From assembly GCA_947497945.1 (NCBI GenBank), contig CANMIP010000008.1, positions 62,001-126,000 of the forward strand: a DNA stretch of 64,000 bases. The letters are read 5' to 3'. Each line of letters starts with the position of its first letter. Within the stretch, counting starts at the first letter, position 1. The DNA is from an uncultured Tropicimonas sp. Lineage in GTDB: Bacteria; Pseudomonadota; Alphaproteobacteria; Rhodobacterales; Rhodobacteraceae. The notes under the pieces are model-generated. The model searched no databases. It worked only from the letters and a program-made list of their open reading frames with translations, and was not told the DNA's origin. A program made the translations under genes and the position numbers. Shown here one piece after another: positions 1 through 64,000 of this stretch.

Positions 1-453
1 GGTCAGGCCGAGGCAGGCCAGCCAGAAGGTCTCGTAGCTGGAGAAGCTGATGGCGATGCGGGCGAGTTGCGGCGCGATCAGCATCAGGATGATGACGCCG
101 ACAACGCCGCCAATCGCCGCCGTGATCAGCGAGACGAAGAGCGACGTCCGCGCCTTGCCGGATTGCGATAATATGTGCGCGTCATCGACATAGGCCGCCG
201 AAGCGGGCGTTCCGGGAATGCGCAGCAAGGTGCCCGAGATGTCGCCCGCGAAGATGGCGGTGGTGGTGGTGGCGACGATGGCGGAGATCGCGGGGATCGG
301 GTCGAGGAAGAAGGTGAAGGGAACAAGCAGCGCGACGGCCATGGTCGCGGTCAGCCCCGGAACGGCACCAACGAAGCAGCCATAGAAAGTCGCCGCGGCG
401 ATGATGGCGAGGTTGTTCGGCGCAAGGACTGTCAGGAGGACTTCCGTAAGCAT
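1..453 (-). CDS. tctA: TctA-type tripartite tricarboxylate transporter permease (partial at window edge)
   Basis: Large membrane subunit of a TTT transporter, which imports a carboxylate handed over by a periplasmic receptor. The frame runs off the left edge, so only about 151 N-terminal residues are visible. The start is ATG at 453 after the RBS-like AAGGAGAG. Family marks are the glycine-rich loop GAVPGLTATMA (about residues 29-39) and IFAGDISGTLLRIPGTPAS, both typical of TctA, with hydrophobic segments between. It lies 11 bp after TctB and behind TctC, giving the standard order tctC-tctB-tctA. It probably shares regulation with them through the LacI-type operators near 2.2 kb. The substrate cannot be read from the sequence. 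Confidence 0.9.
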   Translation of the reverse strand, partial: MLTEVLLTVLAPNNLAIIAAATFYGCFVGAVPGLTATMAVALLVPFTFFLDPIPAISAIVATTTTAIFAGDISGTLLRIPGTPASAAYVDDAHILSQSGKARTSLFVSLITAAIGGVVGVIILMLIAPQLARIAISFSSYETFWLACLGLT

Positions 454-464
454 TCAGGCTCTCC

Positions 465-935
465 TTACCAGGCAATCGGTTCGAGCAGGCCCCAGGGCAG
501 TGGGACATGCAGGAAGGAATAGAAGATGAGATGGACCAGCATGGTCACGAACCCGGCGAGGATCAGCGCTTTCCACCAGGCGATCCGGAACAGCAGCAGC
601 AGGACTAGCAGGAGCGGGAAAGCCACCAGGTGGAAGCCGAGAATATCGAGCCCGAAGGCGAAGAAGACAACACAGGCGATCACGGCCAACGCATTGAAAA
701 GCGGCCAGTTCGAGCGCGGGCTCTCATCCGGCGCCGCCGTCGCGGGCGCACCCTGGAGCAGGCCGGTGACGAAGATCAGCGTGCCGCAGAGCACGAGGCC
801 GAGCCCGGCGATTGTCGGGAAAAGGCCGGGACCATAGGTCATGCCGCCCATGGTCGGGAAGCTCTGCGCCTCCCAGGCGAACCAGCCGCCGAAGCCGATC
901 AGGAGAGCGCCGGTGACGATGTCTTTGTTTATCAT
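465..935 (-). CDS. tctB: TctB-type small membrane subunit of TTT transporter
   Basis: Small membrane subunit of the first TTT transporter, 156 residues. I chose the start MINKDIVTG (ATG at 935) because it puts the first hydrophobic segment at the N-terminus. The open frame extends upstream to 1067, but that part is low-complexity and unlike TctB. The protein has the usual TctB arrangement: a first membrane segment (about residues 7-23), a glycine-rich GGMTYGPGLFPTIAGLGLV stretch, a hydrophilic linker around residues 68-80, and two or three further membrane segments ending near the C-terminus. It sits between TctC and TctA in one minus-strand operon. Confidence 0.88.
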   Translation of the reverse strand: MINKDIVTGALLIGFGGWFAWEAQSFPTMGGMTYGPGLFPTIAGLGLVLCGTLIFVTGLLQGAPATAAPDESPRSNWPLFNALAVIACVVFFAFGLDILGFHLVAFPLLLVLLLLFRIAWWKALILAGFVTMLVHLIFYSFLHVPLPWGLLEPIAW

Positions 936-1088
936 TGATCTGGTCTCGTCTGTTTTGGCGAGAAAGGGTCCGGGGCAGCGGAAACGAGGGAGAGGCCGCC
1001 CCGGACAGTTGGAATGGCGCAACAGGGACACGCCAGTCGGTATTCGAAGAAGAGGACGGGCCCGCAACCGGGCCCGCCGCCAAATGGC

Positions 1089-2072
1089 TTACTTGGCCAG
1101 GCCGATCGCTTTCATGGTCTCGCCAAGGGCGACATCGGACTCGGCAACGAACTTGTTCAGTTCATTGGTGCCCATCAGAACGACATCAGAGCCACGGGAG
1201 GCTTTGAACTCGGCCCATTCGGGGGAGCCCATGACCTTCAGAGCGGCTTTCTCGTAGGAGCACGCGATTTCACTATCCATGCCCTCGGGGCCGGAAACGG
1301 TGATGAAAGCGGCCAGCGTCCAACCGGACTCGAGGGTTTCGGCAGTGGTCGGGATGTCCGGCAGCGCAGCCATGCGCTCGGAGTGCATGTAGCCCAGCCC
1401 CTTCAATTCGCCCTGCTCGATCAGCGTCTTGGCTTCGGATTGCGCAACGGTCACAACGTCAACACCGCCAGCCATCAGTTCTTTCATTGCCGGTGCCGCA
1501 CCCTTGGACGGGATCCAGCGGATCGCTTCCGGGTCCATGCCCTCGGCGTTCAGCAGGCCGGCCAGCGCCAGGTGCCAGATGCCGCCCTGGGCGGTGCCGG
1601 AAGCGGTCAGCTCGCCCGGGTTCGCCTTTGCATAGTCGAGCACTTCCTGAACGGAACCGTAGGGCGAGTCCTTGCCGACGGTGAAGCCGGCGGGCACGAT
1701 ATCGACCAGCGCGATGGGCGTGACGTTTTCATAGGTCAGGTCGGTCAGGCCGGCCCAATGCATCGTGTCGATCTCGACCGTCACGGCGCCGACAGTGTAA
1801 CCATCGGGCTTGGCGCGGGCGATGGCCGAGTGGCCGGTCACGCCATTGCCGCCGGTGCGGTTGACGACGTTGAAGGGCTGGCCGAATTCCTGGCTCAACA
1901 GGCTGGCGAGCATGCGCGAGTTCGCATCGGTCCCGCCGCCGGCGCCCCAGGGCACGACATAGGTCACGGCGCGCTCCGGCTTCCAGTCGCATTCGGCGGC
2001 TGCCTGAGTCGCGACCAGCGCTCCGAGGCCGAGGGCAGTCGCACCAAGAAGGGTGTTGAGGGTTTTGGTCAT
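1089..2072 (-). CDS. tctC: TctC/Bug-family periplasmic solute receptor
   Basis: Periplasmic substrate receptor of the TTT transporter, 327 residues. The start at 2072 (MTKTLNTLLG) follows an AGGATT RBS and gives a clean Sec signal peptide with likely cleavage after TQAAA. The mature protein begins with the Bug-family opening WKPERAVTYVVPWGAGGGTD, where the glycine-rich loop binds the ligand carboxylate. It continues with the expected VNRTGGNGVTGHSAIARAKPDGYT region. The longer open frame up to 2408 overlaps the LacI operators and the divergent regulator gene and is not the real N-terminus. It is the first gene of the tctCBA operon, so it is the likely target of the operators. The ligand is unknown. 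Confidence 0.92.
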   Translation of the reverse strand: MTKTLNTLLGATALGLGALVATQAAAECDWKPERAVTYVVPWGAGGGTDANSRMLASLLSQEFGQPFNVVNRTGGNGVTGHSAIARAKPDGYTVGAVTVEIDTMHWAGLTDLTYENVTPIALVDIVPAGFTVGKDSPYGSVQEVLDYAKANPGELTASGTAQGGIWHLALAGLLNAEGMDPEAIRWIPSKGAAPAMKELMAGGVDVVTVAQSEAKTLIEQGELKGLGYMHSERMAALPDIPTTAETLESGWTLAAFITVSGPEGMDSEIACSYEKAALKVMGSPEWAEFKASRGSDVVLMGTNELNKFVAESDVALGETMKAIGLAK

Positions 2073-2186
2073 GGAATCCTCCCAAGATTCAATCGGTTGT
2101 TTCCCCCAGCCCCGCCGACTCGGCCGTTCTTCACAGCTTTCCCCAATCGAAAACCTGAGCTCGGGTGTAAAAAACGGTAGCATTGG

Positions 2187-2198
2187 TGAAACGATTGA
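2187..2198. promoter_or_regulatory. Putative LacI-type operator, site 1
   Basis: TGAAACGATTGA fits the LacI/GalR-family operator core AAnCGnTT. It shares ten consecutive bases with site 2, which lies 25 bp away centre to centre. Both sit between the divergent tctC and lacI-type genes, 115-126 bp upstream of the tctC start. Confidence 0.6.
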
Positions 2199-2211
2199 GC
2201 AAGTATTGAAG

Positions 2212-2223
2212 TCAAACGATTGA
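2212..2223. promoter_or_regulatory. Putative LacI-type operator, site 2
   Basis: TCAAACGATTGA is a near-perfect palindrome of the form TCAAnCGnTTGA, the pattern expected for a LacI/GalR-family dimer. It is 67 bp upstream of the regulator's own ATG and close to site 1, consistent with cooperative or looped binding and autoregulation. Confidence 0.65.
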
Positions 2224-2289
2224 GCGGGCGTGACGAACCGTCCCGTCGGCACGGACGGGCGGCGCGTTATCCCGCCGGAAGGAGGCGCG

Positions 2290-3342
2290 ATGGCCGAACG
2301 GGTCACGCTCAAAAACCTGGCCGAAGCGACCGGAGTGTCGGTTTCCGCCGTCTCGATGGCCCTGCGCGACCATCCCCGGATCTCGGAAGCCAAGCGGACA
2401 GAAATCAAGCGGATCGCCGCCGAGATGGGCTATATCTACAACCGCCAGGCGGCGAGCCTGCGGCGCGGCACCACGGATTCGGTGTCGATCTGCATCAACG
2501 ACCTGCACAATCCCGTCTTCATCGAGTTCCTGACCGCCATCGAGAGCGAGTTCCGCCGCTCCGGCAAGCTGGTCCTGCTGTGCAACGCGCATGAGGATCC
2601 GGAGATCCAGGCCAGTTTCGTGCGCCGGATGCTGGAACAGGGATCGGCGGGGCTCCTGCTGTCGCCGGTCGAGGGAACGGAGCCGGCGGAGCTGCGCGAA
2701 ATCGTTCGCGACCGTTTCCCAACGGTCTTCTTCTCGCGGATGCTGGAGGGGAGCGATTTCGACCATGCGATCAGTGATGACGCGGGCGGGATGCAGCTCG
2801 CGGTGGACGAGTTGGTCCGGCTCGGGCATCGCCAGTTCGCCTGGATCGGCGGCGGACAAAGGACCTCGACCGCGCGGGCGCGGTATCGGGGCTTCAAGAC
2901 GGCGCTGGAACGTCACGGGTTGCCCTGCCCGCCTGAGCAGGTCGAACGGGTCGCCGAGACATCGCGGGAAGCGGGGCGGCAGGCGATGGCCGCGATCCTG
3001 AAACGCGCCCCCCATGTCACTGCCGTGGTCTGCTTCAGCGATCTGCTGGCGCTCGGCGCCATCATGGCCTGCCACGAGGCGGGGCGGCGGATCGGCAAGG
3101 AGATCTCGATCATCGGCCATGACGACCTCGAGGAAGCCTCCTATATCGAGCCGGGGCTGAGCTCGGTCAAGGTCGCCAAAGAGGAGATCGGGCGCGCGGC
3201 GGCAAGGCTGTTGCTGGACCGGATCATCGACCCGGACGCCCCCGCGGCGCGGGAGGTGATCGCGCCGCGGCTGGTCCTGCGCGGATCGACCGGCCCGTGT
3301 CTCTCCGCGGATGCCGACGGCCTTAACCATTTTGCCCGATAA
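2290..3342 (+). CDS. LacI/GalR-family transcriptional regulator
   Basis: DNA-binding repressor, 350 residues, with an N-terminal LacI-type helix-turn-helix (VTLKNLAEATGVSVSAVSMA, about residues 5-24). The hinge region IYNRQAASLRR precedes a periplasmic-binding-protein-like effector domain. I chose ATG 2290 because GGAGG lies 5 bases upstream. An in-frame GTG at 2230 would add 20 atypical residues and overlap the operator zone. It is transcribed away from tctCBA and shares the intergenic region holding two LacI-type operators. It therefore probably represses the transporter in response to its substrate or a derived metabolite. LacI-family regulators often bind sugars, so the TTT substrate could be a sugar acid; that is inference only. 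Confidence 0.92.
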   Translation: MAERVTLKNLAEATGVSVSAVSMALRDHPRISEAKRTEIKRIAAEMGYIYNRQAASLRRGTTDSVSICINDLHNPVFIEFLTAIESEFRRSGKLVLLCNAHEDPEIQASFVRRMLEQGSAGLLLSPVEGTEPAELREIVRDRFPTVFFSRMLEGSDFDHAISDDAGGMQLAVDELVRLGHRQFAWIGGGQRTSTARARYRGFKTALERHGLPCPPEQVERVAETSREAGRQAMAAILKRAPHVTAVVCFSDLLALGAIMACHEAGRRIGKEISIIGHDDLEEASYIEPGLSSVKVAKEEIGRAAARLLLDRIIDPDAPAAREVIAPRLVLRGSTGPCLSADADGLNHFAR

Positions 3343-3427
3343 ACAATGCTAACGAAACGTTAATGCACTAGGATAGGGCCATGGCCGCGGGTTGCGCCGG
3401 GGCCGATTTTCGACATGGAGGTTTGCG

Positions 3428-3814
3428 ATGCGACGCAAGGCCCCTGCCCTGCTCTCCTGCCTGGTCCTGGCGCTGTCGGGCTGCATGAAACCCGAGCCCT
3501 ACGGGACGAGCGTTCCGAGCCGCGGTCCGGGCCCGTCCTATACCTGTCTCGCCCCCGCGCTGACCGTGGCGGGGATGCGCCAGCATACGGAGCCGACCTC
3601 TGGCGGCTGGCGGATGCGGGTCCAGGTGCTGAGCGGACCGCCGGCGGGCTGGTATGACAAGGGCGAGATCGAATACGAGGCCGGCCGGCTCAGCTATGTC
3701 CCCAATTCCGCGACAACCGGGATTGCCGAAGAGCGCGTGACGAAAACGCTGCTGCCCCTGGTCCGGTCCTGCGGCGACGCGAAGGGCGGGCGCGAATGGA
3801 GCATTTCTCCCTGA
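3428..3814 (+). CDS. Small putative lipoprotein, unknown function
   Basis: 128-residue protein with a lipoprotein signal peptide: MRRKAPALLSCLVLALSGC ends in the lipobox LSGC, with Cys at residue 19. The start at ATG 3428 follows GGAGG and removes 12 residues of a longer open frame. The mature part is small and has one further Cys pair (C38 region YTCLAP, and RSCGDA near the C-terminus) that could form a disulfide. Most likely it is anchored to the outer membrane. I do not recognise a named family. It stands alone between the LacI-type regulator and PEP carboxylase, preceded by a short AT-richer palindrome TAACGAAACGTTA (3350-3362). Confidence 0.7.
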   Translation: MRRKAPALLSCLVLALSGCMKPEPYGTSVPSRGPGPSYTCLAPALTVAGMRQHTEPTSGGWRMRVQVLSGPPAGWYDKGEIEYEAGRLSYVPNSATTGIAEERVTKTLLPLVRSCGDAKGGREWSISP

Positions 3815-4253
3815 CATGCGCGCGGATCGCAGCCGCTACAATGGCCCCCCCAAGGCGACCCGGGACGATTTCTGGTCGCGACGCATCCGCGTAACGCGCC
3901 CCGAGACGTCGCAGCCGGTCCCTTGCCTCAGACCGCCCGCCCCCTGTGCGGATGCGCTCCAGGCGCGACATTCACCGCCGCGCGAGCCGCCAGCCAGCCG
4001 CGGCGTGCTTTCGCAGTGATCTGCCGATCCAGCCTGCCTCTCCCGGCATCACCAAATGCCCGAGCCCTGCACAGTTTCCTGTCCCGCATCCGCCAGGCGG
4101 CGTACCGGCATTCCCTGTTCGCCTCGAAAACAGGCGGATCATGCCGTTCCGACCCCTCTTGCCGCCCCGTTGACGGCGTCTTCCGGCGTTTGCGCTACCG
4201 TATCGCCGCAAACCCCGCTAAAGGAAGGCAAAACACTTCAGGGAGTCGTCACC
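3815..4253. other. Intergenic region upstream of ppc, no gene recognised
   Basis: About 440 bp between the lipoprotein gene and ppc. Open frames cross it on both strands, but their translations are arginine/proline-rich shadows with no RBS or family resemblance. It presumably carries the ppc promoter and leader. I saw no clear operator, terminator or RNA gene. Confidence 0.4.
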
Positions 4254-6959
4254 TTGGCCCAAGCCTCTTCCCCCGCCGAGCCCGTCGAACGCAACACCCA
4301 GGCCGACGAAGGCATCCGCTTCCTCGGCCGCATCCTCGGACGCGTCCTGCATGCACAGGAAGGGGGGCTGGCCTTCGACACGGTCGAGAATATCCGCCTG
4401 GCCTCGATCGAGTATCACCGCACCGGCGACGAGAATGCCTATGCCAAGCTGCAGCGCACCATTGCCGGGCTCTCCGAGGAACGCACGCTGCAGGTGCTCC
4501 GGGCCTTCACCTATTTCCTGCATCTTCTCAACATGGCGCAGGACCAGGAACGGCTCGCCGAAGAACGCGATGCCGGCTCGCAGCTCGACAGCGTGCTCGC
4601 GGCCGTGCGCGAGGCGGGCTTCTCCGAGGAGCAGATCCTCAAGTTCTTCCGCGAGGCGCTGATCAGCCCGATCCTGACCGCGCACCCGACAGAGATCCGG
4701 CGTCAGAGCACCATGCGGTCTGAATTCTCCATCGTGCGGTTGCTGGACGCCCGCACCCGCGCGCGGGCCGTTGGGCTCGATCACGCAACGATCGACCGCG
4801 ATATCGAGCGCGAGATCGCCACGCTCTGGCAGACCCACCTGCTGCGCCGTACCAAGCTGACCGTCAATGACGAGATCAAGAACGGGTTGGCCTATTACGA
4901 GCACACCTTCTTCCAGGCGGTGCCGAAGATCCTTGAAAGCACCCGTCAGGCGCTGGATTTCACCCCCGGCGAGCCGGTCCCGGCCTTCCTGCGCATCGGC
5001 TCCTGGATCGGCGGTGACCGCGACGGCAACCCCTTCGTGACCGACGAGGTCCTGCGCAACACCTTCCGCATGCAGGCTGGCCATGTGCTGACCCATTACC
5101 TCGGCGAGGTCGACATGCTGACGCGGGAGCTCTCCATCTCCACCCGTGTCGTGAAGGTGAGCGACGGGGTCATCAACCTCGCGGAGGCCTCGCCCGACAG
5201 AAACCCGCACCGCCAGGACGAACCCTACAAGCGCGTCATGATCGGCGTCTTCGCCCGCCTCGCGGCCACGCTCAAGGAGCTGGACCCGGAGGCGCAACTT
5301 CCCCGCCCCGCCCTGCCGGCGGAGGCCTATGACGGCACGGACGAGCTGCTCAACGTGCTCGACACCGTCGATGCCTCGCTGCGCGCCAACCAGGCCGAGA
5401 TCATCGCCGATGGCCGCCTGCTGGCGCTGCGCCGCAAGATCCGCAGCTTCGGTTTCCACCTCTCCTCGGTCGACCTGCGCCAGAACTCCTCGGTGCATGA
5501 GAAGACTATTGCCGAGCTGTTCGAGGCCATCGCGCCCGGCACCGGGTATGTCGAGCTCGACGAACCCGCCCGTGTCGCGCTGCTGCGCGGGGAGCTGAAC
5601 TCGCCGCGCTCGCTGATCCGTCCCTTCTGGGACTATTCGGAGTCCACGACGAAGGAGCTGCGCATCTTCAAGGCCGCGCAGGAGATCATCGCCCGTTTCG
5701 GGCCGAAGGCGATCACCACCTCGATCATCTCCAACGCCCAATCGGTCTCGGACGTGCTGGAAGTCTGCGTGCTGCTCAAGCAGGTCGGACTGATGGATAT
5801 CGACGGGCACTGCTCGGTCTCGGTCGTGCCGCTCTTCGAGACCATCGCCGACCTTCGCGACGGCCCGCAGACCGTGTCCGACCTGCTCGACCTGCCCGAA
5901 TATGCCCGCGTTCTCGACAGCCAGTACGGCACCCAGGAAATCATGCTGGGCTATTCGGACAGCAACAAGGATGGCGGTTTCGTCACCTCCGGCTGGGAGC
6001 TCTACAAGGCCGAGCGCGAGCTGGTGGCGCTGTTCAAGGCGCGCGCCCTGCGCCTGCGCCTCTTCCATGGTCGCGGCGGCTCTGTCGGCCGCGGCGGCGG
6101 GCCGGCCCGCGAGGCCATCATCGCCCAGCCGCCGGGCGCAGTGAACGGCCAGATCCGGCTGACCGAACAGGGTGAGGTCATCTCCTCGCGCTACAGCCAT
6201 GCCGAAAGCGGCTACTCGCATCTGGAAACGCTGGTTTCGGCCACGATCGAGGCGTCGCTCCTGCCCGGCGAGGACCTTGCCACCGAGGAATCCGCCGCAA
6301 TCATGGAGACCCTCTCGGAGAGCGCCTTCCAGTCCTATCGCGACCTTGTCTTCAACACCGAGGGCTTCGAGGATTTTTTCTGGTCCTCGACCATCATCAA
6401 CGAGATCGCCGGGCTCAATATCGGCTCGCGCCCGGCCTCGCGCGCGGCAACCCGCGAGATCCGCTCGCTGCGGGCGATCCCCTGGGTCTTCTCCTGGGCG
6501 CAATGCCGGCTGATGTTGCCCGGCTGGTATGGCTTCGGCGCCGCGATCAACGGCTGGATCGCGGAGAATGGCGAGGGCGCCGGCGAGGAGCTGGCCCGGC
6601 TCTATCGCGACTGGCCCTTCTTCCACTCGATGGTCGAGAAGGTCGCCTCGGTGATCCGCAAGAGCGACCTTTCCATCGCCGCCCACTATGCCGATCTGGT
6701 CGAGGACAAGGCGCTGCGCGACCGGATCTTCTCGCGGATCACCGATGAGTGGAACGCCACAGTCGATGCGCTCGAAACCCTCACCGGCACCCGGCCGGGC
6801 GACGAGATCGACGACCGCACCCCCTATCTCGACCCGCTCAACCACATCCAGGTGGCGTTGCTGCAGAAGTCACGCGGCGAGGAGATCAGCGCCCGGCTGC
6901 AGCGCGGCCTGCTGTTGTCGATCAACGGCGTCGCCTCCGGCCTGCGCAACACCGGCTGA
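4254..6959 (+). CDS. ppc: Phosphoenolpyruvate carboxylase
   Basis: Makes oxaloacetate from PEP and bicarbonate (anaplerosis, cytoplasmic homotetramer). Diagnostic motifs in order: ILTAHPTE (catalytic His near residue 142), the second signature GYSDSNKDGG (about 566), the mobile-loop motif FHGRGGSVGRGGGP (about 603), and the C-terminus ending LRNTG. I propose a TTG start at 4254 after GGGAG, giving 901 residues that begin LAQASSPAEP. The frame is open back to 4056, but those residues look non-coding. Length fits the family (about 880-960). It is monocistronic by appearance, with unrelated flanks. In Rhodobacteraceae this enzyme replenishes oxaloacetate during growth on C3 and pyruvate-yielding substrates. 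Confidence 0.96.
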   Translation: MAQASSPAEPVERNTQADEGIRFLGRILGRVLHAQEGGLAFDTVENIRLASIEYHRTGDENAYAKLQRTIAGLSEERTLQVLRAFTYFLHLLNMAQDQERLAEERDAGSQLDSVLAAVREAGFSEEQILKFFREALISPILTAHPTEIRRQSTMRSEFSIVRLLDARTRARAVGLDHATIDRDIEREIATLWQTHLLRRTKLTVNDEIKNGLAYYEHTFFQAVPKILESTRQALDFTPGEPVPAFLRIGSWIGGDRDGNPFVTDEVLRNTFRMQAGHVLTHYLGEVDMLTRELSISTRVVKVSDGVINLAEASPDRNPHRQDEPYKRVMIGVFARLAATLKELDPEAQLPRPALPAEAYDGTDELLNVLDTVDASLRANQAEIIADGRLLALRRKIRSFGFHLSSVDLRQNSSVHEKTIAELFEAIAPGTGYVELDEPARVALLRGELNSPRSLIRPFWDYSESTTKELRIFKAAQEIIARFGPKAITTSIISNAQSVSDVLEVCVLLKQVGLMDIDGHCSVSVVPLFETIADLRDGPQTVSDLLDLPEYARVLDSQYGTQEIMLGYSDSNKDGGFVTSGWELYKAERELVALFKARALRLRLFHGRGGSVGRGGGPAREAIIAQPPGAVNGQIRLTEQGEVISSRYSHAESGYSHLETLVSATIEASLLPGEDLATEESAAIMETLSESAFQSYRDLVFNTEGFEDFFWSSTIINEIAGLNIGSRPASRAATREIRSLRAIPWVFSWAQCRLMLPGWYGFGAAINGWIAENGEGAGEELARLYRDWPFFHSMVEKVASVIRKSDLSIAAHYADLVEDKALRDRIFSRITDEWNATVDALETLTGTRPGDEIDDRTPYLDPLNHIQVALLQKSRGEEISARLQRGLLLSINGVASGLRNTG

Positions 6960-7049
6960 CACGGCGCGCGCCGCCGGCAGCCCAACCCTTCAAATCGGCA
7001 AGCGGGGCCGCTTTCGCCTCTCCCGGGTCGTCCGCACCGCCCATGTTGA

Positions 7050-7352
7050 ATTCCGGGAGCGAATCTCCGAACCTTGCGCTCCATCGGCGCGCCGGAACTG
7101 GTCGCGCTGCACCGGCAGCTCCATGACGGGCCGCGGCGTGCGGGGTATCGCTCCGACCTGCCGTTTCTTCCTCACACAACCGTGGCGACAAACGAAGACA
7201 GGGCTGCAATCGCGCAGCTGGGCATATCCGCGCTCGGCCCGTTTCCCATGGCCGGGGCGATCCGGGCATTGGCGAGTGTCGAACTGGATGGCAACAGGTT
7301 CCACCCGTTGGAGCGGCTCCCGCGAGGCGACAGCCAACAGCCGCCATCCTGA
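7050..7352 (+). pseudogene. Truncated 2'-5' RNA ligase-family remnant (C-terminal half)
   Basis: Open frame of about 100 codons whose translation resembles the C-terminal half of 2'-5' RNA ligase/cyclic phosphodiesterase (2H) proteins. It has the helix ELVALHRQLHDGPRRAGY, then FLPHTTVA, which carries an HxT catalytic motif, then a final strand ALASVELDGNRFHPLERL. The first HxT motif and the N-terminal half are missing. A stop lies in frame at 7047-7049, and only about 90 bp separate it from ppc. A TTG at 7074 could start translation, but a half 2H domain would not form an active site. I read it as decayed. The family assignment rests on motif resemblance only. Confidence 0.45.
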
Positions 7353-7412
7353 CCGGCGCCGCCCCATGACGGGCCAGATACCAATGGCAGCAGGGCGCGT
7401 CCGGCCAGCGCC

Positions 7413-8717
7413 TCAGCTCTCCCGGAAGGCCTTGTAGAGATAGTCCGTGAAGGGCTTCAGAAGATAGGCCAGCGGTGACCGGTCGCCGGTGCGGATATAG
7501 GCTTCGACCGGCATGCCCGGCAGTATCTCCTTGTCCTCTCCAAGCATCTCCAGCGCTTCGCCGGTCGGGGCAATCTCGGCGCTGTAATAGGACTGGGCCG
7601 TTCGTTCGTCGGAAAAGGCATCCGCGGAGACCTGCACCACCCGCCCGTCGAGCTCGGGCGTCTGGCGGCTGTCGAAAGCGCTGAAGCGCAATCGTACCGG
7701 CTGGCCGACATGGACCTCGTCGATATGGATCGGATCGATCCGGGCGGCGATGACCAGCGGGCGGTCCTGCGGCACGATATAGGCCACCGGATCGGCCGGG
7801 CGAATGATCGAGCGGGGCGTGTTGACCGTCATGCCGTAGACAACGCCGGAGGTGGGTGCCACCACCTCCAGGCGCGCCAGCCGCGTTTCGAGCGAGCGGC
7901 GCTGCTCCTGCAGGCCGAAAAGCTGCGCCTGCAGGTCGCGAAGCCGGGTGATCGCTTCCTCCCGGCGGCCAGTCTCGAGCTTGAGAACCTCGATATCGAT
8001 CTCGGTGACACGGCCGAGCGCCTGTGCCCGGCTGGCCGTCAGCTCGCCGATGGAGCCGAGCAGCTCGGATTGCTCGCGTTGCAGCGCCAGCACGCGCGAG
8101 GCCTGCGCCAGCCCCTTGTCGAGCAGGCTCTGCTGGTCCTTCAGCTCCATCTCGATCAGCGCCAGCTGATCGGCGAGGGCCGCGCTTTGCGCATCGATTC
8201 CCTCGACCTGGCTGTCGATCTGGTCGCGGCGGCGGGCAAGCTGCTCGGCCTCCTTCTCGAGCGTGGTACGGCGGGCCTCGAAGAGGCGCGCCTGGCCGTC
8301 GATCAGCTCGGCGATACCCTCCCGGACCGCCGCCTGCTGCTTCAACTCGTCGGCGAAGGCAACCTCCGGCGCGCCGTCGCGCTCCGCCACAAGCCGCCCG
8401 ACCCGGGCCATCAGTTCAAAGAGCTGCGACTCGACAATTGCCAGCTCGGAGCGCAGCTCGCTGTCATCGAGCACGATCAGCGGGGCGCCTGCTTCCATCC
8501 GGTCGCCCTCCTTGACAAGCACACGGTCGACAATGCCGCCATCGAGATGCTGGACCACCTGACGGTCCTGGTCGACCTCGATGCGCCCGGGCGCGACGAT
8601 GGCACCGGCGATCCGCGCGGTCGCGGCCCAGTAGCCGAAGCCACCAACCAGGACCAGCACCGTGACCAGCCCGAGAACCAGGTGGAACCGCGCGCGAAGA
8701 ATGACCGGCTCGCTCAT
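7413..8717 (-). CDS. HlyD-family membrane-fusion protein of a type I secretion system
   Basis: Periplasmic adaptor that links an inner-membrane ABC exporter to a TolC-like outer-membrane channel, 434 residues. One N-terminal membrane segment (about residues 12-32) follows a short cytoplasmic tail. A biotinyl-lipoyl-like segment (VVQHLDGGIVDRVLVKEGD) and a long coiled coil (about 90-290) come next, then the second lipoyl half (VVAPTSGVVYGM) and a beta-barrel C-terminus. The ATG overlaps the stop of the upstream exporter gene by 4 bp (ATGA), so the two are translationally coupled. No TolC gene is visible nearby, as is common. The RTX-Hint protein encoded at 32.7-35.1 kb is a plausible substrate. 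Confidence 0.93.
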   Translation of the reverse strand: MSEPVILRARFHLVLGLVTVLVLVGGFGYWAATARIAGAIVAPGRIEVDQDRQVVQHLDGGIVDRVLVKEGDRMEAGAPLIVLDDSELRSELAIVESQLFELMARVGRLVAERDGAPEVAFADELKQQAAVREGIAELIDGQARLFEARRTTLEKEAEQLARRRDQIDSQVEGIDAQSAALADQLALIEMELKDQQSLLDKGLAQASRVLALQREQSELLGSIGELTASRAQALGRVTEIDIEVLKLETGRREEAITRLRDLQAQLFGLQEQRRSLETRLARLEVVAPTSGVVYGMTVNTPRSIIRPADPVAYIVPQDRPLVIAARIDPIHIDEVHVGQPVRLRFSAFDSRQTPELDGRVVQVSADAFSDERTAQSYYSAEIAPTGEALEMLGEDKEILPGMPVEAYIRTGDRSPLAYLLKPFTDYLYKAFRES

Positions 8718-10450
8718 CGTGCCTCTCCCTTGGCAATCGGCGCCTGCAGCTTCTGCGCGTTTTCCACGGTCTGCCGGAGCACCTCGTCACGCGGCCCGAA
8801 AGCGCGCATGACCCCGCCATCGAGCACCAGCAGCAGGTCGCATTCCTGGATCGCCGCCGGCCTGTGCGCCATGATGATGACCGACCGCCCCTCCGACTTC
8901 ATCTGCCGGATCGCCCGGTTGAGCGCCTCGGAGCCGGCATGGTCGAGATTGGAATTGGGCTCGTCGAGGACGAGGATCTGCGGGTCGCCATAGAGCGCGC
9001 GCGCCAGCCCGATGCGCTGGATCTGCCCGCCGGAGAGCCGGCTCGCCGTGCCCTTGAGCGGCGTGTCATAGCCCTTCGGAAAGTTGACGATCATGTTATG
9101 CGCATCGGCCTTTTTCGCGGCGGCGACCACGCCGGCCTCGTCCGGCTGCGGCGCGAGCCGGGCGATATTCTCGGCAATCGTGCCGTCGAAGAGCCGGATA
9201 CGCTGCGGCAGGTAGCCGATATGCTGTCCCAGCACATCGGGGTCGTATTGATCGAGCGCCGGCCCGTCGAGACGGATCTTGCCGCCCACGCAGCGCCAGA
9301 CGCCGGTGATCGCTCGCGCCAGCGTCGTCTTGCCGGAGCCGGAAGGGCCGATCACACCGAGCGCCTTGCCGGGCGGCAGCTCGAAGCTGACCATGCGCAG
9401 CGAGGCCTGGGTCTCGCCGGGCGGCAGCACGGTGACCTTTTCGACCTGCAGCCGCGCGGCCGGCTTTGGCAGCGCGGTGTGCCGCGGCTCCGGCGGGGAC
9501 TCGGAGAGCAGTTGCGCCAGGTTCTTCCAGCTGCGCGAGGCGCGTTGCAGCAACTCCCATTGCCCGATGGCCTGTTCGACCGGCGCCAGCGCCCGCCCCA
9601 GCAGGATCGAGGCCGCGATCATCGCGCCGGCCGTGAGCTCGCCCTGCAGCACCAGGTAGGCGCCGAGGCCGAGCATGGCCGATTGCAGGAAGAGCCGCAG
9701 CGCCTTGGTCGCCGCGCGAAAGCCGCCCGCCCGGTCCGAGGCCGAGATATCCGCCTCCAGCGCCTTGCTCCGCGCCTGCTGCCAGCGCGCGAAACCGGCG
9801 CCGCGCATGCCGAGCGCCTCGATCGTCTCGGCCTCCTCGCGCATCTGCTGGGACTGCCATTCCGCCGACCGGCCCAGCCCCACCGCTTCCTGCGATGGCT
9901 GGCGCGTGCGCCACTGGTTGAGCGCGGTGAGCGTGATCAGGATCGCGCCCCCGGCAATGGCCAGGAACCCGAGCCAGGGATGGAAGATGAAGATCGCCGC
10001 CAGGAAGAGCGGCGTCCAGGGCAGGTCGAAAAAGGCCAGCAGCGCCGGCGAGCCGAAGAAGCGGCGAATGGTTTCTAGGTTGCGCAGCCCTGTCGCGGCG
10101 GTCTCCGACCCCGGCTTCAGGCTCTCGCTGTTGAGCATGGCGGTGAAGATGCGCCCGTCCAGCAGCTGCTGGAACCGTCCGCCCACCCGGGTCATGACGC
10201 GGCCGCGAACGAAATCGAGGATCCCCATGACCAGGTAGAGAAAGGCCACCAGCACCGACAGCGCCATCAGCGTTTCCTCCGAGCGCGACCCGAGGACGCG
10301 GTCATAGACCTGCAACATGTAGAGCGGGCCGGTCAGCATCAGCAGGTTCACGAAAATCGAGAAAAGGAAGGCGGCAACCACCAGTCCACCGCTCCGGGAA
10401 CGGGCCTGTCGCAGTTCCTGCAACCCGCTTTCAGCATCATTGGCCCGCAT
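8714..10450 (-). CDS. Type I secretion ABC permease/ATPase
   Basis: Fused membrane and ATPase half-transporter (PrtD/LapB-like type), 578 residues, which exports unfolded proteins with C-terminal signals. Membrane segments lie in about residues 15-290. The ATPase domain has Walker A GPSGSGKTTLA (about 368), signature LSGGQIQR and Walker B ILVLDEPNSNLD. There is no N-terminal C39 peptidase domain, so leaderless RTX-type substrates are expected rather than double-glycine peptides. I prefer ATG 10450 (GGAGG five bases upstream) over an in-frame GTG at 10477. It overlaps the adaptor gene by 4 bp in one operon. Confidence 0.94.
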   Translation of the reverse strand: MRANDAESGLQELRQARSRSGGLVVAAFLFSIFVNLLMLTGPLYMLQVYDRVLGSRSEETLMALSVLVAFLYLVMGILDFVRGRVMTRVGGRFQQLLDGRIFTAMLNSESLKPGSETAATGLRNLETIRRFFGSPALLAFFDLPWTPLFLAAIFIFHPWLGFLAIAGGAILITLTALNQWRTRQPSQEAVGLGRSAEWQSQQMREEAETIEALGMRGAGFARWQQARSKALEADISASDRAGGFRAATKALRLFLQSAMLGLGAYLVLQGELTAGAMIAASILLGRALAPVEQAIGQWELLQRASRSWKNLAQLLSESPPEPRHTALPKPAARLQVEKVTVLPPGETQASLRMVSFELPPGKALGVIGPSGSGKTTLARAITGVWRCVGGKIRLDGPALDQYDPDVLGQHIGYLPQRIRLFDGTIAENIARLAPQPDEAGVVAAAKKADAHNMIVNFPKGYDTPLKGTASRLSGGQIQRIGLARALYGDPQILVLDEPNSNLDHAGSEALNRAIRQMKSEGRSVIIMAHRPAAIQECDLLLVLDGGVMRAFGPRDEVLRQTVENAQKLQAPIAKGEAR

Positions 10451-10477
10451 TCGATCCTCCGCGACACGTAACCCCAC

Positions 10478-10881
10478 AGGACAAGTGCTACATCAACGGA
10501 CCCAATTAGAGAAGGTCGCGCGCGGGCTTATTCCTCCATTCCCACCGCTGTCCTGCCGCAAACCGCGTCAACGCTGTCCTGCCGCAAACCGCGTCGCCGC
10601 AAACGCGATCTCTGCGGATTGCGGGCGCGCCCAGCTGTCCCGCCGAGCGGCTGCAAGCGGCGCAGAAATCATGTGCTCCGCCGCCCCGGTTCCGCCGCAT
10701 CGCCCAAGGGAAAACCGGGCAGCCAAACGGGATAGGTCAGGTTTTCGAGACCGTCTTCCAGAAGGGACAGGAAGGTTACAGGCAACGCTGTTCGGAGGGG
10801 AAATGGCCAGTCTCGCCATGCCCGATTTCCATGCCGGCCCTTACGAACGGGCCGTGAACGGGCGGTGCACGGGCTGTAAAA
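10478..10881. other. Intergenic region between secretion operon and tRNA-Thr
   Basis: About 400 bp without a credible gene. It contains a tandem duplication of a 26-bp unit (10546-10597) and presumably the promoter of the secretion operon. Open frames here do not resemble proteins. Confidence 0.4.
10546..10597. repeat. Tandem duplication of a 26-bp unit
   Basis: Two head-to-tail copies beginning CGCTGTCCTGCCGCAAACCG at 10546 and again at 10572, identical over 24 bases. A third partial piece (CCGCAAACGCG) follows at once. The array is upstream of the minus-strand secretion operon. Confidence 0.7.
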
Positions 10882-10957
10882 TGGTGCCGGCGGAGGGGCT
10901 CGAACCCCCGACCCCCTGATTACAAATCAGGTGCTCTACCAGCTGAGCTACACCGGC
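10882..10957 (-). tRNA. tRNA-Thr (anticodon TGT)
   Basis: Complete cloverleaf on the minus strand. The acceptor stem GCCGGTG pairs with CGCCGGC, with one G-T pair. The D stem is GCTC/GAGC. The anticodon stem is CCTGA/TCAGG with loop TTTGTAA, giving anticodon TGT. The T loop is TTCGAGC. Discriminator A and an encoded CCA (10882-10884) complete the 76-nt gene. It reads ACA threonine codons. Confidence 0.96.
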
Positions 10958-11310
10958 AATACCACTCTACGTTTCGCGCGCCATCGCCCCGATTTCGTCC
11001 ATTGGACCGTGGCAGGCGCGGGTCCCGATGCCATGTTTCCGTGCCGAAGGGAAGACGGATATCCGCACATCCCGGGTTTCGGATCGGATCCACATGATTC
11101 CGGTCCCCCCTCCTACCGAGAGCGCCTCGCACGCGCAAGACGGTAGCGCCCGGAAAAGGACCGTTCCCCGGGGCGGGATGGCGTGCCGACACTGGCCCCG
11201 GCCAAATCGGACCGCCCGCACCACATCCGGGCAACCTGTACTGCCAGAACGGAGGCCGCGCGTCCGGTCCTCTCCGTCCCCTCCAGGTCCCGGGGAATGA
11301 AAACGAAACG
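10958..11310. other. Intergenic region, no gene recognised
   Basis: About 350 bp between tRNA-Thr and the terminator of the binding-protein gene. Overlapping open frames on both strands have no RBS, no family resemblance and shadow-like composition. It should hold the tRNA promoter near 10.97-11.0 kb, but no clear -35/-10 pair can be named. Confidence 0.35.
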
Positions 11311-11343
11311 GGGGCCGCGGCAGCGCTCCGGCGCCACGGCCCC
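11311..11343 (-). terminator. Putative Rho-independent terminator of the taurine-like binding-protein gene
   Basis: Read on the minus strand, GGGGCCG pairs with CGGCCCC seven bases beyond the stop codon of the gene that starts at 12343. The stem is followed by a T-rich tract (CGTTTCGTTTTC). Confidence 0.6.
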
Positions 11344-11350
11344 ACACCAA

Positions 11351-12343
11351 TTACATCTCGCTGATGCTGGTCAGCGGACCGGGCGCAACCGCGTCCTCGT
11401 AGGAGTCGAGCGCCGCGGGGATGGAGCCGGCCTCCTGGAAGACCTGCGCCACGCCGAGCATGAAGGCCGGCAGGCCGCCGCCGAGCCATTTCTCGCCCAG
11501 CTGCTCCTCGACCGAGGGGAATTCGAAGGTCCCGATCGTCGCCTCGGTGGCCTCGAGATCCATGCCCGCATCCTTGGCGATCACTTCCAGCATCTCGGCC
11601 TTCATGTCGCCCGCGTTCCACATCGCGTTGGCCTCGGCCGTGACCTTCAGGAAGGCCTCCAGCGTCTCGGCCCCTTCCGCCACGAAATTCGCCGGCGCCG
11701 AGGTCACGTCGACCACGAGGATGCCAAGCTCTTCCTTCTCCGCGCCGGTCAACAGAACATTGCCATGCTCCAGCATCCGCCGCAGGCCGCCGCCCCAGCC
11801 GCAGACCATGTCGAGATTGCCCTGCGCGAAGGCCGCCGCGCCATCCGCCGGCGCCATGTCGACGATCTCCATCGAGGTGATATCGACGCCGAAATGGCTC
11901 ATCTGCTTGAGGAATCCGTAATGCGCCGCAGTGCCGATCGGCACGCCGACCTTCTTGCCTTCCAGCTCCTTGGCGCTGTCCTTGTCGATCTCCAGCGCCT
12001 CGGCGACGACGCAATTGTCATTCTCCGAATAGGACACGGCGATATCGACAATCTGCAGGTCCTGGCCCGCCGAGGTGGCGACGACGAAGGGCGGCAGGCC
12101 CTGGCTGACCGAGATCTGCACATCCCCCGAGGCCATCGCGGCCGACATCGCGGTGCCGGTATCGAAGGAGACCCAGTTCACCTCCATCCCGAGCGCCTCG
12201 TCATACATCCCCGTCGCTTTCGCGTATTGGAACGGCATCGGCCATTCGAGGAAATAGCCAACCGTCAGATCGGCGGCAAATGCTCCGGGGGCAGACAGCG
12301 CCATGACGCTGCCGGCAAGAATGGCCTTGAGTGAGGTTTTCAT
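11351..12343 (-). CDS. Taurine-like ABC transporter substrate-binding protein (orphan)
   Basis: Periplasmic binding protein of the TauA/SsuA type (NMT1-like fold), 330 residues. The start MKTSLKAIL follows GGGAG and gives a signal peptide cut after GAFA. The mature protein begins ADLTVGYFLEWPMPFQYAKA and shows the family pattern VNWVSFDTGTAMSAAMASGDVQIS followed later by KKVGVPIGTAAHYGFL. No ATPase or permease genes adjoin it. It either works with a transporter encoded elsewhere or has another role. A LysR regulator is divergent at 242 bp, and osmolyte or C1/sulfonate-type dehydrogenase genes lie 2.4 kb away. Taurine itself is unproven as the ligand. Confidence 0.82.
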   Translation of the reverse strand: MKTSLKAILAGSVMALSAPGAFAADLTVGYFLEWPMPFQYAKATGMYDEALGMEVNWVSFDTGTAMSAAMASGDVQISVSQGLPPFVVATSAGQDLQIVDIAVSYSENDNCVVAEALEIDKDSAKELEGKKVGVPIGTAAHYGFLKQMSHFGVDITSMEIVDMAPADGAAAFAQGNLDMVCGWGGGLRRMLEHGNVLLTGAEKEELGILVVDVTSAPANFVAEGAETLEAFLKVTAEANAMWNAGDMKAEMLEVIAKDAGMDLEATEATIGTFEFPSVEEQLGEKWLGGGLPAFMLGVAQVFQEAGSIPAALDSYEDAVAPGPLTSISEM

Positions 12344-12585
12344 CGAGTGTCTCCCTGTTGGTGGAGTTGGGCAGGTCTTTGCCTGCATCCGGGTTTCGTG
12401 CGGCTCTTCGCCGTGTCCCCGCCCTTGCAAGCCTTTGCATCTTCGCGGCCAGGGCGGGTCATGAAACCCGAGTAATCCACAGTCGGGAGCCAACCGAGAC
12501 TCCGATCTGTCAATTTCGAAACTTTAGAACTAATACTTCAACACTACAGGAATAACCGCAGCCCCCCCAAATCTGGTCCCGCCCT

Positions 12586-13560
12586 ATGTCGCGTCACTCC
12601 AAGCCCCGGGAACTCAGCCTCAAATGGTTGAATCTCTTTCAGATATGCGCAACCAAGGGCTCGCTGCAGGGGGCGGCGGAAGAGACCGGGCTGACGGTCA
12701 GCACGGTGTCCCATCACCTGCGCTCTCTCGAAGAGCATCTTGGCGTCGAACTGTTCAACCACAGCCGCCGCCCCATGGTCCTGACCCCGAAGGGCCAGGT
12801 TTTCCTTCGCAATATCGAGACCGCGCTGCTGGATATCCGCAAGGCGGAAGCGGAGGCCTCAGCTGGCAATCTCTCGGAAGCCAGCTACCTGCGCATCGGC
12901 GCCATCGAGGATTTCGACAGCGATATCATCCCCGAGCTGGCCGTCTTCCTGTCCGACTGCATGCCGCGCTGCGATTTCCTGTTCCAGAATGGCACCAGCG
13001 CGGCGATCCACGAATTGCTGCGCAACCGGCAGCTCGATCTCGGCATCACCGCAAGCCCGAGCGAGAAGCCGCGCGACCTCGACGACCGTTTCCTGCTGCG
13101 CGACCCTTTCGTGGTGGTGCTGACGACAAACGAGGCCCGCCCGGTCGAGGAGATCGTCGCCGGGCGCACGCCCCTGCCCTTCCTGCGCTTCGCCTCCAGC
13201 CTGATGATCTCCCGGCAGATCGAGGCCCAGCTGCGGCGGATGAACATCGTCCCGCCGCACCGGTTCGAATGCAGCAATCACCAGACGCTGATGGCGATGA
13301 CCGCCGCCCGCGCCGGCTGGACCATCACCACGCCGCTTCTCTTCGCCCGCTCGCGGCGCTTTCACGGCCAGCTGCGCATGCATCCCTTTCCCGGCAAGAG
13401 CTTCGCGCGCACATTGTCCATCCTGTCGACGCCCGACTGTTCCAATGCGATTGTCGAGCTGATCGACAGCGAGCTGCGCAAGCGGATCACCGAACATGCG
13501 ATCGAGCCGTTTCGCAAGACGGCCCCCTGGCTCAACGACGCCTTCAAGCTCATCACCTGA
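12586..13560 (+). CDS. LysR-family transcriptional regulator
   Basis: 324-residue LysR-type regulator. An N-terminal winged helix-turn-helix (LFQICATKGSLQGAAEETGL, then TVSTVSHHLRSLEEHLGVEL, about residues 17-56) is followed by a periplasmic-binding-like effector domain. It is divergent from the taurine-like binding-protein gene with 242 bp between starts. That interval contains an AT-rich stretch and a short palindrome TTTCGAAA (12514-12521), so regulation of the binding-protein gene is the simplest reading. It converges with the DMT transporter gene, their stops 14 bp apart. Confidence 0.9.
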   Translation: MSRHSKPRELSLKWLNLFQICATKGSLQGAAEETGLTVSTVSHHLRSLEEHLGVELFNHSRRPMVLTPKGQVFLRNIETALLDIRKAEAEASAGNLSEASYLRIGAIEDFDSDIIPELAVFLSDCMPRCDFLFQNGTSAAIHELLRNRQLDLGITASPSEKPRDLDDRFLLRDPFVVVLTTNEARPVEEIVAGRTPLPFLRFASSLMISRQIEAQLRRMNIVPPHRFECSNHQTLMAMTAARAGWTITTPLLFARSRRFHGQLRMHPFPGKSFARTLSILSTPDCSNAIVELIDSELRKRITEHAIEPFRKTAPWLNDAFKLIT

Positions 13561-13574
13561 GCGCCCTTGGCGGC

Positions 13575-14423
13575 CTAACCGCGCCGGGTCTTGCCCGGGC
13601 GAAGGCCGATCGCGATGCCGCCAAGGATCATCGCCGCCGAGAGGCTGGCCGTCGGCGTGATCCGCTCGCCGAGCAGCAGCGCGCCGAGGATGATCGCGAT
13701 TGCCGGAGCCGAGAGCTGGGCGAGCGCCCCGCGCGTTGCCCCCAGCGCCGGCAGGAGCGCGTACCAGAGCGCATAACCGAGCCCGGATGTCAGCCCGCCG
13801 GAGAGCAGCGCGAGAGCGATGCCGCCAGCCGCGGGCGCGACGGCATCCGGCCAGATGGCAAGGACCGCCGCCACGAGCGGCAGGCTGTAGACAAAATTCC
13901 AACCCGTCGCCCGCAGCGGGTCCGACACCCGTCGCCCGACAAGGGAATAGATCCCCCAGCCCAGCGCCGCGCCGGACATCAGCAGCAGCGCCATGGGGGC
14001 GACCGCCACCGGCGCGGATGGCAGGGAGACGACCATCAGCCCGGCAAAGGCCAGCAACATGCCGAGCCAACGGCGCAAGGGCGGTGTGTCGCCCTCCAGC
14101 AGCGCGCCGGCAAACATGGTGATCTGCACGCCCCCGAACAGGACCAGCGCCCCGAGACCGGCATCCATCGAGACATAGGCATGGGAGAAGCCGAGCATGT
14201 AGAGCGACAGCCCGCCAATGGCGACCGCGTCCGGCCGGGGCGGCCGCGGCAGGGATCTGTCCCGCAGGAACAGGCAGGCGATCAGGACGAGCGCCCCGGC
14301 GGCGACCCGCAGGGCGGCGAAGGTGCCGGGGCCGATCAGCTCGGTCGACAAGGCCAGCCGGTTCAAGAGCGAGTTTGCCGCGAAGGCCAGCATCGTGAGC
14401 GCCGTCAGAAGAAACAACCGCAT
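13575..14423 (-). CDS. DMT-superfamily (EamA) transporter
   Basis: 282-residue integral membrane protein with about ten predicted membrane segments arranged as two EamA repeats, probably an exporter or importer of small metabolites. The start MRLFLLTALTMLAFAANSLL at 14423 follows AGGGAGGCGG. The longer open frame to 14639 is arginine-rich and not membrane-like. The second repeat contains GGLTSGLGYALWYALLPALG and ends LGERITPTASLSAAMILGG, typical of EamA. The substrate is not identifiable. It converges on the LysR gene and is divergent from the DMGDH-like gene. Confidence 0.88.
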   Translation of the reverse strand: MRLFLLTALTMLAFAANSLLNRLALSTELIGPGTFAALRVAAGALVLIACLFLRDRSLPRPPRPDAVAIGGLSLYMLGFSHAYVSMDAGLGALVLFGGVQITMFAGALLEGDTPPLRRWLGMLLAFAGLMVVSLPSAPVAVAPMALLLMSGAALGWGIYSLVGRRVSDPLRATGWNFVYSLPLVAAVLAIWPDAVAPAAGGIALALLSGGLTSGLGYALWYALLPALGATRGALAQLSAPAIAIILGALLLGERITPTASLSAAMILGGIAIGLRPGKTRRG

Positions 14424-14736
14424 CTCCGCCTCCCTTTCCTGAAACGCGAACCGCCAGCCTTGGCGCAGGGCACCCCCTTTGTCCACCGGTGATCCGGCCC
14501 GATCACGCCCTTGCGTTCGCGGAATGCCCGACCTGTCTCCCGGCCCGCGTTCAGCGGCACCGCTGGTCCCGGCATGGTGCCGGACCACGGCTCGGGGTTT
14601 CAAAGCTGCTGCCGGAACGAGCATGATCCCCCAAAACATCTCAAGTAATCTTTGAAAAAATCGAAGCTAACGCTCTCTCGTTGCGCAAAGGCCCAATCGC
14701 TTTCACCAATTTCAACGGAATGTCGGAGAAAACCTC
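14424..14736. other. Intergenic region between DMT transporter and DMGDH-like gene
   Basis: 313 bp shared by two divergent genes. It contains an imperfect hairpin (TGGTCC at 14564-14569 with GGACCA at 14582-14587) and an AT-rich stretch at 14640-14670 that could hold the promoter of the plus-strand operon. No gene is recognised. Confidence 0.4.
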
Positions 14737-17175
14737 ATGAAATCTCGCACCAGGGTCGTGGTCATTGGCGGCGGTATCGCCGGATGCTCTGTCCTCTATC
14801 ATCTTACGCAGGAAGGCTGGAGCGATGTCGTGCTGGTCGAGCGCAACGAGCTGACCAGCGGCACGACCTGGCACTCCGCAGCTCAGGTGACGAATTTCGG
14901 CCAGAACCAGACCATGGTCGGCCTGAAAAGCCATTCTATAAAACTTTACAAGGAGTTGGCGGACGATCCTGATTATCCGATCAACTATCACTATGCCGAT
15001 GGCGGCATACGCCTCGCCAATACCGAGGCGCAGATGCAGGGCTATCACCACTTCGCCTCGATGGCGGAGGGGATGGGGGTGGATTTTGAGGTGATCGATG
15101 CCGAGGAATGCGCCCGCCGCCACCCGCTGATCTCGACCGAGAACCTTCTCGGCGGGCTCTGGGACCCGCTGGACGGCGATATCGATCCCGCCCAGCTCTG
15201 CCAGGCGCTGGCCCGGCGCGCGCGCAAGGCAGGAGCGGAAGTCTATCGCAACACGCCGGTGACCGATCTCACCCAGCACAAGGACGACACCTGGACCGTC
15301 CATACCGAGCATGGCGATATCGACTGCGATATCGTGGTCAATTGCGGCGGCTACCGGGTCAACGAGGTCGGCAAGATGATGGGGGTGCATCACCCCGTTG
15401 CCTCGATGGAGCACCAGTATTTCCTCACCGAGGACATCCCCGCCATCGCCGAGGCCGGCCACCGGATGCCGCTCCTGCGCTGCCCGATCAGCGATTATTA
15501 CAGCCGGCAGGAAAAGAATGGCCTGCTGGTCGGGTTCTACGAGCAGGGCTGCAAGACCTGGGGGCTGGACGGGATCGACCCGAATTTCGTCAACGCGCTC
15601 TGTCCGGACGATCTCGACCGCATCACCGATGTTCTTGAAGGCGCTTTCGAACGGATGCCGGCGCTGATGGAGGTCGGCATCCATTCCGTCGTCAACGGCC
15701 CGATCACCTACACGATCGACGGCGCGCCGCTGATCGGCCCGATCCCGGGCAAGCGCAACGCCTTCTGCGCCATCGGGTTGCGCGCCGGGCTTGGCGAGGG
15801 CGGCGGGCATGGCTGGCTGCTGGCGCAGATGATCGTGCATGGCGAGGCCTGCTATGACACCTGGTGCATCGATCCGCGCCGCTTCGCCGGCCATACCAAC
15901 GAAGAGCTGACCGCGCTCAAGGCGATCGAGGATTACCAGAACGAGTTCCGCTTCCACTTCCCGCATGAGCACCGCCCCGCCGCGCGCCCCGCGAGAACGA
16001 CGCCGCTGACGCCGGTCCTGGCCGCCGAAGGGGCCGAGTTCACCGTGGTCAATGGCTGGGAGCGGATGGACTACATCAAACCCTCCCCCGATTTTCACCC
16101 CAGCCTCAGCTTCAATTTCGACGAGGCGTTCGAGCTGATCGCGGCGGAGGTGAAGGCCGTGCAGGAAGCTGTCGGCCTCTGCGAGGTCAACGGCTTCAAT
16201 CGCTTCGAAATCACCGGCGCGGATCGCCACGCCTTCCTCGACCGCATGTTCTGCGGCGCGGTGACCAAGAAGGACGGCCGCGTCGGGCTGGGCTACCTGC
16301 TCAACCAACAGGGCATGGTCAAGGGCGAGGCGACCGTGGCAAACCTTCCCGCAAGCGACCGCGGCCCTGCGCGGGCCTGGTATGGCTCCGCAGCGGCGGC
16401 CGAGCTGCATGACATGGACTGGCTCACACAGCATTTACACGCCGACGAGGACGTCCAGATCCGCTCGCTCACCAATGACCAGACGATCCTCGTGCTGGCC
16501 GGGCCGAAAGCGCGCGACGTTCTCTCGGCCTGTTCGCGTGGCGACTGGTCGAAACAGGCCTTCCCCTGGCTCAGCGTCCGCGAATGCTTCATCGGCTTCT
16601 CGTCCGCCACCGTGCTGGGGGTCAGCTTCTCCGGCGAGTTGGCCTACGAGATCCACGTCCCCAACGCTTCTCTCTACGCGGTTTATCTCGCGCTGCGGGC
16701 GGCGGGCGAGGCGCATGGGCTGACGCTCTTCGGCGCCCGCGCCGTCGACTCCATGCGGATGGAGAAAGGCTTCCTGCACTGGAAAGCCGACCTGCTGACC
16801 GAGTTCGACCCGTTCGAGACCGGGCTCGACCGTTTCGTATGGCCCAACAAACCGGCGGATTTCATCGGCAAGGCGGCGCTGCTGGCGCGGCAGGCCGAGG
16901 GACCGCGCAAGAAACTGGTGACGCTGAAGATCGATGCCACCCACGCCCCGGCCCATGGCGGCGCCTCGCTGCTGCAGGGCGAGACCGTGGTCGGCACCAT
17001 CACCTCTGGCGACTGGGGCCACCGCACCGGGTTGAACCTCGCCTATGCCTTTGTCGACCCGGCCCTGTCGGAGCCTGGAAGCCGGATGGAGCTGGAGCTC
17101 TATGGAGAGCGGGTCGCGGCGGAGGTCATCCCCGCCTCGCCCTACGATCCCGACTTCTCCCGAATGCGGAGTTGA
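14737..17175 (+). CDS. Dimethylglycine/sarcosine dehydrogenase-like flavoenzyme with GcvT domain
   Basis: 812-residue two-part enzyme. Residues 1-400 form an FAD-dependent DAO-type oxidoreductase: the dinucleotide motif VVVIGGGIAGCSVLYHL is followed by SGTTWHSAA, whose His aligns with the covalent flavin site of dimethylglycine dehydrogenases. Residues 440-812 are an aminomethyltransferase (GcvT-like, folate-binding) domain with the typical FGARAVDSMRMEKGF and VGTITSGDWGHRTG. Family members demethylate methylated amines and pass the C1 unit to tetrahydrofolate. The exact substrate is unknown. A HisD-like dehydrogenase gene starts 55 bp downstream in the same direction, so the two probably act in one catabolic route. 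Confidence 0.88.
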   Translation: MKSRTRVVVIGGGIAGCSVLYHLTQEGWSDVVLVERNELTSGTTWHSAAQVTNFGQNQTMVGLKSHSIKLYKELADDPDYPINYHYADGGIRLANTEAQMQGYHHFASMAEGMGVDFEVIDAEECARRHPLISTENLLGGLWDPLDGDIDPAQLCQALARRARKAGAEVYRNTPVTDLTQHKDDTWTVHTEHGDIDCDIVVNCGGYRVNEVGKMMGVHHPVASMEHQYFLTEDIPAIAEAGHRMPLLRCPISDYYSRQEKNGLLVGFYEQGCKTWGLDGIDPNFVNALCPDDLDRITDVLEGAFERMPALMEVGIHSVVNGPITYTIDGAPLIGPIPGKRNAFCAIGLRAGLGEGGGHGWLLAQMIVHGEACYDTWCIDPRRFAGHTNEELTALKAIEDYQNEFRFHFPHEHRPAARPARTTPLTPVLAAEGAEFTVVNGWERMDYIKPSPDFHPSLSFNFDEAFELIAAEVKAVQEAVGLCEVNGFNRFEITGADRHAFLDRMFCGAVTKKDGRVGLGYLLNQQGMVKGEATVANLPASDRGPARAWYGSAAAAELHDMDWLTQHLHADEDVQIRSLTNDQTILVLAGPKARDVLSACSRGDWSKQAFPWLSVRECFIGFSSATVLGVSFSGELAYEIHVPNASLYAVYLALRAAGEAHGLTLFGARAVDSMRMEKGFLHWKADLLTEFDPFETGLDRFVWPNKPADFIGKAALLARQAEGPRKKLVTLKIDATHAPAHGGASLLQGETVVGTITSGDWGHRTGLNLAYAFVDPALSEPGSRMELELYGERVAAEVIPASPYDPDFSRMRS

Positions 17176-17230
17176 CCGGTTTCCCCGGGATCGCGCCGAC
17201 GACCGAACAGAAGAAGAAAGAGATGTCCCA

Positions 17231-18499
17231 GTGACCGTCACCTACCTGAAACAGGCCGCGCGGCGTCCGGCGGAAGAAAACACCGACATCCGCGACATTG
17301 TCCGCATCATGCTGGCCAATATCGAGCGCGATGGCGAGGCGGGTGTACGCGGCTACGCGGAAAAGCTCGACGGCTGGACCGGCGACATCGTCCTCGCCGA
17401 GGCCGACCGCCGCGCGGCCTGCGACCGGGTCCCGGAGGCGCTGAAGGCGGATATCCGCTTCGCCCATGACAATATCCGCCGCTTCGCCGAGGCGCAGATG
17501 GCGACGATCCAGGACTGCGAGATCGAGGTGATCCCGGGGCTGATCGCCGGGCAGAAGCAGATCCCGGTCTCCAGTGCCGGCTGCTACGTGCCGGGCGGGC
17601 GCTACAGCCACATCGCCAGCGCGCTGATGACCATCACCACCGCGAAGGTCGCGGGCGTGCCGCATATCACCGCCGTCTCCCCGCCCCGCCCGGGCGGCAT
17701 CCCCGACGCGATCCTCTACGCGATGGATCTGAGCGGCGCGGATCTGATTCTCAATCTCGGCGGCGTGCAGGGAATTGCCGCCATGGCGCAGGGGCTCTTC
17801 GGCGCGCAGCCGGCCGACATCCTCGTCGGCCCCGGCAATGCCTATGTCGCCGAGGCCAAGCGCATGCTTTTCGGCCCCGTGGGCATCGACATGTTCGCCG
17901 GGCCGACGGATTCGCTCGTCATCGCCGATCACACCGCATCGGTCGAAACCGTCGCCTGGGATCTTGTCAGCCAGGCCGAGCATGGCGCCGACAGCCCGGT
18001 CTGGCTGGTCGCCACCGACCGCGCCGTCGCCGAAGGGGTCATGGCGCGCGCCGATGCGCTGATCGCCAGCCTGCCGGAGCCCAACACAACCGCCGCCCGT
18101 GTCGCCTGGGTCGAGCGGGCCGAAATCATCCTCTGCGACACGCGCGAGGAAGCTGTCGCCGTCTCCGACCGCTACGCGCCCGAGCATCTCCAGGTGCAGG
18201 CCGAGGATCTCGACTGGTGGCTGGACACTCTCTCCGCCTATGGCTCGCTCTTTCTCGGCAAGGAGACGACGGTCCCCTTCGGCGACAAGAGTTCGGGGCC
18301 GAACCACGTGCTGCCAACCGGCGGCGCGGCGCGCTACACCGGCGGGCTGTCAGTGCACAAGTTCACCAAGACCGTGACCTGGCAGCGCTGCAATGAAGCC
18401 GCCTCGCGCGAGCTGGCCGAACGGACGGCGCGGATCAGCCGTATGGAGGGTATGGAGGGCCATGCGCGCGCCGCCGAGCTGCGCCTGAAGCGCGACTGA
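17231..18499 (+). CDS. Histidinol-dehydrogenase-family zinc-dependent alcohol dehydrogenase
   Basis: 422-residue HisD-family NAD-dependent dehydrogenase. The start is taken at GTG 17231 (VTVTYLKQAARRP); the upstream part of the open frame overlaps the preceding gene. Zinc and catalytic signatures are present: SQAEHG (Gln and His ligands), APEHLQV (catalytic Glu-His), FGDKSSGPNHVLPTGG (Asp ligand) and LSVHKF (His ligand). Its place behind a DMGDH-like enzyme, away from other his genes, argues for a catabolic paralogue rather than histidine biosynthesis. Such paralogues include HpsN, the sulfopropanediol dehydrogenase of roseobacters, but no hpsO, hpsP or sulfolactate genes are here, so I leave it unnamed. 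Confidence 0.85.
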   Translation: MTVTYLKQAARRPAEENTDIRDIVRIMLANIERDGEAGVRGYAEKLDGWTGDIVLAEADRRAACDRVPEALKADIRFAHDNIRRFAEAQMATIQDCEIEVIPGLIAGQKQIPVSSAGCYVPGGRYSHIASALMTITTAKVAGVPHITAVSPPRPGGIPDAILYAMDLSGADLILNLGGVQGIAAMAQGLFGAQPADILVGPGNAYVAEAKRMLFGPVGIDMFAGPTDSLVIADHTASVETVAWDLVSQAEHGADSPVWLVATDRAVAEGVMARADALIASLPEPNTTAARVAWVERAEIILCDTREEAVAVSDRYAPEHLQVQAEDLDWWLDTLSAYGSLFLGKETTVPFGDKSSGPNHVLPTGGAARYTGGLSVHKFTKTVTWQRCNEAASRELAERTARISRMEGMEGHARAAELRLKRD

Positions 18500-18947
18500 T
18501 CCGGACAACGCCAAGCATTGTGGACGGAGCGGGACAACGGATTTCGGCACCTCTCGCGGCGAAAGAAAACGTGCAACAACAGCCATGCCTGTGCCTGCCC
18601 GTGGGGAGGCGCTGCAACGCCTGTTCGAAACACTTTATGGGGCCACGTTCTGCGACATGAATGGTTTGCGCTGTCGGTGAAGACGCGCCAGCCCGCCGGA
18701 ACGGGCAGGCGCTGGCACGGCGGCCTTCGGCCTTGTTCCGTGCCCTTCAGTGCTCTGCCCGAAAACGCCACCGGCCCAGTTCAGTTCTTCGCGGGAACGG
18801 GAAAGGACGACGGCCCAGTGATTAAAATCGCCATGCGTGGATCCCCGGCTTCGGCACGCAGGATCGCCCCTTGCCCTGCCCGCCGCGACCCCGCTGCACT
18901 TGCCAGCCCGTGCTCGAGATCTTAGCTCTTGAGGAGGAGGTCAGGCC
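18500..18947. other. Intergenic region containing dispersed repeat copy A
   Basis: About 450 bp between the HisD-like gene and the ABC exporter operon. The first half is repeat copy A (18526-18750), and the remainder shows no gene. The exporter promoter should lie in 18751-18930. Confidence 0.5.
18526..18750 (+). repeat. Dispersed 3'-UTR repeat, copy A (two terminal hairpins)
   Basis: About 225 bp, homologous to segments at 31200-31421 and, reversed, 49490-49715. It begins 27 bp after the HisD-like stop codon, in the same orientation as that gene. Hairpin 1 pairs GCGCCAGCCCG (18685-18695) with CGGGCAGGCGC (18702-18712) around the loop CCGGAA. Hairpin 2 pairs GGCACGG (18714-18720) with CCGTGCC (18738-18744) and encloses a GGCC/TTC/GGCC stem-loop. 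No protein is convincing in it. Confidence 0.8.
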
Positions 18948-19676
18948 ATGCCCGGAAAGACCGACACGTCGCCAAGGCTCGCCTTTCAGACCGAGGGGCT
19001 GACGAAGACCTATGGCGAGGGCGAAGCGGCCGTCCACGCCCTGCGCGGCGTCGACCTGAGCCTGCCCGATGGCGAGCTGGTCGTGCTGCTCGGCGCCTCC
19101 GGCTCGGGAAAGTCGACCCTGCTGAACATCCTCGGCGGGCTGGACCGCGCCACCTCCGGCAGCGCCCGCTTTCGCGACCACGAGCTGACCACCCATTCCG
19201 ACCGTGCCCTGACCCGCTATCGGCGCGACCATGTTGGCTTCGTTTTCCAGTTCTACAACCTCATGCCGGCGCTGACCGCGGAGGAAAATGTCGAGCTGGT
19301 CACCGAGATCGCCCGCAACCCGATGTCTCCCGCCGAGGCGCTCGATCTCGTCGGGCTCGGGCCCCGGCGGCACCATTTCCCCGCCCAGCTCTCGGGCGGC
19401 GAGCAGCAGCGCGTCGCCATCGCCCGCGCCATCGCCAAGCGCCCGGACGTGCTCTTCTGCGACGAGCCCACCGGCGCGCTGGACAGCACCACCGGCCGCG
19501 CCGTCCTGCAAGTCATCGCCGATATCAACGAAGAGCTCGGCACCACCGTTCTCATGGTGACCCATGCCGCCCATACCGCCGCCATGGCGCATCGCGTGTT
19601 GCGCTTCTCCGACGGCGCCATCCACGCCGTGGAAGTCAACGCGACCCGCCTTGCACCAAGGGAGATAGACTGGTGA
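18948..19676 (+). CDS. ABC transporter ATP-binding protein (LolD/MacB type)
   Basis: 242-residue ATPase that energises the FtsX-type permease encoded next. Walker A is GASGSGKST (about residue 49), the signature is [15 protein letters not shown], and Walker B is [12 protein letters not shown]. The TGALDS form of the motif after Walker B is typical of the MacB/LolD group. The RBS GAGGAGGAGG lies upstream of ATG 18948. It is the first gene of an operon encoding ATPase, permease and periplasmic adaptor, the layout of MacAB/DevBCA-like export machines. Confidence 0.92.
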
Positions 19677-19854
19677 TCCGCCTGCCTCCCACCTCCCCGG
19701 GAAATCTCGCTGCCCGATCCGGCTTGCGAGACCGCGCAGGACCGCCGTCGGTAGCCGGCACATCTTCGGCCAACCCAACGCGATGCAACATGTTTGTTCT
19801 GCCACCGCACCACCCGCATAGTGCCCGCGGGCGCGACCCGACGGAGGCGGGCGG

Positions 19855-22227
19855 ATGACTTTCCTCTCCCCCCTCGATCGCAAGCTCCTGCGCGACCTCT
19901 GGCGCATCAAGGGCCAGGCCGGCGCCATCGCCGCCGTCATCGCGCTCGGGGTGATGACGCTGGTGATGATGTCCGGCCTCGTCAACACGCTGGAGCTGAC
20001 CAAGACCGCCTATTACGAGCGCTACCGGCTGCCGCAGGTCTTTGCCCCCGTCGAGCGCGCGCCCGAGCGCATCCTCGACCGGCTGGCGGAGATCCCCGGC
20101 GTCTCGGCGGTCGAGGGGCGCGTCACCGGCATGGCGCTGATCGAGATCGACGACGAGATCTTGCCGATCCGCGCCCAGGCCGTCTCCCTGCCCGCGCATG
20201 GCCGCGCCCGGCTCGGCGATATCTACCTCGCCGAGGGCCGCCTGCCCGACCCCGCCCGCGCCGAGGAGGTCCTGCTGCTCAAGGCCTTTGCCGATGCCCG
20301 CGCCCTGAAGCCGGGCGACGCGCTCTCGGCGACGATGAATGGCGCCCGGCGCGGCTTCCGGGTCACCGGGCTCGCCCGTTCGCCCGAGTTCCTCTACACC
20401 ACCGCGCCGGGCGAGATCGTCCCGGACGACGCCCGTTTCGCCGTCCTCTGGATGAGCCGGGACAGCCTCGCGGCCGCCTATGACATGGATGGCGCCTTCA
20501 ATGAGGCACTGCTGGCGCTGGAACGCGGTGCCAGCGAGCCGGCTGTCATCGCCGCCGCCGACCGCATCCTCGACCCGCTGGGGGGGCGCGGCGCCTATGG
20601 GCTGGCCGACCATCAGAGCAATTTCTTCCTCACCGAGGAGATCAATGGTGCCCGCTCGACCGCCGTCGCCGTGCCGCCGATCTTCCTCGGCGTCTCCGCC
20701 TTCCTGCTCGCGATCACCATGCACCGGATCGTGCAGGCCGAGCGCGAACAGATCGGGCTGCTGAAGGCCTTCGGCTATACCGATGGCGAGACCGCAATCC
20801 ACTACCTCAAGCTGATGCTGGCCATCGCGCTGGTGGGCGCCGGCGCGGGCGCCCTGCTCGGCATCGCCGCAGGCCGCGCCATGGCGGGGCTCTACACGGA
20901 TTACTACAAGTTCCCCTTCCTCGTCTTCACGCTGGATCCGCGCAGCTTCGTCACCGGCTTCGCCACCTCCGTCGGCGCTGCAACGGCCGGGGGCGCAGGC
21001 GTGCTGCGCGCCGTCTTCCGGCTCTCGCCGGCCGTCGCCATGCGCCCGCCCGCCCCGGCGGATTACACCGCCTCCGGCGGGATCAGCCGCCTTGCCCGCC
21101 GCCTGCTCGACCAGCCTGGCCGCATGGTCCTGCGCCGCCTGCACCGCCAGCCCGGCCGCATGCTCGGCGCCGCCATCGGCATCGCCACCGGCATGGCGCT
21201 GTCGGTCGGCATGATCGGGCTGCAGAGCGGCTTCGCCCGCACCGTAGACCTCGCCTTCACCGTGCTCGACCGCTCAGATGCGCAGGTCACCTTCACCCAT
21301 GCCATGTCCGAGAAGGCGATCTACGAGCTTGCCCGCCTGCCCGGAATCGAGTCGGTCGAGCCGGTGCGCAATGTCTCCGTCCTGCTGCGCCACGGGCTGG
21401 AAACCCATCGCGGCGCCATCACCGGGCTGGGAGAAAGCGCGCGCCTCGCCCGCGCCCTGGATGCCGAGCAGCGCCCGCTCACCCTGCCCGAGGATGGCAT
21501 CGTCCTGTCCACCACGCTCGCGCAGGTCCTCGGGGCCGCGCCGGGCGACGTGATCACCGCCGAGATCCGCGAGGGCCGCCGCCCTATGCTCGACATCCCC
21601 GTCGCCGCCGTCGCCGACAGCCTGCTCGGGGCCCCGGCCTATATGCGGCTCGACGCACTCAACCTTGCGCTGAAAGAGCCCGGCCGCGCCTCCGGCGCCT
21701 ATCTCCGCCTTGCCCCCGGCGCCGAAACACAGGTTTTCGAGACCGTGCGCGACATGCCGGCGCTGGCCGGAATCGCGCTCAAGGAGGATATGCGGCTGGC
21801 GATCCAGGAGGTGATGGACAATGGCATGGGCGCAATGCGCTTCGTCATGCTGACCATTGCCGGCATCGTCACCTTCGGCATCGTCTACAACGCCGCCCGC
21901 ATCGCCTATGCCGAGCGCGCCCGCGACCTCGCGAGCCTGCGCGTGATCGGCTTCACGCGCGGCGAGGCGGCCTTCGTACTGCTGGGCGAGCTGGGCCTGA
22001 TCGTGATGATGGCACTGCCGCTGGGGGCGGTTGCCGGCTATGGCATGTCGGCGCTCATCGCCAGCGCCTTTTCCACGGAAATCTACACCATCCCGCTGAT
22101 CTTCGACGCGCATTCGGTGGCCAGCGCGACGCTCGCCGTGCTCGCCTCGGCGGTCTTCTCGGGATGGATCGTCAAGCGCGACCTTGACCGGATCGAGCTT
22201 GTCTCGGCATTGAAGACGCGGGAGTGA
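19855..22227 (+). CDS. FtsX-like ABC permease (duplicated core, MacB/LolCE superfamily)
   Basis: 790-residue membrane protein with an N-terminal membrane anchor (residues 20-42), a large periplasmic domain, a first FtsX block of three membrane segments (about 275-395), a second anchor (about 425-450), a second periplasmic domain and a final FtsX block (about 655-780). This duplicated form carries all permease functions in one chain, as in COG0577 exporters. It probably pumps a lipid, peptide or lipoprotein-like substrate across the envelope with the ATPase and adaptor beside it. A 178-bp gap separates it from the ATPase gene, while its stop overlaps a possible GTG start of the adaptor. Confidence 0.9.
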   Translation: MTFLSPLDRKLLRDLWRIKGQAGAIAAVIALGVMTLVMMSGLVNTLELTKTAYYERYRLPQVFAPVERAPERILDRLAEIPGVSAVEGRVTGMALIEIDDEILPIRAQAVSLPAHGRARLGDIYLAEGRLPDPARAEEVLLLKAFADARALKPGDALSATMNGARRGFRVTGLARSPEFLYTTAPGEIVPDDARFAVLWMSRDSLAAAYDMDGAFNEALLALERGASEPAVIAAADRILDPLGGRGAYGLADHQSNFFLTEEINGARSTAVAVPPIFLGVSAFLLAITMHRIVQAEREQIGLLKAFGYTDGETAIHYLKLMLAIALVGAGAGALLGIAAGRAMAGLYTDYYKFPFLVFTLDPRSFVTGFATSVGAATAGGAGVLRAVFRLSPAVAMRPPAPADYTASGGISRLARRLLDQPGRMVLRRLHRQPGRMLGAAIGIATGMALSVGMIGLQSGFARTVDLAFTVLDRSDAQVTFTHAMSEKAIYELARLPGIESVEPVRNVSVLLRHGLETHRGAITGLGESARLARALDAEQRPLTLPEDGIVLSTTLAQVLGAAPGDVITAEIREGRRPMLDIPVAAVADSLLGAPAYMRLDALNLALKEPGRASGAYLRLAPGAETQVFETVRDMPALAGIALKEDMRLAIQEVMDNGMGAMRFVMLTIAGIVTFGIVYNAARIAYAERARDLASLRVIGFTRGEAAFVLLGELGLIVMMALPLGAVAGYGMSALIASAFSTEIYTIPLIFDAHSVASATLAVLASAVFSGWIVKRDLDRIELVSALKTRE

Positions 22228-22232
22228 AGGAT

Positions 22233-23468
22233 ATGGCAACACGCAAGACAACCCGCAGGATCATCACGCTTCTGGTGCTGGCCGGGCTCGGCGCCACGCT
22301 GGCCTGGGCCTTCCGGCCGCAGCCGGTGCTGGTCGATCTCGGCGAGGTGCGGCGCGGCGCGCTGATGGTCACGATCGACGAGGAGGCACGCACCCGCGTG
22401 CATGAGCCCTATGTCGTCTCCACGCCGGTCGCTGGCCGGCTCCTGCGGCTCGAGGTCGAGCCCGGCGACGCCGTCGAACGCGGCACGACGACCATTGCCC
22501 ATATGCTGCCGATCAACCCCTCCGCGCTCGATATCCGCACCCGGGAACAGGCCCGCGCCGCCGTCACCGCCGCCTCGGCCGCGCTGCGCGTCGCCCGCGC
22601 CGACCTCAACAAGGCCATGGCCGACAATGACCTCGCCCAGTCCGACCTTGCCCGCGCCGAGCGGCTGACCACGTCCGGAACGCTGTCGCAGGCCTCGCTG
22701 GAGCGGGCCCAATCGGCCTCCCGCGCTGCCCAGGCCACGCTGGACACGGCCGAGGCTGCCATCTCCATGCGTGAGGCCGAGGTCGACACGGCCCGCGCCC
22801 AGCTCATCGGCTTCGACGATCACGGGCTCGCCGCCGCGCTCCAGATCACCCGCGAGACCGCAACGCCCCTCTTCGCGCCGGCCACGGGGCGCATCCTGCA
22901 GGTGATGCAGCGGAGCGAGACCACCCTGCCCGTCGGCACGCCGATCATGGAGATCGGCAATATCGAGGATGATCTCGAAGTGCTGGTGGAGCTGCTCTCG
23001 ACCGATGCCGTGCAGGTCACGCAGGGCGCGCGGGTCATCGTCGACAAATGGGGGGGCGACCAGCCGCTCAACGGCGAGGTGATCCGGGTCGATCCCTGGG
23101 GCTTCACCAAGTATTCCGCCCTCGGCGTCGAGGAGCAGCGGGTCAATGCCCGCATCCGCTTCACCGACCCGCCCGAGACCCGCGCCGCCCTCGGCCATGG
23201 CTACCGGGTCGAGGTCCGGATCGTCGTCTGGGAGGCGCAGGATGCCGTGATCGCGCCTGCCAGCGCGCTGTTCCGCAGCGGCGACGGGCATGGCGCCTTC
23301 GTTCTCGGACCGGACGGACTGGCGGAGCTTCGCAGCGTCGTTCCTGAGCGCTCCAACGGCATCGAGACCGCGATCCGCTCCGGTCTCGCTCAGGGCGAGC
23401 AGCTGATCCTCTATCCGGCGCCCGGTCTTGCCGCTGGCCAACGGGTTGCGCCGCGCAATCCGGGATGA
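22233..23468 (+). CDS. HlyD/RND-type periplasmic adaptor subunit
   Basis: 411-residue membrane-fusion protein with an N-terminal anchor (about residues 8-28), a first lipoyl half (VVSTPVAGRLLRLEVEPGDA), a coiled-coil hairpin (about 95-200) rich in Ala/Arg/Glu, the second lipoyl half (PLFAPATGRILQVMQRSE) and a beta-barrel plus proximal domain. I chose ATG 22233. A GTG at 22224 would overlap the permease stop as GTGA and is an equal alternative. With the upstream ATPase and permease it forms a tripartite efflux system; the outer-membrane partner is not in the window. Confidence 0.9.
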   Translation: MATRKTTRRIITLLVLAGLGATLAWAFRPQPVLVDLGEVRRGALMVTIDEEARTRVHEPYVVSTPVAGRLLRLEVEPGDAVERGTTTIAHMLPINPSALDIRTREQARAAVTAASAALRVARADLNKAMADNDLAQSDLARAERLTTSGTLSQASLERAQSASRAAQATLDTAEAAISMREAEVDTARAQLIGFDDHGLAAALQITRETATPLFAPATGRILQVMQRSETTLPVGTPIMEIGNIEDDLEVLVELLSTDAVQVTQGARVIVDKWGGDQPLNGEVIRVDPWGFTKYSALGVEEQRVNARIRFTDPPETRAALGHGYRVEVRIVVWEAQDAVIAPASALFRSGDGHGAFVLGPDGLAELRSVVPERSNGIETAIRSGLAQGEQLILYPAPGLAAGQRVAPRNPG

Positions 23469-23524
23469 AGCACCAGAACAGGCCGAATATTAACCATTTT
23501 CGGCTTGTTAACAGCTACGGTCGT

Positions 23525-23545
23525 ATTATGCCGTGAGTGCATAAT
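23525..23545. promoter_or_regulatory. Perfect inverted repeat upstream of the 23601 gene
   Basis: ATTATGC, a 7-base spacer, then GCATAAT (arms 23525-23531 and 23539-23545). It lies 56 bp upstream of the next start in an AT-rich island inside GC-rich DNA, so an operator is more likely than a terminator. The binding regulator is unknown. Confidence 0.4.
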
Positions 23546-23600
23546 TCGTGCAATGGTTGTGCGAGTTTCAATTTGCCCGTGGCGAAAGCGCTCGAGAAGA

Positions 23601-24029
23601 ATGCCCTGTCGTTATCACCTTCGTCCCGATCTCGACCTGATCCTGCTCTGGCATTCGGGGCATCTGACCAGTCAGTGCCAGCGGCGTGCGCTCTCGGAAT
23701 TGACCGCTGAGCCGGATTACCGCGCCGATGCGCGGATTCTCGTTGACGCCTCGCAGGTCGTCTCGACCGATGTCGAACTGGGCACGTTGTTGAAGCGCCG
23801 CAAGCTGCATGCCATCCAGTTGACGGAAGTGAAACGCCCGACCCGCTGGAGCTACTTCGCCCCGACAGCGCTGTCCTATGGCCTGTCCCGGAGGGCACAG
23901 ATCCTCTTCGACGAGTTGCCCAATCTCGAGATCGGCGTGTTCTGGACCAGCGAGGAGGCGCTGGCCTTTCTGGACCTGGCCGCGACCGACCTGCCCGGTT
24001 GGCCGGAGCCCGGCCCGACCGAGGGCTGA
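23601..24029 (+). CDS. Conserved-looking hypothetical protein, possible STAS/SpoIIAA-like fold
   Basis: 142-residue soluble protein starting MPCRYHLRPDLDLILLWHSG; a longer in-frame start at 23553 is possible. The pattern of an N-terminal two-stranded start, a central hydrophobic strand ARILVDASQV followed by a helix, then a C-terminal EIGVFWTSEEALAFL strand-helix, resembles STAS/SpoIIAA-like small proteins. I infer this from pattern only. No catalytic motif is visible. It lies downstream of a perfect inverted repeat and converges with the universal stress protein gene. Confidence 0.6.
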   Translation: MPCRYHLRPDLDLILLWHSGHLTSQCQRRALSELTAEPDYRADARILVDASQVVSTDVELGTLLKRRKLHAIQLTEVKRPTRWSYFAPTALSYGLSRRAQILFDELPNLEIGVFWTSEEALAFLDLAATDLPGWPEPGPTEG

Positions 24030-24054
24030 GAGCCGCCGGCCAGTCCGCGCCGGA

Positions 24055-24483
24055 TCAGTTGCGCACGACGAAGACCGACTGCTTGGCGTGGCGCACGACG
24101 CGGGCGGCGTTCGGGCCGAGCAGGTAATCCTCCAGCTCCGGCTTGTGCGAGCCGAGCACGATCACATCGGCGCCGATCCGATCGGCCGTGCGCAGGATGT
24201 TGTCATAGACATGCCCCTTGACCACGGTGAGGTCATAAGCCTGCCCCTCGGGCATTTCCTGCCGGGCCCAGCTCTCGAAACGCGCCTTCTCGTCCTCGAC
24301 GATCTTCCGTGTCTGATCTTCGGTGAAGAAGGTGTTGACGAAGGACATGCCGAAATCCGGGATGACGTTGACGATATGCAGGGCCGCGTCGTTGTCCCTG
24401 GCAAGGCGGATGGCAACCTCCGTAACCCGAAGGGCGGAGGTTTCGTCATTCAGGTCGATAGCCACGAGAATGGATTTGTACAT
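24055..24483 (-). CDS. Universal stress protein (UspA family)
   Basis: 142-residue single-domain Usp. The start MYKSILVAIDLND at 24483 gives the canonical first strand. The ATP-binding type C-terminus is incomplete: the motif GSHKPELEDYLLGPNAARVVRHAKQSVFVVR keeps the G-x-N-A and V-V-R-H parts but has HKPEL where ATP binders usually have RG/HG residues. It probably acts as a homodimer in stress adaptation. It lies convergent with the 23601 gene and upstream, divergently, of the mrp operon. Confidence 0.88.
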   Translation of the reverse strand: MYKSILVAIDLNDETSALRVTEVAIRLARDNDAALHIVNVIPDFGMSFVNTFFTEDQTRKIVEDEKARFESWARQEMPEGQAYDLTVVKGHVYDNILRTADRIGADVIVLGSHKPELEDYLLGPNAARVVRHAKQSVFVVRN

Positions 24484-25145
24484 CTTTTCGGTTTTCTCAG
24501 GGGGCGAGGGCGCCGCGAGCGGGCGCGGGATTTCGGGGAGAACTGTCTCGCCCTGCACATGATGGATCGCGGCGGCCCTGTCACGCCCGAAAAGGCGCGC
24601 CCCGTCCGGATCGGCACGATCCGGCCGGATCGTCACCAAACAGCCCGACCTGCGGGTCTCCACCTCCGATCCGGGCGAGCCGCGCCTGAGTCTGGCGTCC
24701 GCCAGAGTCCGCCGGAGTCCGGGGAGCGTCGGATCTCGGGAAGGGGACGCCAACGGCAACGCGCGCCCCGGTCCGACAGAAACCTTGCCGGCCGGCGCCC
24801 CTATGGCACATCATTGCGCGAAAGATCCCGCCGTGATCCGGCCCGGGGCGACAGGTCGGCTCGTGCGGACCAAATCCTCCCGAGAAAGAAACACGCTTTC
24901 GCGACCTGTTTTTTTGCTGGCAGACAGGCCTGTCGCGTCGCGCATATTACGTGAATATCAACCCGGAAAACATTGAATATACACAACAAAACTTCTCACC
25001 GTTGACTCCCGAAACATCCTTCGTACCGCCGCAAGCTGGTGCCGCACCCGGCGATCTGTGTCGCCTGCCCCCAAGGACCGGTTTGCTTTTCCGCGCGAAG
25101 TTCCTACAAATCCCCGGTGAACGGCTCGGCAGATGGGGGATCCCG
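24484..25145. other. Intergenic region between uspA-like gene and mrp operon
   Basis: About 660 bp with no convincing gene. The right half is AT-richer (24.88-25.02 kb). It contains a perfect 12-bp palindrome GACAGGCCTGTC (24923-24934) and an ATATT/AATAT inverted repeat (24944-24958), good candidates for the mrp promoter/operator zone. The upstream extension of the mrpA frame across this region lacks an RBS and a conserved start. Confidence 0.45.
24923..24934. promoter_or_regulatory. Perfect palindrome upstream of mrp operon
   Basis: GACAGGCCTGTC is a perfect 12-base palindrome 212 bp before the mrpA start. It is followed 9 bp later by ATATT, a 5-base spacer and AATAT. Operator function is a guess from position and symmetry. 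Confidence 0.3.
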
Positions 25146-28073
25146 GTGACAGTTCAGACGGATGCGACACTCGCCCTGATCGCGGCGTTGCCCTTCATCG
25201 GCGCGCTCTTCCCGGGCCTCATGATTCGCGTGGGACGCAATGCCTGCGCGCTTTCGGCCGGCTGGGCGACGCTTTCGGCGCTGATCCTGCTGATCACGCT
25301 GGCCACGGAGGTCTGGCGCGGCGAGACGGTTGTCTACCAGATCGAGTGGATGCCCATGCTCGGCCTGAACGCGAATTTCAGGCTCGACGGGCTGGGGCTG
25401 CTCTTTGCTTCGATGATCCTCGGAATTGGTCTGCTCATCATCCTCTACGCCCGGTTCTACCTCTCGCGCGAAGACCCGATGGGGCAGTTCTACACCTACC
25501 TGATGCTGTTCCAGGGGGCGATGCTCGGCATCGTGCTTTCCGACAACATCCTGATGCTGGTGATCTTCTGGGAACTGACCTCGCTCTCCTCCTTCCTGCT
25601 GATCGGCTACTGGAAACATACCGTGCCGGGGCGGCAGGGCGCGCGGATGGCGCTGGCAGTGACCGGAGGCGGCGGGCTGGCGCTGATCGGCGGCATGCTG
25701 CTGCTGGGCCAGGCGGCCGGCTCCTATGACCTCTCGGTCATCCTGACGCGGCGCGAGGAAGTGCTCGCCTCGCCCTATGTCCTGCCGATGCTGATCCTGA
25801 TCCTGCTCGGCGCCTTCACCAAGTCGGCGCAGTTCCCCTTCCATTTCTGGCTGCCTCACGCGATGGCGGCCCCCACACCGGTCTCGGCCTATCTGCACTC
25901 CGCCACCATGGTGAAGGCCGGGCTCTTCCTGATGGCGCGGCTCTGGCCGGTTTTCGCCGGCACCGACATGTGGTTCTACCTCGTCGGCACGACCGGGCTG
26001 ATCACCATGCTGGTCGGCGCCAAGATCGCCATCTTCAAGGATGACATAAAGGCCCTGCTGGCCTTCTCGACCGTCTCCCATCTCGGGCTGATCACGATGC
26101 TGCTCGGCTTCGGCACCACCGCCGCCGCGACCGCCGCCGCCTTCCACATCATCAACCACACGATCTTCAAGGCCGCGCTCTTCATGACCGCCGGCATTGT
26201 CGACCACGAGGCCCATACCCGCTCCATCAAGCGTCTCGGGGGCCTGCGCCTGCTGATGCCGATCACGGCGACGCTGGCGATCATCACCTCGCTCTCCATG
26301 GCCGGCATCCCCTTCTTCAACGGCTTCCTGTCCAAGGAGCTGATGCTCGAAGAGGCAGTCCATACAAGCTGGCTCGGCAATCCCTGGATCGTGCCGGTTC
26401 TTGCGACCTTTGGCGGGCTTTTCTCGGCCGCCTATTCCTTCCGCTACATCTGGCATGTCTTCTTCGGCCCGGTGCGCAATGACTACCCGGGACACCCGCA
26501 TGACCCGCCCTTCGGCATGTGGGCCGCGCCCGCCCTGCTCGCCGTCATGGCGGTTGTCATCGGCATCGTGCCGCAGGCGACCGTTGGCGGCTTCCTGCAG
26601 GTCGTGGCCGACGCGGTCACCCAGGAGCACCTGCACCTGCACAAGCTCAAGATCTGGCATGGCTTCACCCTCGCGCTTGGCATGAGCGCCATCGCCACGC
26701 TCGGCGGCGCGCTGGTGCTGTATTTCCACACGCCCTTGCTGCGCATGTGGGACAACACGCCCAAACCCGAGGCCAAGGCGATCTTCGACGCGGTGGTCAC
26801 GGGGCTGCACCGCGGCAGCGGGCTTCTCACCAATGCGATGCATAATGGCCGGCTGACCCAGTTCCTGGCCATTTTCGGCGCCTCCACCGTCATGCTGGGG
26901 CTCTATGCCTTCCTCTCCGGCAGCCACACGCCGGGGACCCGCGAGATGATCGCGCCCAATGTGGTCGACTATATCGGGACGATTCTGCTCATCGCCTCGA
27001 CAATGGCCATCGTGACCTATCACCGCTCGCGCCTGCTCGTGCTGGTGTTGATCGGCATCAACGGGCTGATCGTCTCGGTGATCTTCGTCCGGCTCTCCGC
27101 ACCCGATCTCGCGATGACGCAGGTCACGGTCGAGGTGGTCACGCTGATCCTGCTGCTGCTGGCGCTGCACTTCCTGCCCAAGCATACGCCGCGCGAGTCG
27201 AGTTTCAGCCGCCGCGGCCGCGACGGGCTGATCGCCGGGGCCGCCGGCATCGCCATAGCCGCCCTTGCCTATGCGCTGATGACCCGCGGTTTCGACACGA
27301 TCTCCGGCTATTACCTCAAACACGCCAAGCCCGATGGCGGCGGCACCAATGTCGTCAACGTCATCCTGGTGGACTTCCGTGGCTACGATACGTTCGGCGA
27401 GATCATCGTGCTCGGCATCGCCGCGCTGCTTATCTATGCGCTGGAAGAGACGCTGATGGACGGGAAGGCCTCCCGCAAGCTGGCCAACTGGGTCCACGAG
27501 ATGCGTTATTCCAAGGATCGCCACCCGCTGATGATGGTCGTGGCGACCCGCCTGATGATGCCGATCTCGCTCATGGTCGGGGTCTATATCTTCCTGCGCG
27601 GCCATAACGACCCCGGCGGCGGCTTCATCGCCGGCCTGGTCGTCGCCATCGCGCTCTTGATGCAATACATGGCCTCGGGCTTTTCCTGGGCCTCGGAACG
27701 GGTCCGCATCCCCTATCACGCCTTCATCGGCTGGGGCGTGCTGATCGCGGGCATCACCGGCATCGGCGCCTGGTTCAACGGCCTGCCCTTCCTCACCTCG
27801 GCCTTCGGTTATGTCCACTGGCCGCCGATAGAGGAGTTCGAGCTGGCTACGGCGATGGCCTTCGATCTCGGCGTCTTCCTGACCGTGGTCGGCGCGGTGA
27901 TGCTGGCGATCTACTCGCTCTCGCGGATCGCCCGGCGCACCGGCGAATCCGTCAACGTCTCGCCGATGGATTACGACCCCTCCACCGTCATCCCGCCCTA
28001 TAGCGACACCGGGCGCGCCGAGCCGCCGATTCCCGGCCGCGCGACCCGCCCCGCTTCGGAACAGGAGAGCTGA
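25146..28073 (+). CDS. mrpA: Mrp Na+/H+ antiporter, fused subunits A and B
   Basis: 975-residue membrane protein; large subunit of the multisubunit cation/proton antiporter (Mrp/Mnh/Pha). Residues 1-about 770 are MrpA, related to complex I NuoL, with the conserved FWELTSLSSFLLIGYW (about 140) and FWLPHAMAAPTPVSAYLHS (about 233). The C-terminal 200 residues are MrpB, with NDPGGGFIAGLVVAIAL (about 820). The A-B fusion is the alphaproteobacterial (PhaAB) form. I take the start as GTG 25146 after GGGGGA; the frame is open to 24951 but the extra residues are not membrane-like. First gene of mrpAB-C-D-E-F-G. Confidence 0.95.
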   Translation: MTVQTDATLALIAALPFIGALFPGLMIRVGRNACALSAGWATLSALILLITLATEVWRGETVVYQIEWMPMLGLNANFRLDGLGLLFASMILGIGLLIILYARFYLSREDPMGQFYTYLMLFQGAMLGIVLSDNILMLVIFWELTSLSSFLLIGYWKHTVPGRQGARMALAVTGGGGLALIGGMLLLGQAAGSYDLSVILTRREEVLASPYVLPMLILILLGAFTKSAQFPFHFWLPHAMAAPTPVSAYLHSATMVKAGLFLMARLWPVFAGTDMWFYLVGTTGLITMLVGAKIAIFKDDIKALLAFSTVSHLGLITMLLGFGTTAAATAAAFHIINHTIFKAALFMTAGIVDHEAHTRSIKRLGGLRLLMPITATLAIITSLSMAGIPFFNGFLSKELMLEEAVHTSWLGNPWIVPVLATFGGLFSAAYSFRYIWHVFFGPVRNDYPGHPHDPPFGMWAAPALLAVMAVVIGIVPQATVGGFLQVVADAVTQEHLHLHKLKIWHGFTLALGMSAIATLGGALVLYFHTPLLRMWDNTPKPEAKAIFDAVVTGLHRGSGLLTNAMHNGRLTQFLAIFGASTVMLGLYAFLSGSHTPGTREMIAPNVVDYIGTILLIASTMAIVTYHRSRLLVLVLIGINGLIVSVIFVRLSAPDLAMTQVTVEVVTLILLLLALHFLPKHTPRESSFSRRGRDGLIAGAAGIAIAALAYALMTRGFDTISGYYLKHAKPDGGGTNVVNVILVDFRGYDTFGEIIVLGIAALLIYALEETLMDGKASRKLANWVHEMRYSKDRHPLMMVVATRLMMPISLMVGVYIFLRGHNDPGGGFIAGLVVAIALLMQYMASGFSWASERVRIPYHAFIGWGVLIAGITGIGAWFNGLPFLTSAFGYVHWPPIEEFELATAMAFDLGVFLTVVGAVMLAIYSLSRIARRTGESVNVSPMDYDPSTVIPPYSDTGRAEPPIPGRATRPASEQES

Positions 28074-28074
28074 C

Positions 28075-28491
28075 ATGGAAGCCCTGCTCGCAATCCTCAT
28101 CGGCCTCCAGACCGCCGGCGGTGTCTACCTGATCCTGCGCCGCCGCACCTTCTCGGTCATCGTCGGCACGGCGCTGCTGACCTATGCGGTCAACCTCTTC
28201 CTCTTCGCCTCCGGCCGGCTTGCCGTGAACCTGCCGCCGATCTACCAGCCAGGCGTCACCGACTATACCGACCCCCTGCCCCAGGCGCTGGTGCTCACGG
28301 CGATCGTGATCTCCTTCGGCATGACGGCGGTGGCGGTGCTGATCGCGCTCGGCGCCTATCTCGAAAGCGATATCGACCATATCGACATGCGCCGCGATCC
28401 CAACGACCTCGATCTCGACCCCGACGAGATCCCCTGGGAGCAGGAGCCAAAAGACCCGGGCCTCGAGACCCCGAAGGGAGATTTCGGATGA
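28075..28491 (+). CDS. mrpC: Mrp antiporter subunit C
   Basis: 138-residue NuoK-like subunit with three membrane segments in residues 1-100 and a charged acidic tail rich in Asp/Glu (from about residue 103). The conserved ALVLTAIVISFG, found in MrpC/NuoK, is present. The start follows the mrpA stop by one base, and its stop overlaps the mrpD start (ATGA), so the three are translationally coupled. Confidence 0.94.
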   Translation: MEALLAILIGLQTAGGVYLILRRRTFSVIVGTALLTYAVNLFLFASGRLAVNLPPIYQPGVTDYTDPLPQALVLTAIVISFGMTAVAVLIALGAYLESDIDHIDMRRDPNDLDLDPDEIPWEQEPKDPGLETPKGDFG

Positions 28492-30023
28492 ACCCGAACC
28501 ACTGGATCATCCTGCCGGTCGTGATGCCGGCGATCATGGCCGCCGTCATGGCGATGGCGATGCGGCACGACGTGGTGCTGCAGCGTGTCTTCTCGATGGC
28601 GCTGACCATCGCGCTGGTTGCCGTGGCGGGCGGGCTCTTCGTCTCGACGCTGGACGGCACCATCCACACCTATCGCCTCGGCAACTGGGCGCCGCCCTTC
28701 GGCATCGTCCTCGTGCTGGACCGGCTCTCGGCGACCATGCTGCTGCTGACCTCGCTGCTTGCCGCCTCGGTCAGCCTCTACGTGATGGGCTCCGGCTGGG
28801 ACCAGCGCGGCTGGCATTTCCACGCCCTCTTCGCCTTCCAGCTCATGGGCGTAAACGGCGCCTTCCTGACCGGCGACGCCTTCAACCTCTTCGTCTTCTT
28901 CGAGATCCTGCTGATCGCCTCCTACGGGCTGATGATCCATGCCGGCGGCGGGATGCGCCTGCGCGCCGGACTGCAATACGTGGTGATGAACCTCGCCGGC
29001 TCGACCCTCTTCCTCTTCGCCATGGGCACGCTCTATGCCGTGACCGGCACGCTCAACATGGCCGACATGGCGCTGCGCGTCCGCGATCTCGATCCCGGCG
29101 ACCAGGCGCTGCTCCTGACCGGCGGCGCGCTGCTCTCGGTGGTCTTCGGCATCAAGGCGGCGGCTTTCCCGGTGCAGTTCTGGCTGCCCGGCACCTATGC
29201 CAACGCCCCGGCCCCCGTCGCGGCCTTCTTCGCCATCATGACCAAGGTCGGCGCCTATGCGATCCTGCGCATGTACACGCTGGTCTTCTCGCCGGAAGCG
29301 GAGGCCGTGGGCGACTTCTACAACACGATGCTGCTGCCTGCCGGTCTGATCACGCTTACAATCGGCGCGGTGGGTGTGCTCGGCGCCCGGTTGCTGCCGC
29401 GTCTGGCCGCCTTCGCTGTGCTCGCCTCCATGGGCACGTTGCTCATCGCCATCTCCATCGGCACACAGGCCGGGCTGACGGCGGCGCTCTATTACATGAT
29501 GCACTCGACGCTCGCCGCCGCCCTGCTCTTCCTGGTGCTCGATCTCGTGGCCGACAGCCAGGGTCCGACCATCCGCGCGCCGGGCGGGCTCGTCGCCTCG
29601 CTCTTCTTCGCCGCCGCCATTGCCGTGGCCGGCATGCCGCCGCTTTCGGGCTTCATCGGCAAGCTGCTGGTGCTGGACGCGGCGCGCAATTCGCCCTTCA
29701 TGCCGGTGATCTGGGCCGTGATCCTCGTCACCTCGCTGATGACGATCGTCGGCTTCGGCCTGCGCGGCAGCCGCTATCTCTGGAAACCGCTCGATCCGAA
29801 CTTCGCCAACCCGGAGAATCTGGACCCCGATGGCAACCCGATCGAGCCGCATCCGATCCGCCCGCTCGCGGTGGTCGGGGCCTGCGCCCCGCTGGCGCTG
29901 CTGGTGGTGCTGACCCTCGGCGCCGGGCCGGCAATGCAGGCCATGTCCGACACCGCCGCCCAGCTCATCGACACGGATGCCTATATCGAGGCCGTCCTCG
30001 GGCCGCAGCAGGAGGCGCACTGA
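28488..30023 (+). CDS. mrpD: Mrp antiporter subunit D
   Basis: 511-residue proton-channel subunit related to NuoM/NuoN, about 14 membrane segments. Landmarks are FVFFEILLIASYGLM (conserved Glu near residue 138) and the Lys-containing segment GIKAAAFPVQFWLPGTYANA (about 221-240). It works with MrpA in cation-coupled proton translocation. Overlaps mrpC by 4 bp and is followed by mrpE after 3 bp. Confidence 0.95.
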   Translation: MNPNHWIILPVVMPAIMAAVMAMAMRHDVVLQRVFSMALTIALVAVAGGLFVSTLDGTIHTYRLGNWAPPFGIVLVLDRLSATMLLLTSLLAASVSLYVMGSGWDQRGWHFHALFAFQLMGVNGAFLTGDAFNLFVFFEILLIASYGLMIHAGGGMRLRAGLQYVVMNLAGSTLFLFAMGTLYAVTGTLNMADMALRVRDLDPGDQALLLTGGALLSVVFGIKAAAFPVQFWLPGTYANAPAPVAAFFAIMTKVGAYAILRMYTLVFSPEAEAVGDFYNTMLLPAGLITLTIGAVGVLGARLLPRLAAFAVLASMGTLLIAISIGTQAGLTAALYYMMHSTLAAALLFLVLDLVADSQGPTIRAPGGLVASLFFAAAIAVAGMPPLSGFIGKLLVLDAARNSPFMPVIWAVILVTSLMTIVGFGLRGSRYLWKPLDPNFANPENLDPDGNPIEPHPIRPLAVVGACAPLALLVVLTLGAGPAMQAMSDTAAQLIDTDAYIEAVLGPQQEAH

Positions 30024-30026
30024 GCC

Positions 30027-30530
30027 ATGATCAAACGCATCCTCTTTCGCATCTTCCCGCACCCGCAGCTGACCTGTTTCCTGCTGCTGATCTGGCTGCT
30101 GCTGGTCAACAACCTGACCGTGGGCAACATCATTCTCGGCCTGATCCTCGGCATCGCCATCCCCGGCGTCACCCAGCCTTTCTGGCCCAACCGGCCCAAG
30201 GTCGCCCGCCCGCTCAAGGCGATTCAATACATCTTCCTCGTGCTCTGGGATATCTGCGTGGCCAATGTCGCCGTCGCCAGGATCATCCTGTTCAAGAGTA
30301 ACGCGGAAACCCATAGCCACTGGCTGACCGTCCCGCTGGAGCTGCGCTCCCCCGAGGCGATCACCGTGCTGGCCGGCACCATCACCATGACGCCCGGCAC
30401 GGTCACCGCCATGCTCTCGGCCGATGCACAATGTCTCCTGGTCCATTGCCTCGACACGGACGACCCCGAGGCAGAGGTGGCCACGATCAAGTCCCGCTAC
30501 GAGCGCCGCCTGAAGGAGATTTTCGAATGA
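30027..30530 (+). CDS. mrpE: Mrp antiporter subunit E
   Basis: 167-residue subunit with two close N-terminal membrane segments and a cytoplasmic C-terminal domain containing the MrpE signature TVLAGTITMTPGTVT followed by LLVHCLDTDD. It is needed for full assembly of the Mrp complex in characterised systems. Its stop overlaps the mrpF start (ATGA). Confidence 0.94.
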   Translation: MIKRILFRIFPHPQLTCFLLLIWLLLVNNLTVGNIILGLILGIAIPGVTQPFWPNRPKVARPLKAIQYIFLVLWDICVANVAVARIILFKSNAETHSHWLTVPLELRSPEAITVLAGTITMTPGTVTAMLSADAQCLLVHCLDTDDPEAEVATIKSRYERRLKEIFE

Positions 30531-30796
30531 TCCAATATGCGCTCTATTTCGCCACCGCCTGTTTCTCCGTCGGCATGCTGATGAATCTCTGGCGCATCCG
30601 CTTCGCGCCGGGCGTGGTCGACCGCATCTTGGCGCTGGACACGCTGGTCATCAACGCCATCGCGCTGCTGAATGTCTATGGCATCCTGCAGGGCACGGCG
30701 GTCTATTTCGAGGTGTCGCTGCTGATCGCCATGTTCGGCTTCGTCTCCACAGTCGCCTATTGCCGCTTCATCCTGCGCGGCAACATCATCGAATAA
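30527..30796 (+). CDS. mrpF: Mrp antiporter subunit F
   Basis: 89-residue three-membrane-segment protein. The start MIQYALYFA at 30527 overlaps the mrpE stop. It contains the family motif VDRILALDTLVINAIALL, with Arg and Asp conserved in MrpF. An upstream open frame reading into mrpE is a shadow. Confidence 0.93.
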   Translation: MIQYALYFATACFSVGMLMNLWRIRFAPGVVDRILALDTLVINAIALLNVYGILQGTAVYFEVSLLIAMFGFVSTVAYCRFILRGNIIE

Positions 30797-30808
30797 GGAG
30801 CTGGAAAG

Positions 30809-31192
30809 ATGGAACTTCTCGCCGAAATCCTCGTATCCTTCCTGCTCGTTGTCGCCGGGCTGTTCGGGCTTCTGGGCAGCTTCGGGCTGATCAAGCTCGA
30901 CGACACGATGCGACGGCTGCACGCGCCGACCAAGGCCACGACGCTCGGGGTCGGCGGGGTGCTGATCGCCTCGATGATCTATTTCGCGGTCTTTCTCGAC
31001 CGGATCTCCTATCACGAGCTGCTGATCACCGCCTTCCTCTTCATCACCGCGCCGATCACGGCAAATTTCGTCGCGAAGGCGCATATGCATCGCGACGTGA
31101 AGGAGCGCGACCTGCCGGGAACCGGCGGCACCTATGGCTGGGCGGGCTATGACGAGGTTGGCGACGAAGAGCAGCCGATCGACACGAAATAG
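30809..31192 (+). CDS. mrpG: Mrp antiporter subunit G
   Basis: 127-residue last subunit, three membrane segments. Has the MrpG pattern FGLLGSFGLIKLDDTMRRLH (residues 22-41), THGAPTKA-like LHAPTKATTLGVGG, and an acidic C-terminal tail. It is preceded by a GGAG RBS. Dispersed repeat copy B begins 8 bp after its stop and probably forms the 3' end of the mrp transcript. Confidence 0.93.
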   Translation: MELLAEILVSFLLVVAGLFGLLGSFGLIKLDDTMRRLHAPTKATTLGVGGVLIASMIYFAVFLDRISYHELLITAFLFITAPITANFVAKAHMHRDVKERDLPGTGGTYGWAGYDEVGDEEQPIDTK

Positions 31193-31199
31193 GCAGCCA

Positions 31200-31421
31200 C
31201 GCAGCGGACAGAGCAGTCCTTCGCTGCAGTTGGAAGACGCACCGACGTAAGCCCTGCCCGCGCCGGACCGTGGGCTGGTGCCGCAACAGTTGTGGTCTGC
31301 ATTTGATCCCTGCCAAGTCCGAAATCGTTCAATCCGTTGCGCGAGGATGCAGAAGCGCCAGACCGCCGGGACGGTCCGGCGCGGGCACGGCGGCCTTCGG
31401 CCTTGATTCTGTGCCCCTCAG
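31200..31421 (+). repeat. Dispersed 3'-UTR repeat, copy B (closes the mrp operon)
   Basis: About 220 bp, homologous to copies A and C and in the same orientation as mrpG. Hairpin 1 pairs GCGCCAGACCG (31355-31365) with CGGTCCGGCGC (31372-31382). Relative to copy A one C-G pair has become A-T, a compensatory change. Hairpin 2 pairs GGGCACGG (31383-31390) with CTGTGCCC (31409-31416). The remaining bases up to 31611 hold no recognised gene. Confidence 0.8.
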
Positions 31422-31611
31422 CGCGCAAACTCAATGATTGCGAAAGTCTCAGTTTAGCCAAATCCGCTCTTCGGCAGCCGTCTTCACAGCGCGGCGGCTG
31501 TTGACAGACTGCCGGATTCGCGGGACAGCAGCGGCGGTCACAGATCAGACCGACCGGTCCCGGGATGCCACCCCGTTTCCGCGCACCCGCCTGGCCCGGA
31601 AAGGGACCCCC

Positions 31612-32340
31612 TTGCTGCATCTCCTCAAGCGCCTTGCGCTTCTCATCGTCGGGCCGCTGCTCTTCCTCTTCATCTGCCTCGCACCGCATTTCTGCGAAGG
31701 CCGCAAGGGGTTCCGGGCCTGGTACTGGCGGCTGGTGCCGCGCGCCTGTGGCTGGCTGCTCTGGTTCCTCTCTATCCGGGTCCAGATCTCGCCCGAGGCG
31801 GTCGCGCGCATGGCAAGCGACGACAATTCCATCTTCGCCGTCAATCACCGCAGCCATCTCGACGGCTTCGCGTTGCTCTCCAACGTGCCCACAGAGAAAT
31901 GGGTCACATTCGGCGCCAAGAAGGAATTCTTCTCCAATTTCTTCGTCGGGCGCGGCTTCCGCGCCGCCGGGCTTGTCTCGATCGACCGTGCTCGCGGCTC
32001 CGACGCGTTGCGCCACCTCGCACAAGCCGTTCGCGACATGCCCAGCCGGCGCTCGCTGATTCTCTTTCCGGAAGGCACCCGCAGCCGCAGCGAGGGGCTC
32101 GCGCCCTTTAAGGCCGGTGTCGTGATCGTGGCGCGGGACGCCGGGCGCAGCATTCGCCCCGTCGTCATCGCAGGCTCCGACGCGCTGCTGCCGCGCGACA
32201 GGAAGCTGCCGAAACCGGGCACCATCAGGATCGATGTGTTGGAGAGCTTCGACTGCGATGCGGAGGCCGAGGTCAATGACGACCTCGAACGGCTGCAGGC
32301 TGGGATGTCCAACGCCTACGAGGCCCTGCTCCGGAGCTAG
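31612..32340 (+). CDS. plsC: 1-acyl-sn-glycerol-3-phosphate acyltransferase family protein
   Basis: About 242 residues. The PlsC motifs are complete: NHRSHLDG (block I, catalytic His and Asp), the FVGRGFRAAGLVSIDR region (block II), FPEGTRSR (block III) and a downstream IRPVVIAG segment (block IV). An N-terminal membrane segment (LLHLLKRLALLIVGPLLFLF) anchors it to the inner membrane, where such enzymes make phosphatidic acid or related lipids. Start uncertain: I propose TTG 31612 after AAAGGGA; the frame stays open to 31438 but that part is not protein-like. Its stop overlaps that of the convergent Lrp-type gene. Confidence 0.85.
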   Translation: MLHLLKRLALLIVGPLLFLFICLAPHFCEGRKGFRAWYWRLVPRACGWLLWFLSIRVQISPEAVARMASDDNSIFAVNHRSHLDGFALLSNVPTEKWVTFGAKKEFFSNFFVGRGFRAAGLVSIDRARGSDALRHLAQAVRDMPSRRSLILFPEGTRSRSEGLAPFKAGVVIVARDAGRSIRPVVIAGSDALLPRDRKLPKPGTIRIDVLESFDCDAEAEVNDDLERLQAGMSNAYEALLRS

Positions 32341-32576
32341 AACGCCCGGAACGTCATCGTTGTCAGCGTGCGCTGGACATTCGGGATCGCGGCGACATTC
32401 GCGTTGATGAAATGGCCGACATCCTCGCCTTCGGGGATGTAGAGCTTCAGCAGCAGGTCATATTCGCCCGAGGTCGAAAACAGCTCCGAATGGATTTCCC
32501 GCAGCGCGATCGCGTCGGCAACCTCATAGGTCTTGCCGGGGGCGCATCTTATCTGGATGAAGACGCAATTGCTCAT
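32337..32576 (-). CDS. Stand-alone Lrp/AsnC ligand-binding (RAM) domain protein
   Basis: 79 residues corresponding only to the C-terminal effector domain of Lrp/AsnC regulators: VFIQIRCAPGKTYEVADAI, then EIHSELFSTSGEYDLLLKLY and a final NVQRTLTTMTF strand. No helix-turn-helix is encoded upstream. Known stand-alone domains of this type form oligomers that bind amino acids and may modulate full-length Lrp proteins; the role here is unknown. The stop codon overlaps the plsC stop on the other strand. Confidence 0.85.
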   Translation of the reverse strand: MSNCVFIQIRCAPGKTYEVADAIALREIHSELFSTSGEYDLLLKLYIPEGEDVGHFINANVAAIPNVQRTLTTMTFRAF

Positions 32577-32671
32577 GGTCGGGCCCTTTCCGATCTGCAG
32601 TCGCCGTGCAGAGTAGCGCTTGTGGCGGGCGGCGCAATCGGAGGATTGCCGCGCCGCCGCCCCTGCCCGGG

Positions 32672-35074
32672 TCAGGCAAGGGCAATCCGGGGCCGGAACT
32701 CCGCAGCCGTGCGGCGGGAAACCTCGCGGCGGCGCAGGACCGCCCGCGCGGTCGGCCCGTAGAAGCGCGACACCTCTTCGCGCGGCGCCCGCCGGGCGAC
32801 GAGATCCGGGAAGAGCGCGCCAACTTCCGCGCGGGACGCATCGTCGAGGCTGCCAAGCGCCATCGGGCCGGGATAGAAGCTCTCCGAGGCCAGGCCTTCG
32901 GTCAGCACGACCTGGTGGCGCTCGAACATCAGGTGAATATAGCGCACCTCCCGCACCCCGCGCGCGACACGGAAGCCCGGACCGCCCTTGCGTGCCAGAT
33001 GGGTCGCACGCGCCATGCAGGGCGCGGCCCCGTCGGGCGTGGTCAGCACGCAATGCTGCGGCGAGACCAGCAGGTCGCGGCGGTTTCCGAGCGCGCCCTC
33101 GCGGATGCGGATCGGCGCCAGACCGGGATGCAGCAGCAGGTCGGACCGGCCGAGACGCCGTTGCCCGATCCAGAGCACCGGCTTCGCGCCATTGTCCAGC
33201 GTCTGCACGAGGTCGCCCGGTTGCAGCGTCTCGATGGGAACCTCGCCGCGCGGCGTCAGGATCAGCGTTCCGACGGTGAAACAGGGGATACCCATCTCAT
33301 GCAGGGTCGCGCGATCCAGCGTCGACGCGTCGATGCCCTCCAGCGTCAGGCTCTCCCCCATCGGGAAACTCAGGATGGCATTGCCGAAGTCATCCGCGCC
33401 CACCGACACGTCGTCGAGATCGACCGGATTGCCATTGGCATCGGTCAGCTCGGAAACGTCGAGCTGGTCCATCTCGTCGCCGGCCAGCGTGAAGTCGGTG
33501 ATAGAGGCGTGGCCGTCGCCATCGAGCACGGCAAAGACGTCGTCGCCCGCGCCGCCCGTCAGGGTGTCGTCGCCCGCGCCGCCCACGAGCCGGTCATCGC
33601 CGTCCTCGCCCTTGAGCGTGTCGTCTCCGGCGCCGCCCTCGATCGTGTCATCGCCCGCGCCGCCATAGATCCTGTCCGAACCATCGCCGCCGCGCGCGCT
33701 GTCGGCGCCGTCGCCCAGCCACATCTGATCGGCGGCGCTGCCGCCTTCGACCGTATCGTCGCCGCCATCCGTGACCAGGAGGAGCCCGAAACTGTCGGCA
33801 CTGGCATCGATCGTGTCGGCCTGGTCCGTGGTCTCCACCATCTCGATCGAGCTGAAGGCGCCGCTGGCATTGCCCAGCTCGTATTTTCCCTCGCCGCTGC
33901 CGCTATAGGTTACGGTCGCGCCCTGCGTGCTGGAGCCATCGCCAAGCACCAGCGTGTCCCACCAGCCGCCGCCATGGATATCGGTCTGCTCGTCGCCCTG
34001 GCTGACGAGGAAGGTATCATTGCCGTCCCCGCCATAGAGCACGTCCGAGCCGGTGCCGCCCGTGAGCGTATCGCTGCCATCATCGCCCCAGAGCTGGTCA
34101 TTGCCGGCGCCGCCCGAGAGCGTGTCATTGTCGCCGCCGCCCCAGAAACGGTCATCGCCGCTGCCGCCGATGATGGTGTCATCGCCGCTTTCGCCCGCGA
34201 CAGAGGTGCCCGCGCTGTCCGCAGAAGCGTCGATCCGGTCGGCAAACCAGGTTCCGGTGACCTGCTCGATCTCCGTGAAGCTGCCGCTTGTCGCGGAGCC
34301 GTAGAAGTCGAAGCTGCCGGCCTCGTCGCCGGTATAGGTCACCGCGACACCCTGGCTGGTTTCCCAGTTGGAGAACCCCAGAAGATCCCAGTCCGATCCG
34401 CCTTCGCCGCCCTCGATCGTGGCGCTGTCATGGTCGTCCGTGACCCAGATCTCGTCCATCCCGTCGCCGCCGAGGATGGTATCGTCGCCCTGCGCGCCGG
34501 TGAGCCAGTCGTCGCCGGCGCCACCCGAGATGACATCATCACCCGCTCCGCCGATGATCGCATCGTCGCCCGCGCCGCCATAGAGCGTATTCGAACCGCT
34601 GCCATTGGCCCATTGGCCGATCAGATCATCGCCATCGCCGCCCAGCACCGTGTCATCGCCATCGCCGAAGATGATCGTGTCCGCGCCCATGCCGGCATCG
34701 ATGTAATCCGAACCGGTCGTGTCATGGATGCTGCCATCCGTGTCGTGGATGATGTCGTCACCCGAGGTGCCAACGATTGTGTCGTCCCCGCTCGTGCCCT
34801 CGATGGCTTCGGTGTAGCTGGACACGGTCCCGGCTTCCCAGGGCGGGAAGTTGCTGTCGTCCTCCGGGACAAAGTAGGTCCCGTCTTCGCCCTGATAGAA
34901 TGTGCCGCTCACATCCCCAAGCGTGTTGGGATAGCTCACAGACCCGGAGCCCAGCGGATAATGCTGCTCCGTGTCGATTGAGGTCGTTATCGATCCGCCA
35001 GAAATACCGTCGCCCACACTCAATCCGGACGCATCGACATCAGAATAGAGAAAGTAGCCTGTCAGAACTGCCAT
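32672..35074 (-). CDS. RTX calcium-binding protein with C-terminal Hint domain, secreted
   Basis: 800-residue acidic, Gly/Asp-rich protein. Residues 95-520 contain several blocks of GGxGxDxxx nonapeptides (for example GGAGDDTIEGGAGDDTLKG), which fold as calcium-loaded beta rolls after export. Between the blocks lie repeated YSGSGEGKYELGNASGAFSS-like modules (two copies, near 240 and 385). From about residue 598 a Hint domain begins (CFTVGTLILTPRGEVPIETL) and includes SPQHCVL. This architecture is frequent in Rhodobacteraceae type I secretion substrates. There is no Sec signal. Whether the Hint domain self-cleaves is unknown. The exporter pair at 7.4-10.5 kb is a candidate transporter. Confidence 0.92.
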   Translation of the reverse strand: MAVLTGYFLYSDVDASGLSVGDGISGGSITTSIDTEQHYPLGSGSVSYPNTLGDVSGTFYQGEDGTYFVPEDDSNFPPWEAGTVSSYTEAIEGTSGDDTIVGTSGDDIIHDTDGSIHDTTGSDYIDAGMGADTIIFGDGDDTVLGGDGDDLIGQWANGSGSNTLYGGAGDDAIIGGAGDDVISGGAGDDWLTGAQGDDTILGGDGMDEIWVTDDHDSATIEGGEGGSDWDLLGFSNWETSQGVAVTYTGDEAGSFDFYGSATSGSFTEIEQVTGTWFADRIDASADSAGTSVAGESGDDTIIGGSGDDRFWGGGDNDTLSGGAGNDQLWGDDGSDTLTGGTGSDVLYGGDGNDTFLVSQGDEQTDIHGGGWWDTLVLGDGSSTQGATVTYSGSGEGKYELGNASGAFSSIEMVETTDQADTIDASADSFGLLLVTDGGDDTVEGGSAADQMWLGDGADSARGGDGSDRIYGGAGDDTIEGGAGDDTLKGEDGDDRLVGGAGDDTLTGGAGDDVFAVLDGDGHASITDFTLAGDEMDQLDVSELTDANGNPVDLDDVSVGADDFGNAILSFPMGESLTLEGIDASTLDRATLHEMGIPCFTVGTLILTPRGEVPIETLQPGDLVQTLDNGAKPVLWIGQRRLGRSDLLLHPGLAPIRIREGALGNRRDLLVSPQHCVLTTPDGAAPCMARATHLARKGGPGFRVARGVREVRYIHLMFERHQVVLTEGLASESFYPGPMALGSLDDASRAEVGALFPDLVARRAPREEVSRFYGPTARAVLRRREVSRRTAAEFRPRIALA

Positions 35075-35225
35075 CGCACACCCCCAAGTTTCCCCATGCA
35101 GGACATTCGTCGCGAATTCTTAACAAACGGGAAAACTTCAAATTTGACGGATCCACTCCGGCCATGGAAGCCCGCGGCATTTCGGCTTAAGCACGGGAGG
35201 AGAGGATATCGAGGGGAGAGACTCC

Positions 35226-36440
35226 ATGCCTGCGAACACGCCCGAAACCGCCCGCGCCCGGCCCGCAAATCTTGCCTGGGAGGACCCGTTCCTTCTCGAC
35301 GAACAGTTGAGCGAAGAGGAGCGGATGATCCGCGACGCCGCGCTGGCCTATTGCCGGGACGGGCTTGCCTCGCGCGTTCTGGAGGCCAACCGGCACGAGA
35401 TCTTCCACCGCGAGATCATGACGGAACTCGGCGCGCTCGGGTTGCTGGGCTGCACGATCCCGGAGGAATATGGCACGGCGGGCGTGAACTACACGTCCTA
35501 CGGGCTGGTCGCGCGCGAGGTGGAGCGAGTCGATTCCGGCTACCGTTCGGCGATGTCGGTCCAGTCCTCGCTGGTGATGCACCCGATCTTTGCCTACGGG
35601 ACGGAAGAGCAGCGGCGCAGGTTCCTGCCGGAACTGGCCTCGGGCGAGATGGTGGGCTGTTTCGGCCTGACCGAGCCCGATCACGGCTCCGATCCGGGCG
35701 GGATGGTGACGCGGGCGAAGCCGGCCCCGGGCGGCTATCTCCTGTCCGGCGCCAAGAACTGGATCACCAATTCGCCGATTGCCGATCTCTGCGTGGTCTG
35801 GGCCAAGTCCGAAGCGCATGACGGCAAGATCAAGGGCTTCCTGCTCGAACGCGGGATGAAGGGGCTGGAGACGCCGAAGATCGAGGGCAAGTTCAGCCTG
35901 CGCGCTTCCGTGACCGGCATGATCATGATGGACGAGGTCTTCGTGCCGGAGGCAAACCTGCTGCCGGAGATCTCCGGACTGGCCGGGCCGTTTGGCTGCC
36001 TCAACAGGGCGCGCTACGGCATCGCCTGGGGCGCGCTCGGCGCGGCGGAGGCCTGCTGGCACCAGGCGCGGGACTACGTGCTGGAGCGCAAGCAGTTCGG
36101 CCGGCCGCTGGCGGCCAACCAGCTGATCCAGAAGAAGCTGGCCGACATGCAGACCGAGATTGCGCTCGGGCTCCAGGGCGTGTTGCGCCTCGGCCGGCTG
36201 ATGGACGAGCACCGCGCGCCGGGCGAGCTGGTCTCGATGATGAAGCGCAACAATTGCGGCAAGGCGCTGGCCATCGCCCGCGAGGCGCGGGACATGCTCG
36301 GCGGCAACGGGATCTCGGATGAATATGGCGTGATCCGCCACGTGATGAACCTCGAAGCGGTCAACACCTATGAGGGCACGCATGACATCCATGCGCTGAT
36401 CCTCGGCCGGGCGCAGACCGGCATACAGGCCTTCGTATAA
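35226..36440 (+). CDS. gcdH: Glutaryl-CoA dehydrogenase
   Basis: 404-residue acyl-CoA dehydrogenase that oxidises and decarboxylates glutaryl-CoA to crotonyl-CoA in lysine, tryptophan and related catabolism. The C-terminal [20 protein letters not shown] is almost identical to characterised GCDHs, with the catalytic Glu at about residue 383. Other signatures are [16 protein letters not shown] and [14 protein letters not shown] 35226 follows GGGGAGAG. It stands alone, with a strong terminator behind it. Confidence 0.95.
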
Positions 36441-36477
36441 GGACCCGGCGCGCGCCGCCGCCCTGCCCTGCAGATGC

Positions 36478-36511
36478 AAAAGCCCGCCATGCGGAGATGG
36501 CGGGCTTTCCT
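36478..36511. terminator. Rho-independent terminator between gcdH and the DUF4387 gene
   Basis: Perfect 10-bp stem AGCCCGCCAT/ATGGCGGGCT (36481-36490 with 36497-36506), 6-base loop, TTT on the right and AAAA on the left, so it can end transcription from both converging genes. Confidence 0.85.
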
Positions 36512-36537
36512 GTTCTCGTCGTCCAGGTCGCGCCCGG

Positions 36538-36837
36538 TCAGACCTCGAGATCGCTCAGCAGGGCCGCGAAAGACGCGCCATGCATGTCCCGGTCCAGCCG
36601 CGTCCCCTGGATCTGCGGGCGCGGGACGGAAAACTTGACCACGTTCAGGTCCTCGATGTCGAACCGCTTGAGAAGGGTCGCGTCGGCCTGGAGCAGCGCG
36701 ACGATCTCCTCCGTCTTCAGCGCCGTGGAGACGCGTTGGAATACCTCTGGCGAGCCGCAGAAGATGTCGATGGTCAGCCAGAACGGACCCGCGTTTTTCG
36801 AGCGGATCTTGGTGACGGTGTCGGCGAGCCGGCTCAT
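36538..36837 (-). CDS. DUF4387 family protein
   Basis: 99-residue protein starting MSRLADTVTKIRSKNAGPFW. The opening KIRSKNAGPFWLTIDIF and the later SFAALLSDLEV end match DUF4387, a small family that accompanies DUF1446 (AtuA-like) proteins. The start overlaps the DUF1446 stop (ATGA), so it is the last gene of the second TTT operon. DUF4387 may be a second subunit of the DUF1446 enzyme; the activity is unknown. Confidence 0.85.
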   Translation of the reverse strand: MSRLADTVTKIRSKNAGPFWLTIDIFCGSPEVFQRVSTALKTEEIVALLQADATLLKRFDIEDLNVVKFSVPRPQIQGTRLDRDMHGASFAALLSDLEV

Positions 36838-38183
36838 GCGCCAATCTCCACGGTTTCGAGCGTGAAAGCGTCCCACGGGTCCGCCAGTTCCAGCACGTGG
36901 TTGAGGCAGAATTCGTAGACCACGCCGCGGTTCATTTCGGGTGGCGAGAAGGGGAAGGCGAAGGTCGGCATCTCCTCCTGTTCGGTCAGCGGGTGATGCA
37001 GCAGGTAGGGGTTGAGGATCTTGGCCACTTCGCGGGCCATCGCCTCGGTATCGGCGGTGACGATGCCGAGCACGCCGACCTCGGTGCCGACAACCGCCTT
37101 CGTGTCGAGCGCACCCAGCGTCGCGTCGACGCCGATCAGCCGCATCTCGATCTCGAACCCGTCGCCCGCGCGTTCCTTCGCCTTGGCACTGGCCTTGACG
37201 ACGATGTCATCGCACCATTCGCGGACATTGGCGACGTAGCGCGGATCGCGCACCAGCGCCAGCGAGGCATATTGATAGCCCGCCTTGCGCGCGCCTTCGA
37301 GCTTCACCGTGTAGCGCTCCGAGGGCACCCATTTGCTGCCGGTGACCCGCACGCGGCGGTCATCGAGCGCGGTATAGGTGGCGCCGGTCACGTCGAGATG
37401 CCCGCCCGGCTCGTAGAGCACGTAGGGGTCGGAATTCTCGTAGAGCATATGGGCGGAGACGGTATGCGGGGTTGCCCGCGCCTCCGGTCCCATCGGCGTC
37501 ATCGTGAAGCCCTCTTCGTCGAAATCGATCAGGATCGTGCCCGAATTCGGCGAGGTCGTGGAGAGCGCCCCGCATTCGCCGATCTTGGCGCCATGCCAGG
37601 CACCGCCCGGGTTGCAGCCGCGCGCGATCGGCAGCGCGGAGATGATCGCGGTATCCGTCGTGCGCCCCGCGATGACGATATCGGCACCGGTTTCCAGCGC
37701 TTTCTGGATGTGCTCGGCGCCGGCGAGGGCAACGATATTGGTGCAGGCATCGAGGATCTCGTCGGAGATCTCGGGCGCGGCGACAAGCGGCGTGACCTTG
37801 CCCGCCGCGAGCGCGGACTTGATCCGCTCCGCCGGCTGGCCGGATTTCAGCACCGCGACGTTCAGCTTTTCGCCCGTCTCCGCGGCGATCTCGGAGGTGA
37901 TTTCGACGAACCAGTCGACGGCGCTGTCGGCCCCGCAGGTGCCAGCCGTTCCGATCAGCAGCGGCACGCCGGCCTCGCGGCGGGCGGCCATCATCTCGCG
38001 CCATTCGGCCTTGACCGATGCGCGGGAGTATTTCGAGCTTCCCGTACCAAGATAGTGGGGCCCACTGTCAGTGGACCCCCCATCGATGGCAATAATGTCG
38101 GGTTTCTCGGCAATCCCGAGCGCGAGGGCGTTGCGGTCGTAACCGAGCCCGAGTGCGCCGGAAGGGATGAGAACCTTGACCAT
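36834..38183 (-). CDS. DUF1446 / AtuA-like acyclic terpene utilisation family protein
   Basis: 449-residue cytoplasmic protein of the DUF1446 family, named after Pseudomonas AtuA. Typical features are the early IIAIDGGSTDSGPHYLGTG, LLIGTAGTCGADSAVDWFVE, IVIAGRTTDTAIISALPIARG and the final VVYEFCLNHVLEL. In this setting it follows a carboxylate transporter and precedes DUF4387, so it may act on the imported acid or its CoA thioester; that is inference. It overlaps the tctA stop by one base. Confidence 0.88.
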   Translation of the reverse strand: MVKVLIPSGALGLGYDRNALALGIAEKPDIIAIDGGSTDSGPHYLGTGSSKYSRASVKAEWREMMAARREAGVPLLIGTAGTCGADSAVDWFVEITSEIAAETGEKLNVAVLKSGQPAERIKSALAAGKVTPLVAAPEISDEILDACTNIVALAGAEHIQKALETGADIVIAGRTTDTAIISALPIARGCNPGGAWHGAKIGECGALSTTSPNSGTILIDFDEEGFTMTPMGPEARATPHTVSAHMLYENSDPYVLYEPGGHLDVTGATYTALDDRRVRVTGSKWVPSERYTVKLEGARKAGYQYASLALVRDPRYVANVREWCDDIVVKASAKAKERAGDGFEIEMRLIGVDATLGALDTKAVVGTEVGVLGIVTADTEAMAREVAKILNPYLLHHPLTEQEEMPTFAFPFSPPEMNRGVVYEFCLNHVLELADPWDAFTLETVEIGA

Positions 38184-39688
38184 CAGTCTGTTATCCTCTG
38201 CGGTTTCTTGAGGATCTTGCGCAGGAACATCGGCGCGATGAAGCCTGCGACGGCCACGATCCAGAGGCCAATGGCTATGGGCGAGGAGAAGAGATAGGTG
38301 AAGTCCCCATCCGACAGCACCATGGCGCGGCGCAGCGAATCCTCCATGTGACCGCCCAGCAGGATGCCGAGGATGATCGGCACGGTGGGAACGTCGAGCT
38401 TTCGCAGGACGAAGCCGAGCGCACCAAAGGCCACCATCAACAGCAGGTCGAAATAGCTGCCGGACAGAGAGTAGATCCCGACGAAGCTGACCATGGTCAC
38501 GCCAGGCAGAAGCACCCAGGGCGGCACCATGAGGATCTTCACGAAGATCTTCACCATCGGCACGTTCATGATCAGCAGTACGACGTTGGCGATCAGCAGC
38601 GAGGCGATGAGACCCCAGACCACTTCCGGACGCTCGGTGAAGAGCGTGGGACCGGGGGTGATGTTCAGCGTCATGAGGAGCGCAAGCAGCACTGCCGTTG
38701 TGCCAGACCCCGGCACGCCGAGCGTCAGCATCGGCACCAGCGCCCCACCGGCGGCGGCATTGTTGCCCGCCTCCGGGGCCGCGATCCCCTTCGGAACCCC
38801 GGTTCCGAACTTGCCCTCTTCACCGGCGATGCTCTTCTCCGTCATGTAGCTCAGGAAGGAACCGAGCGACGCGCCCGCGCCGGGCAGGACACCGGCGACA
38901 AAGCCGATGACCGAGCAGCGCAGCATGGTCCACTTGGTCTCGGCGATGTCCTTCCACGGGATCGACACCTTCTCCAGCTTGACGCCGATGGAGGTGTTCT
39001 TGCCGTGGCTCTCGATGAAGAAGAAAACCTCGGAGATGGCGAAGAGACCGACGATGGCAACAAGGAAGTCGATGCCGTCGAAGAGATGCATGTTGCCGCC
39101 GGTCAGGCGCGGCAGGCCGGAATTGTTGTCGACGCCGATCATGGCGATGCCGAGGCCGATGCAGGAGGCAACCGCCGCCTTGGCCTGGTTGTTGGAGGAC
39201 ATCCCGCCAAGCGTGGCAAAGGCCAACATGTACAGGGCGAAATACTCCGCCGGGCCAAAGACGAACGCCACCCGCGCCAGGATCGGCGCCAGAAGCATCA
39301 GGCCGATGGTGGCAAGAAAGGCACCGACGAAGGACGCGACGCCCGAGAGCACCAGTGCGTCGCCCGCGCGACCGTTCTTGGCCATCGGGTAGCCGTCGAG
39401 CGTCGTCATCAGAGCGGGTTCGTCACCGGGAATGTTGAGCAGGATCGAGGAGATCCGGCCACCATACATGGCGCCGTAATAGACCGCGGTCATGAGCACC
39501 AGCGCCGAGGTTGCGTCGAGCCCCATGGTGAAGGTGATCGGGATGAGGATGGCAACGCCGTTCGAGGGGCCAAGCCCGGGAAGCGCGCCGACAATGGTGC
39601 CGATGAAACAGCCGACAACGGCCAGCATCAGCGTGAAAGGCGACAAGGCAATGCCAAAGCCAATCGCGAGATTTGCAAACAGATCCAT
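38183..39688 (-). CDS. tctA: TctA-type TTT permease (second system)
   Basis: 501-residue large membrane subunit with about 12 membrane segments in two repeats. Hallmarks are GALPGLGPSNGVAILIPITF near residue 35 and the repeat-2 counterpart GVLPGAGASLGSFLSYMTEK near 260, plus GVPGSGTTAVLLALLM. Overlaps the downstream DUF1446 gene by one base (TGATG) and lies 10 bp behind TctB. Confidence 0.95.
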   Translation of the reverse strand: MDLFANLAIGFGIALSPFTLMLAVVGCFIGTIVGALPGLGPSNGVAILIPITFTMGLDATSALVLMTAVYYGAMYGGRISSILLNIPGDEPALMTTLDGYPMAKNGRAGDALVLSGVASFVGAFLATIGLMLLAPILARVAFVFGPAEYFALYMLAFATLGGMSSNNQAKAAVASCIGLGIAMIGVDNNSGLPRLTGGNMHLFDGIDFLVAIVGLFAISEVFFFIESHGKNTSIGVKLEKVSIPWKDIAETKWTMLRCSVIGFVAGVLPGAGASLGSFLSYMTEKSIAGEEGKFGTGVPKGIAAPEAGNNAAAGGALVPMLTLGVPGSGTTAVLLALLMTLNITPGPTLFTERPEVVWGLIASLLIANVVLLIMNVPMVKIFVKILMVPPWVLLPGVTMVSFVGIYSLSGSYFDLLLMVAFGALGFVLRKLDVPTVPIILGILLGGHMEDSLRRAMVLSDGDFTYLFSSPIAIGLWIVAVAGFIAPMFLRKILKKPQRITD

Positions 39689-39698
39689 TATGTTACCC

Positions 39699-40139
39699 TC
39701 ATCCCATCAGCATTTTCGGAAACGCGACAAGACCGAGGCCGAGCGCGAATTTAAACACCAGGAACAGCCCGACGGAAAGGCCCACGCCCGCGAGCGCGGC
39801 GGCATTCGCCTTCGGTTGGATCTGGAACGAGAGGAACCCTGCCGCGATGGCGGTGGGCAGAAGGAAACCCAGCGGCTTGAGCGCATAGGCATAGCCGATC
39901 AGAACGACGGCCGAAGCGACAAGCGCGCCCAGCGTGGCCAGTTCGGGCCATTCGGGATCCGGGTCGGGCCTGATGGCGATGACCATGCCGCAGAGCGCTG
40001 CGACGGAACCGATGAGGATGGGGAAGGTGCGCGGGCCCACAGGGTCGGACATGAAGCCGGACTGGATCTGTGTGGCGCTGGCAATATATGCCAGCGCCAC
40101 GAGGGTCACGACCGCACCGAAGATACGGTCAGATGCCAT
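39699..40139 (-). CDS. tctB: TctB-type small membrane subunit (second system)
   Basis: 146-residue protein with four membrane segments. It opens MASDRIFGAVVTLVALAYIA, followed by the TctB motif VGPRTFPILIGSVAALCGMV and then two C-terminal segments. The start overlaps the TctC stop by one base (TAATG), showing tight coupling. Confidence 0.92.
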   Translation of the reverse strand: MASDRIFGAVVTLVALAYIASATQIQSGFMSDPVGPRTFPILIGSVAALCGMVIAIRPDPDPEWPELATLGALVASAVVLIGYAYALKPLGFLLPTAIAAGFLSFQIQPKANAAALAGVGLSVGLFLVFKFALGLGLVAFPKMLMG

Positions 40140-41098
40140 TACTGAATCACTCCCAGTTCACGGGAAAGCGCTTCGACATCGGCAACGACGCCATCGACAT
40201 AGCCCTGGAAGTCGGAACCGACCTTGGTGAAGGGGGCAAGACCGTTGGCTTCCATCGCCGCGGCCCATTCGTCGCTTTCGGCAACCTTGGCGAGGCGTTC
40301 GGCCCACATGTCGAAGGTCTCGTCGGACACGCCCTTGGGCACGTAGAGGCCACGCCAGTTCACGGCGACGACGTCGATGCCCTGCTCCATGGCAGTCGGG
40401 ATGTCATCGAAGCCCGGTACGCGCTCTTCCGTCAGCACGGCCAGAACACGGACATCGCCAGACTTGATGAAGCCCACGACTTCGGACATGTCGCCCGACA
40501 TCGCCTGGGTGAAGCCGCCCACTGTCTGGGTGATCGCGTCGGCGCCGCCATCGGTCCCGATATACTTGACCTTGGTCACGTCGTCGACGCCGGCACGCTG
40601 AAGGACCATCAGCGGCTTGAGGTGGTCGAAGCCACCCACGGCAGAGCCACCGGCAAACGCGACGGATTTCGGATCGGCCTTCACGGCATCGAGCAGGTCG
40701 GTCAGCGACTGGAACTCGCTGTCCTTGCCGACGACGATGACGCCGGGATCGGCACCGATGGCGCCAACCCAACGAACCTGGTCGGCCTTCATGCCGGCAT
40801 AGGCGTTCTGGGCAAGACGGGTCGTGGTTGCCGAAGAGGCCGCGACGAAGAGCTCCTCGTCCTCGCCGCGCTCCGCGACGACATGGTTAAAGGCAAGGCC
40901 ACCGCCGGCGCCGGCCATGTTGGTCACCTGCACCGGTTTGTCCACGGCGCCGATGTCATACATGATCTTGCCGATCTGCCGGCAGGTGAAGTCCCAGCCG
41001 CCGCCCGGGTTGGCGGGGGCGATGCATTCCGCAGCCCAGACAGCCGAGGCGCCGAAAAGGACAGTGGCGGCAACGGTGCCGCGTAGGATGAGTTTCAT
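40139..41098 (-). CDS. tctC: TctC/Bug-family solute receptor (second system)
   Basis: 319-residue periplasmic receptor. The start MKLILRGTVAATVLF at 41098 follows GGGAGG and gives a signal peptide cut after SAVWA. The mature protein begins AECIAPANPGGGWDFTCRQI, with the ligand loop PGGGWDFTC instead of the common PGGG.D form. Operon order is tctC-tctB-tctA-DUF1446-DUF4387, so the substrate is probably related to DUF1446 chemistry. No regulator gene is adjacent. Confidence 0.93.
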   Translation of the reverse strand: MKLILRGTVAATVLFGASAVWAAECIAPANPGGGWDFTCRQIGKIMYDIGAVDKPVQVTNMAGAGGGLAFNHVVAERGEDEELFVAASSATTTRLAQNAYAGMKADQVRWVGAIGADPGVIVVGKDSEFQSLTDLLDAVKADPKSVAFAGGSAVGGFDHLKPLMVLQRAGVDDVTKVKYIGTDGGADAITQTVGGFTQAMSGDMSEVVGFIKSGDVRVLAVLTEERVPGFDDIPTAMEQGIDVVAVNWRGLYVPKGVSDETFDMWAERLAKVAESDEWAAAMEANGLAPFTKVGSDFQGYVDGVVADVEALSRELGVIQ

Positions 41099-41659
41099 GA
41101 GTACCTCCCAAGGGTCGATGAAAAGCGGTTCAACCCGCTGTCGCCCATAAAACGTGCAAAGCTGACACCATCCTGTCATCGAGCAAGAATTGTACGCGTC
41201 AAACCGTTGCTGCGCATGAATACGTCCCGGCCGTTTGCCCCGCGAAGGCCCCCTCGCCCGCTTTTTTTCCCTACGATCACGTAGCTACGGGACTGATGGC
41301 CTGTCCTGACGTGACCTATATCCGTTTCACCGAAGCATGGTGGTCGCGAGAGACCGGAGCGACGGCCAGCGGAAGGGAACCGCCCGAGCCTATGGGGATA
41401 GCTCGATGGTGCGTCACCGCATGGTTCGCCCGGAACCGCCTGCTTCGATGCCTCGCGCTTTGCTCGTTTCGCGCGGGGCAGAAATTCGGCCACGCGTCAG
41501 GGACGCGCAAGGCCGCACCGCCGCACCACTCACGTGCAACCAGTCGCGCTTTTAGCGTGCAGGGGCGGCAGGTTCATGGGGATGACCTGTCGCCCAATTT
41601 CCCTGACAAACGCCGCTCTTGCCATCCGCCCCCCGAACGGTTTATGAGCCCAAGACGGC
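41099..41659. other. Intergenic region upstream of second TTT operon and tRNA-Val
   Basis: About 560 bp. No convincing gene. A symmetric element CTACG/ATCA/CGTAG (41271-41284) overlaps the perfect palindrome CGTAGCTACG (41280-41289), and a T7 run lies just before it. These lie 170-190 bp upstream of tctC and could be an operator for the divergently read operon. Long open frames here run into the tRNA and are shadows. Confidence 0.4.
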
Positions 41660-41735
<76 letters not shown>

Positions 41736-42193
41736 CCTCCCCCCTCCGGTTCGACAAGCCTCTGACCTTTTTGCGGAATGTGCGGCTACAACCGGCACGC
41801 GCGCAGTGTTTTCGCGTCGATCCGGGATGAGGCGCGCGTCCCCGCCTTCGCCGCTTTGAAACGGAAGTCTCCGGGGCAGTTTGACGGACTCGCCTGTTGC
41901 GCCGGCGGCCATGAGTCAGAAGCGAAAATCCGGCAAAACTCATGCGGCATTTTGATGCGGAAACCCCCTTAAGCCGTATCTGAAATAGACCTTAAATCCT
42001 GAAAACCGCAGGACGGCTATAAGCATGCTCCCTCCAGCGACAATAATCTGCATTGAAAAAATACATTTCCATTTTTGTCAGACACATTCTCATATTCAAA
42101 ACTTGTTATAGATCATGGAAAGCCGCGCGAAACGGCTGTCCCATTGGGGTGCTCGCGAGCCCCGGGCATCCAAGGAGATGGAGGGACGTGTTT
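41736..42193. other. Leader region of the octaheme cytochrome operon
   Basis: About 460 bp without a gene. The last 130 bp (about 41985-42115) are strikingly AT-rich compared with the rest of the window and probably contain the promoter. I looked for an FNR/Anr-type TTGAT-N4-ATCAA site and did not find one. Confidence 0.45.
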
Positions 42194-43837
42194 ATGATGT
42201 CAGTGAAATCCTTAATCGGGATCGGCTTTGCCCTGGCTGTTTCAGGCGCCGGTGCGGCTCTGGCCCAGGAGGCGGCAACTCCCGTCTCGGCCGGAACCGG
42301 CACAACGGTCGATCACTCGAAACTCGAAATCCTGCAGAAGGATTTCGCAACCGGGCCAGAGGTGACTGCCGCCTGCCTGACCTGCCACAACCAGGCCTCG
42401 GACCAGGTAAAGCAGTCGATCCACTGGGACTGGGATTACGAACATCCCGAGACCGGGCAGGATCTCGGCAAGAACAACGTGATCAACTCCTATTGCGTCG
42501 GCGTGGCCGCCAATGAACCGCGCTGCACCTCCTGCCATGTCGGCTATGGCTGGACCGACATGAACGAGCCGCCCCCGCAGGCGGCGAACGCGGTGGATTG
42601 CCTTGTCTGTCACGACAAGTCCGACACCTATTTCAAGATCCCTGCCGGGGCCGGCAAACCTTTCGGGAAAGAAGTCAAGGAAGGCGCCGTCACCAATACC
42701 GGCAAACCGGCCAAGCCGGTTGACCTGACCCTCGCCGCTCAGAGCGTCGGCCTGCCGGATCGGGACAATTGCGGCAACTGCCATTTCTATGGCGGCGGAG
42801 GCGATAACGTGAAGCACGGGGATCTTTCCTCGGTGCTGCACAATCCCGACGAGAGCATCGACGTGCACATGGCCGAGGAAGGGCTGAACTTCACCTGTTC
42901 GACCTGCCATGTCTCCAATGAGCACCAGTGGCACGGGTCGCGCTACAACGTGACGGCCAAGGACACCGAGGGCGCCCCGCCGCCGGGCCAGCGCCATGAC
43001 GTGTCGACCTGCGAGAGCTGCCACGACACCGAGCCGCATGACAGCCTGACGCTGATCGGCTTCAAGCTGAACTCGCATCGCGACAAGATCGCCTGCCAGA
43101 CCTGCCACATCCCGACCTATGCCAAGGGCGGCGTGCCGACCAAGACGGTCTGGGACTGGTCGACGGCCGGTCGCATGAGCGACGCGGGCAAACCTTACAA
43201 GGAGGCGAAATACGAAAGCGCCAGCGGCAAGAAGAAGCCGACCTACGTGACCCAGAAGGGCGACTTCGAATGGGGTGAGGACCTGGAGCCGGAGTACTAC
43301 TGGTTCGACGGACAGATCCAGTATGCCAATACCGACAAGGAAGTCGTTCCCGGCGAGATCATGCTGGTCAACACCATCTCAGGCAGCCAGGACGACGACA
43401 CCGCCCGGGTCTGGCCCTTCAAGGTCATGCGCGGCAAGCAGCCCTACGACACCGAGCGCAACCGGCTCCTCTATCCGCATCTCTTCGGACCGGGCTCGGA
43501 GACCGCTTATTGGGGCAAATGGGATTGGGACACCTCCTTCGAAGCGGGCGCGGCCGCGGCGGGCACCGAGTATTCGGGCAGCTACGACTTCGTCTCGACC
43601 GAGATGTTCTGGCCGATCACCCACATGGTCGCCCCGGCAAAGGACGCCGTGAATTGCGAGGAGTGCCACAAGAAGGACGGGCGCCTGGCCAATATCGCCG
43701 GCATCCATATCCCCGGCGCCAACCCGATGGGTCCGGGCGGCAAGCTTGGCGCGCTGATCCTAGCGCTGACGCTGGCCGGCATCCTGTTCCACGGTCTCGC
43801 GCGTCTCTTCGGCCGCAACAGCAGAAAGGAGTCGTAA
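42194..43837 (+). CDS. Octaheme c-type cytochrome, tetrathionate-reductase (OTR) family
   Basis: 547-residue periplasmic multiheme protein with a Sec signal (cut after GAALA) and eight CxxCH sites in order: CLTCH, CTSCH, CLVCH, CGNCH, CSTCH, CESCH, CQTCH, CEECH. Their number and spacing fit the OTR family, whose Shewanella member reduces tetrathionate, nitrite and hydroxylamine in vitro. The C-terminus has one hydrophobic segment (LGALILALTLAGILFHGLA) that should anchor it to the membrane. ATG 42194 follows GGAGGG; ATG 42197 and GTG 42188 are alternatives. The cytochrome b gene follows after one base, so electrons probably come from or go to the quinone pool. The physiological substrate is unknown. 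Confidence 0.88.
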   Translation: MMSVKSLIGIGFALAVSGAGAALAQEAATPVSAGTGTTVDHSKLEILQKDFATGPEVTAACLTCHNQASDQVKQSIHWDWDYEHPETGQDLGKNNVINSYCVGVAANEPRCTSCHVGYGWTDMNEPPPQAANAVDCLVCHDKSDTYFKIPAGAGKPFGKEVKEGAVTNTGKPAKPVDLTLAAQSVGLPDRDNCGNCHFYGGGGDNVKHGDLSSVLHNPDESIDVHMAEEGLNFTCSTCHVSNEHQWHGSRYNVTAKDTEGAPPPGQRHDVSTCESCHDTEPHDSLTLIGFKLNSHRDKIACQTCHIPTYAKGGVPTKTVWDWSTAGRMSDAGKPYKEAKYESASGKKKPTYVTQKGDFEWGEDLEPEYYWFDGQIQYANTDKEVVPGEIMLVNTISGSQDDDTARVWPFKVMRGKQPYDTERNRLLYPHLFGPGSETAYWGKWDWDTSFEAGAAAAGTEYSGSYDFVSTEMFWPITHMVAPAKDAVNCEECHKKDGRLANIAGIHIPGANPMGPGGKLGALILALTLAGILFHGLARLFGRNSRKES

Positions 43838-43838
43838 G

Positions 43839-44501
43839 ATGGTCCAGAGAACCGTACAGATCTTCCCGCCCTTCGAGCGCTTCTATCACTGGGCGCAGGT
43901 CGTGCTGGTCATCCTGATGACCTATACGGGCTTCCGGCTCTACGGCATCCACGAATGGATGGCCTATGACCAGGCGGTGCTGTGGCACACCTATTCGGCC
44001 TTGCTGCTGATGCTGCTCTGGGTCTTTGCCATCTTCTGGCACCTGACCACCGGGACCTGGCGGCATTACGTGCCGACCACGGACGGGCTCATCCACGTGA
44101 TGCGCTTCTACAGCTTCGGCATCTTCAAGGGTGAGGACCATCCCTATCGCAAAGTCTACTGGCGCAAGCACAACCCGCTCCAGTCGATGGCCTACCTGGC
44201 GCTGAAAGTGCTGGTCTTCCCGCTGATCTGGATCACCGGCATCGCCTACCTGACCTACCGGCTCTGGGAGCCGGCGGCCGGGTCCGGCTTCTGGATCGAA
44301 ATCGTTGGCAACCTGCATGTGCTGGCCGCCTTCGGGATCCTGTCCTTCATCGTCATGCATCTCTACCTGATGACGACCGGGCATTCGATCTGGCATCACA
44401 TCAAACCGATGTTCAACGGCTATGACGTGGTGGACCTGACCCCTGCGGAAGAGGCCTATCTCGAACAGGACGAGCCCGGCAGGATCAAACCGGCCGAGTA
44501 A
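43839..44501 (+). CDS. Membrane cytochrome b (thiosulfate-reductase/hydrogenase b-type)
   Basis: 220-residue protein with four to five membrane segments and spaced histidines suited to bind two b hemes (FYHWAQ near residue 16, LWHTYSALL near 49, IFWHLTTG near 67, GNLHVLAAFG, FIVMHLYLMTTGHS). Similar to the di-heme cytochrome b of thiosulfate/tetrathionate reductases and NiFe hydrogenases. It starts one base after the octaheme cytochrome and should link it to quinones. A terminator follows. Confidence 0.9.
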   Translation: MVQRTVQIFPPFERFYHWAQVVLVILMTYTGFRLYGIHEWMAYDQAVLWHTYSALLLMLLWVFAIFWHLTTGTWRHYVPTTDGLIHVMRFYSFGIFKGEDHPYRKVYWRKHNPLQSMAYLALKVLVFPLIWITGIAYLTYRLWEPAAGSGFWIEIVGNLHVLAAFGILSFIVMHLYLMTTGHSIWHHIKPMFNGYDVVDLTPAEEAYLEQDEPGRIKPAE

Positions 44502-44524
44502 AGGATGGACTGCGAGGGAAAGTG

Positions 44525-44550
44525 AGCGCCCCGGGTTTTCCGGGGCGTTT
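44525..44550 (+). terminator. Rho-independent terminator after cytochrome b gene
   Basis: Perfect 8-bp stem CGCCCCGG/CCGGGGCG (44527-44534 with 44540-44547), 5-base loop GTTTT, then TTT, 25 bp past the stop codon. Confidence 0.8.
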
Positions 44551-44607
44551 GCCGTTCCGGGGTGTATTGCGCATCCGGACCGGCGTGGCGGGCCTCAAGC
44601 AGACCAC

Positions 44608-45015
44608 TCAGGGCGACAGGGCCTCCCCGCCGGTGGCGGCAGGTTCCTCCCGGTCCCGGATGTGGTGTTCGGCAAAGGGGAACGGGGGCAACCACGCCTC
44701 CCGGCGCAGCGTCCAGCATTCATAGCCCGGCACGAACAGGTCGGGCGCATCCAGCGCGCCAAGATGCAACTCAATCTCGTCCCCGCTGCGGGCAAAGACC
44801 GACCCGCCGCAGCGGGGACAGAAATGCCGTCCGTCATAGCTGGCCGTCTCGCCCTCGACCCGGACCGCGCTCAACGGGAAGATCGCCGCCGCGTAGAACA
44901 GCGCCCCGTGATGCTTGCGGCAGGCGCGACAATGGCACAGGCCGACGCGCTGCGGCTCCCCGCGCGCGGCAAAGCGAATGTCGCCACAGAGGCAACCGCC
45001 AAGGGTTTCCCGCAT
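44608..45015 (-). CDS. GFA-family zinc protein (glutathione-dependent formaldehyde-activating type)
   Basis: 135-residue protein. The family's cysteine sets are all present: GGCLCGDIRF, CHCRACRKHHG and CPRCGGSVF, which bind two zinc ions. It may bind S-hydroxymethylglutathione or a similar thiol adduct, but most GFA proteins have unproven roles. I start at ATG 45015 after GGGAG; a GTG at 45018 is adjacent. It stands alone between the cytochrome operon and phnM. Confidence 0.9.
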   Translation of the reverse strand: MRETLGGCLCGDIRFAARGEPQRVGLCHCRACRKHHGALFYAAAIFPLSAVRVEGETASYDGRHFCPRCGGSVFARSGDEIELHLGALDAPDLFVPGYECWTLRREAWLPPFPFAEHHIRDREEPAATGGEALSP

Positions 45016-45233
45016 CACATCTCTCCCGGATTAGCGCCCCCTGTCGGACGGCGCGCCCAGCCTAGCACGCCCCGGGATGCGGGGGAATCCATGGGCGCGA
45101 AGGGGCCCGGACGGCCTCTCGCGCGAAACCGCTGCAACCAACGGATTTGGCCGTTTCCTGTCACATACGCGATACAGAGCTTCGGTATCCCCACTGGACA
45201 GGATGATGAAAATAACGGTTCCAGAGCACCCCG

Positions 45234-46415
45234 ATGCAGGCGGCACTCCCCCCTGTGCGTTTCACCGGCGCACAAATCCTTCGCGACGGCGCGCTTCAGC
45301 GCCGGTCGCTGGCCGTGTCCGACGGCCGGATCACCAAGGGGCCCCTGCCCGAGGTGGATCTGCGCGGCTACCTGCTGCTGCCCGGCATCATCGACCTGCA
45401 TGGCGATGCCTTCGAACGACATGTCCTGCCGCGCCCCGGCGCCGAGTTCGACCTCTCTCTCGGGCTGGCCTCCACGGATCGTGACGCGGCGGCCAATGGT
45501 GTGACGACGGCCTGGATGGCGCTGTCCTGGTCCTGGGAAGGGGGGGTGCGCGATCCCGAATTCGCCGAGCGCCTGCTCGCCGCGCGGGACGCCTGCCGCA
45601 ATCGGATGGGGACGGACCTGCGGGTCCAGCTGCGCTGCGAGACGCATCTGATCGACAGTGCCGACCGGATGCTCGCCGCCATCCGCCGCCATGCCATCGA
45701 CTACGTCGTCTTCAACAACCACCTCCCACAGGAGGCCGAAGACGCGTTGGTGCGCGCGGAAGAGGTCGCGTTGCGGGCCGCGCGGGCGGGCCGGACGCCG
45801 GAACACCACATGGCGCTGGTCCGGCGCCTGCTGGAGCGGAAGAGGGACGTTCCGCGACATCTGTGCCGGCTTGCGGAGGCTTTCGACACGCTGGGCGTCT
45901 GCTATGGCTCGCATGACGATCCCGACGGCGAGACCCGCGAGACCTATTCCATGATCGGCGCCAATATCGCCGAATTCCCGATCGCCCGCCGCGCGGCCGC
46001 CGCCGCGAAGGCGATGAACGACCCGGTCATCCTCGGCGCGCCGAACGTGGTGCGCGGCGGCAGCCATTCCGGCAATGCCCGCGCCATCGACCTGATCGCG
46101 CAGGGGCTCTGCGATGCGCTGGCCTCCGATTACTACTACCCCGCCCTGGCCCAGGCTGCCTGGACGCTGGTCGACCGCAAGATATGCGACCTGCCCCGGG
46201 CCTGGGCGATGATCTCGAGCCGCCCGGCAGAGATCCTTGGGCTGCCGGATCGCGGCCGGCTGGATATCGGTCGTCGCGCCGATCTCGTGGCGGTCAATGC
46301 CGAGACAAGGGCGATTGAAATGACGATTTCCGGCGGTGTGCTGACCCATCTCAGCCATGGCGCTGCGCGCCGCTTCGCCAGCGGCCCGCAACAGATTGAA
46401 ATGGCTGCGGAATAG
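45234..46415 (+). CDS. phnM: PhnM-like alpha-D-ribose 1-methylphosphonate 5-triphosphate diphosphatase
   Basis: 393-residue amidohydrolase-fold enzyme of the C-P lyase pathway, which releases diphosphate from ribose-1-methylphosphonate-5-triphosphate. Diagnostic pieces are LPGIIDLHGDAFERHVLPRP (metal-binding His and Asp), NNHLPQEAEDAL, GSHDDPDGETR and APNVVRGGSHSGN. The usual length is about 380. No other phn gene adjoins it, so it is either a displaced gene of a cluster elsewhere or has another role. The RBS is weak. Confidence 0.92.
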   Translation: MQAALPPVRFTGAQILRDGALQRRSLAVSDGRITKGPLPEVDLRGYLLLPGIIDLHGDAFERHVLPRPGAEFDLSLGLASTDRDAAANGVTTAWMALSWSWEGGVRDPEFAERLLAARDACRNRMGTDLRVQLRCETHLIDSADRMLAAIRRHAIDYVVFNNHLPQEAEDALVRAEEVALRAARAGRTPEHHMALVRRLLERKRDVPRHLCRLAEAFDTLGVCYGSHDDPDGETRETYSMIGANIAEFPIARRAAAAAKAMNDPVILGAPNVVRGGSHSGNARAIDLIAQGLCDALASDYYYPALAQAAWTLVDRKICDLPRAWAMISSRPAEILGLPDRGRLDIGRRADLVAVNAETRAIEMTISGGVLTHLSHGAARRFASGPQQIEMAAE

Positions 46416-46530
46416 CGCTTCCATCCTGGCCGAAACCCGCCCTGCGCCTTGCCCCGGTCCGGGCCGGCTGGATCTCACGGATATGAGGGGGCGAGACAGA
46501 GGCCGGCCGTGCCGCTGGAAGCCGGCTCGG

Positions 46531-47649
46531 CTACAGTTCGGCCCTCAGGTCGAGGATGTATTGCAGGAGGGCATTCTCCGAGTATTTCAGCCGGTCGATC
46601 TGGGAAAAGACCTCGAGCTGGGTGACGGTGAACATGGCAATGGTTCGGACAACCGACCTCTGCTGTTCGAGGGCGCCGCAAGTCGCCGCCTCCGACCCGA
46701 CGAATTCAAGCGTCCCATAGGCGAGCCCATCCAGGATCAGCGGCGCGCCGATGAAGCGACTGTAGCGCCTGCCGTCGAAAGCAGGCCGCCCTGCCAGTCC
46801 TGTCGCCGTCGGATCGTCGAAACAGACGATCTCCTGTCCCGTCAGCAGATGCGCCGTCAGGCTCCCGGTATTGTCCCGCTCGCTCGACGCGACCGGGGGC
46901 TCGTCCGTTGCGTGCTGCGCCACGATCACGGTCTGGGATCCGTTCACCTGCGTCACGGCGGCTGCCGTCATGTTCAGCGCCTCGCACCCGGCCGCGAGCA
47001 TCGCCTGAAGGCGCTGCTCTGATGTCTTCTCCGGTTCGGTGAAGGCGGCGACAATGCGGTCGCGCAGCGCGGCTGTGCGCCGGGTCTGCTCCAGCATGCG
47101 TTCCTGCTCGAGCTGGAATTGCCGGCTCGTCAGCAGCGCCGCCCGCAAGGCAAGGGCATCGGTCACGCAATGGGCAAGATCCTCCATCACGCCGACATCC
47201 TCGTCGCTCCAGTTGCGCGGCGCCTCGTCGACCACGCAGAGCGCGCCAAGCGCCTCGCCCGTGGGCGCGTAGATCGGCGCCCCGAGATAGGCGCGATAAG
47301 GAAGGCTGGCGCGATCCGCCAGGGATGCCCCAAGCGGATGGGTGTCCCTGTCCTCGACGGCGAGCGGGCGCGCGTCCCGAAGCACGAACTGGCTGAAGCT
47401 CCTGGACAGCGGGATGGAACCGGCGCGTTCCCACGCCTCCGGAAGCCCGAGACCACTGACAAGAAACTGCTTCTCCACATCCTCCTCGAAGACGGCGATC
47501 AGCGCCGTGTTCACGGCAAAGACACGCCTGGCAAGACGGGTGATGTATTGAAGCGACCCCTGGCCGGACGTGTCCCGCAACCCGAGATCGTCAATGGAAA
47601 AAGCGGTCTGATGGACGCCAAGGTCCCTTGAAAACTGCAAGGCAGTCAT
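46531..47649 (-). CDS. Double GAF-domain sensor protein
   Basis: 372-residue cytoplasmic protein with two GAF domains (about residues 20-165 and 210-350) joined by an amphipathic coiled coil (about 170-205, rich in Arg/Glu/Leu). The first GAF domain includes LPYRAYLGAPIYAPTGEALG and LGALCVVDEAPRNW, a typical GAF ending. No kinase, cyclase or other output domain is attached, and the chain ends shortly after the second GAF. I start at ATG 47649; a TTG at 47697 is possible. Ligand unknown. Confidence 0.82.
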   Translation of the reverse strand: MTALQFSRDLGVHQTAFSIDDLGLRDTSGQGSLQYITRLARRVFAVNTALIAVFEEDVEKQFLVSGLGLPEAWERAGSIPLSRSFSQFVLRDARPLAVEDRDTHPLGASLADRASLPYRAYLGAPIYAPTGEALGALCVVDEAPRNWSDEDVGVMEDLAHCVTDALALRAALLTSRQFQLEQERMLEQTRRTAALRDRIVAAFTEPEKTSEQRLQAMLAAGCEALNMTAAAVTQVNGSQTVIVAQHATDEPPVASSERDNTGSLTAHLLTGQEIVCFDDPTATGLAGRPAFDGRRYSRFIGAPLILDGLAYGTLEFVGSEAATCGALEQQRSVVRTIAMFTVTQLEVFSQIDRLKYSENALLQYILDLRAEL

Positions 47650-47726
47650 TGCGTGCTCAATGCATTGCGTGCTGTATCGCCACAGCTTGGCGCTCAAAAC
47701 ATTAACAAGCCATTAACGCTTCATCT

Positions 47727-47760
47727 GCGGGCAGTCGCGACCATCCGCGCCCCTGCCCGC
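47727..47760 (-). terminator. Hairpin between ThDP-enzyme gene and GAF gene
   Basis: GCGGGCAG (47727-47734) pairs with CTGCCCGC (47753-47760), with an inner CGCG/CGCG pair. It lies just after the minus-strand ThDP-enzyme stop. No T run follows, so termination is uncertain. Confidence 0.35.
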
Positions 47761-47768
47761 CCGGCCCG

Positions 47769-49325
47769 TCAGGGCTGGGCGCAGGCGATCTCGATCAGGA
47801 ACGGCCCCCGACGCGCCATCGCGTCGGCCAGCGCCGTGTTGAGCTCGGCAACCGCCTCGACCCGGACCGCATCGACCCCGTGGCCACGCGCCAGCGCCAC
47901 CCAATCCAGCTCCGGCCCCTCGACATTGAACATCCGCTCCGCGTTGCGGCCGATCTCGGTGACACCGACATTGACCAGCTCGCCGCGCAGGATCTGGTAG
48001 CCGCGATTGGCGAAGATCAGCACGCAGATATCCAGCTCTTCCCGCGCCATGGTCCAGAGCGATTGCAGCGTATACATGGCGGAGCCGTCGCCATTTGGGG
48101 TGATGACCTTGCGATCGGGACAGGCGATGGCGGCGCCGACGGCCAGCGGCAGGGCAGCGCCGATGGCCCCGCCGGGATTGTAGAGAAGGTCATGGCGCGC
48201 GGCCTGGCGCAGCGGCGTCAGCACCGCGGCGCCAGCGGTCACCGCCTCGTTCGCGATGATGGCACCCTCGGGCATCACGGCGGCCAGGGCCTCGCCCACC
48301 CGCTCCGGGGTCAGGGCGGCGGTCTCGTCGGGCAACGCGCAAGGCACCGGTTCCAGCAAGCGCGGTGATGCCTCCCCTGCCCCGATCGCCTCGGCCAGCG
48401 CGTCCAGGGTGAAGGCGATGTCCATCTGCGGCGTGCAGAGCTCCAGCATCCGGCAGTCCGGCGCTTCCGGGGTCGAGGGCCGGTCGGGATAGGCGAAGAA
48501 GGCGACCGGCTGGCCCGCGCCGACGAGGACCATGTGTTTCACATTGCGCAGGATCTCGACATTCTCCAGCACCGGGTAGTGCAGGCACTCGATATCGACC
48601 GCGCCGGCGCCGCGCTCGATGCGCGGAACGAAGAGATCGGCCATCAGCCGGCAGCCCGTCCGCGCCGCGATCCGGCCGGCAACTTGCGCCAAAGCGCCAT
48701 GCAGCGCCGCACCGCCGACGAACAGCGCCGCCCCGGGCGCGGAAAGCGCCTCGGCGGCGCGGGCGATCTGGTCGGGGCGCGGGCGATGCAGCTTCACCGG
48801 GGGCAGCGGCGCGACCGGCCCTTCCGCCTCTTCCCAGGCGGTGTTCGCCGGCAGGACCAGCGTCGCGATCTGGCCGTTGCGGGCAGTGGCGGCGCGGATC
48901 GCCTCGGCCCCGTCCGGCGCCACCGACTGCGCATCCATCGAGACCCGCACCCAGTCCGAAACCGAGCGTGTCACGCCTTCGATATCGCCCCTGAGCGGCG
49001 CATCGTAGCGCAGGTGGTAATCGGCATGTTCGCCGACGACATTGATCATCCCGGAATGCCCCTTGCGGGCATTGTGGACATTGGCATAGCCGTTGCCGAA
49101 GCCCGGCGCGAGATGCAGGAGCGTCGCCGCCGGCTTGCCGCTCATGCGGAAATAGCCATCTGCCGCTCCGGTCACTCCGCCTTCGAAGAGGCTGAGAATG
49201 CAGCGCATTTCGGGATGCGTATCGAGCGCTGCCACGAAGTGCATTTCAGAGGTGCCCGGATTGGCGAAGCAGATATCCACCCCGCCCGCCAGAAAGGTTT
49301 CGACCAGGGTTTCCGCACCGTTCAT
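47769..49325 (-). CDS. ThDP-dependent acetolactate-synthase/benzoylformate-decarboxylase-like enzyme
   Basis: 518-residue thiamine-diphosphate enzyme with the usual three domains. The N-terminal pyrimidine-binding domain begins MNGAETLVETFLAGGVDICF and has the activating Glu in ILSLFEGGVTGAADGYFRM. A central domain follows, and the C-terminal PP domain has GDGSAMYTLQSLWTMAREEL (about 410). The metal motif continues IFANRGYQIL, with NR where many relatives have NN. The start at 49325 follows GGAGG; the frame remains open further but enters the repeat region. It is probably a 2-oxoacid decarboxylase or carboligase; the substrate cannot be assigned. Confidence 0.88.
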   Translation of the reverse strand: MNGAETLVETFLAGGVDICFANPGTSEMHFVAALDTHPEMRCILSLFEGGVTGAADGYFRMSGKPAATLLHLAPGFGNGYANVHNARKGHSGMINVVGEHADYHLRYDAPLRGDIEGVTRSVSDWVRVSMDAQSVAPDGAEAIRAATARNGQIATLVLPANTAWEEAEGPVAPLPPVKLHRPRPDQIARAAEALSAPGAALFVGGAALHGALAQVAGRIAARTGCRLMADLFVPRIERGAGAVDIECLHYPVLENVEILRNVKHMVLVGAGQPVAFFAYPDRPSTPEAPDCRMLELCTPQMDIAFTLDALAEAIGAGEASPRLLEPVPCALPDETAALTPERVGEALAAVMPEGAIIANEAVTAGAAVLTPLRQAARHDLLYNPGGAIGAALPLAVGAAIACPDRKVITPNGDGSAMYTLQSLWTMAREELDICVLIFANRGYQILRGELVNVGVTEIGRNAERMFNVEGPELDWVALARGHGVDAVRVEAVAELNTALADAMARRGPFLIEIACAQP

Positions 49326-49489
49326 GTCACTGCCTCCGTCGCCGAGCGCTGCCGCCCGGGCATGCCGCCGGGCTCGGGGCGCAGTCAAGCACAGAGCGCG
49401 GACGGGTGCACTACGATATTGCGCGCGAGGGAGCGAGTTGAGGGAGGGATGAACAGAGCCGGTGGCGGACGTTGGGCCGATGCGCTGGT

Positions 49490-49715
49490 TGGCACGGAAC
49501 CAAGGCGAAGCCGCCGTGCCAGCGCCTGCCCGTCCCGGCGGGCTGGCGCTTTTTTTTTCCGCGCGCAACGCTCAGATCTCCTTCGGATCTGGCCGGGATA
49601 AAGTGCAGACCTCAGTCGTTGTGGCGCCATCCCACGGGCAGGCGCTGGCACGGCTCCCGTTACTTCACTTGGCCAACGCTGCGAAGCTCCGTTTTCTCCA
49701 CTGTCCCGCCCTTGC
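49490..49715 (-). repeat. Dispersed 3'-UTR repeat, copy C (reverse orientation)
   Basis: About 225 bp, the reverse complement of the family seen at 18526 and 31200. It starts about 10 bp after the stop of the minus-strand binding-protein gene, again oriented with the gene it follows. Plus-strand hairpin arms are GCGCCTGCCCG (49522-49532) with CGGGCTGGCGC (49539-49549), and GGCACGG (49491-49497) with CCGTGCC (49514-49520). The inner stem is shortened to GGC/GCC, still paired. On the transcript strand a nine-A run precedes hairpin 1. The 160 bp between the repeat and the ThDP-enzyme start (49326-49489) show no gene. Confidence 0.8.
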
Positions 49716-49724
49716 CCAACGCGC

Positions 49725-50768
49725 CTAACGCGTCAGCGCATCGAGCCAGGCATCGACGAAACCCTGCCGCTTGAGCGCGTCGAGATAGACCAGGAGCCCC
49801 GGCCCGATGCGGATCGGGCGCAGCGAGGGCATCGCGGCGACCGCCTCTGAATCAAGGGTGGGAAACGGGTAATAGGGCGGCGTGCTGCCGCTCCAGGCGG
49901 TCGACAGAAGGAAGTCGACAAAGGCAGCGCCCAGCTCCGGCGAGTCCGACGCCGATGGTAAAAGCGCCAGCCGCAGCATGACGGTGGTGAAATCCTCCGG
50001 CGCGATGATCTCGATCGCCTCACCCGCCTGCTGGCGCGGCAGCGCGTAGCTTCCGAGCACGTTATAGGCAATGGCCAGCCGTCCCTCCGAGACATCCGTG
50101 ATCATCTCGCCCGAGCAGCAATAGAGCCGCGTGCCCAGCCCTCCCATCACCTCCATCAGCCGCCAATAGGTCTCCGAGGTGCGCGCATCCTGCGTCGCAA
50201 AAAGATAGCCGGCACCACTGGTGCGGATGTCATAGGTGCCGACCCGGCCGCGAAACCGCTCCGGATGCGCGCGCAGCAGCGTGATCAGCGCCTGCCGGGT
50301 GCGCGGAAGCTCCAGCCCCTCGAAGGCCGCCGGCGAGATCACGACGGTCGCCGGCTCCTGGGTGAAGGCGAAGACCTGGTCGCGCCAGTTGGCCCAGTCC
50401 GGCAGCCGCTCGGTCGCTTCCGAGACATGCCGCCGCGCCATGCCGTCATTGGCAAGCTTGGTCTGCAGGTCCATCGCCGAGGAGAGCGCCACGTCGAACG
50501 CCTCGCGTTCCTCGGTCAGCGCCCGCATCACCTCGGTGCTGCCGGCGACGGTGTAATCGATGGTCGTCTCCGGGAAACGGCGTTGGAATTCCAGCAACAT
50601 CGGCTCGAAGATCTCGATGTCGGTGGTCGACAGGATCCGCAGGACCGGCCCGCCGGGCGCGGCCTCGAAGACCCGGTGGGCTTCGATCTCGAAGGCGCCG
50701 GCCCGCCCCGAAAACCCGGCAAGCGCCGCCAGCAAGGTCACGATACGGGCAAGATGAGCGATACGCAT
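49725..50768 (-). CDS. Periplasmic extracellular solute-binding protein linked to TctDE-type kinase
   Basis: 347-residue periplasmic protein. The start MRIAHLARIVTLLAALAGFS at 50768 follows GGAGG and gives a signal peptide cut near GRAGA. It resembles ABC-type Fe3+/spermidine-like binding proteins (VLRILSTTDIEIFEPMLLEF, then TVAGSTEVMRAL). The gene overlaps the histidine kinase gene by 31 bp and no transport genes are present. The simplest reading is a periplasmic sensor partner that presents a ligand to the kinase. An unusual CC pair (LYCCSG) lies near residue 215. Ligand unknown. Confidence 0.85.
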   Translation of the reverse strand: MRIAHLARIVTLLAALAGFSGRAGAFEIEAHRVFEAAPGGPVLRILSTTDIEIFEPMLLEFQRRFPETTIDYTVAGSTEVMRALTEEREAFDVALSSAMDLQTKLANDGMARRHVSEATERLPDWANWRDQVFAFTQEPATVVISPAAFEGLELPRTRQALITLLRAHPERFRGRVGTYDIRTSGAGYLFATQDARTSETYWRLMEVMGGLGTRLYCCSGEMITDVSEGRLAIAYNVLGSYALPRQQAGEAIEIIAPEDFTTVMLRLALLPSASDSPELGAAFVDFLLSTAWSGSTPPYYPFPTLDSEAVAAMPSLRPIRIGPGLLVYLDALKRQGFVDAWLDALTR

Positions 50769-52114
50769 GCGCCGCCTCCTTCGGGGTTGGGGCCGATCTC
50801 GAGCCGTCCGCCATGGGCTTGGGCGACCTCCTCGGCAATGGTCAGCCCCAGCCCGGAGCCGACGGTGCCCTCGGCATTGCTGCCGCGCGCGAACCGCTTG
50901 GTGAGACGCCGGCCGGAGCCCTTGGGAAAGCCCGGCCCCTGGTCGCGCACCCGGATCCGGCAGCCCTCCGGATGCGGGCCGCAATCGACAGCGATATCGC
51001 TCTCGTGGGGCGAATACTTGATCGCATTGTCCAGCAGGTTGCCAAAGGCGCTCTGCAACAGGATCGCATCGCCCACCAGCTCGATATCGCGCGGCGCGAC
51101 CACCGAAATGGCGATATCCTTCAGCCCCGCCACCGGTTGCAACCGCCGCACCGTCTCCTCGATCAGCTCATGCGGCCGCAGCGGCTGATGCTCCAGCTGG
51201 TCGGTGCGGAAAGTCACCATGGCGTGGTCGAGCAGCTGGCTGGCGGCGCGCGAGCTCTCGTCCAGCGCCCGGATCATGTCCTGCAGCGAGGCGCGGTTCT
51301 CCGGCTTGTCCATCCGCGCAAGGGCGACTTCGGCCTGCGCCCGCACCGTTGCCAGCGGCGTGCGGACGCGATGCGCCGCCTCCGCCATGAAATCCTCCGA
51401 GCGCGCGAGGGTCGTGCGCAGCCGGGCGATGAACATGTTGAGCGAGGTGACCAGCGGCTCCATTTCCAGAGGTACCTCCGCATCCACCGCGCGCAAATCC
51501 TGCGGGCCGCGCCGCGAGACCGAGGCCGCCAGGCGCTCCAGCGGGTCCACCGTCGCCTGAGCGCCGGTCACGACGAGCACCGCCGCGATGGCGAAGAACC
51601 CGGCCCCGAGGATCGCGGCATTGCGCCAGATCACCTGCACGGTGTCCTGCAGGCCGCCCCGGGTCTGCGCGACCGAGACCGTGACCCAGACCGGACGTCC
51701 GTCGCGCGCCATCTTGCGGGAGGCTGACGCGACGCGGATCTCGTCGCCCAGATATTCCTCCGTCCCCAGGCGACGACCGCGTTCATCCGGCCCGCCGCCC
51801 GGGACCGGCAGGTCGGGATAGCCGGTCAGGTGGGTGTCATCGACGCTGACCCGGTAGAACACGCGGTCATCGGAGACATTGCCCAGCATGGCCAGCGCCG
51901 CATAGGGGATATCGATCCCGATCTGCCCCTTCTGCACCGACGCCGATTCCAGGATCGAAGTGACGGAGGCGTCGAGGATATTGTCCTGGCTGACCTGGGC
52001 CACCGAGCGGGCGAAATTGATCACGATCACGAAAAGCAGGCCGGCCAGCAGCGCCGAGGCCAGCAGCAGCCGCAGCGTCAGGCGGCGCCGGATCGAAGGC
52101 GCACGGCGCCTCAT
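50738..52114 (-). CDS. tctE: TctE-type sensor histidine kinase
   Basis: 458-residue membrane kinase. It has an N-terminal membrane segment (about residues 15-35), a periplasmic 2CSK_N-like domain (about 36-160), a second membrane segment (about 165-185) and a linker. The His-kinase core has H-box EAAHRVRTPLATV (phospho-His near 248), N-box NLLDNAIKYS, and G-boxes DQGPGF and GSGLGLTI. In the TctE family the sensor often responds to tricarboxylates or metal citrate. The start overlaps the response-regulator stop by 4 bp (ATGA). Confidence 0.93.
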   Translation of the reverse strand: MRRRAPSIRRRLTLRLLLASALLAGLLFVIVINFARSVAQVSQDNILDASVTSILESASVQKGQIGIDIPYAALAMLGNVSDDRVFYRVSVDDTHLTGYPDLPVPGGGPDERGRRLGTEEYLGDEIRVASASRKMARDGRPVWVTVSVAQTRGGLQDTVQVIWRNAAILGAGFFAIAAVLVVTGAQATVDPLERLAASVSRRGPQDLRAVDAEVPLEMEPLVTSLNMFIARLRTTLARSEDFMAEAAHRVRTPLATVRAQAEVALARMDKPENRASLQDMIRALDESSRAASQLLDHAMVTFRTDQLEHQPLRPHELIEETVRRLQPVAGLKDIAISVVAPRDIELVGDAILLQSAFGNLLDNAIKYSPHESDIAVDCGPHPEGCRIRVRDQGPGFPKGSGRRLTKRFARGSNAEGTVGSGLGLTIAEEVAQAHGGRLEIGPNPEGGGACVSLILPVS

Positions 52115-52776
52115 TCGACCGAGAGCCTGTAGCCCAGCCCACGCACGGTGACGATGGAGACGGGCGAGCCGTCGAGATGTTTTCGCAGCCTGCCGACATA
52201 GACCTCGATGGCGTTCTCGGAGACCTCCTCGTCATAGGAGAAGAGCCGGTCAACCAGCCGGGTCTTGCTCATGATCTGCCCCGGCGCGCCGAGAAACAGC
52301 TCCAGCAGCCGCAGCTCGCGCGCCCGCAGCGTCGTCGTCCGGTCGCCGACCCGCAGCGTCGCGGCCTGCGGGTCGAAGGTCAGGTTTCCGATCTGCTTGC
52401 GATTGGTGGGAGAGCCGCCGCGCCGGCGCAGCACCGCCCGGCAGCGCGCCTCCAGTTCGGAAAAGTCGAAAGGCTTGGTCAGGTAGTCATCGGCCCCGAG
52501 ATCGAGCAGCGTGACCCGGTCGGAGACCTCCGAACGCGCGGTCAGCACGATGACCGGCGTCTCGTTGCGCCCGCTGCGCCAGGCGTCGAGAAAGCTGCGC
52601 CCGTCGCCATCGGGCAGCATGATGTCGAGCAGCACGAGATCATATTCGGTCGTGGCCGTGAAATCGCGCGCCGATTGCAGATCCGCGGCATGGTCGACGA
52701 CATGACCATCCAGCACCAGCCGCTCGACCACGGCCGAAGCCAGCGCCCGATTGTCCTCGATCAGCAGAAACCGCAC
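52111..52776 (-). CDS. tctD: TctD-type OmpR-family response regulator
   Basis: 221-residue regulator with a receiver domain (acidic pocket IED near residue 7, phospho-Asp in LLDIMLPDGDG near 51, LTKPFD Lys near 102) and an OmpR winged-helix output domain (ENAIEVYVGRLRKHL recognition helix). I chose GTG 52776 because GGAGGGGGAG lies just upstream and VRFLLIEDN is a canonical start; ATG 52794 is an alternative. Operon order is tctD-tctE-binding protein. It probably controls this operon or a transporter elsewhere. Confidence 0.93.
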   Translation of the reverse strand: MRFLLIEDNRALASAVVERLVLDGHVVDHAADLQSARDFTATTEYDLVLLDIMLPDGDGRSFLDAWRSGRNETPVIVLTARSEVSDRVTLLDLGADDYLTKPFDFSELEARCRAVLRRRGGSPTNRKQIGNLTFDPQAATLRVGDRTTTLRARELRLLELFLGAPGQIMSKTRLVDRLFSYDEEVSENAIEVYVGRLRKHLDGSPVSIVTVRGLGYRLSVE

Positions 52777-53027
52777 GCTTCTCCCCCTCCGCATGAGCCG
52801 CCCCTTTTGTGCCGGAAAGCACGGGGCAAGCACAAGCATCCGGGGCGTCGCATTGCAGCCGCTCCGCCCCGGGATCGCGATGGCCAGAGACAAGAGCGAC
52901 CGAGAATCCACAGCACGGATCGCCCTGTCCCTGCGCGGGCCATCCTGTTTGCTTCGCCATCTGCGCCTCTGTAGGGTGAGCGCAATACAAAAATAATCCC
53001 TCGCGGGAACGAAGGCAGTCGGCGCTC

Positions 53028-53906
53028 ATGAAGATAGTTTACCATATCGGGCTCCACTCGACGGACGAGGATCGCGCCCTTCGATGCCTGCTGCGCAATG
53101 ACGCAATGCTCCAGGAACGCGGCATCGTCGCCGCGCAGCCGGGACGCTTCCGCCCCGTTTTGCGGGAAGCGATGATCCAGCTCAAGGGGCAACCGGCAAA
53201 CGAGGAGATGCAGGATCATATCCTCGAGGAGATTATCGACCTCGACACGCCCGAGCGCGTCATCTTCTCCAACGATTCCTTTCTCTGCGTGCCACGCCGG
53301 GCGATCATGGGCGGCACGCTCTATCCGCTTGTCGGCGAGCGCGCGCCCTGGATCCGCAATCTCTTTCCCAGCCATGTGGCGGAATTCGCCTTCGCGCTGC
53401 GCAACCCCGCGACGATGATCCCGGCCATGCATGCACGTTTCTCCGACCAGGAGAGCTTCGGCGAATATCTCGGCCGGATCTCGCCCGAGACGCTGTCCTG
53501 GGTCGACATGATCCGGCGGCTGCGCGCGGCCGCGCCGGACAGTCCGGTGACGCTCTGGTGCAACGAGGATTCGCCGCTGATCTGGCCGGAGATCCTGGAG
53601 GCACTCTGCGGCATCGAGACCACCACGGTGCTCGACGGCATCGATGATTTCGTCTCCGAGCTGATGAGCGATGAAGGCGTGGCGCGGATGAACAGCTACC
53701 TGGAGACCCATCCGCCGGCCAGCACCGAGCATCGTCGCCGGATCGTCTCTGCCTTCCTTGACAAATATGTGCGCGAGGAGGCCGTCGAGATGGAGCTCGA
53801 CCTGCCGGGATGGACCGCAGCCCGCATTTCGGCGCTCACGGCGAAATACGAGGCCGAGGTCGAGCAGATCGCCGCGATGGACGGGGTGACGCTGCTCGCC
53901 CCCTGA
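53028..53906 (+). CDS. Uncharacterised protein, roseobacter-type conserved-looking
   Basis: 292-residue cytoplasmic protein beginning MKIVYHIGLHSTDEDRALRC. The opening strand followed by IGLHSTDEDR, the ERVIFSNDSFL block near residue 78 and the long helical C-terminus (about 225-285) loosely resemble sulfotransferase/P-loop-like folds, but no P-loop consensus is present. I do not recognise a characterised family. It is coded alone, divergent from tctDE, with its promoter in the 250 bp between. Confidence 0.75.
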   Translation: MKIVYHIGLHSTDEDRALRCLLRNDAMLQERGIVAAQPGRFRPVLREAMIQLKGQPANEEMQDHILEEIIDLDTPERVIFSNDSFLCVPRRAIMGGTLYPLVGERAPWIRNLFPSHVAEFAFALRNPATMIPAMHARFSDQESFGEYLGRISPETLSWVDMIRRLRAAAPDSPVTLWCNEDSPLIWPEILEALCGIETTTVLDGIDDFVSELMSDEGVARMNSYLETHPPASTEHRRRIVSAFLDKYVREEAVEMELDLPGWTAARISALTAKYEAEVEQIAAMDGVTLLAP

Positions 53907-54381
53907 AAGGGCGCCGCGCCATCGGGATCACGACATCCCGAGCACACAGATGACCGGAATCGTTCAGACGACCTGACCTCGCGCGCAGTGTCCGGAGATC
54001 GTGCAAGACGGTATCCAGAAGCATTATTGTCAAAACCGGCGCGAAACCCTGCACCGAGCGGAGCAAATGTCGCCCAGCCTGGCCGGGACCGGCGCTCTTG
54101 GAGCGTCTTCCCGGATCGGCGCCCTCCGCCTTTCCAAAGATTCCGCTCACGACCTCAGAAATGACATCGGCCGGTCCGGCATGTGCCAAGACACTCCAAT
54201 TCTGTGCCAGTGGAAATGTCGAAAGGTCGAAGCTGGAGGCGTCGCCCTGCCCTGCGGACAACTCAGGCACATTTACTCGCGACCTGACGCAGCCGTGTCA
54301 GTTTCGTCTGTCGCTGTGCCGGAGGCTGTTGACAGACCCTTCGCGCACTCCGCCAGTTCAGGCGTGGCCGTTTTCGTCGGA
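53907..54381. other. Region with decayed sequence downstream of channel remnant
   Basis: About 475 bp. Several open frames on both strands, none convincing. On the minus strand the stretch continuing from the channel remnant has weak, frame-shifted resemblance to the rest of a potassium channel (for example VPELSAGQ near the place of a pore-following segment). I see no functional gene. Confidence 0.35.
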
Positions 54382-54528
54382 TCAAGCACCAACGCCCGCG
54401 CGATAGAAGGTCGTGCCGGACAGCAGGATCAGGATTGCAAAAGCAAGCCCGGCACGAAAGGTCTTATCGGACCGGGAACGGTAGATCGCTTTCAGCAAGC
54501 GCAGAACAGTCAGGGCGACAGGCAGCAT
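54382..54528 (-). pseudogene. Truncated two-TM ion channel (potassium-channel family) remnant
   Basis: 48-codon open frame starting ATG 54528. The translation reads like the N-terminus and first membrane helix of bacterial two-TM potassium channels: VLRLLKAIYRSRSDKTFRAG, then LAFAILILLSGTTFYRAG. In intact relatives TLFY-x(2,4)-EGW leads into the pore helix and the selectivity filter TVGYGD. Here a TGA stop falls exactly there and no filter is found. I infer a degraded gene. Confidence 0.4.
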
Positions 54529-54728
54529 TGTCTCACATGATATTTCTGAATGACGGGCCGTTCTTCGGGATCCGCTCCGGGGCCAAACCGCCAGGAAGCC
54601 GGGTGTTGGTGATGCGGAAACCGGACCGCGATCCGCCTTTTACACGCGGGTCGGGCCGGCACAAACCGGCCCGATGCAATCGACCAACAGCGCTGAGCGA
54701 AACGTATCAGCCTCCTCTGTCAAGACAA

Positions 54729-56087
54729 TCAATCAAGCGTGTTCTTGTAGATCACACCGTCCTTCATGATGACGTCGAAATTCTGCTCGGGATCCCCCAC
54801 CAGGTCGAGATTCTCCAGCGGGTTGCCATCGACGAGGATGAGATCGGCATAAGCACCTTCCTCGACGATACCGAGCGGCCCCATGGGATAGGGCGTGAGC
54901 TTGCCGGAAAGCGCCAGGAGCTCCGCGTTGTCACAGGTCGCCATCTTGAGCGCCTCGTAGGGCGTGAACCAGCGCTGGAGTTTTGCGAGTTGCGCGCCCT
55001 GACGCTTGGCCAGGTCGGCGCTGAACAGCGTGTCTGTGCCAAAGGCGATCTTCACACCCAGTTCCTTGGCGGTGCGGTAGACGAAATCCGTGCCGTCGGT
55101 GACGAACTTGTACTTCGCCTTCTGGAACTCATTCAGAACCGGTGCGTCCTGGTCGTCCATGAACGGCTGCATGCTGAGCCAGACATCGTTCTCGACGAAG
55201 CGCTGCAGGGTTTCGCGCGTCGACATGTGACCATGCTCCACGCTCTTGACGCCGGCATCGATGGAATGGTTCACGGCCTCGTCGTTGATGGCGTGGGTCA
55301 GCACATACGTGCCCCAGTTCTCGGCCTGCTCGACCGCAGCTTCCAGTTCCGCCCTGGTGTATTGCTTGACGTGGATCGGATCATAGCTCGACGTGACGCC
55401 ACCGCCGGCCATCAGCTTGATCTGCGTCGCGCCCTGCATCAGGTTCTCGCGGACGCGCTTGAGAACATCGGGGACGCCGTCCGCGATATAGAACATGTCC
55501 GAGGTTTCGAAGGGGTTCAGCTTGTCCGGCGTGGCGGGAACGTCCTTCGTCGTCCGGAAATCCATGTGACCCGCCGTTTGCGAGATCGCCGGACCGGACG
55601 GAAAGACCCGCGGCCCTTCGATCAGGCCTTCATCCGTCGCGCGGGCAATGTCGAACATGGGCCCGGCCGTGTCGCGCACGGTGGTGAAGCCGCGATAGAG
55701 CGTGTCGCGCTGCGCAGCGGCCGTCAGAAGGTTCCAGTAGCCCTCGTTGGTCGCCATCAGCTGGCCAATCGTGGCTGTGGCGAACACGCCGTGCCAGTGG
55801 GCGTCGATCAGGCCGGGCATCAGAACACGCCCGTCGGCTTCAAGTATGGTGGCGAATTCTGGCGGTTCCAGATCCGTCCCGATGCGGGAGATCATGTTTC
55901 CGGCGATGAAAACGTCCTGTCCCTCGAGAAGCTCGGGCGAACAGCCAGTAAAGATGCTGGCACCCTTGATCAGAACGGCATTCGGCGCGCCGTCCGTCCC
56001 GCCGTCCTGACCCATCGCGCCAGTTGCCGTGACAGCAGCCGAGAGCACCACGGCGATCGCGGATACTGTGAGATTTCCTTGAGTCAT
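54729..56087 (-). CDS. Secreted amidohydrolase (imidazolonepropionase/prolidase-like)
   Basis: 452-residue metal-dependent hydrolase with a signal peptide (MTQGNLTVSAIAVVLSAAVT, cut near GAMGQ), so periplasmic. Metal-site motifs in order are LIDAHWH (first His pair), QIKLMAGGG (Lys that is carbamylated in this family), THAIND (His), EHGHMS (His) and FGTDTLF (Asp). The fold is that of the cyclic-imide/Xaa-Pro dipeptidase group. The substrate is unknown. The start at 56087 follows GAGG. An AraC-type regulator gene is divergent at 227 bp. Confidence 0.88.
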   Translation of the reverse strand: MTQGNLTVSAIAVVLSAAVTATGAMGQDGGTDGAPNAVLIKGASIFTGCSPELLEGQDVFIAGNMISRIGTDLEPPEFATILEADGRVLMPGLIDAHWHGVFATATIGQLMATNEGYWNLLTAAAQRDTLYRGFTTVRDTAGPMFDIARATDEGLIEGPRVFPSGPAISQTAGHMDFRTTKDVPATPDKLNPFETSDMFYIADGVPDVLKRVRENLMQGATQIKLMAGGGVTSSYDPIHVKQYTRAELEAAVEQAENWGTYVLTHAINDEAVNHSIDAGVKSVEHGHMSTRETLQRFVENDVWLSMQPFMDDQDAPVLNEFQKAKYKFVTDGTDFVYRTAKELGVKIAFGTDTLFSADLAKRQGAQLAKLQRWFTPYEALKMATCDNAELLALSGKLTPYPMGPLGIVEEGAYADLILVDGNPLENLDLVGDPEQNFDVIMKDGVIYKNTLD

Positions 56088-56314
56088 TCCTCAATCCTCC
56101 AAAGTACTTTTCATGCGCAACCCGCCATGCATCAGAACGGGACAACGGAATAATCGGTGCCGAGACTGCATCTGTCGCATATCAGAATTCGCCGTTCCAG
56201 CCGAGATCATGGTTGCGTTCGAACACAACGTTATGGATCATTTCCTTGATTGCTCACGCGCATAACCCGATCAAGTCCCAACAATGTACGAGTCGTCCGG
56301 GAGGTAGTTTCAGC

Positions 56315-57304
56315 ATGTCGGTGACTGCAAACCCGGCCCAGACCACGGTTAATCCACCCTGGCGAACGCATGTTGCGCATTCGGCCCATGTTCGCGATCT
56401 GCCCGTTGTCGAGGCAGGAATGACCCAGATCGGGCGCGGCGTTCCGGTCATTTCGTCGATGCGGGCGGAGGGGCCTGATGCGAATATCGTTCGCATGCTG
56501 CTTGCCCCGCGCGCCGCAGGCCATGCGGTGCCGGGCCAGGGATGGACGGCGCTCTTCGCACCAATCTCCTGGACCGGCGATTTCGCCTTCAATGGCTGGA
56601 ACGCGCACAAGGGCGATGTCGTTGTCATCACCAGCCAACTCGGCTGCCATGCAATCGGAGAGAACCGGGACAATCTGTCCGTCGGGCTGCGCACCGACCT
56701 TCTGTTATGCAAGATCGGTGCGCTCATCGGAGTCCCGCCGGAAGACCTGTCCCTTCCGGACATGCGGCTTTCGCCCGGTGCCCTGCAAGGACATGCCCTC
56801 CGCCAAAACCTCATTCGGATTCTGCAGATGGTGTGCGGCGATGGACAGAGAGGCGGTGTGCTGAACGCCGCGATCGAGCAGGAGCTGTACGAAGTCGTTG
56901 CGGCCTTTCTGGCCACTCACCTGCCGGCATCACGCCATTTCGCCCACGGGCATACCAGCAGCCGCGCCGTTGTGCGCACGGCCGTAAACACGATCACGGC
57001 CTCCTCCCGGCCAATCCTGCTCTCGGAACTCTGCGCGGCCACCGGAGTCGGCCGCACGCGATTGTTCGAGAGTTTCTCGGCAGAGTTGTCCATGTCCCCT
57101 GCGTCCTACATCCGAAACGCCAGGTTGACCGACGTACGGGACATGCTGGCGAACGCGGAAGCCCCTCCAAGATCTGTAAAGGACGCGATGCTGAAACACG
57201 GCGTGGTCAACGGCGGTCGCTTCGCTTCGGACTATCGCAAGCTCTTCGGCGAGTACCCGTCTCAAACGCTTTCGCTTGCCCGGGAGGCCTGCCGGGCAAG
57301 GTGA
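56315..57304 (+). CDS. AraC-family transcriptional regulator
   Basis: 329-residue regulator with a C-terminal AraC-type double helix-turn-helix (about residues 220-322; first helix-turn-helix LSELCAATGVGRTRLFESFS, then ASYIRNARLTDVRDML). The N-terminal part (about 20-190) resembles the effector-binding domain of EutR/FeaR-type regulators. The start ATG 56315 follows GGGAGG; the upstream open frame is discarded. Divergent from the amidohydrolase gene and the most likely regulator of it. The gene ends against the IS remnant. Confidence 0.87.
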   Translation: MSVTANPAQTTVNPPWRTHVAHSAHVRDLPVVEAGMTQIGRGVPVISSMRAEGPDANIVRMLLAPRAAGHAVPGQGWTALFAPISWTGDFAFNGWNAHKGDVVVITSQLGCHAIGENRDNLSVGLRTDLLLCKIGALIGVPPEDLSLPDMRLSPGALQGHALRQNLIRILQMVCGDGQRGGVLNAAIEQELYEVVAAFLATHLPASRHFAHGHTSSRAVVRTAVNTITASSRPILLSELCAATGVGRTRLFESFSAELSMSPASYIRNARLTDVRDMLANAEAPPRSVKDAMLKHGVVNGGRFASDYRKLFGEYPSQTLSLAREACRAR

Positions 57305-57399
57305 AGTCCCATTTCGCTTATCCAACTTGGACCGCCTTGGGCCTTGGGGGCACGGCCCGCGTCATCAGGATCTGCCCTCTCAGGCCCGAGGTCAGGATG

Positions 57400-57507
57400 G
57401 TCGATCTGCCGAACGGCCTCGGCAAGCGAACTGCCCTGACCTTGCAGCACTTCAACCTGCCGCAGCTTCAGCACGATCTCTTCGGGTTTGTCTCGCTTTC
57501 CAACCAT
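57400..57507 (-). pseudogene. IS3-family transposase OrfA fragment
   Basis: First 35 or so codons of an IS3-type transposase small protein: MVGKRDKPEEIVLKLRQVEV, then LQGQGSSLAEAVRQI. The expected continuation GVTEQTYYRWRKEYGG is absent, replaced by unrelated sequence that collides with the AraC gene end. No OrfB and no clear terminal inverted repeats are visible, so the element is dead. Confidence 0.75.
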
Positions 57508-57620
57508 CGTTTGGTCCTCCTGAAAACGAGATATATCTATCCCGGTTGGTGGACCACTCGATGGGGGGAGGCACTCTGGCCTTACTCTTTACTGTTTAAC
57601 ATCAGCAGGTTAAACAGCAT
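57508..57620. other. Short IS-flank with AT-rich inverted repeat
   Basis: CTGTTTAAC (57592-57600) and GTTAAACAG (57609-57617) form a perfect 9-bp inverted repeat around 8 bases. It sits 3 bp beyond the GapR-like stop on the minus strand. It may act as a weak terminator or mark an old insertion edge; no T run follows on either strand. Confidence 0.4.
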
Positions 57621-57899
57621 TCAGGACATCCCGAGCGCTTCCTTGTACATCTCCAGAACCGCTTCCTCTTCGGCGATATCGTCGGGCTCGCGCTTGCGCA
57701 GCGCGATGACCTTGCGCATGACCTTGGTGTCGTAACCGCGCGCCTTGGCCTCGGCCATCACCTCTTTCTGTTGCTCCGCAAGATCCTTCTTCTCGGCCTC
57801 AAGCCGCTCGTAACGCTCGATAAACTGGCGCAGCTCTCCGGCGGCGACCTTGTAGGTCGCATCCGCCGAGCTGCCGGTCTCGCTGGGATTGTCGCTCAT
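57621..57899 (-). CDS. gapR: GapR-family DNA-binding protein (DUF2312)
   Basis: 92-residue protein nearly all helical. ELRQFIERYERLEAEKKDLA leads into EVMAEAKARGYDTKVMRKVI, then LRKREPDDIAEEEAVLEMY, the complete DUF2312 pattern. In Caulobacter, GapR binds overtwisted, AT-rich DNA ahead of polymerases and is important for chromosome function. The start at 57899 (MSDNPSETG) excludes a long non-conserved upstream frame. Confidence 0.92.
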   Translation of the reverse strand: MSDNPSETGSSADATYKVAAGELRQFIERYERLEAEKKDLAEQQKEVMAEAKARGYDTKVMRKVIALRKREPDDIAEEEAVLEMYKEALGMS

Positions 57900-58046
57900 G
57901 CTTGCCCGCGCCTTTCGCTGTTGCTGAAACTCTCTTCGACAAGCCCCTGATCTATCCATCGCCGCCCGCCCCCGCAAGGCCAGTTGCAACCGGCCGCGCA
58001 AGGCGATAGCGCGGGGACAGGACGCAATGCCGGGCGGAGAAGGAGA

Positions 58047-58268
58047 ATGTCGATGGAAATGCTGATCTGGACCGGTGCTGCGGTGTCGCTGCTTGGCATG
58101 GCGGGAATCATCTATTGCGTCGTCGCGGTGTCCCGCGCCAAGCGCCAGCAGCTCGACGACGAGACCATGCGCGCGAAATTGCAAAAAGTGGTTGCCTGGA
58201 ATCTCGGCTCTCTCGCGGTGTCCTCGCTGGGGCTGATGATGGTGATCCTCGGGATCTTCCTCGGCTGA
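58047..58268 (+). CDS. Small two-segment membrane protein, unknown function
   Basis: 73-residue protein with two hydrophobic segments (about residues 5-25 and 50-70) separated by a charged AKRQQLDDETMRAKLQKVV stretch. Start MSMEMLIWTG at ATG 58047 after AAGGAG. The form is common in roseobacter genomes, but I know of no assigned function. Divergent from gapR. Confidence 0.75.
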   Translation: MSMEMLIWTGAAVSLLGMAGIIYCVVAVSRAKRQQLDDETMRAKLQKVVAWNLGSLAVSSLGLMMVILGIFLG

Positions 58269-58422
58269 CATTCCCAGTTCAGGCACAGGCAAACATGCAA
58301 GCCCGACCGGGCCGGCAGGGATGGTATCGACCGCACGCCGACAGCCAGGACTGCAAGGCAGGAGAACCCAACGTGGTTTCCTGCGCGCGGGTCAGGCGGC
58401 CCGGGCCTTCCCGAACACTCCC

Positions 58423-60447
58423 CTATCCGCGCATGGCCGCAACGATCCGGTCGCAATTGTCGGGGAGCGCCCAGAAACGCGAATCTTCCTGCGCTGCCAG
58501 CGCCAGAAACGCTCCCTTGACCGCATGCCAGCCCTCGCGCCCGACGGCATAGAGCGGCCCGCCCTCCCGGCGCGGATAGCCAAGCCCGACAGTCGCCAGC
58601 AGGTCGACCATCCCCGCCTCTTCCACCGCCCCGTCGGCCAGCATCCAGAGCCCTTCGAGCGCCAGGGAGAGGTGACACTGCCGAACGATTTCTCCGGCCG
58701 TCAAGGCACGGCGCGTCCCCCCGGCGCCCGCGCGCGCCTCGGCGACCAGCGCTTCGACCCCTGCCGACGCAACTCCCTCCGGAATGCCGTCCGGATAGTC
58801 ATGAAACCCCCGCCCCGTACGCCGTCCGAACCGACCGGCCGCACCGAGGCGGTCCAGCACGGTCACATAGCGCTGGCGGGGATCCCGCTGCGCCGCATCG
58901 GCCTGCCGCTGCGACAGGATCGACGACAATCCGACCCCGTCCACCCATCGAAACAGGCCGGTCTCATAGCCCCCTGCCTCCAATGCGGTGTCGACCTGCC
59001 GGGGCGTCGCCCCATCTTCCAGAATCCGTTCGCCTGTCTCCAGAAGGCGCGCCGCAAGCCGCCCGAGCATCGGACCGGCCGCGCCTTGGGCCACCGGGAC
59101 CGGCATCGCCCCCATTTGCGCAACCAGCTCCGACAGGCCCGGCAGCGCGGACGGGTCGCCCTGGCGCGGCGGATGCAACTCCATGAGTCCGCGCGCGGCG
59201 CTCGGCCCGCTGGCGAAGAGACCGAAAGCCCCGGGCGCAAGCCGGTCCTCGGCTGTCTGCCCCTTCAGGACAAGCGCCGGGGCCAGCAGGCCAACCCGTT
59301 CCAGCCGCGCCAGCTCCCGCCTTCCCGGTCGGGCTTCTGCCCCGAACAGGACAAGCTCACACCCCGACAGCTCACCGGGGTCGCCCGCGCTGCTGAGCCG
59401 CGACAGGCAGTCATTGCGCGCGCCGGGCGAGATCTCCCTGGCCGCGACCAATGCCGAAAGTTGCCGGCCGATCTTCGACAGGCCCTCCTGCAACCTCGCC
59501 GGATCGTCGTCGGACAGCGTCACCGAACAGCCGGCCATCAGCAGCCGCAGCGCCGCATCCTCGATCTCGACCCGATGCAGCGCGACGGATTGCGGCGCGA
59601 CGGCCCCGCGCGGCAGGACCACGGCCCGCTCGACATTGCGCAGATGCGTGAGCGCGCGCGCTGCCGGCGAGATCTCCAGGGCCGATGCCGCGGCCATCTC
59701 GAACCCCGCGCCGGCCTCGAATGGCATGACCAGCGCCGCCTCGACGCAATCGGCCAGATGCGCCCGCGCGCCTCCTTCGCCGCCAAGCCCCGCCTCCCGA
59801 AAGGCCTTGCAGGCGGCCCGAAAGGCGGCGGGATCGGCAAGACCTTCCGTCCGCTCGCAGCTTCGGCGCGGTCCCGCACCGGCCTCGGCGAGCCGCCCGG
59901 CCAGCGACACCGCGGCTTCCACGAGATCCCCTGCCACGACGCCGTCCAGAAGCCCGGCCTCGGCAGCTTCGGGCGCCGCCACCGACCGCCCCGAGGCGAG
60001 CCAGTCCAGCGCCCGTCCGGCGCCCACAATCCGGGTCAGCCTCTGCGTCCCGCCCCCTCCGGCCAGACGCTCCAGCGGAACCTCCGGCCAGGCCAGCTCC
60101 GCGCCCTCGTCGGCAAGCCGGAAATGCGCCGCCATGGCCAGCTCTGCACCCGGTCCGAATGTCTCTCCGGACAGGCCAAGCACGACCGGAATTTTTATGT
60201 CTTCCAGTGCCTTGCAAGCCGCAGCTAATCCGTCATCCGCCGCCGGATCCACGGCGCCCTGCGCCATCTCCGATTTTGCTGTCGTCAGGAAGAGCACCAA
60301 TGCGGCAATCTCCGGGCCCAGCCCCGCACCGCCCGCAAGCCGGATCAGTGCCCGTCGCGCGTCGAGACCGGGCGCATGTCCGGGCCCGGTCTCGAGCACG
60401 GCAACCGCCACCGCGCCGAGCTTTTCGAGCCTGATAGCCGCCTCCAT
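58423..60447 (-). CDS. FadJ/FadB-like enoyl-CoA hydratase/3-hydroxyacyl-CoA dehydrogenase, degenerate
   Basis: 674-residue fused protein with the layout of the beta-oxidation multifunctional enzyme. Residues 1-190 are crotonase-like: PGAELAMAAHFRLADEGAEL and LAWPEVPLERLAGGGGTQRL keep both acidic positions. Residues about 270-670 align with the 3-hydroxyacyl-CoA dehydrogenase domains, but the NAD-binding GxGxxG motif is missing (the segment reads VVLPRGAVAPQSVAL) and the catalytic-His segment HFFNPA is replaced by LFASGPSA. So a hydratase/isomerase may survive while the dehydrogenase is probably inactive. Start ATG 60447 after GAGGCGGG. It is upstream of no other fad gene. Confidence 0.82.
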   Translation of the reverse strand: MEAAIRLEKLGAVAVAVLETGPGHAPGLDARRALIRLAGGAGLGPEIAALVLFLTTAKSEMAQGAVDPAADDGLAAACKALEDIKIPVVLGLSGETFGPGAELAMAAHFRLADEGAELAWPEVPLERLAGGGGTQRLTRIVGAGRALDWLASGRSVAAPEAAEAGLLDGVVAGDLVEAAVSLAGRLAEAGAGPRRSCERTEGLADPAAFRAACKAFREAGLGGEGGARAHLADCVEAALVMPFEAGAGFEMAAASALEISPAARALTHLRNVERAVVLPRGAVAPQSVALHRVEIEDAALRLLMAGCSVTLSDDDPARLQEGLSKIGRQLSALVAAREISPGARNDCLSRLSSAGDPGELSGCELVLFGAEARPGRRELARLERVGLLAPALVLKGQTAEDRLAPGAFGLFASGPSAARGLMELHPPRQGDPSALPGLSELVAQMGAMPVPVAQGAAGPMLGRLAARLLETGERILEDGATPRQVDTALEAGGYETGLFRWVDGVGLSSILSQRQADAAQRDPRQRYVTVLDRLGAAGRFGRRTGRGFHDYPDGIPEGVASAGVEALVAEARAGAGGTRRALTAGEIVRQCHLSLALEGLWMLADGAVEEAGMVDLLATVGLGYPRREGGPLYAVGREGWHAVKGAFLALAAQEDSRFWALPDNCDRIVAAMRG

Positions 60448-60531
60448 TGTCCCGCCTCTCGCCACGCTGTTTGCCCGCATCAAACCGTTCCGCTGTCCGG
60501 AAGACAAGGGCGCCCCGCGAACGCGATCCGC

Positions 60532-60861
60532 TCAGCGCGACAGCTTGCGCGCGCAATCGGCGCAAAGCGGCGTGAAAGGCAGCAGGTCCAGCCGGGCCTC
60601 GGCGATATCATCGCCACATTGAACGCATTCGCCGTAGCTGCCCTCTTCGACCCGTGTCAGGGCCGCCCGGATCGCCGCCATCTCGGCCTTGCCCGCCCGG
60701 CCTTCGCCTTCGAGCACCTCGTCGGTTTCCCGTTCAACGGCCAGTTCCTCCCAATCGCGCGACTGGTGGCTGTCGAGTTCCGCGCTGATATCGAAGAGCT
60801 TTTCCTCCAGCGCCTTCAACCGCGCCTCCAATTGGGCTTTGCGCTCGGGAACACCGACCAT
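60532..60861 (-). CDS. DksA/TraR-family zinc-finger protein
   Basis: 109-residue protein with an N-terminal coiled coil (about residues 5-65, tip DWEELAVERETDEVL) and a C-terminal C4 zinc finger (CVQC, a 17-residue spacer, CADC). DksA-like proteins bind in the secondary channel of RNA polymerase and modulate transcription in stringent conditions. The acidic tip differs from the DxxDxA of canonical DksA, so it may be a shorter paralogue. Start ATG 60861 after AAGGAG. Confidence 0.88.
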   Translation of the reverse strand: MVGVPERKAQLEARLKALEEKLFDISAELDSHQSRDWEELAVERETDEVLEGEGRAGKAEMAAIRAALTRVEEGSYGECVQCGDDIAEARLDLLPFTPLCADCARKLSR

Positions 60862-60980
60862 TGCCTTCTCCTTACCTCTTCTGGCTTGAAAGGCTAGGCG
60901 CGTGCAAGCCCCCGGTCCTTGACGCAAATCAATCCAAAAAGCCGGGTTGATTTTCTTCACCCGGTGAAGGAAACAGGCGT

Positions 60981-61406
60981 ATGGAAACCCGTGCACTCTC
61001 TGACGTATACGCAGTATCGCCGCAGATCACCCCCGAGGATGTCCCCGCGATCGCTGCGGCCGGCTTCCGCAGGATCATCTGCAATCGCCCCGACGAGGAG
61101 GTCGTGCCCGGCCTCCGTACCGAGGATATACGCCGCGCAGCCGAGGAGGCCGGGCTGGAATTTGTCTCGATCCCGCTGGCGCAGGGCGACAGCTTCCACA
61201 GCGACATGGAGCGACAGCGCGAGGCGATTGCACAGGCCAGCGGACCGGTGCTGGCCTATTGCGCCTCCGGAACACGCTCGACAATCGTCTGGATGTTCCT
61301 CTCCGCGCGCAGCCATCCGGTCGGCGATCTCCTGGAATGCGCCAATCGGGCTGGCTATCCGCTTGCGGCCCTCCGCCCGCAGCTCGAAGCAGCCGCAGCA
61401 AGCTGA
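60981..61406 (+). CDS. DUF442/TIGR01244-family phosphatase-like protein
   Basis: 141-residue protein with a protein-tyrosine-phosphatase-type loop YCASGTRS (C-x5-R, about residues 92-99) and the opening ALSDVYAVSPQITPEDVPAI typical of the beta-lactamase-hydrolase-like phosphatase/sulfurtransferase family. The active-site cysteine suits phosphate transfer or sulfur carriage. Divergent from the DksA-like gene. Substrate unknown. Confidence 0.87.
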   Translation: METRALSDVYAVSPQITPEDVPAIAAAGFRRIICNRPDEEVVPGLRTEDIRRAAEEAGLEFVSIPLAQGDSFHSDMERQREAIAQASGPVLAYCASGTRSTIVWMFLSARSHPVGDLLECANRAGYPLAALRPQLEAAAAS

Positions 61407-61764
61407 CCTGTCGGACCGTGGCCTGGCGCGCGGATTTCCATCCCCATCCGTGTCCCATCCAGGTGGACCCGCCGCCGGTGGTCACCTGACGCCACGGTTT
61501 CATTCGCTTGGACGGGCAGCACGGGGGCACAGGATCCGGGTCTGAAGGAGATCGCCTCGGACCGGATCTTTCCACGATTCTCGACGCTGCGTGCTGAGCC
61601 AGTTGCATTCCCACACGTCCTGTCCCGCCATTTTCGGCCGCCAGGCAGGCGCGATCACTCCTGTCGGTGTCATTGCGACGAACCAGAGGATGCGCCTGTT
61701 TCCAAGGGCGAGCATGAATTCGTGTTCAGAGCGCCACCGGACGCAGGAAAACCGATCTTCGGAT
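61407..61764. other. Intergenic region, no gene recognised
   Basis: About 360 bp between the DUF442 gene and the end of the FliM/FliN-type gene. Open frames on both strands have shadow-like composition. No terminator or RNA gene is clear. Confidence 0.35.
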
Positions 61765-62907
61765 CTAGCCCAGGCCGATATCCGGCAATCCGTCTTCTTC
61801 GCCAATCGCTCCGATGGCCATTGGTTGAGCCATACCAATGCCGATATCGGGCAACCCGCCGCCGCCAAGATCCGGCAAGCCCTCTTCGGCCATGCCTGCC
61901 CCGCCGATATCCGGAAGCCCGGGAAGCTCGGGAAGGTCGTTTGAGGCAGGGCCCCCGAATCCTGTGATATCCGTTGCCGCAGCGTGCACCAGCGTCGGGC
62001 CGGCGGTACCTATGCCGTCGGCGCCGAGCCGCAGGGCACGAAAGCCCTGGCTGCTGCCCAGTCGGCAGCGGCCGAGCGGGATGCGTTCGGCCCCGGACAG
62101 GCGGACATTGTCGATGGCGCTGACCGGAATCGGGATCTCGTCTCCGGGTTTCAGCTCGCTGATGGCCGAGATCGGCAGGTGGAACTTGTGCAGGACCGCG
62201 TCCAACCGGACCTCTCCCTCGAAAACCCGCACCTGCAATCCCGAAGACCAGTTCGGATCCGAAATGGCATCGCCTGGCTCCGCCAGGTCCGGCGCCGCAA
62301 GCACCGCGCCGCGACCCTCTGCCGGCAGGGCAAGGATGATATCGCCGGTCCTGGTCCCCATCTCGAAATCAAGGGAAATGCCGAAGATCCTGTAGTCGAT
62401 CTCCTCCAGCAGAAGACCGAGCGGGCGCAGGTCCTCGACATGGCTGGAATAGCCGAAACCGCTCGCCCAGCGGGATTCCTCTCGCCCGGCAAGGGTTGCC
62501 TCGAAGCGCTGAAGCACGGCATCGATCAGGTCGGCCACGAGCGCCGCATCCGTGCGCGTTGCCCGGCGGGCGGGCGGCAAGGATGTGCCCACAGCCCCGG
62601 TCATCTGCTTCTCGATCACCGCAGACAGCGCGTTGAAGTCGAAAGCCATCAACCCCTGGCCATCCTCTGGCCCTTCGAGAACGGCCAGCAATCCGTTTTC
62701 CGGCAGGCGTTCGAGAAGGTCCGGAAGCGAGGCAATCCGCTCCGAGGAACTCGTCGCGGAGACCGCCAGCCCCATGGCCGCCTCCGATGCCTTGCTCAAT
62801 GCGGTAGAGAGTGCCCGGGCCGGAAGTACGACACGGCTGACGGGGGCGGATTCGCGTCCGGCCTCCACCTTGCGTCTCAATACTCTCTTTCGGGCCGCAT
62901 CGGCCAT
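61765..62907 (-). CDS. FliM/FliN-family flagellar motor switch-like protein
   Basis: 380-residue protein. A middle domain (about residues 35-215) is of FliM type. A SpoA/FliN domain follows (about 225-300; VRLDAVLHKFHLPISAISEL, then KPGDEIPIPV and VRLSGAERIPLGRCRLGSSQ). The C-terminal 60 residues are a Gly/Pro/Met-rich tail with LPDIG or LPDLG motifs repeated four times. The N-terminal CheY-binding motif of classical FliM is not obvious. No other flagellar genes are in the window. It may be a motor switch part or an SpoA-domain paralogue. Confidence 0.82.
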   Translation of the reverse strand: MADAARKRVLRRKVEAGRESAPVSRVVLPARALSTALSKASEAAMGLAVSATSSSERIASLPDLLERLPENGLLAVLEGPEDGQGLMAFDFNALSAVIEKQMTGAVGTSLPPARRATRTDAALVADLIDAVLQRFEATLAGREESRWASGFGYSSHVEDLRPLGLLLEEIDYRIFGISLDFEMGTRTGDIILALPAEGRGAVLAAPDLAEPGDAISDPNWSSGLQVRVFEGEVRLDAVLHKFHLPISAISELKPGDEIPIPVSAIDNVRLSGAERIPLGRCRLGSSQGFRALRLGADGIGTAGPTLVHAAATDITGFGGPASNDLPELPGLPDIGGAGMAEEGLPDLGGGGLPDIGIGMAQPMAIGAIGEEDGLPDIGLG

Positions 62908-63016
62908 TCGACATCATCCCGTTATCCGCACATCACCGGCGCAGAGGTCGCTTTTGTGCAGATTGACCAGAACTCCCTTGGGAAATGGTTAACTTCCGGC
63001 GGCTTGACGGGATTAG

Positions 63017-64000
63017 CTAACTGGCCGCCACGGCGACGCCGCGCGCCTCTGCCAGGGGAACACTGACCCGGAAAGCCGCGCCCCCCTGCCCCGGCAGGTA
63101 CTCGATATTGCCGCCCAGCCGAGCCATGATCTCGCGGCAGATCGCCAGCCCGAGCCCCGCCCCACCGGCGGCGGACTGGTCCGAGAGCCGGGAAAACTTC
63201 TCGAAAATGATGTCCTGGCTGCGCGGCGGGATCCCGGAGCCATTGTCGATAAAGTCAATAACAGCGCGCCCATCGACCTTGCGGACACGGATCTTGAGCC
63301 GCGGTTCGGGCGCGTCGCAGTATTTTCGCGCATTGCCGATGAGATTGATGAAAACCTGGGTCAGCCGGTCCGCATCGGTCACCAGGTCGATCTGCTCGCG
63401 CGCCCTGTCGCGGTTGATGGCCAGCGCGCCGTCGGGGCGGATCTCGGTCATCTCGCCTGTTGCGGCAATGGCACGGTCGAGCAGGTCCGACAGGATCGCC
63501 GGTCCGACGCTGAGGCTGACCTGCGCGTTCTCGAGCACCGAAAGCTCCAGCAGGTCGTCGAGCAGACGGGTCAGGCGAATCGCCTCGTCATGGATGATTC
63601 CCGCGAATCGGCCGCTCTCGGTTGCGTCCATGTCGCCCTCGCGCAGGATCTCCGAGAAGGCGCGGATCGAGGTCATCGGCGTGCGCAGTTCGTGGCTGAT
63701 CTGGCTGAGGAAAGCGTCTTTCTGGATCGAGAGCTTGGTGAGTTTCTGGTTGGCCTCGCGCAGCTGGCGCGCGGTGCGTTCGAGCTCGGCCGATTGCGCC
63801 TCCAGCTGGTTGGAATATTCGAGGATCTGCTGCGCCTCGTCGGCCACCCGGATCAGGTCCTCGACCAAGATCGAGGAGGAGCCGGCGATCTGGCCAACCA
63901 TCGCATGGGCGGTCGCCGCGCCAACGGAAGCCGACAGTTCGCGCTCCAGGCTGTCGAGGAATTCCGGCGTGGTCTCGGGCAGGTAGCCGGACTTGCCCTG
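63017..64000 (-). CDS. Sensor histidine kinase, C-terminal part (symporter-fused CrbS/CbrA-like, partial)
   Basis: The frame runs off the right edge, leaving about 327 C-terminal residues. A coiled-coil linker leads into the kinase core: H-box ISHELRTPMTSIRAFSEIL, N-box NLIGNARKY, G-box DNGSGIP and GGAGLGLAI. Upstream, ATG-lacking sequence GYLPETTPEFLDSLERELSA, then SVGAATAHAMVG, matches the linker that follows the Na+/solute-symporter domain in CrbS/CbrA-type kinases, so the missing N-terminus is probably a 13-TM symporter-like sensor. An internal ATG at 63901 is not the true start. Confidence 0.8.
   Translation of the reverse strand, partial: QGKSGYLPETTPEFLDSLERELSASVGAATAHAMVGQIAGSSSILVEDLIRVADEAQQILEYSNQLEAQSAELERTARQLREANQKLTKLSIQKDAFLSQISHELRTPMTSIRAFSEILREGDMDATESGRFAGIIHDEAIRLTRLLDDLLELSVLENAQVSLSVGPAILSDLLDRAIAATGEMTEIRPDGALAINRDRAREQIDLVTDADRLTQVFINLIGNARKYCDAPEPRLKIRVRKVDGRAVIDFIDNGSGIPPRSQDIIFEKFSRLSDQSAAGGAGLGLAICREIMARLGGNIEYLPGQGGAAFRVSVPLAEARGVAVAAS

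Follow-up and report, generated by a model that had tools for sequence, protein, structure and literature searches.

What is the structured segment that lies directly behind the stop codon of a histidinol dehydrogenase-family gene in this 64,000-nucleotide stretch of DNA (the window), and does it work as RNA or spread as DNA? A preliminary description had recognized three homologous segments, each oriented with the gene in front of it and ending in two adjacent hairpins, and had left the choice between a mobile 3′-UTR element, a 3′-end-derived small RNA (sRNA) and an unusual terminator. The phenomenon is real, and it is larger than that description stated. We consider it probable that the segment belongs, as one copy among many, to a MITE/REP-like mobile intergenic DNA repeat of the Rhodobacteraceae that is non-autonomous. 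The repeat is of the same general kind as the REP, ERIC, CIR and MITE elements and Rhodobacteraceae-wide, and no title or abstract beginning found in our literature searches names it; an excerpt of a Ruegeria sRNA paper (PMC4809877) likewise holds nothing on such repeats.

The three segments (copies A, B and C; Table 1) can be aligned along their full length, with the invariant columns clustered in the arms, and each is matched by a covariance model built from 30 copies of the host genome assembly (5.79 Mb), which bears out their homology. Copies A, B and C are exactly the strong matches of this model in the window; the remaining six rows at E ≤ 1 comprise three weak reverse-strand shadows of the copies and three rows at E values of 0.07 to 0.93. 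The pattern of the first hairpin, H1, is matched by all three copies and that of the left arm by copies A and C, each with 0 matches in 100 shuffles; chance similarity is ruled out by these shuffles and by the 71 distinct copies in the host genome. The remaining particulars given for the three segments also held: measured from the stop codons at 18499, 31192 and 49725, the distances to their starts are 27, 8 and 10 nt (8-27 bp had been stated), the naming of the upstream genes as HisD-like, mrpG and periplasmic binding protein agrees with the Pfam assignments, and two 3′ hairpins are present in each copy. As a full unit, copy B starts 12 nt past the mrpG stop codon. Copy A is a diverged copy, and its minimum-energy structure, folded as a single sequence, does not use H1 alone. 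In copy C, a run of nine A (49550-49558; T on the plus strand) stands immediately before H1, and the opposite strand would there read a terminator-like hairpin plus a T-run.

Table 1. Copies of the repeat in the window, their parts and the genes upstream of them (CM, covariance model)
Feature	Coordinates	Strand	Basis
Copy A, full-length repeat	18520..18777	+	CM match, 144.4 bits; ends by eye against family ends, letters checked
Copy A, core	18575-18748	+	CM match
Copy A, left arm	18582..18613	+	Long-range fold: pairs with H1 and the start of H2
Copy A, hairpin H1	18685..18712	+	H1 pattern; covariation of the local fold
Copy A, hairpin H2	18714..18744	+	Fold and covariation; no U-tract behind it
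Copy B, full-length repeat	31204..31450	+	CM match, 183 bits; sharp ends against three related copies
Copy B, core	31244-31419	+	CM match
Copy C, full-length repeat	49456..49701	-	CM match, 193.4 bits; ends by eye, letters checked
Copy C, core	49487-49661	-	CM match; downstream of the solute-binding protein gene
Histidinol dehydrogenase-family gene upstream of copy A	17231..18499	+	Pfam PF00815 Histidinol_dh; start from our own gene finder
Gene upstream of copy B, mrpG, MrpG/MnhG antiporter subunit	30809..31192	+	Pfam PF03334 PhaG_MnhG
Extracellular solute-binding protein gene upstream of copy C	49725..50768	-	Pfam PF13531/PF01547

The full unit in the host genome is about 245 bp long, and the core common to different genera about 175 nt. 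Four close copies, including copy B, can be aligned from GCGGAC to about CTC, over about 245 bp, between unrelated flanks; over the core, identity is 92.6-96.0% in the six pairwise comparisons. By eye, the full unit starts GCGGAC and the core AGCCG, and the subterminal inverted ends are of the AGCGGAC type; the end motif AGCGGACNTTCGCTGC, allowing up to 2 mismatches, has 63 matches in the genome, some of them outside copies, and its reversed control 25. The left arm of each copy (AGCCGxGCxAGCGCCxGCCCGTGGGxTGGCGC), whose relation to the hairpins the preliminary description had missed, reads for the most part as the reverse complement of the hairpins, namely of H1 and the start of the second hairpin, H2. 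The unit is a near-palindrome, in which either the left arm pairs with H1 and the start of H2 or H1 and H2 fold locally.

Both alternative folds carry compensatory changes. In the long-range fold, 94.8% of cells are paired across 80 copies, with 135 double-changed cells vs 40 in shuffles, and in the local H1 and H2 fold 98.6% are paired, with 69 double-changed cells vs 21.6; the long paired arms are inverted repeats near the ends of the kind by which a MITE is recognized. When pairs with double changes are counted, the shuffles equal the real data in either fold because few pairs vary. In a 153-copy alignment, columns 15, 148 and 171 and columns 18, 145 and 174 co-vary in threes, so the same positions serve both folds. 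Is the structured molecule RNA or DNA? G-U mispairs are moderately commoner than A-C mispairs both in the long-range stem (3.2% and 1.2%, respectively) and in H2 (3.2% and 1.5%) but rarer in H1 (0.5% and 4.0%, mostly due to one unpaired column), and RNA rather than DNA as the structured molecule is therefore not demonstrated. Single-copy folding energies are weakly below those of shuffles (z -0.4 to -1.9), so the claim of structure rests on covariation. Loci from the pattern search had to match exact letters within H1 and H2, so invariance there is partly imposed; the left arm and the N positions inside the pattern were free to vary.

Variants of the repeat are also present in the host genome. 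A class of about 80 nt without the middle of the element (L355-L358 and L360; C15:45739, C47:718, C7:144047, C1:260503 and C7:158375) consists of further copies and looks like the outcome of deletion between two similar GCGCC(A/T)GCCCG stretches. In two places (L362 and L364; C2:227855 and C8:136409), the middle is replaced by a common different insert in which GCGCCATTGG is repeated, and at a third (L368; C4:211178), two other palindromes are apparently nested inside an element copy.

How large is the family? In the host genome, where 150 candidates were scored, 124 rows reach E ≤ 0.01, part of them reverse-strand shadows of the near-palindrome, and the best 71 rows are distinct copies (E ≤ 2.3e-13). 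Across genomes of the same GTDB genus, the rows at E ≤ 0.001 number 119 (host, shadows included), 31, 21, 7, 5, 1, 1, 0 and 0, and copies per genome within this one genus range from 0 to more than 70. In the same-family sample, 127 of 295 genomes, which is 127 of 294 genera, match at E ≤ 1e-5; of 385 genomes sampled across the class, with 7 candidates scored in each, the two that match at E ≤ 1e-4 belong to the same family, and those from other families gave no match. The family-wide and class-wide copy numbers are lower bounds, and weak relatives were possibly missed, because few candidates were scored in these searches (9 and 7 per genome, respectively) and the filters were stricter. The covariance-model search that had been proposed as a check has thus returned many copies, in the host genome and beyond it. 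Among the matches listed from the pattern search, at least 110 loci are named, and one falls outside the Rhodobacteraceae in the wide sense, names being judged by recognition. This exception (L304, 5936-6110) is a record labelled Nocardioides marinus DP1N28-1 that carries the element, probably through contamination by a Rhodobacteraceae strain.

Other identities were considered and set aside. Six plasmid records hold matches, the best of which lie under no annotated feature of an incomplete gene table, and one IMG/VR contig holds a copy; a phage element was tried, and a query with one family copy found 0 matches in 50,697 phage records. Rfam reports two tRNAs only in the window at gathering scores and, at E ≤ 1 in six loci, a single weak match distant from the element, which rules out a known Rfam family, an outcome that had been named beforehand as a possible refutation. 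A coding sequence was rejected since gaps of 1-3 bases are strewn over the 30-copy alignment; we judge from these gaps that a reading frame is not kept.

To describe the placement of the copies, genes were called with our own gene finder, trained on the window only, and 12 copies less than 300 nt from a locus end were dropped together with place-repeating loci; of the 229 copies that remain, 20 of 158 outside the host genome and 1 of 71 within it are unclassified. No predicted gene is overlapped by 213 of the 229, and the other 16 overlap one by 1-13 nt. Most copies lie at gene 3′ ends, so that placement without regard to gene ends, which had likewise been named as a possible refutation, is not what is observed. 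The 70 classified copies of the host genome divide into 33 between convergent genes, 22 sense and 10 antisense between codirectional genes, and 5 between divergent genes; the corresponding numbers for the 138 classified copies outside it are 71, 26, 33 and 8. Convergent placement is enriched (104 of 208 classified copies vs 10 of 50 baseline spacers; Fisher p = 1e-4) and divergent placement depleted (13 of 208 vs 20 of 50; Fisher p = 1.5e-8), relative to a small baseline that was drawn from the window and 13 loci and comprises spacers no shorter than 200 nt, element-bearing ones included. Orientation in codirectional spacers is random outside the host genome (p = 0.44) and leans towards sense within it (p = 0.05); the rule that a copy is oriented with its upstream gene therefore holds for copies A, B and C and does not generalize to the family.

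Some gene ends recur. The same orthologous ends, named by eye, are occupied in different genera, behind carB (L230, L244, L278 and L297), trpA (L174 and L249) and parE (L194 and L279), in either orientation for carB and trpA, which suggests recurrent slots. At another locus (L170), a copy is adjoined by three paralogues that look by eye like peptide deformylases and belong to a single family.

Comparison of orthologous loci reveals gain and loss. For example, one junction of two codirectional genes is occupied in Salipiger bermudensis HTCC2601, which has gained 251 bp there between the two halves of a 14-bp direct repeat that occurs nowhere else in the 8-kb locus; in S. bermudensis DP6N14-6 and S. 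abyssi the junction is empty and the genes nearly abut, and in two Alloyangia pacifica strains it is occupied in opposite orientations. A second slot is occupied in both A. pacifica strains and empty in S. bermudensis HTCC2601 and AmN7-7. Between A. pacifica KcN7-14 and DSM 26894, we compared 9 of the 16 KcN7-14 copies (11 from the regions examined and 5 from pattern-search loci): 5 slots hold a copy in the same orientation, 3 in the opposite orientation, and in 1 it is absent. The five same-orientation slots are 94.8% alike, 91% with the 3′ end lost, 80% and, in two cases, decayed. In the three opposite-orientation slots, the bodies, where measured, are 69-75% alike or partly alignable and the flanks 90-93%; such slots could result either from replacement or from differential loss out of older arrays. 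Another genome of the genus (G004) carries tandem arrays with units of 227-232 bp, in which several units stand in a row as in BIMEs. Some copies lie near contig ends (L151, L153 and L157 in G004; C44 and C10 of G002), as if arrays broke the assemblies.

Not everything favours mobility. Flanking direct repeats of at least 9 are found at 2 of 71 host copies, no excess over a control of mismatched pairs (2.75%), and systematic target duplications were accordingly not found in this genome; the family set has 16 of 143 vs a 2.8% control, several of the longest coming from the G004 tandem arrays. The host copies are mostly old: for the 45 best, median pairwise identity is 78.7%, and a single pair of 990 exceeds 95%. 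The Y1 transposase family PF01797 is absent from the three genomes with most copies in the genus (the host, G004 and G007) and present in 3 of the genus's 9 genomes, where the repeat model finds 0, 5 and 1 matches; given its absence from the host genome, RAYT/IS200 mobilization was rejected. A recurrent neighbouring transposase was also sought, and no transposase family was recognized by eye among the 25 largest families from 1258 predicted neighbouring proteins or in a further listing of neighbours. The sharp ends, the range from 0 to more than 70 copies within a genus, the empty sites, the 14-bp duplication and the opposite-orientation slots nevertheless make the repeat look like mobile DNA.

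Could the repeat instead be an RNA-level 3′-UTR element, that is, a transcribed terminator, a 3′ mRNA stabilizer or a 3′-end sRNA whose two folds form a switch? The compensatory changes in both folds, the placement at 3′ ends, the lean towards sense in the host genome (22 vs 10) and the G-U excess in the long-range stem and H2 all speak for such an RNA, and a functional RNA would also account for positions, paired and in part unpaired, that are conserved between genera. An antisense terminator is possible too: on the strand opposite to the element, 18 of the 45 best copies have at least 6 T in the 12 nt that border the left arm on its outer side (a count without a control), and the conserved AAA before H1 would read as a hairpin plus UUU in antisense. 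Random orientation outside the host genome (26 sense vs 33 antisense) and an H2 without a U-tract nevertheless argue against an oriented 3′-UTR RNA, 3 of the 9 compared slots differ in orientation between strains, H1 has fewer G-U than A-C mispairs (mostly because of one unpaired column), and Rfam offers no match. A sense-strand terminator role appears unlikely from the letters, as the hairpin plus U-tract of an intrinsic terminator is found in 0 of the 45 best copies (at least 6 T in the 12 nt after H2) and a scan of 18400-18950, the copy A region, returns 0 terminator-like hairpins. One slot has, by eye, its own terminator-like hairpin and T-run preceding the element, and one holds the element in either orientation between codirectional genes that nearly abut in relatives, which counts against sRNA and terminator. 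We therefore regard an RNA-level element as unlikely. What survives of the original proposal is a mobile element at gene 3′ ends, based on the many copies, the intergenic placement, the orthologous empty sites and the lack of an Rfam family, and what finds no support, given the orientation, the missing T-rich tails and the terminator-like hairpin of that one slot, is the 3′-end sRNA or terminator.

Quite improbable to our minds is a role for the DNA itself: the repeat might be a chromosome-organization or methylation site, a dispersed structure bound by nucleoid protein or gyrase or used via GANTC (CcrM) in H2, which selection would retain where genes converge. GANTC is found at one place in H2 in 31 of 71 host copies and 52 of 147 family copies, in a window where it is depleted (78 vs 203 expected by base composition), and convergent placement of half of the classified copies and random orientation outside the host genome would suit such a site; more than half of the copies, however, lack GANTC at that place, 2 of the 9 genomes of the genus have no match, and slots are gained and lost. 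A relic or fragment of an ordinary insertion sequence, with its full-length form in the genome, would explain why the ends are sharp, with inverted repeats close to them, and why one insertion has a 14-bp duplication, yet it strikes us as highly improbable: all but two of the 124 host rows span the whole model, the same core recurs in 127 of 295 genomes, the neighbour families examined by eye include no recognized transposase, and the best plasmid matches fall under no annotated feature (in the incomplete gene table).

How does the mobile repeat compare with known systems? The CIR elements of Caulobacter were reportedly described by Chen and Shapiro in 2003 as multi-copy long inverted repeats with a CcrM site central in one repeat. 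The repeat here is likewise alphaproteobacterial and intergenic, and its GANTC in H2 resembles the CIR CcrM site; it differs from CIR as described in that GANTC occurs in only 31 of 71 copies and in that no sampled genome from another family of the class is matched by the model. CIR elements are strictly intergenic according to an excerpt of PMC10969869, in which MITEs and ERIC-like repeats are non-coding, inverted-repeat, intergenic and variable in copy number. Our repeat shares these properties and has one target duplication, but it differs from elements so described in that no parental insertion sequence was recognized among the neighbour families and no systematic target duplication in the host genome, and in having long-range and local hairpins that compete. 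REP/BIME sequences, as an excerpt of PMC2817692 presents them, are extragenic palindromes in many copies, with composite or tandem arrays and compensatory stem changes, all of which have counterparts here; the REPs of the same excerpt, however, are tied to RAYT, and each is a short palindrome headed by GT(A/G)G, whereas the present unit is 175-245 bp long, starts AGCCG or GCGGAC, and occurs without PF01797 in the host, G004 and G007. RIME, too, the Rhizobium-specific intergenic mosaic elements that appear in the reference list of PMC2873474, invite comparison. Like the repeat here, RIME are palindromic intergenic repeats of Alphaproteobacteria; the likeness is one of description, and the host order differs.

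How might a mobile repeat of this type come to look like a 3′-UTR? What the data show are the family with its anatomy and placement, the empty sites, one 14-bp duplication and the turnover of copies; hairpin-based mobilization, and purifying selection as the cause of the placement, are inferred. Probably a hairpin or cruciform is extruded from the near-palindrome, or else its single strand folds, and a putative trans-acting recombinase would then act on the structure. Copies may insert in intergenic DNA, form local tandem arrays, decay by internal deletion and be replaced. Insertions would persist where they are least harmful, behind stop codons, between convergent genes and away from promoters, and purifying selection of this kind would produce the apparent 3′-UTR placement.

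A bolder version of this reading is that the family is a mobile hairpin element, family-wide, without any known Y1/RAYT transposase, in which one motif, present three times (left-arm start, H2a and H2b), co-varies so as to keep two exclusive folds, and conserved gene-end slots repeatedly swap one copy for another either way. We put this forward tentatively, as a doubtful but possible proposal; if true, it would imply a new hairpin-recognizing mobilization or a slot-exchange mechanism, and a mobilizer other than RAYT would be a new route of palindrome spread. For the Rhodobacteraceae, a structured repeat in 127 of 294 sampled genera would alter the annotation of intergenic regions and the reading of 3′-UTR 'sRNA' candidates and of assembly breaks at repeats. 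The turnover of its copies can be measured directly in pairs of strains, for instance in the two genomes of Alloyangia pacifica.
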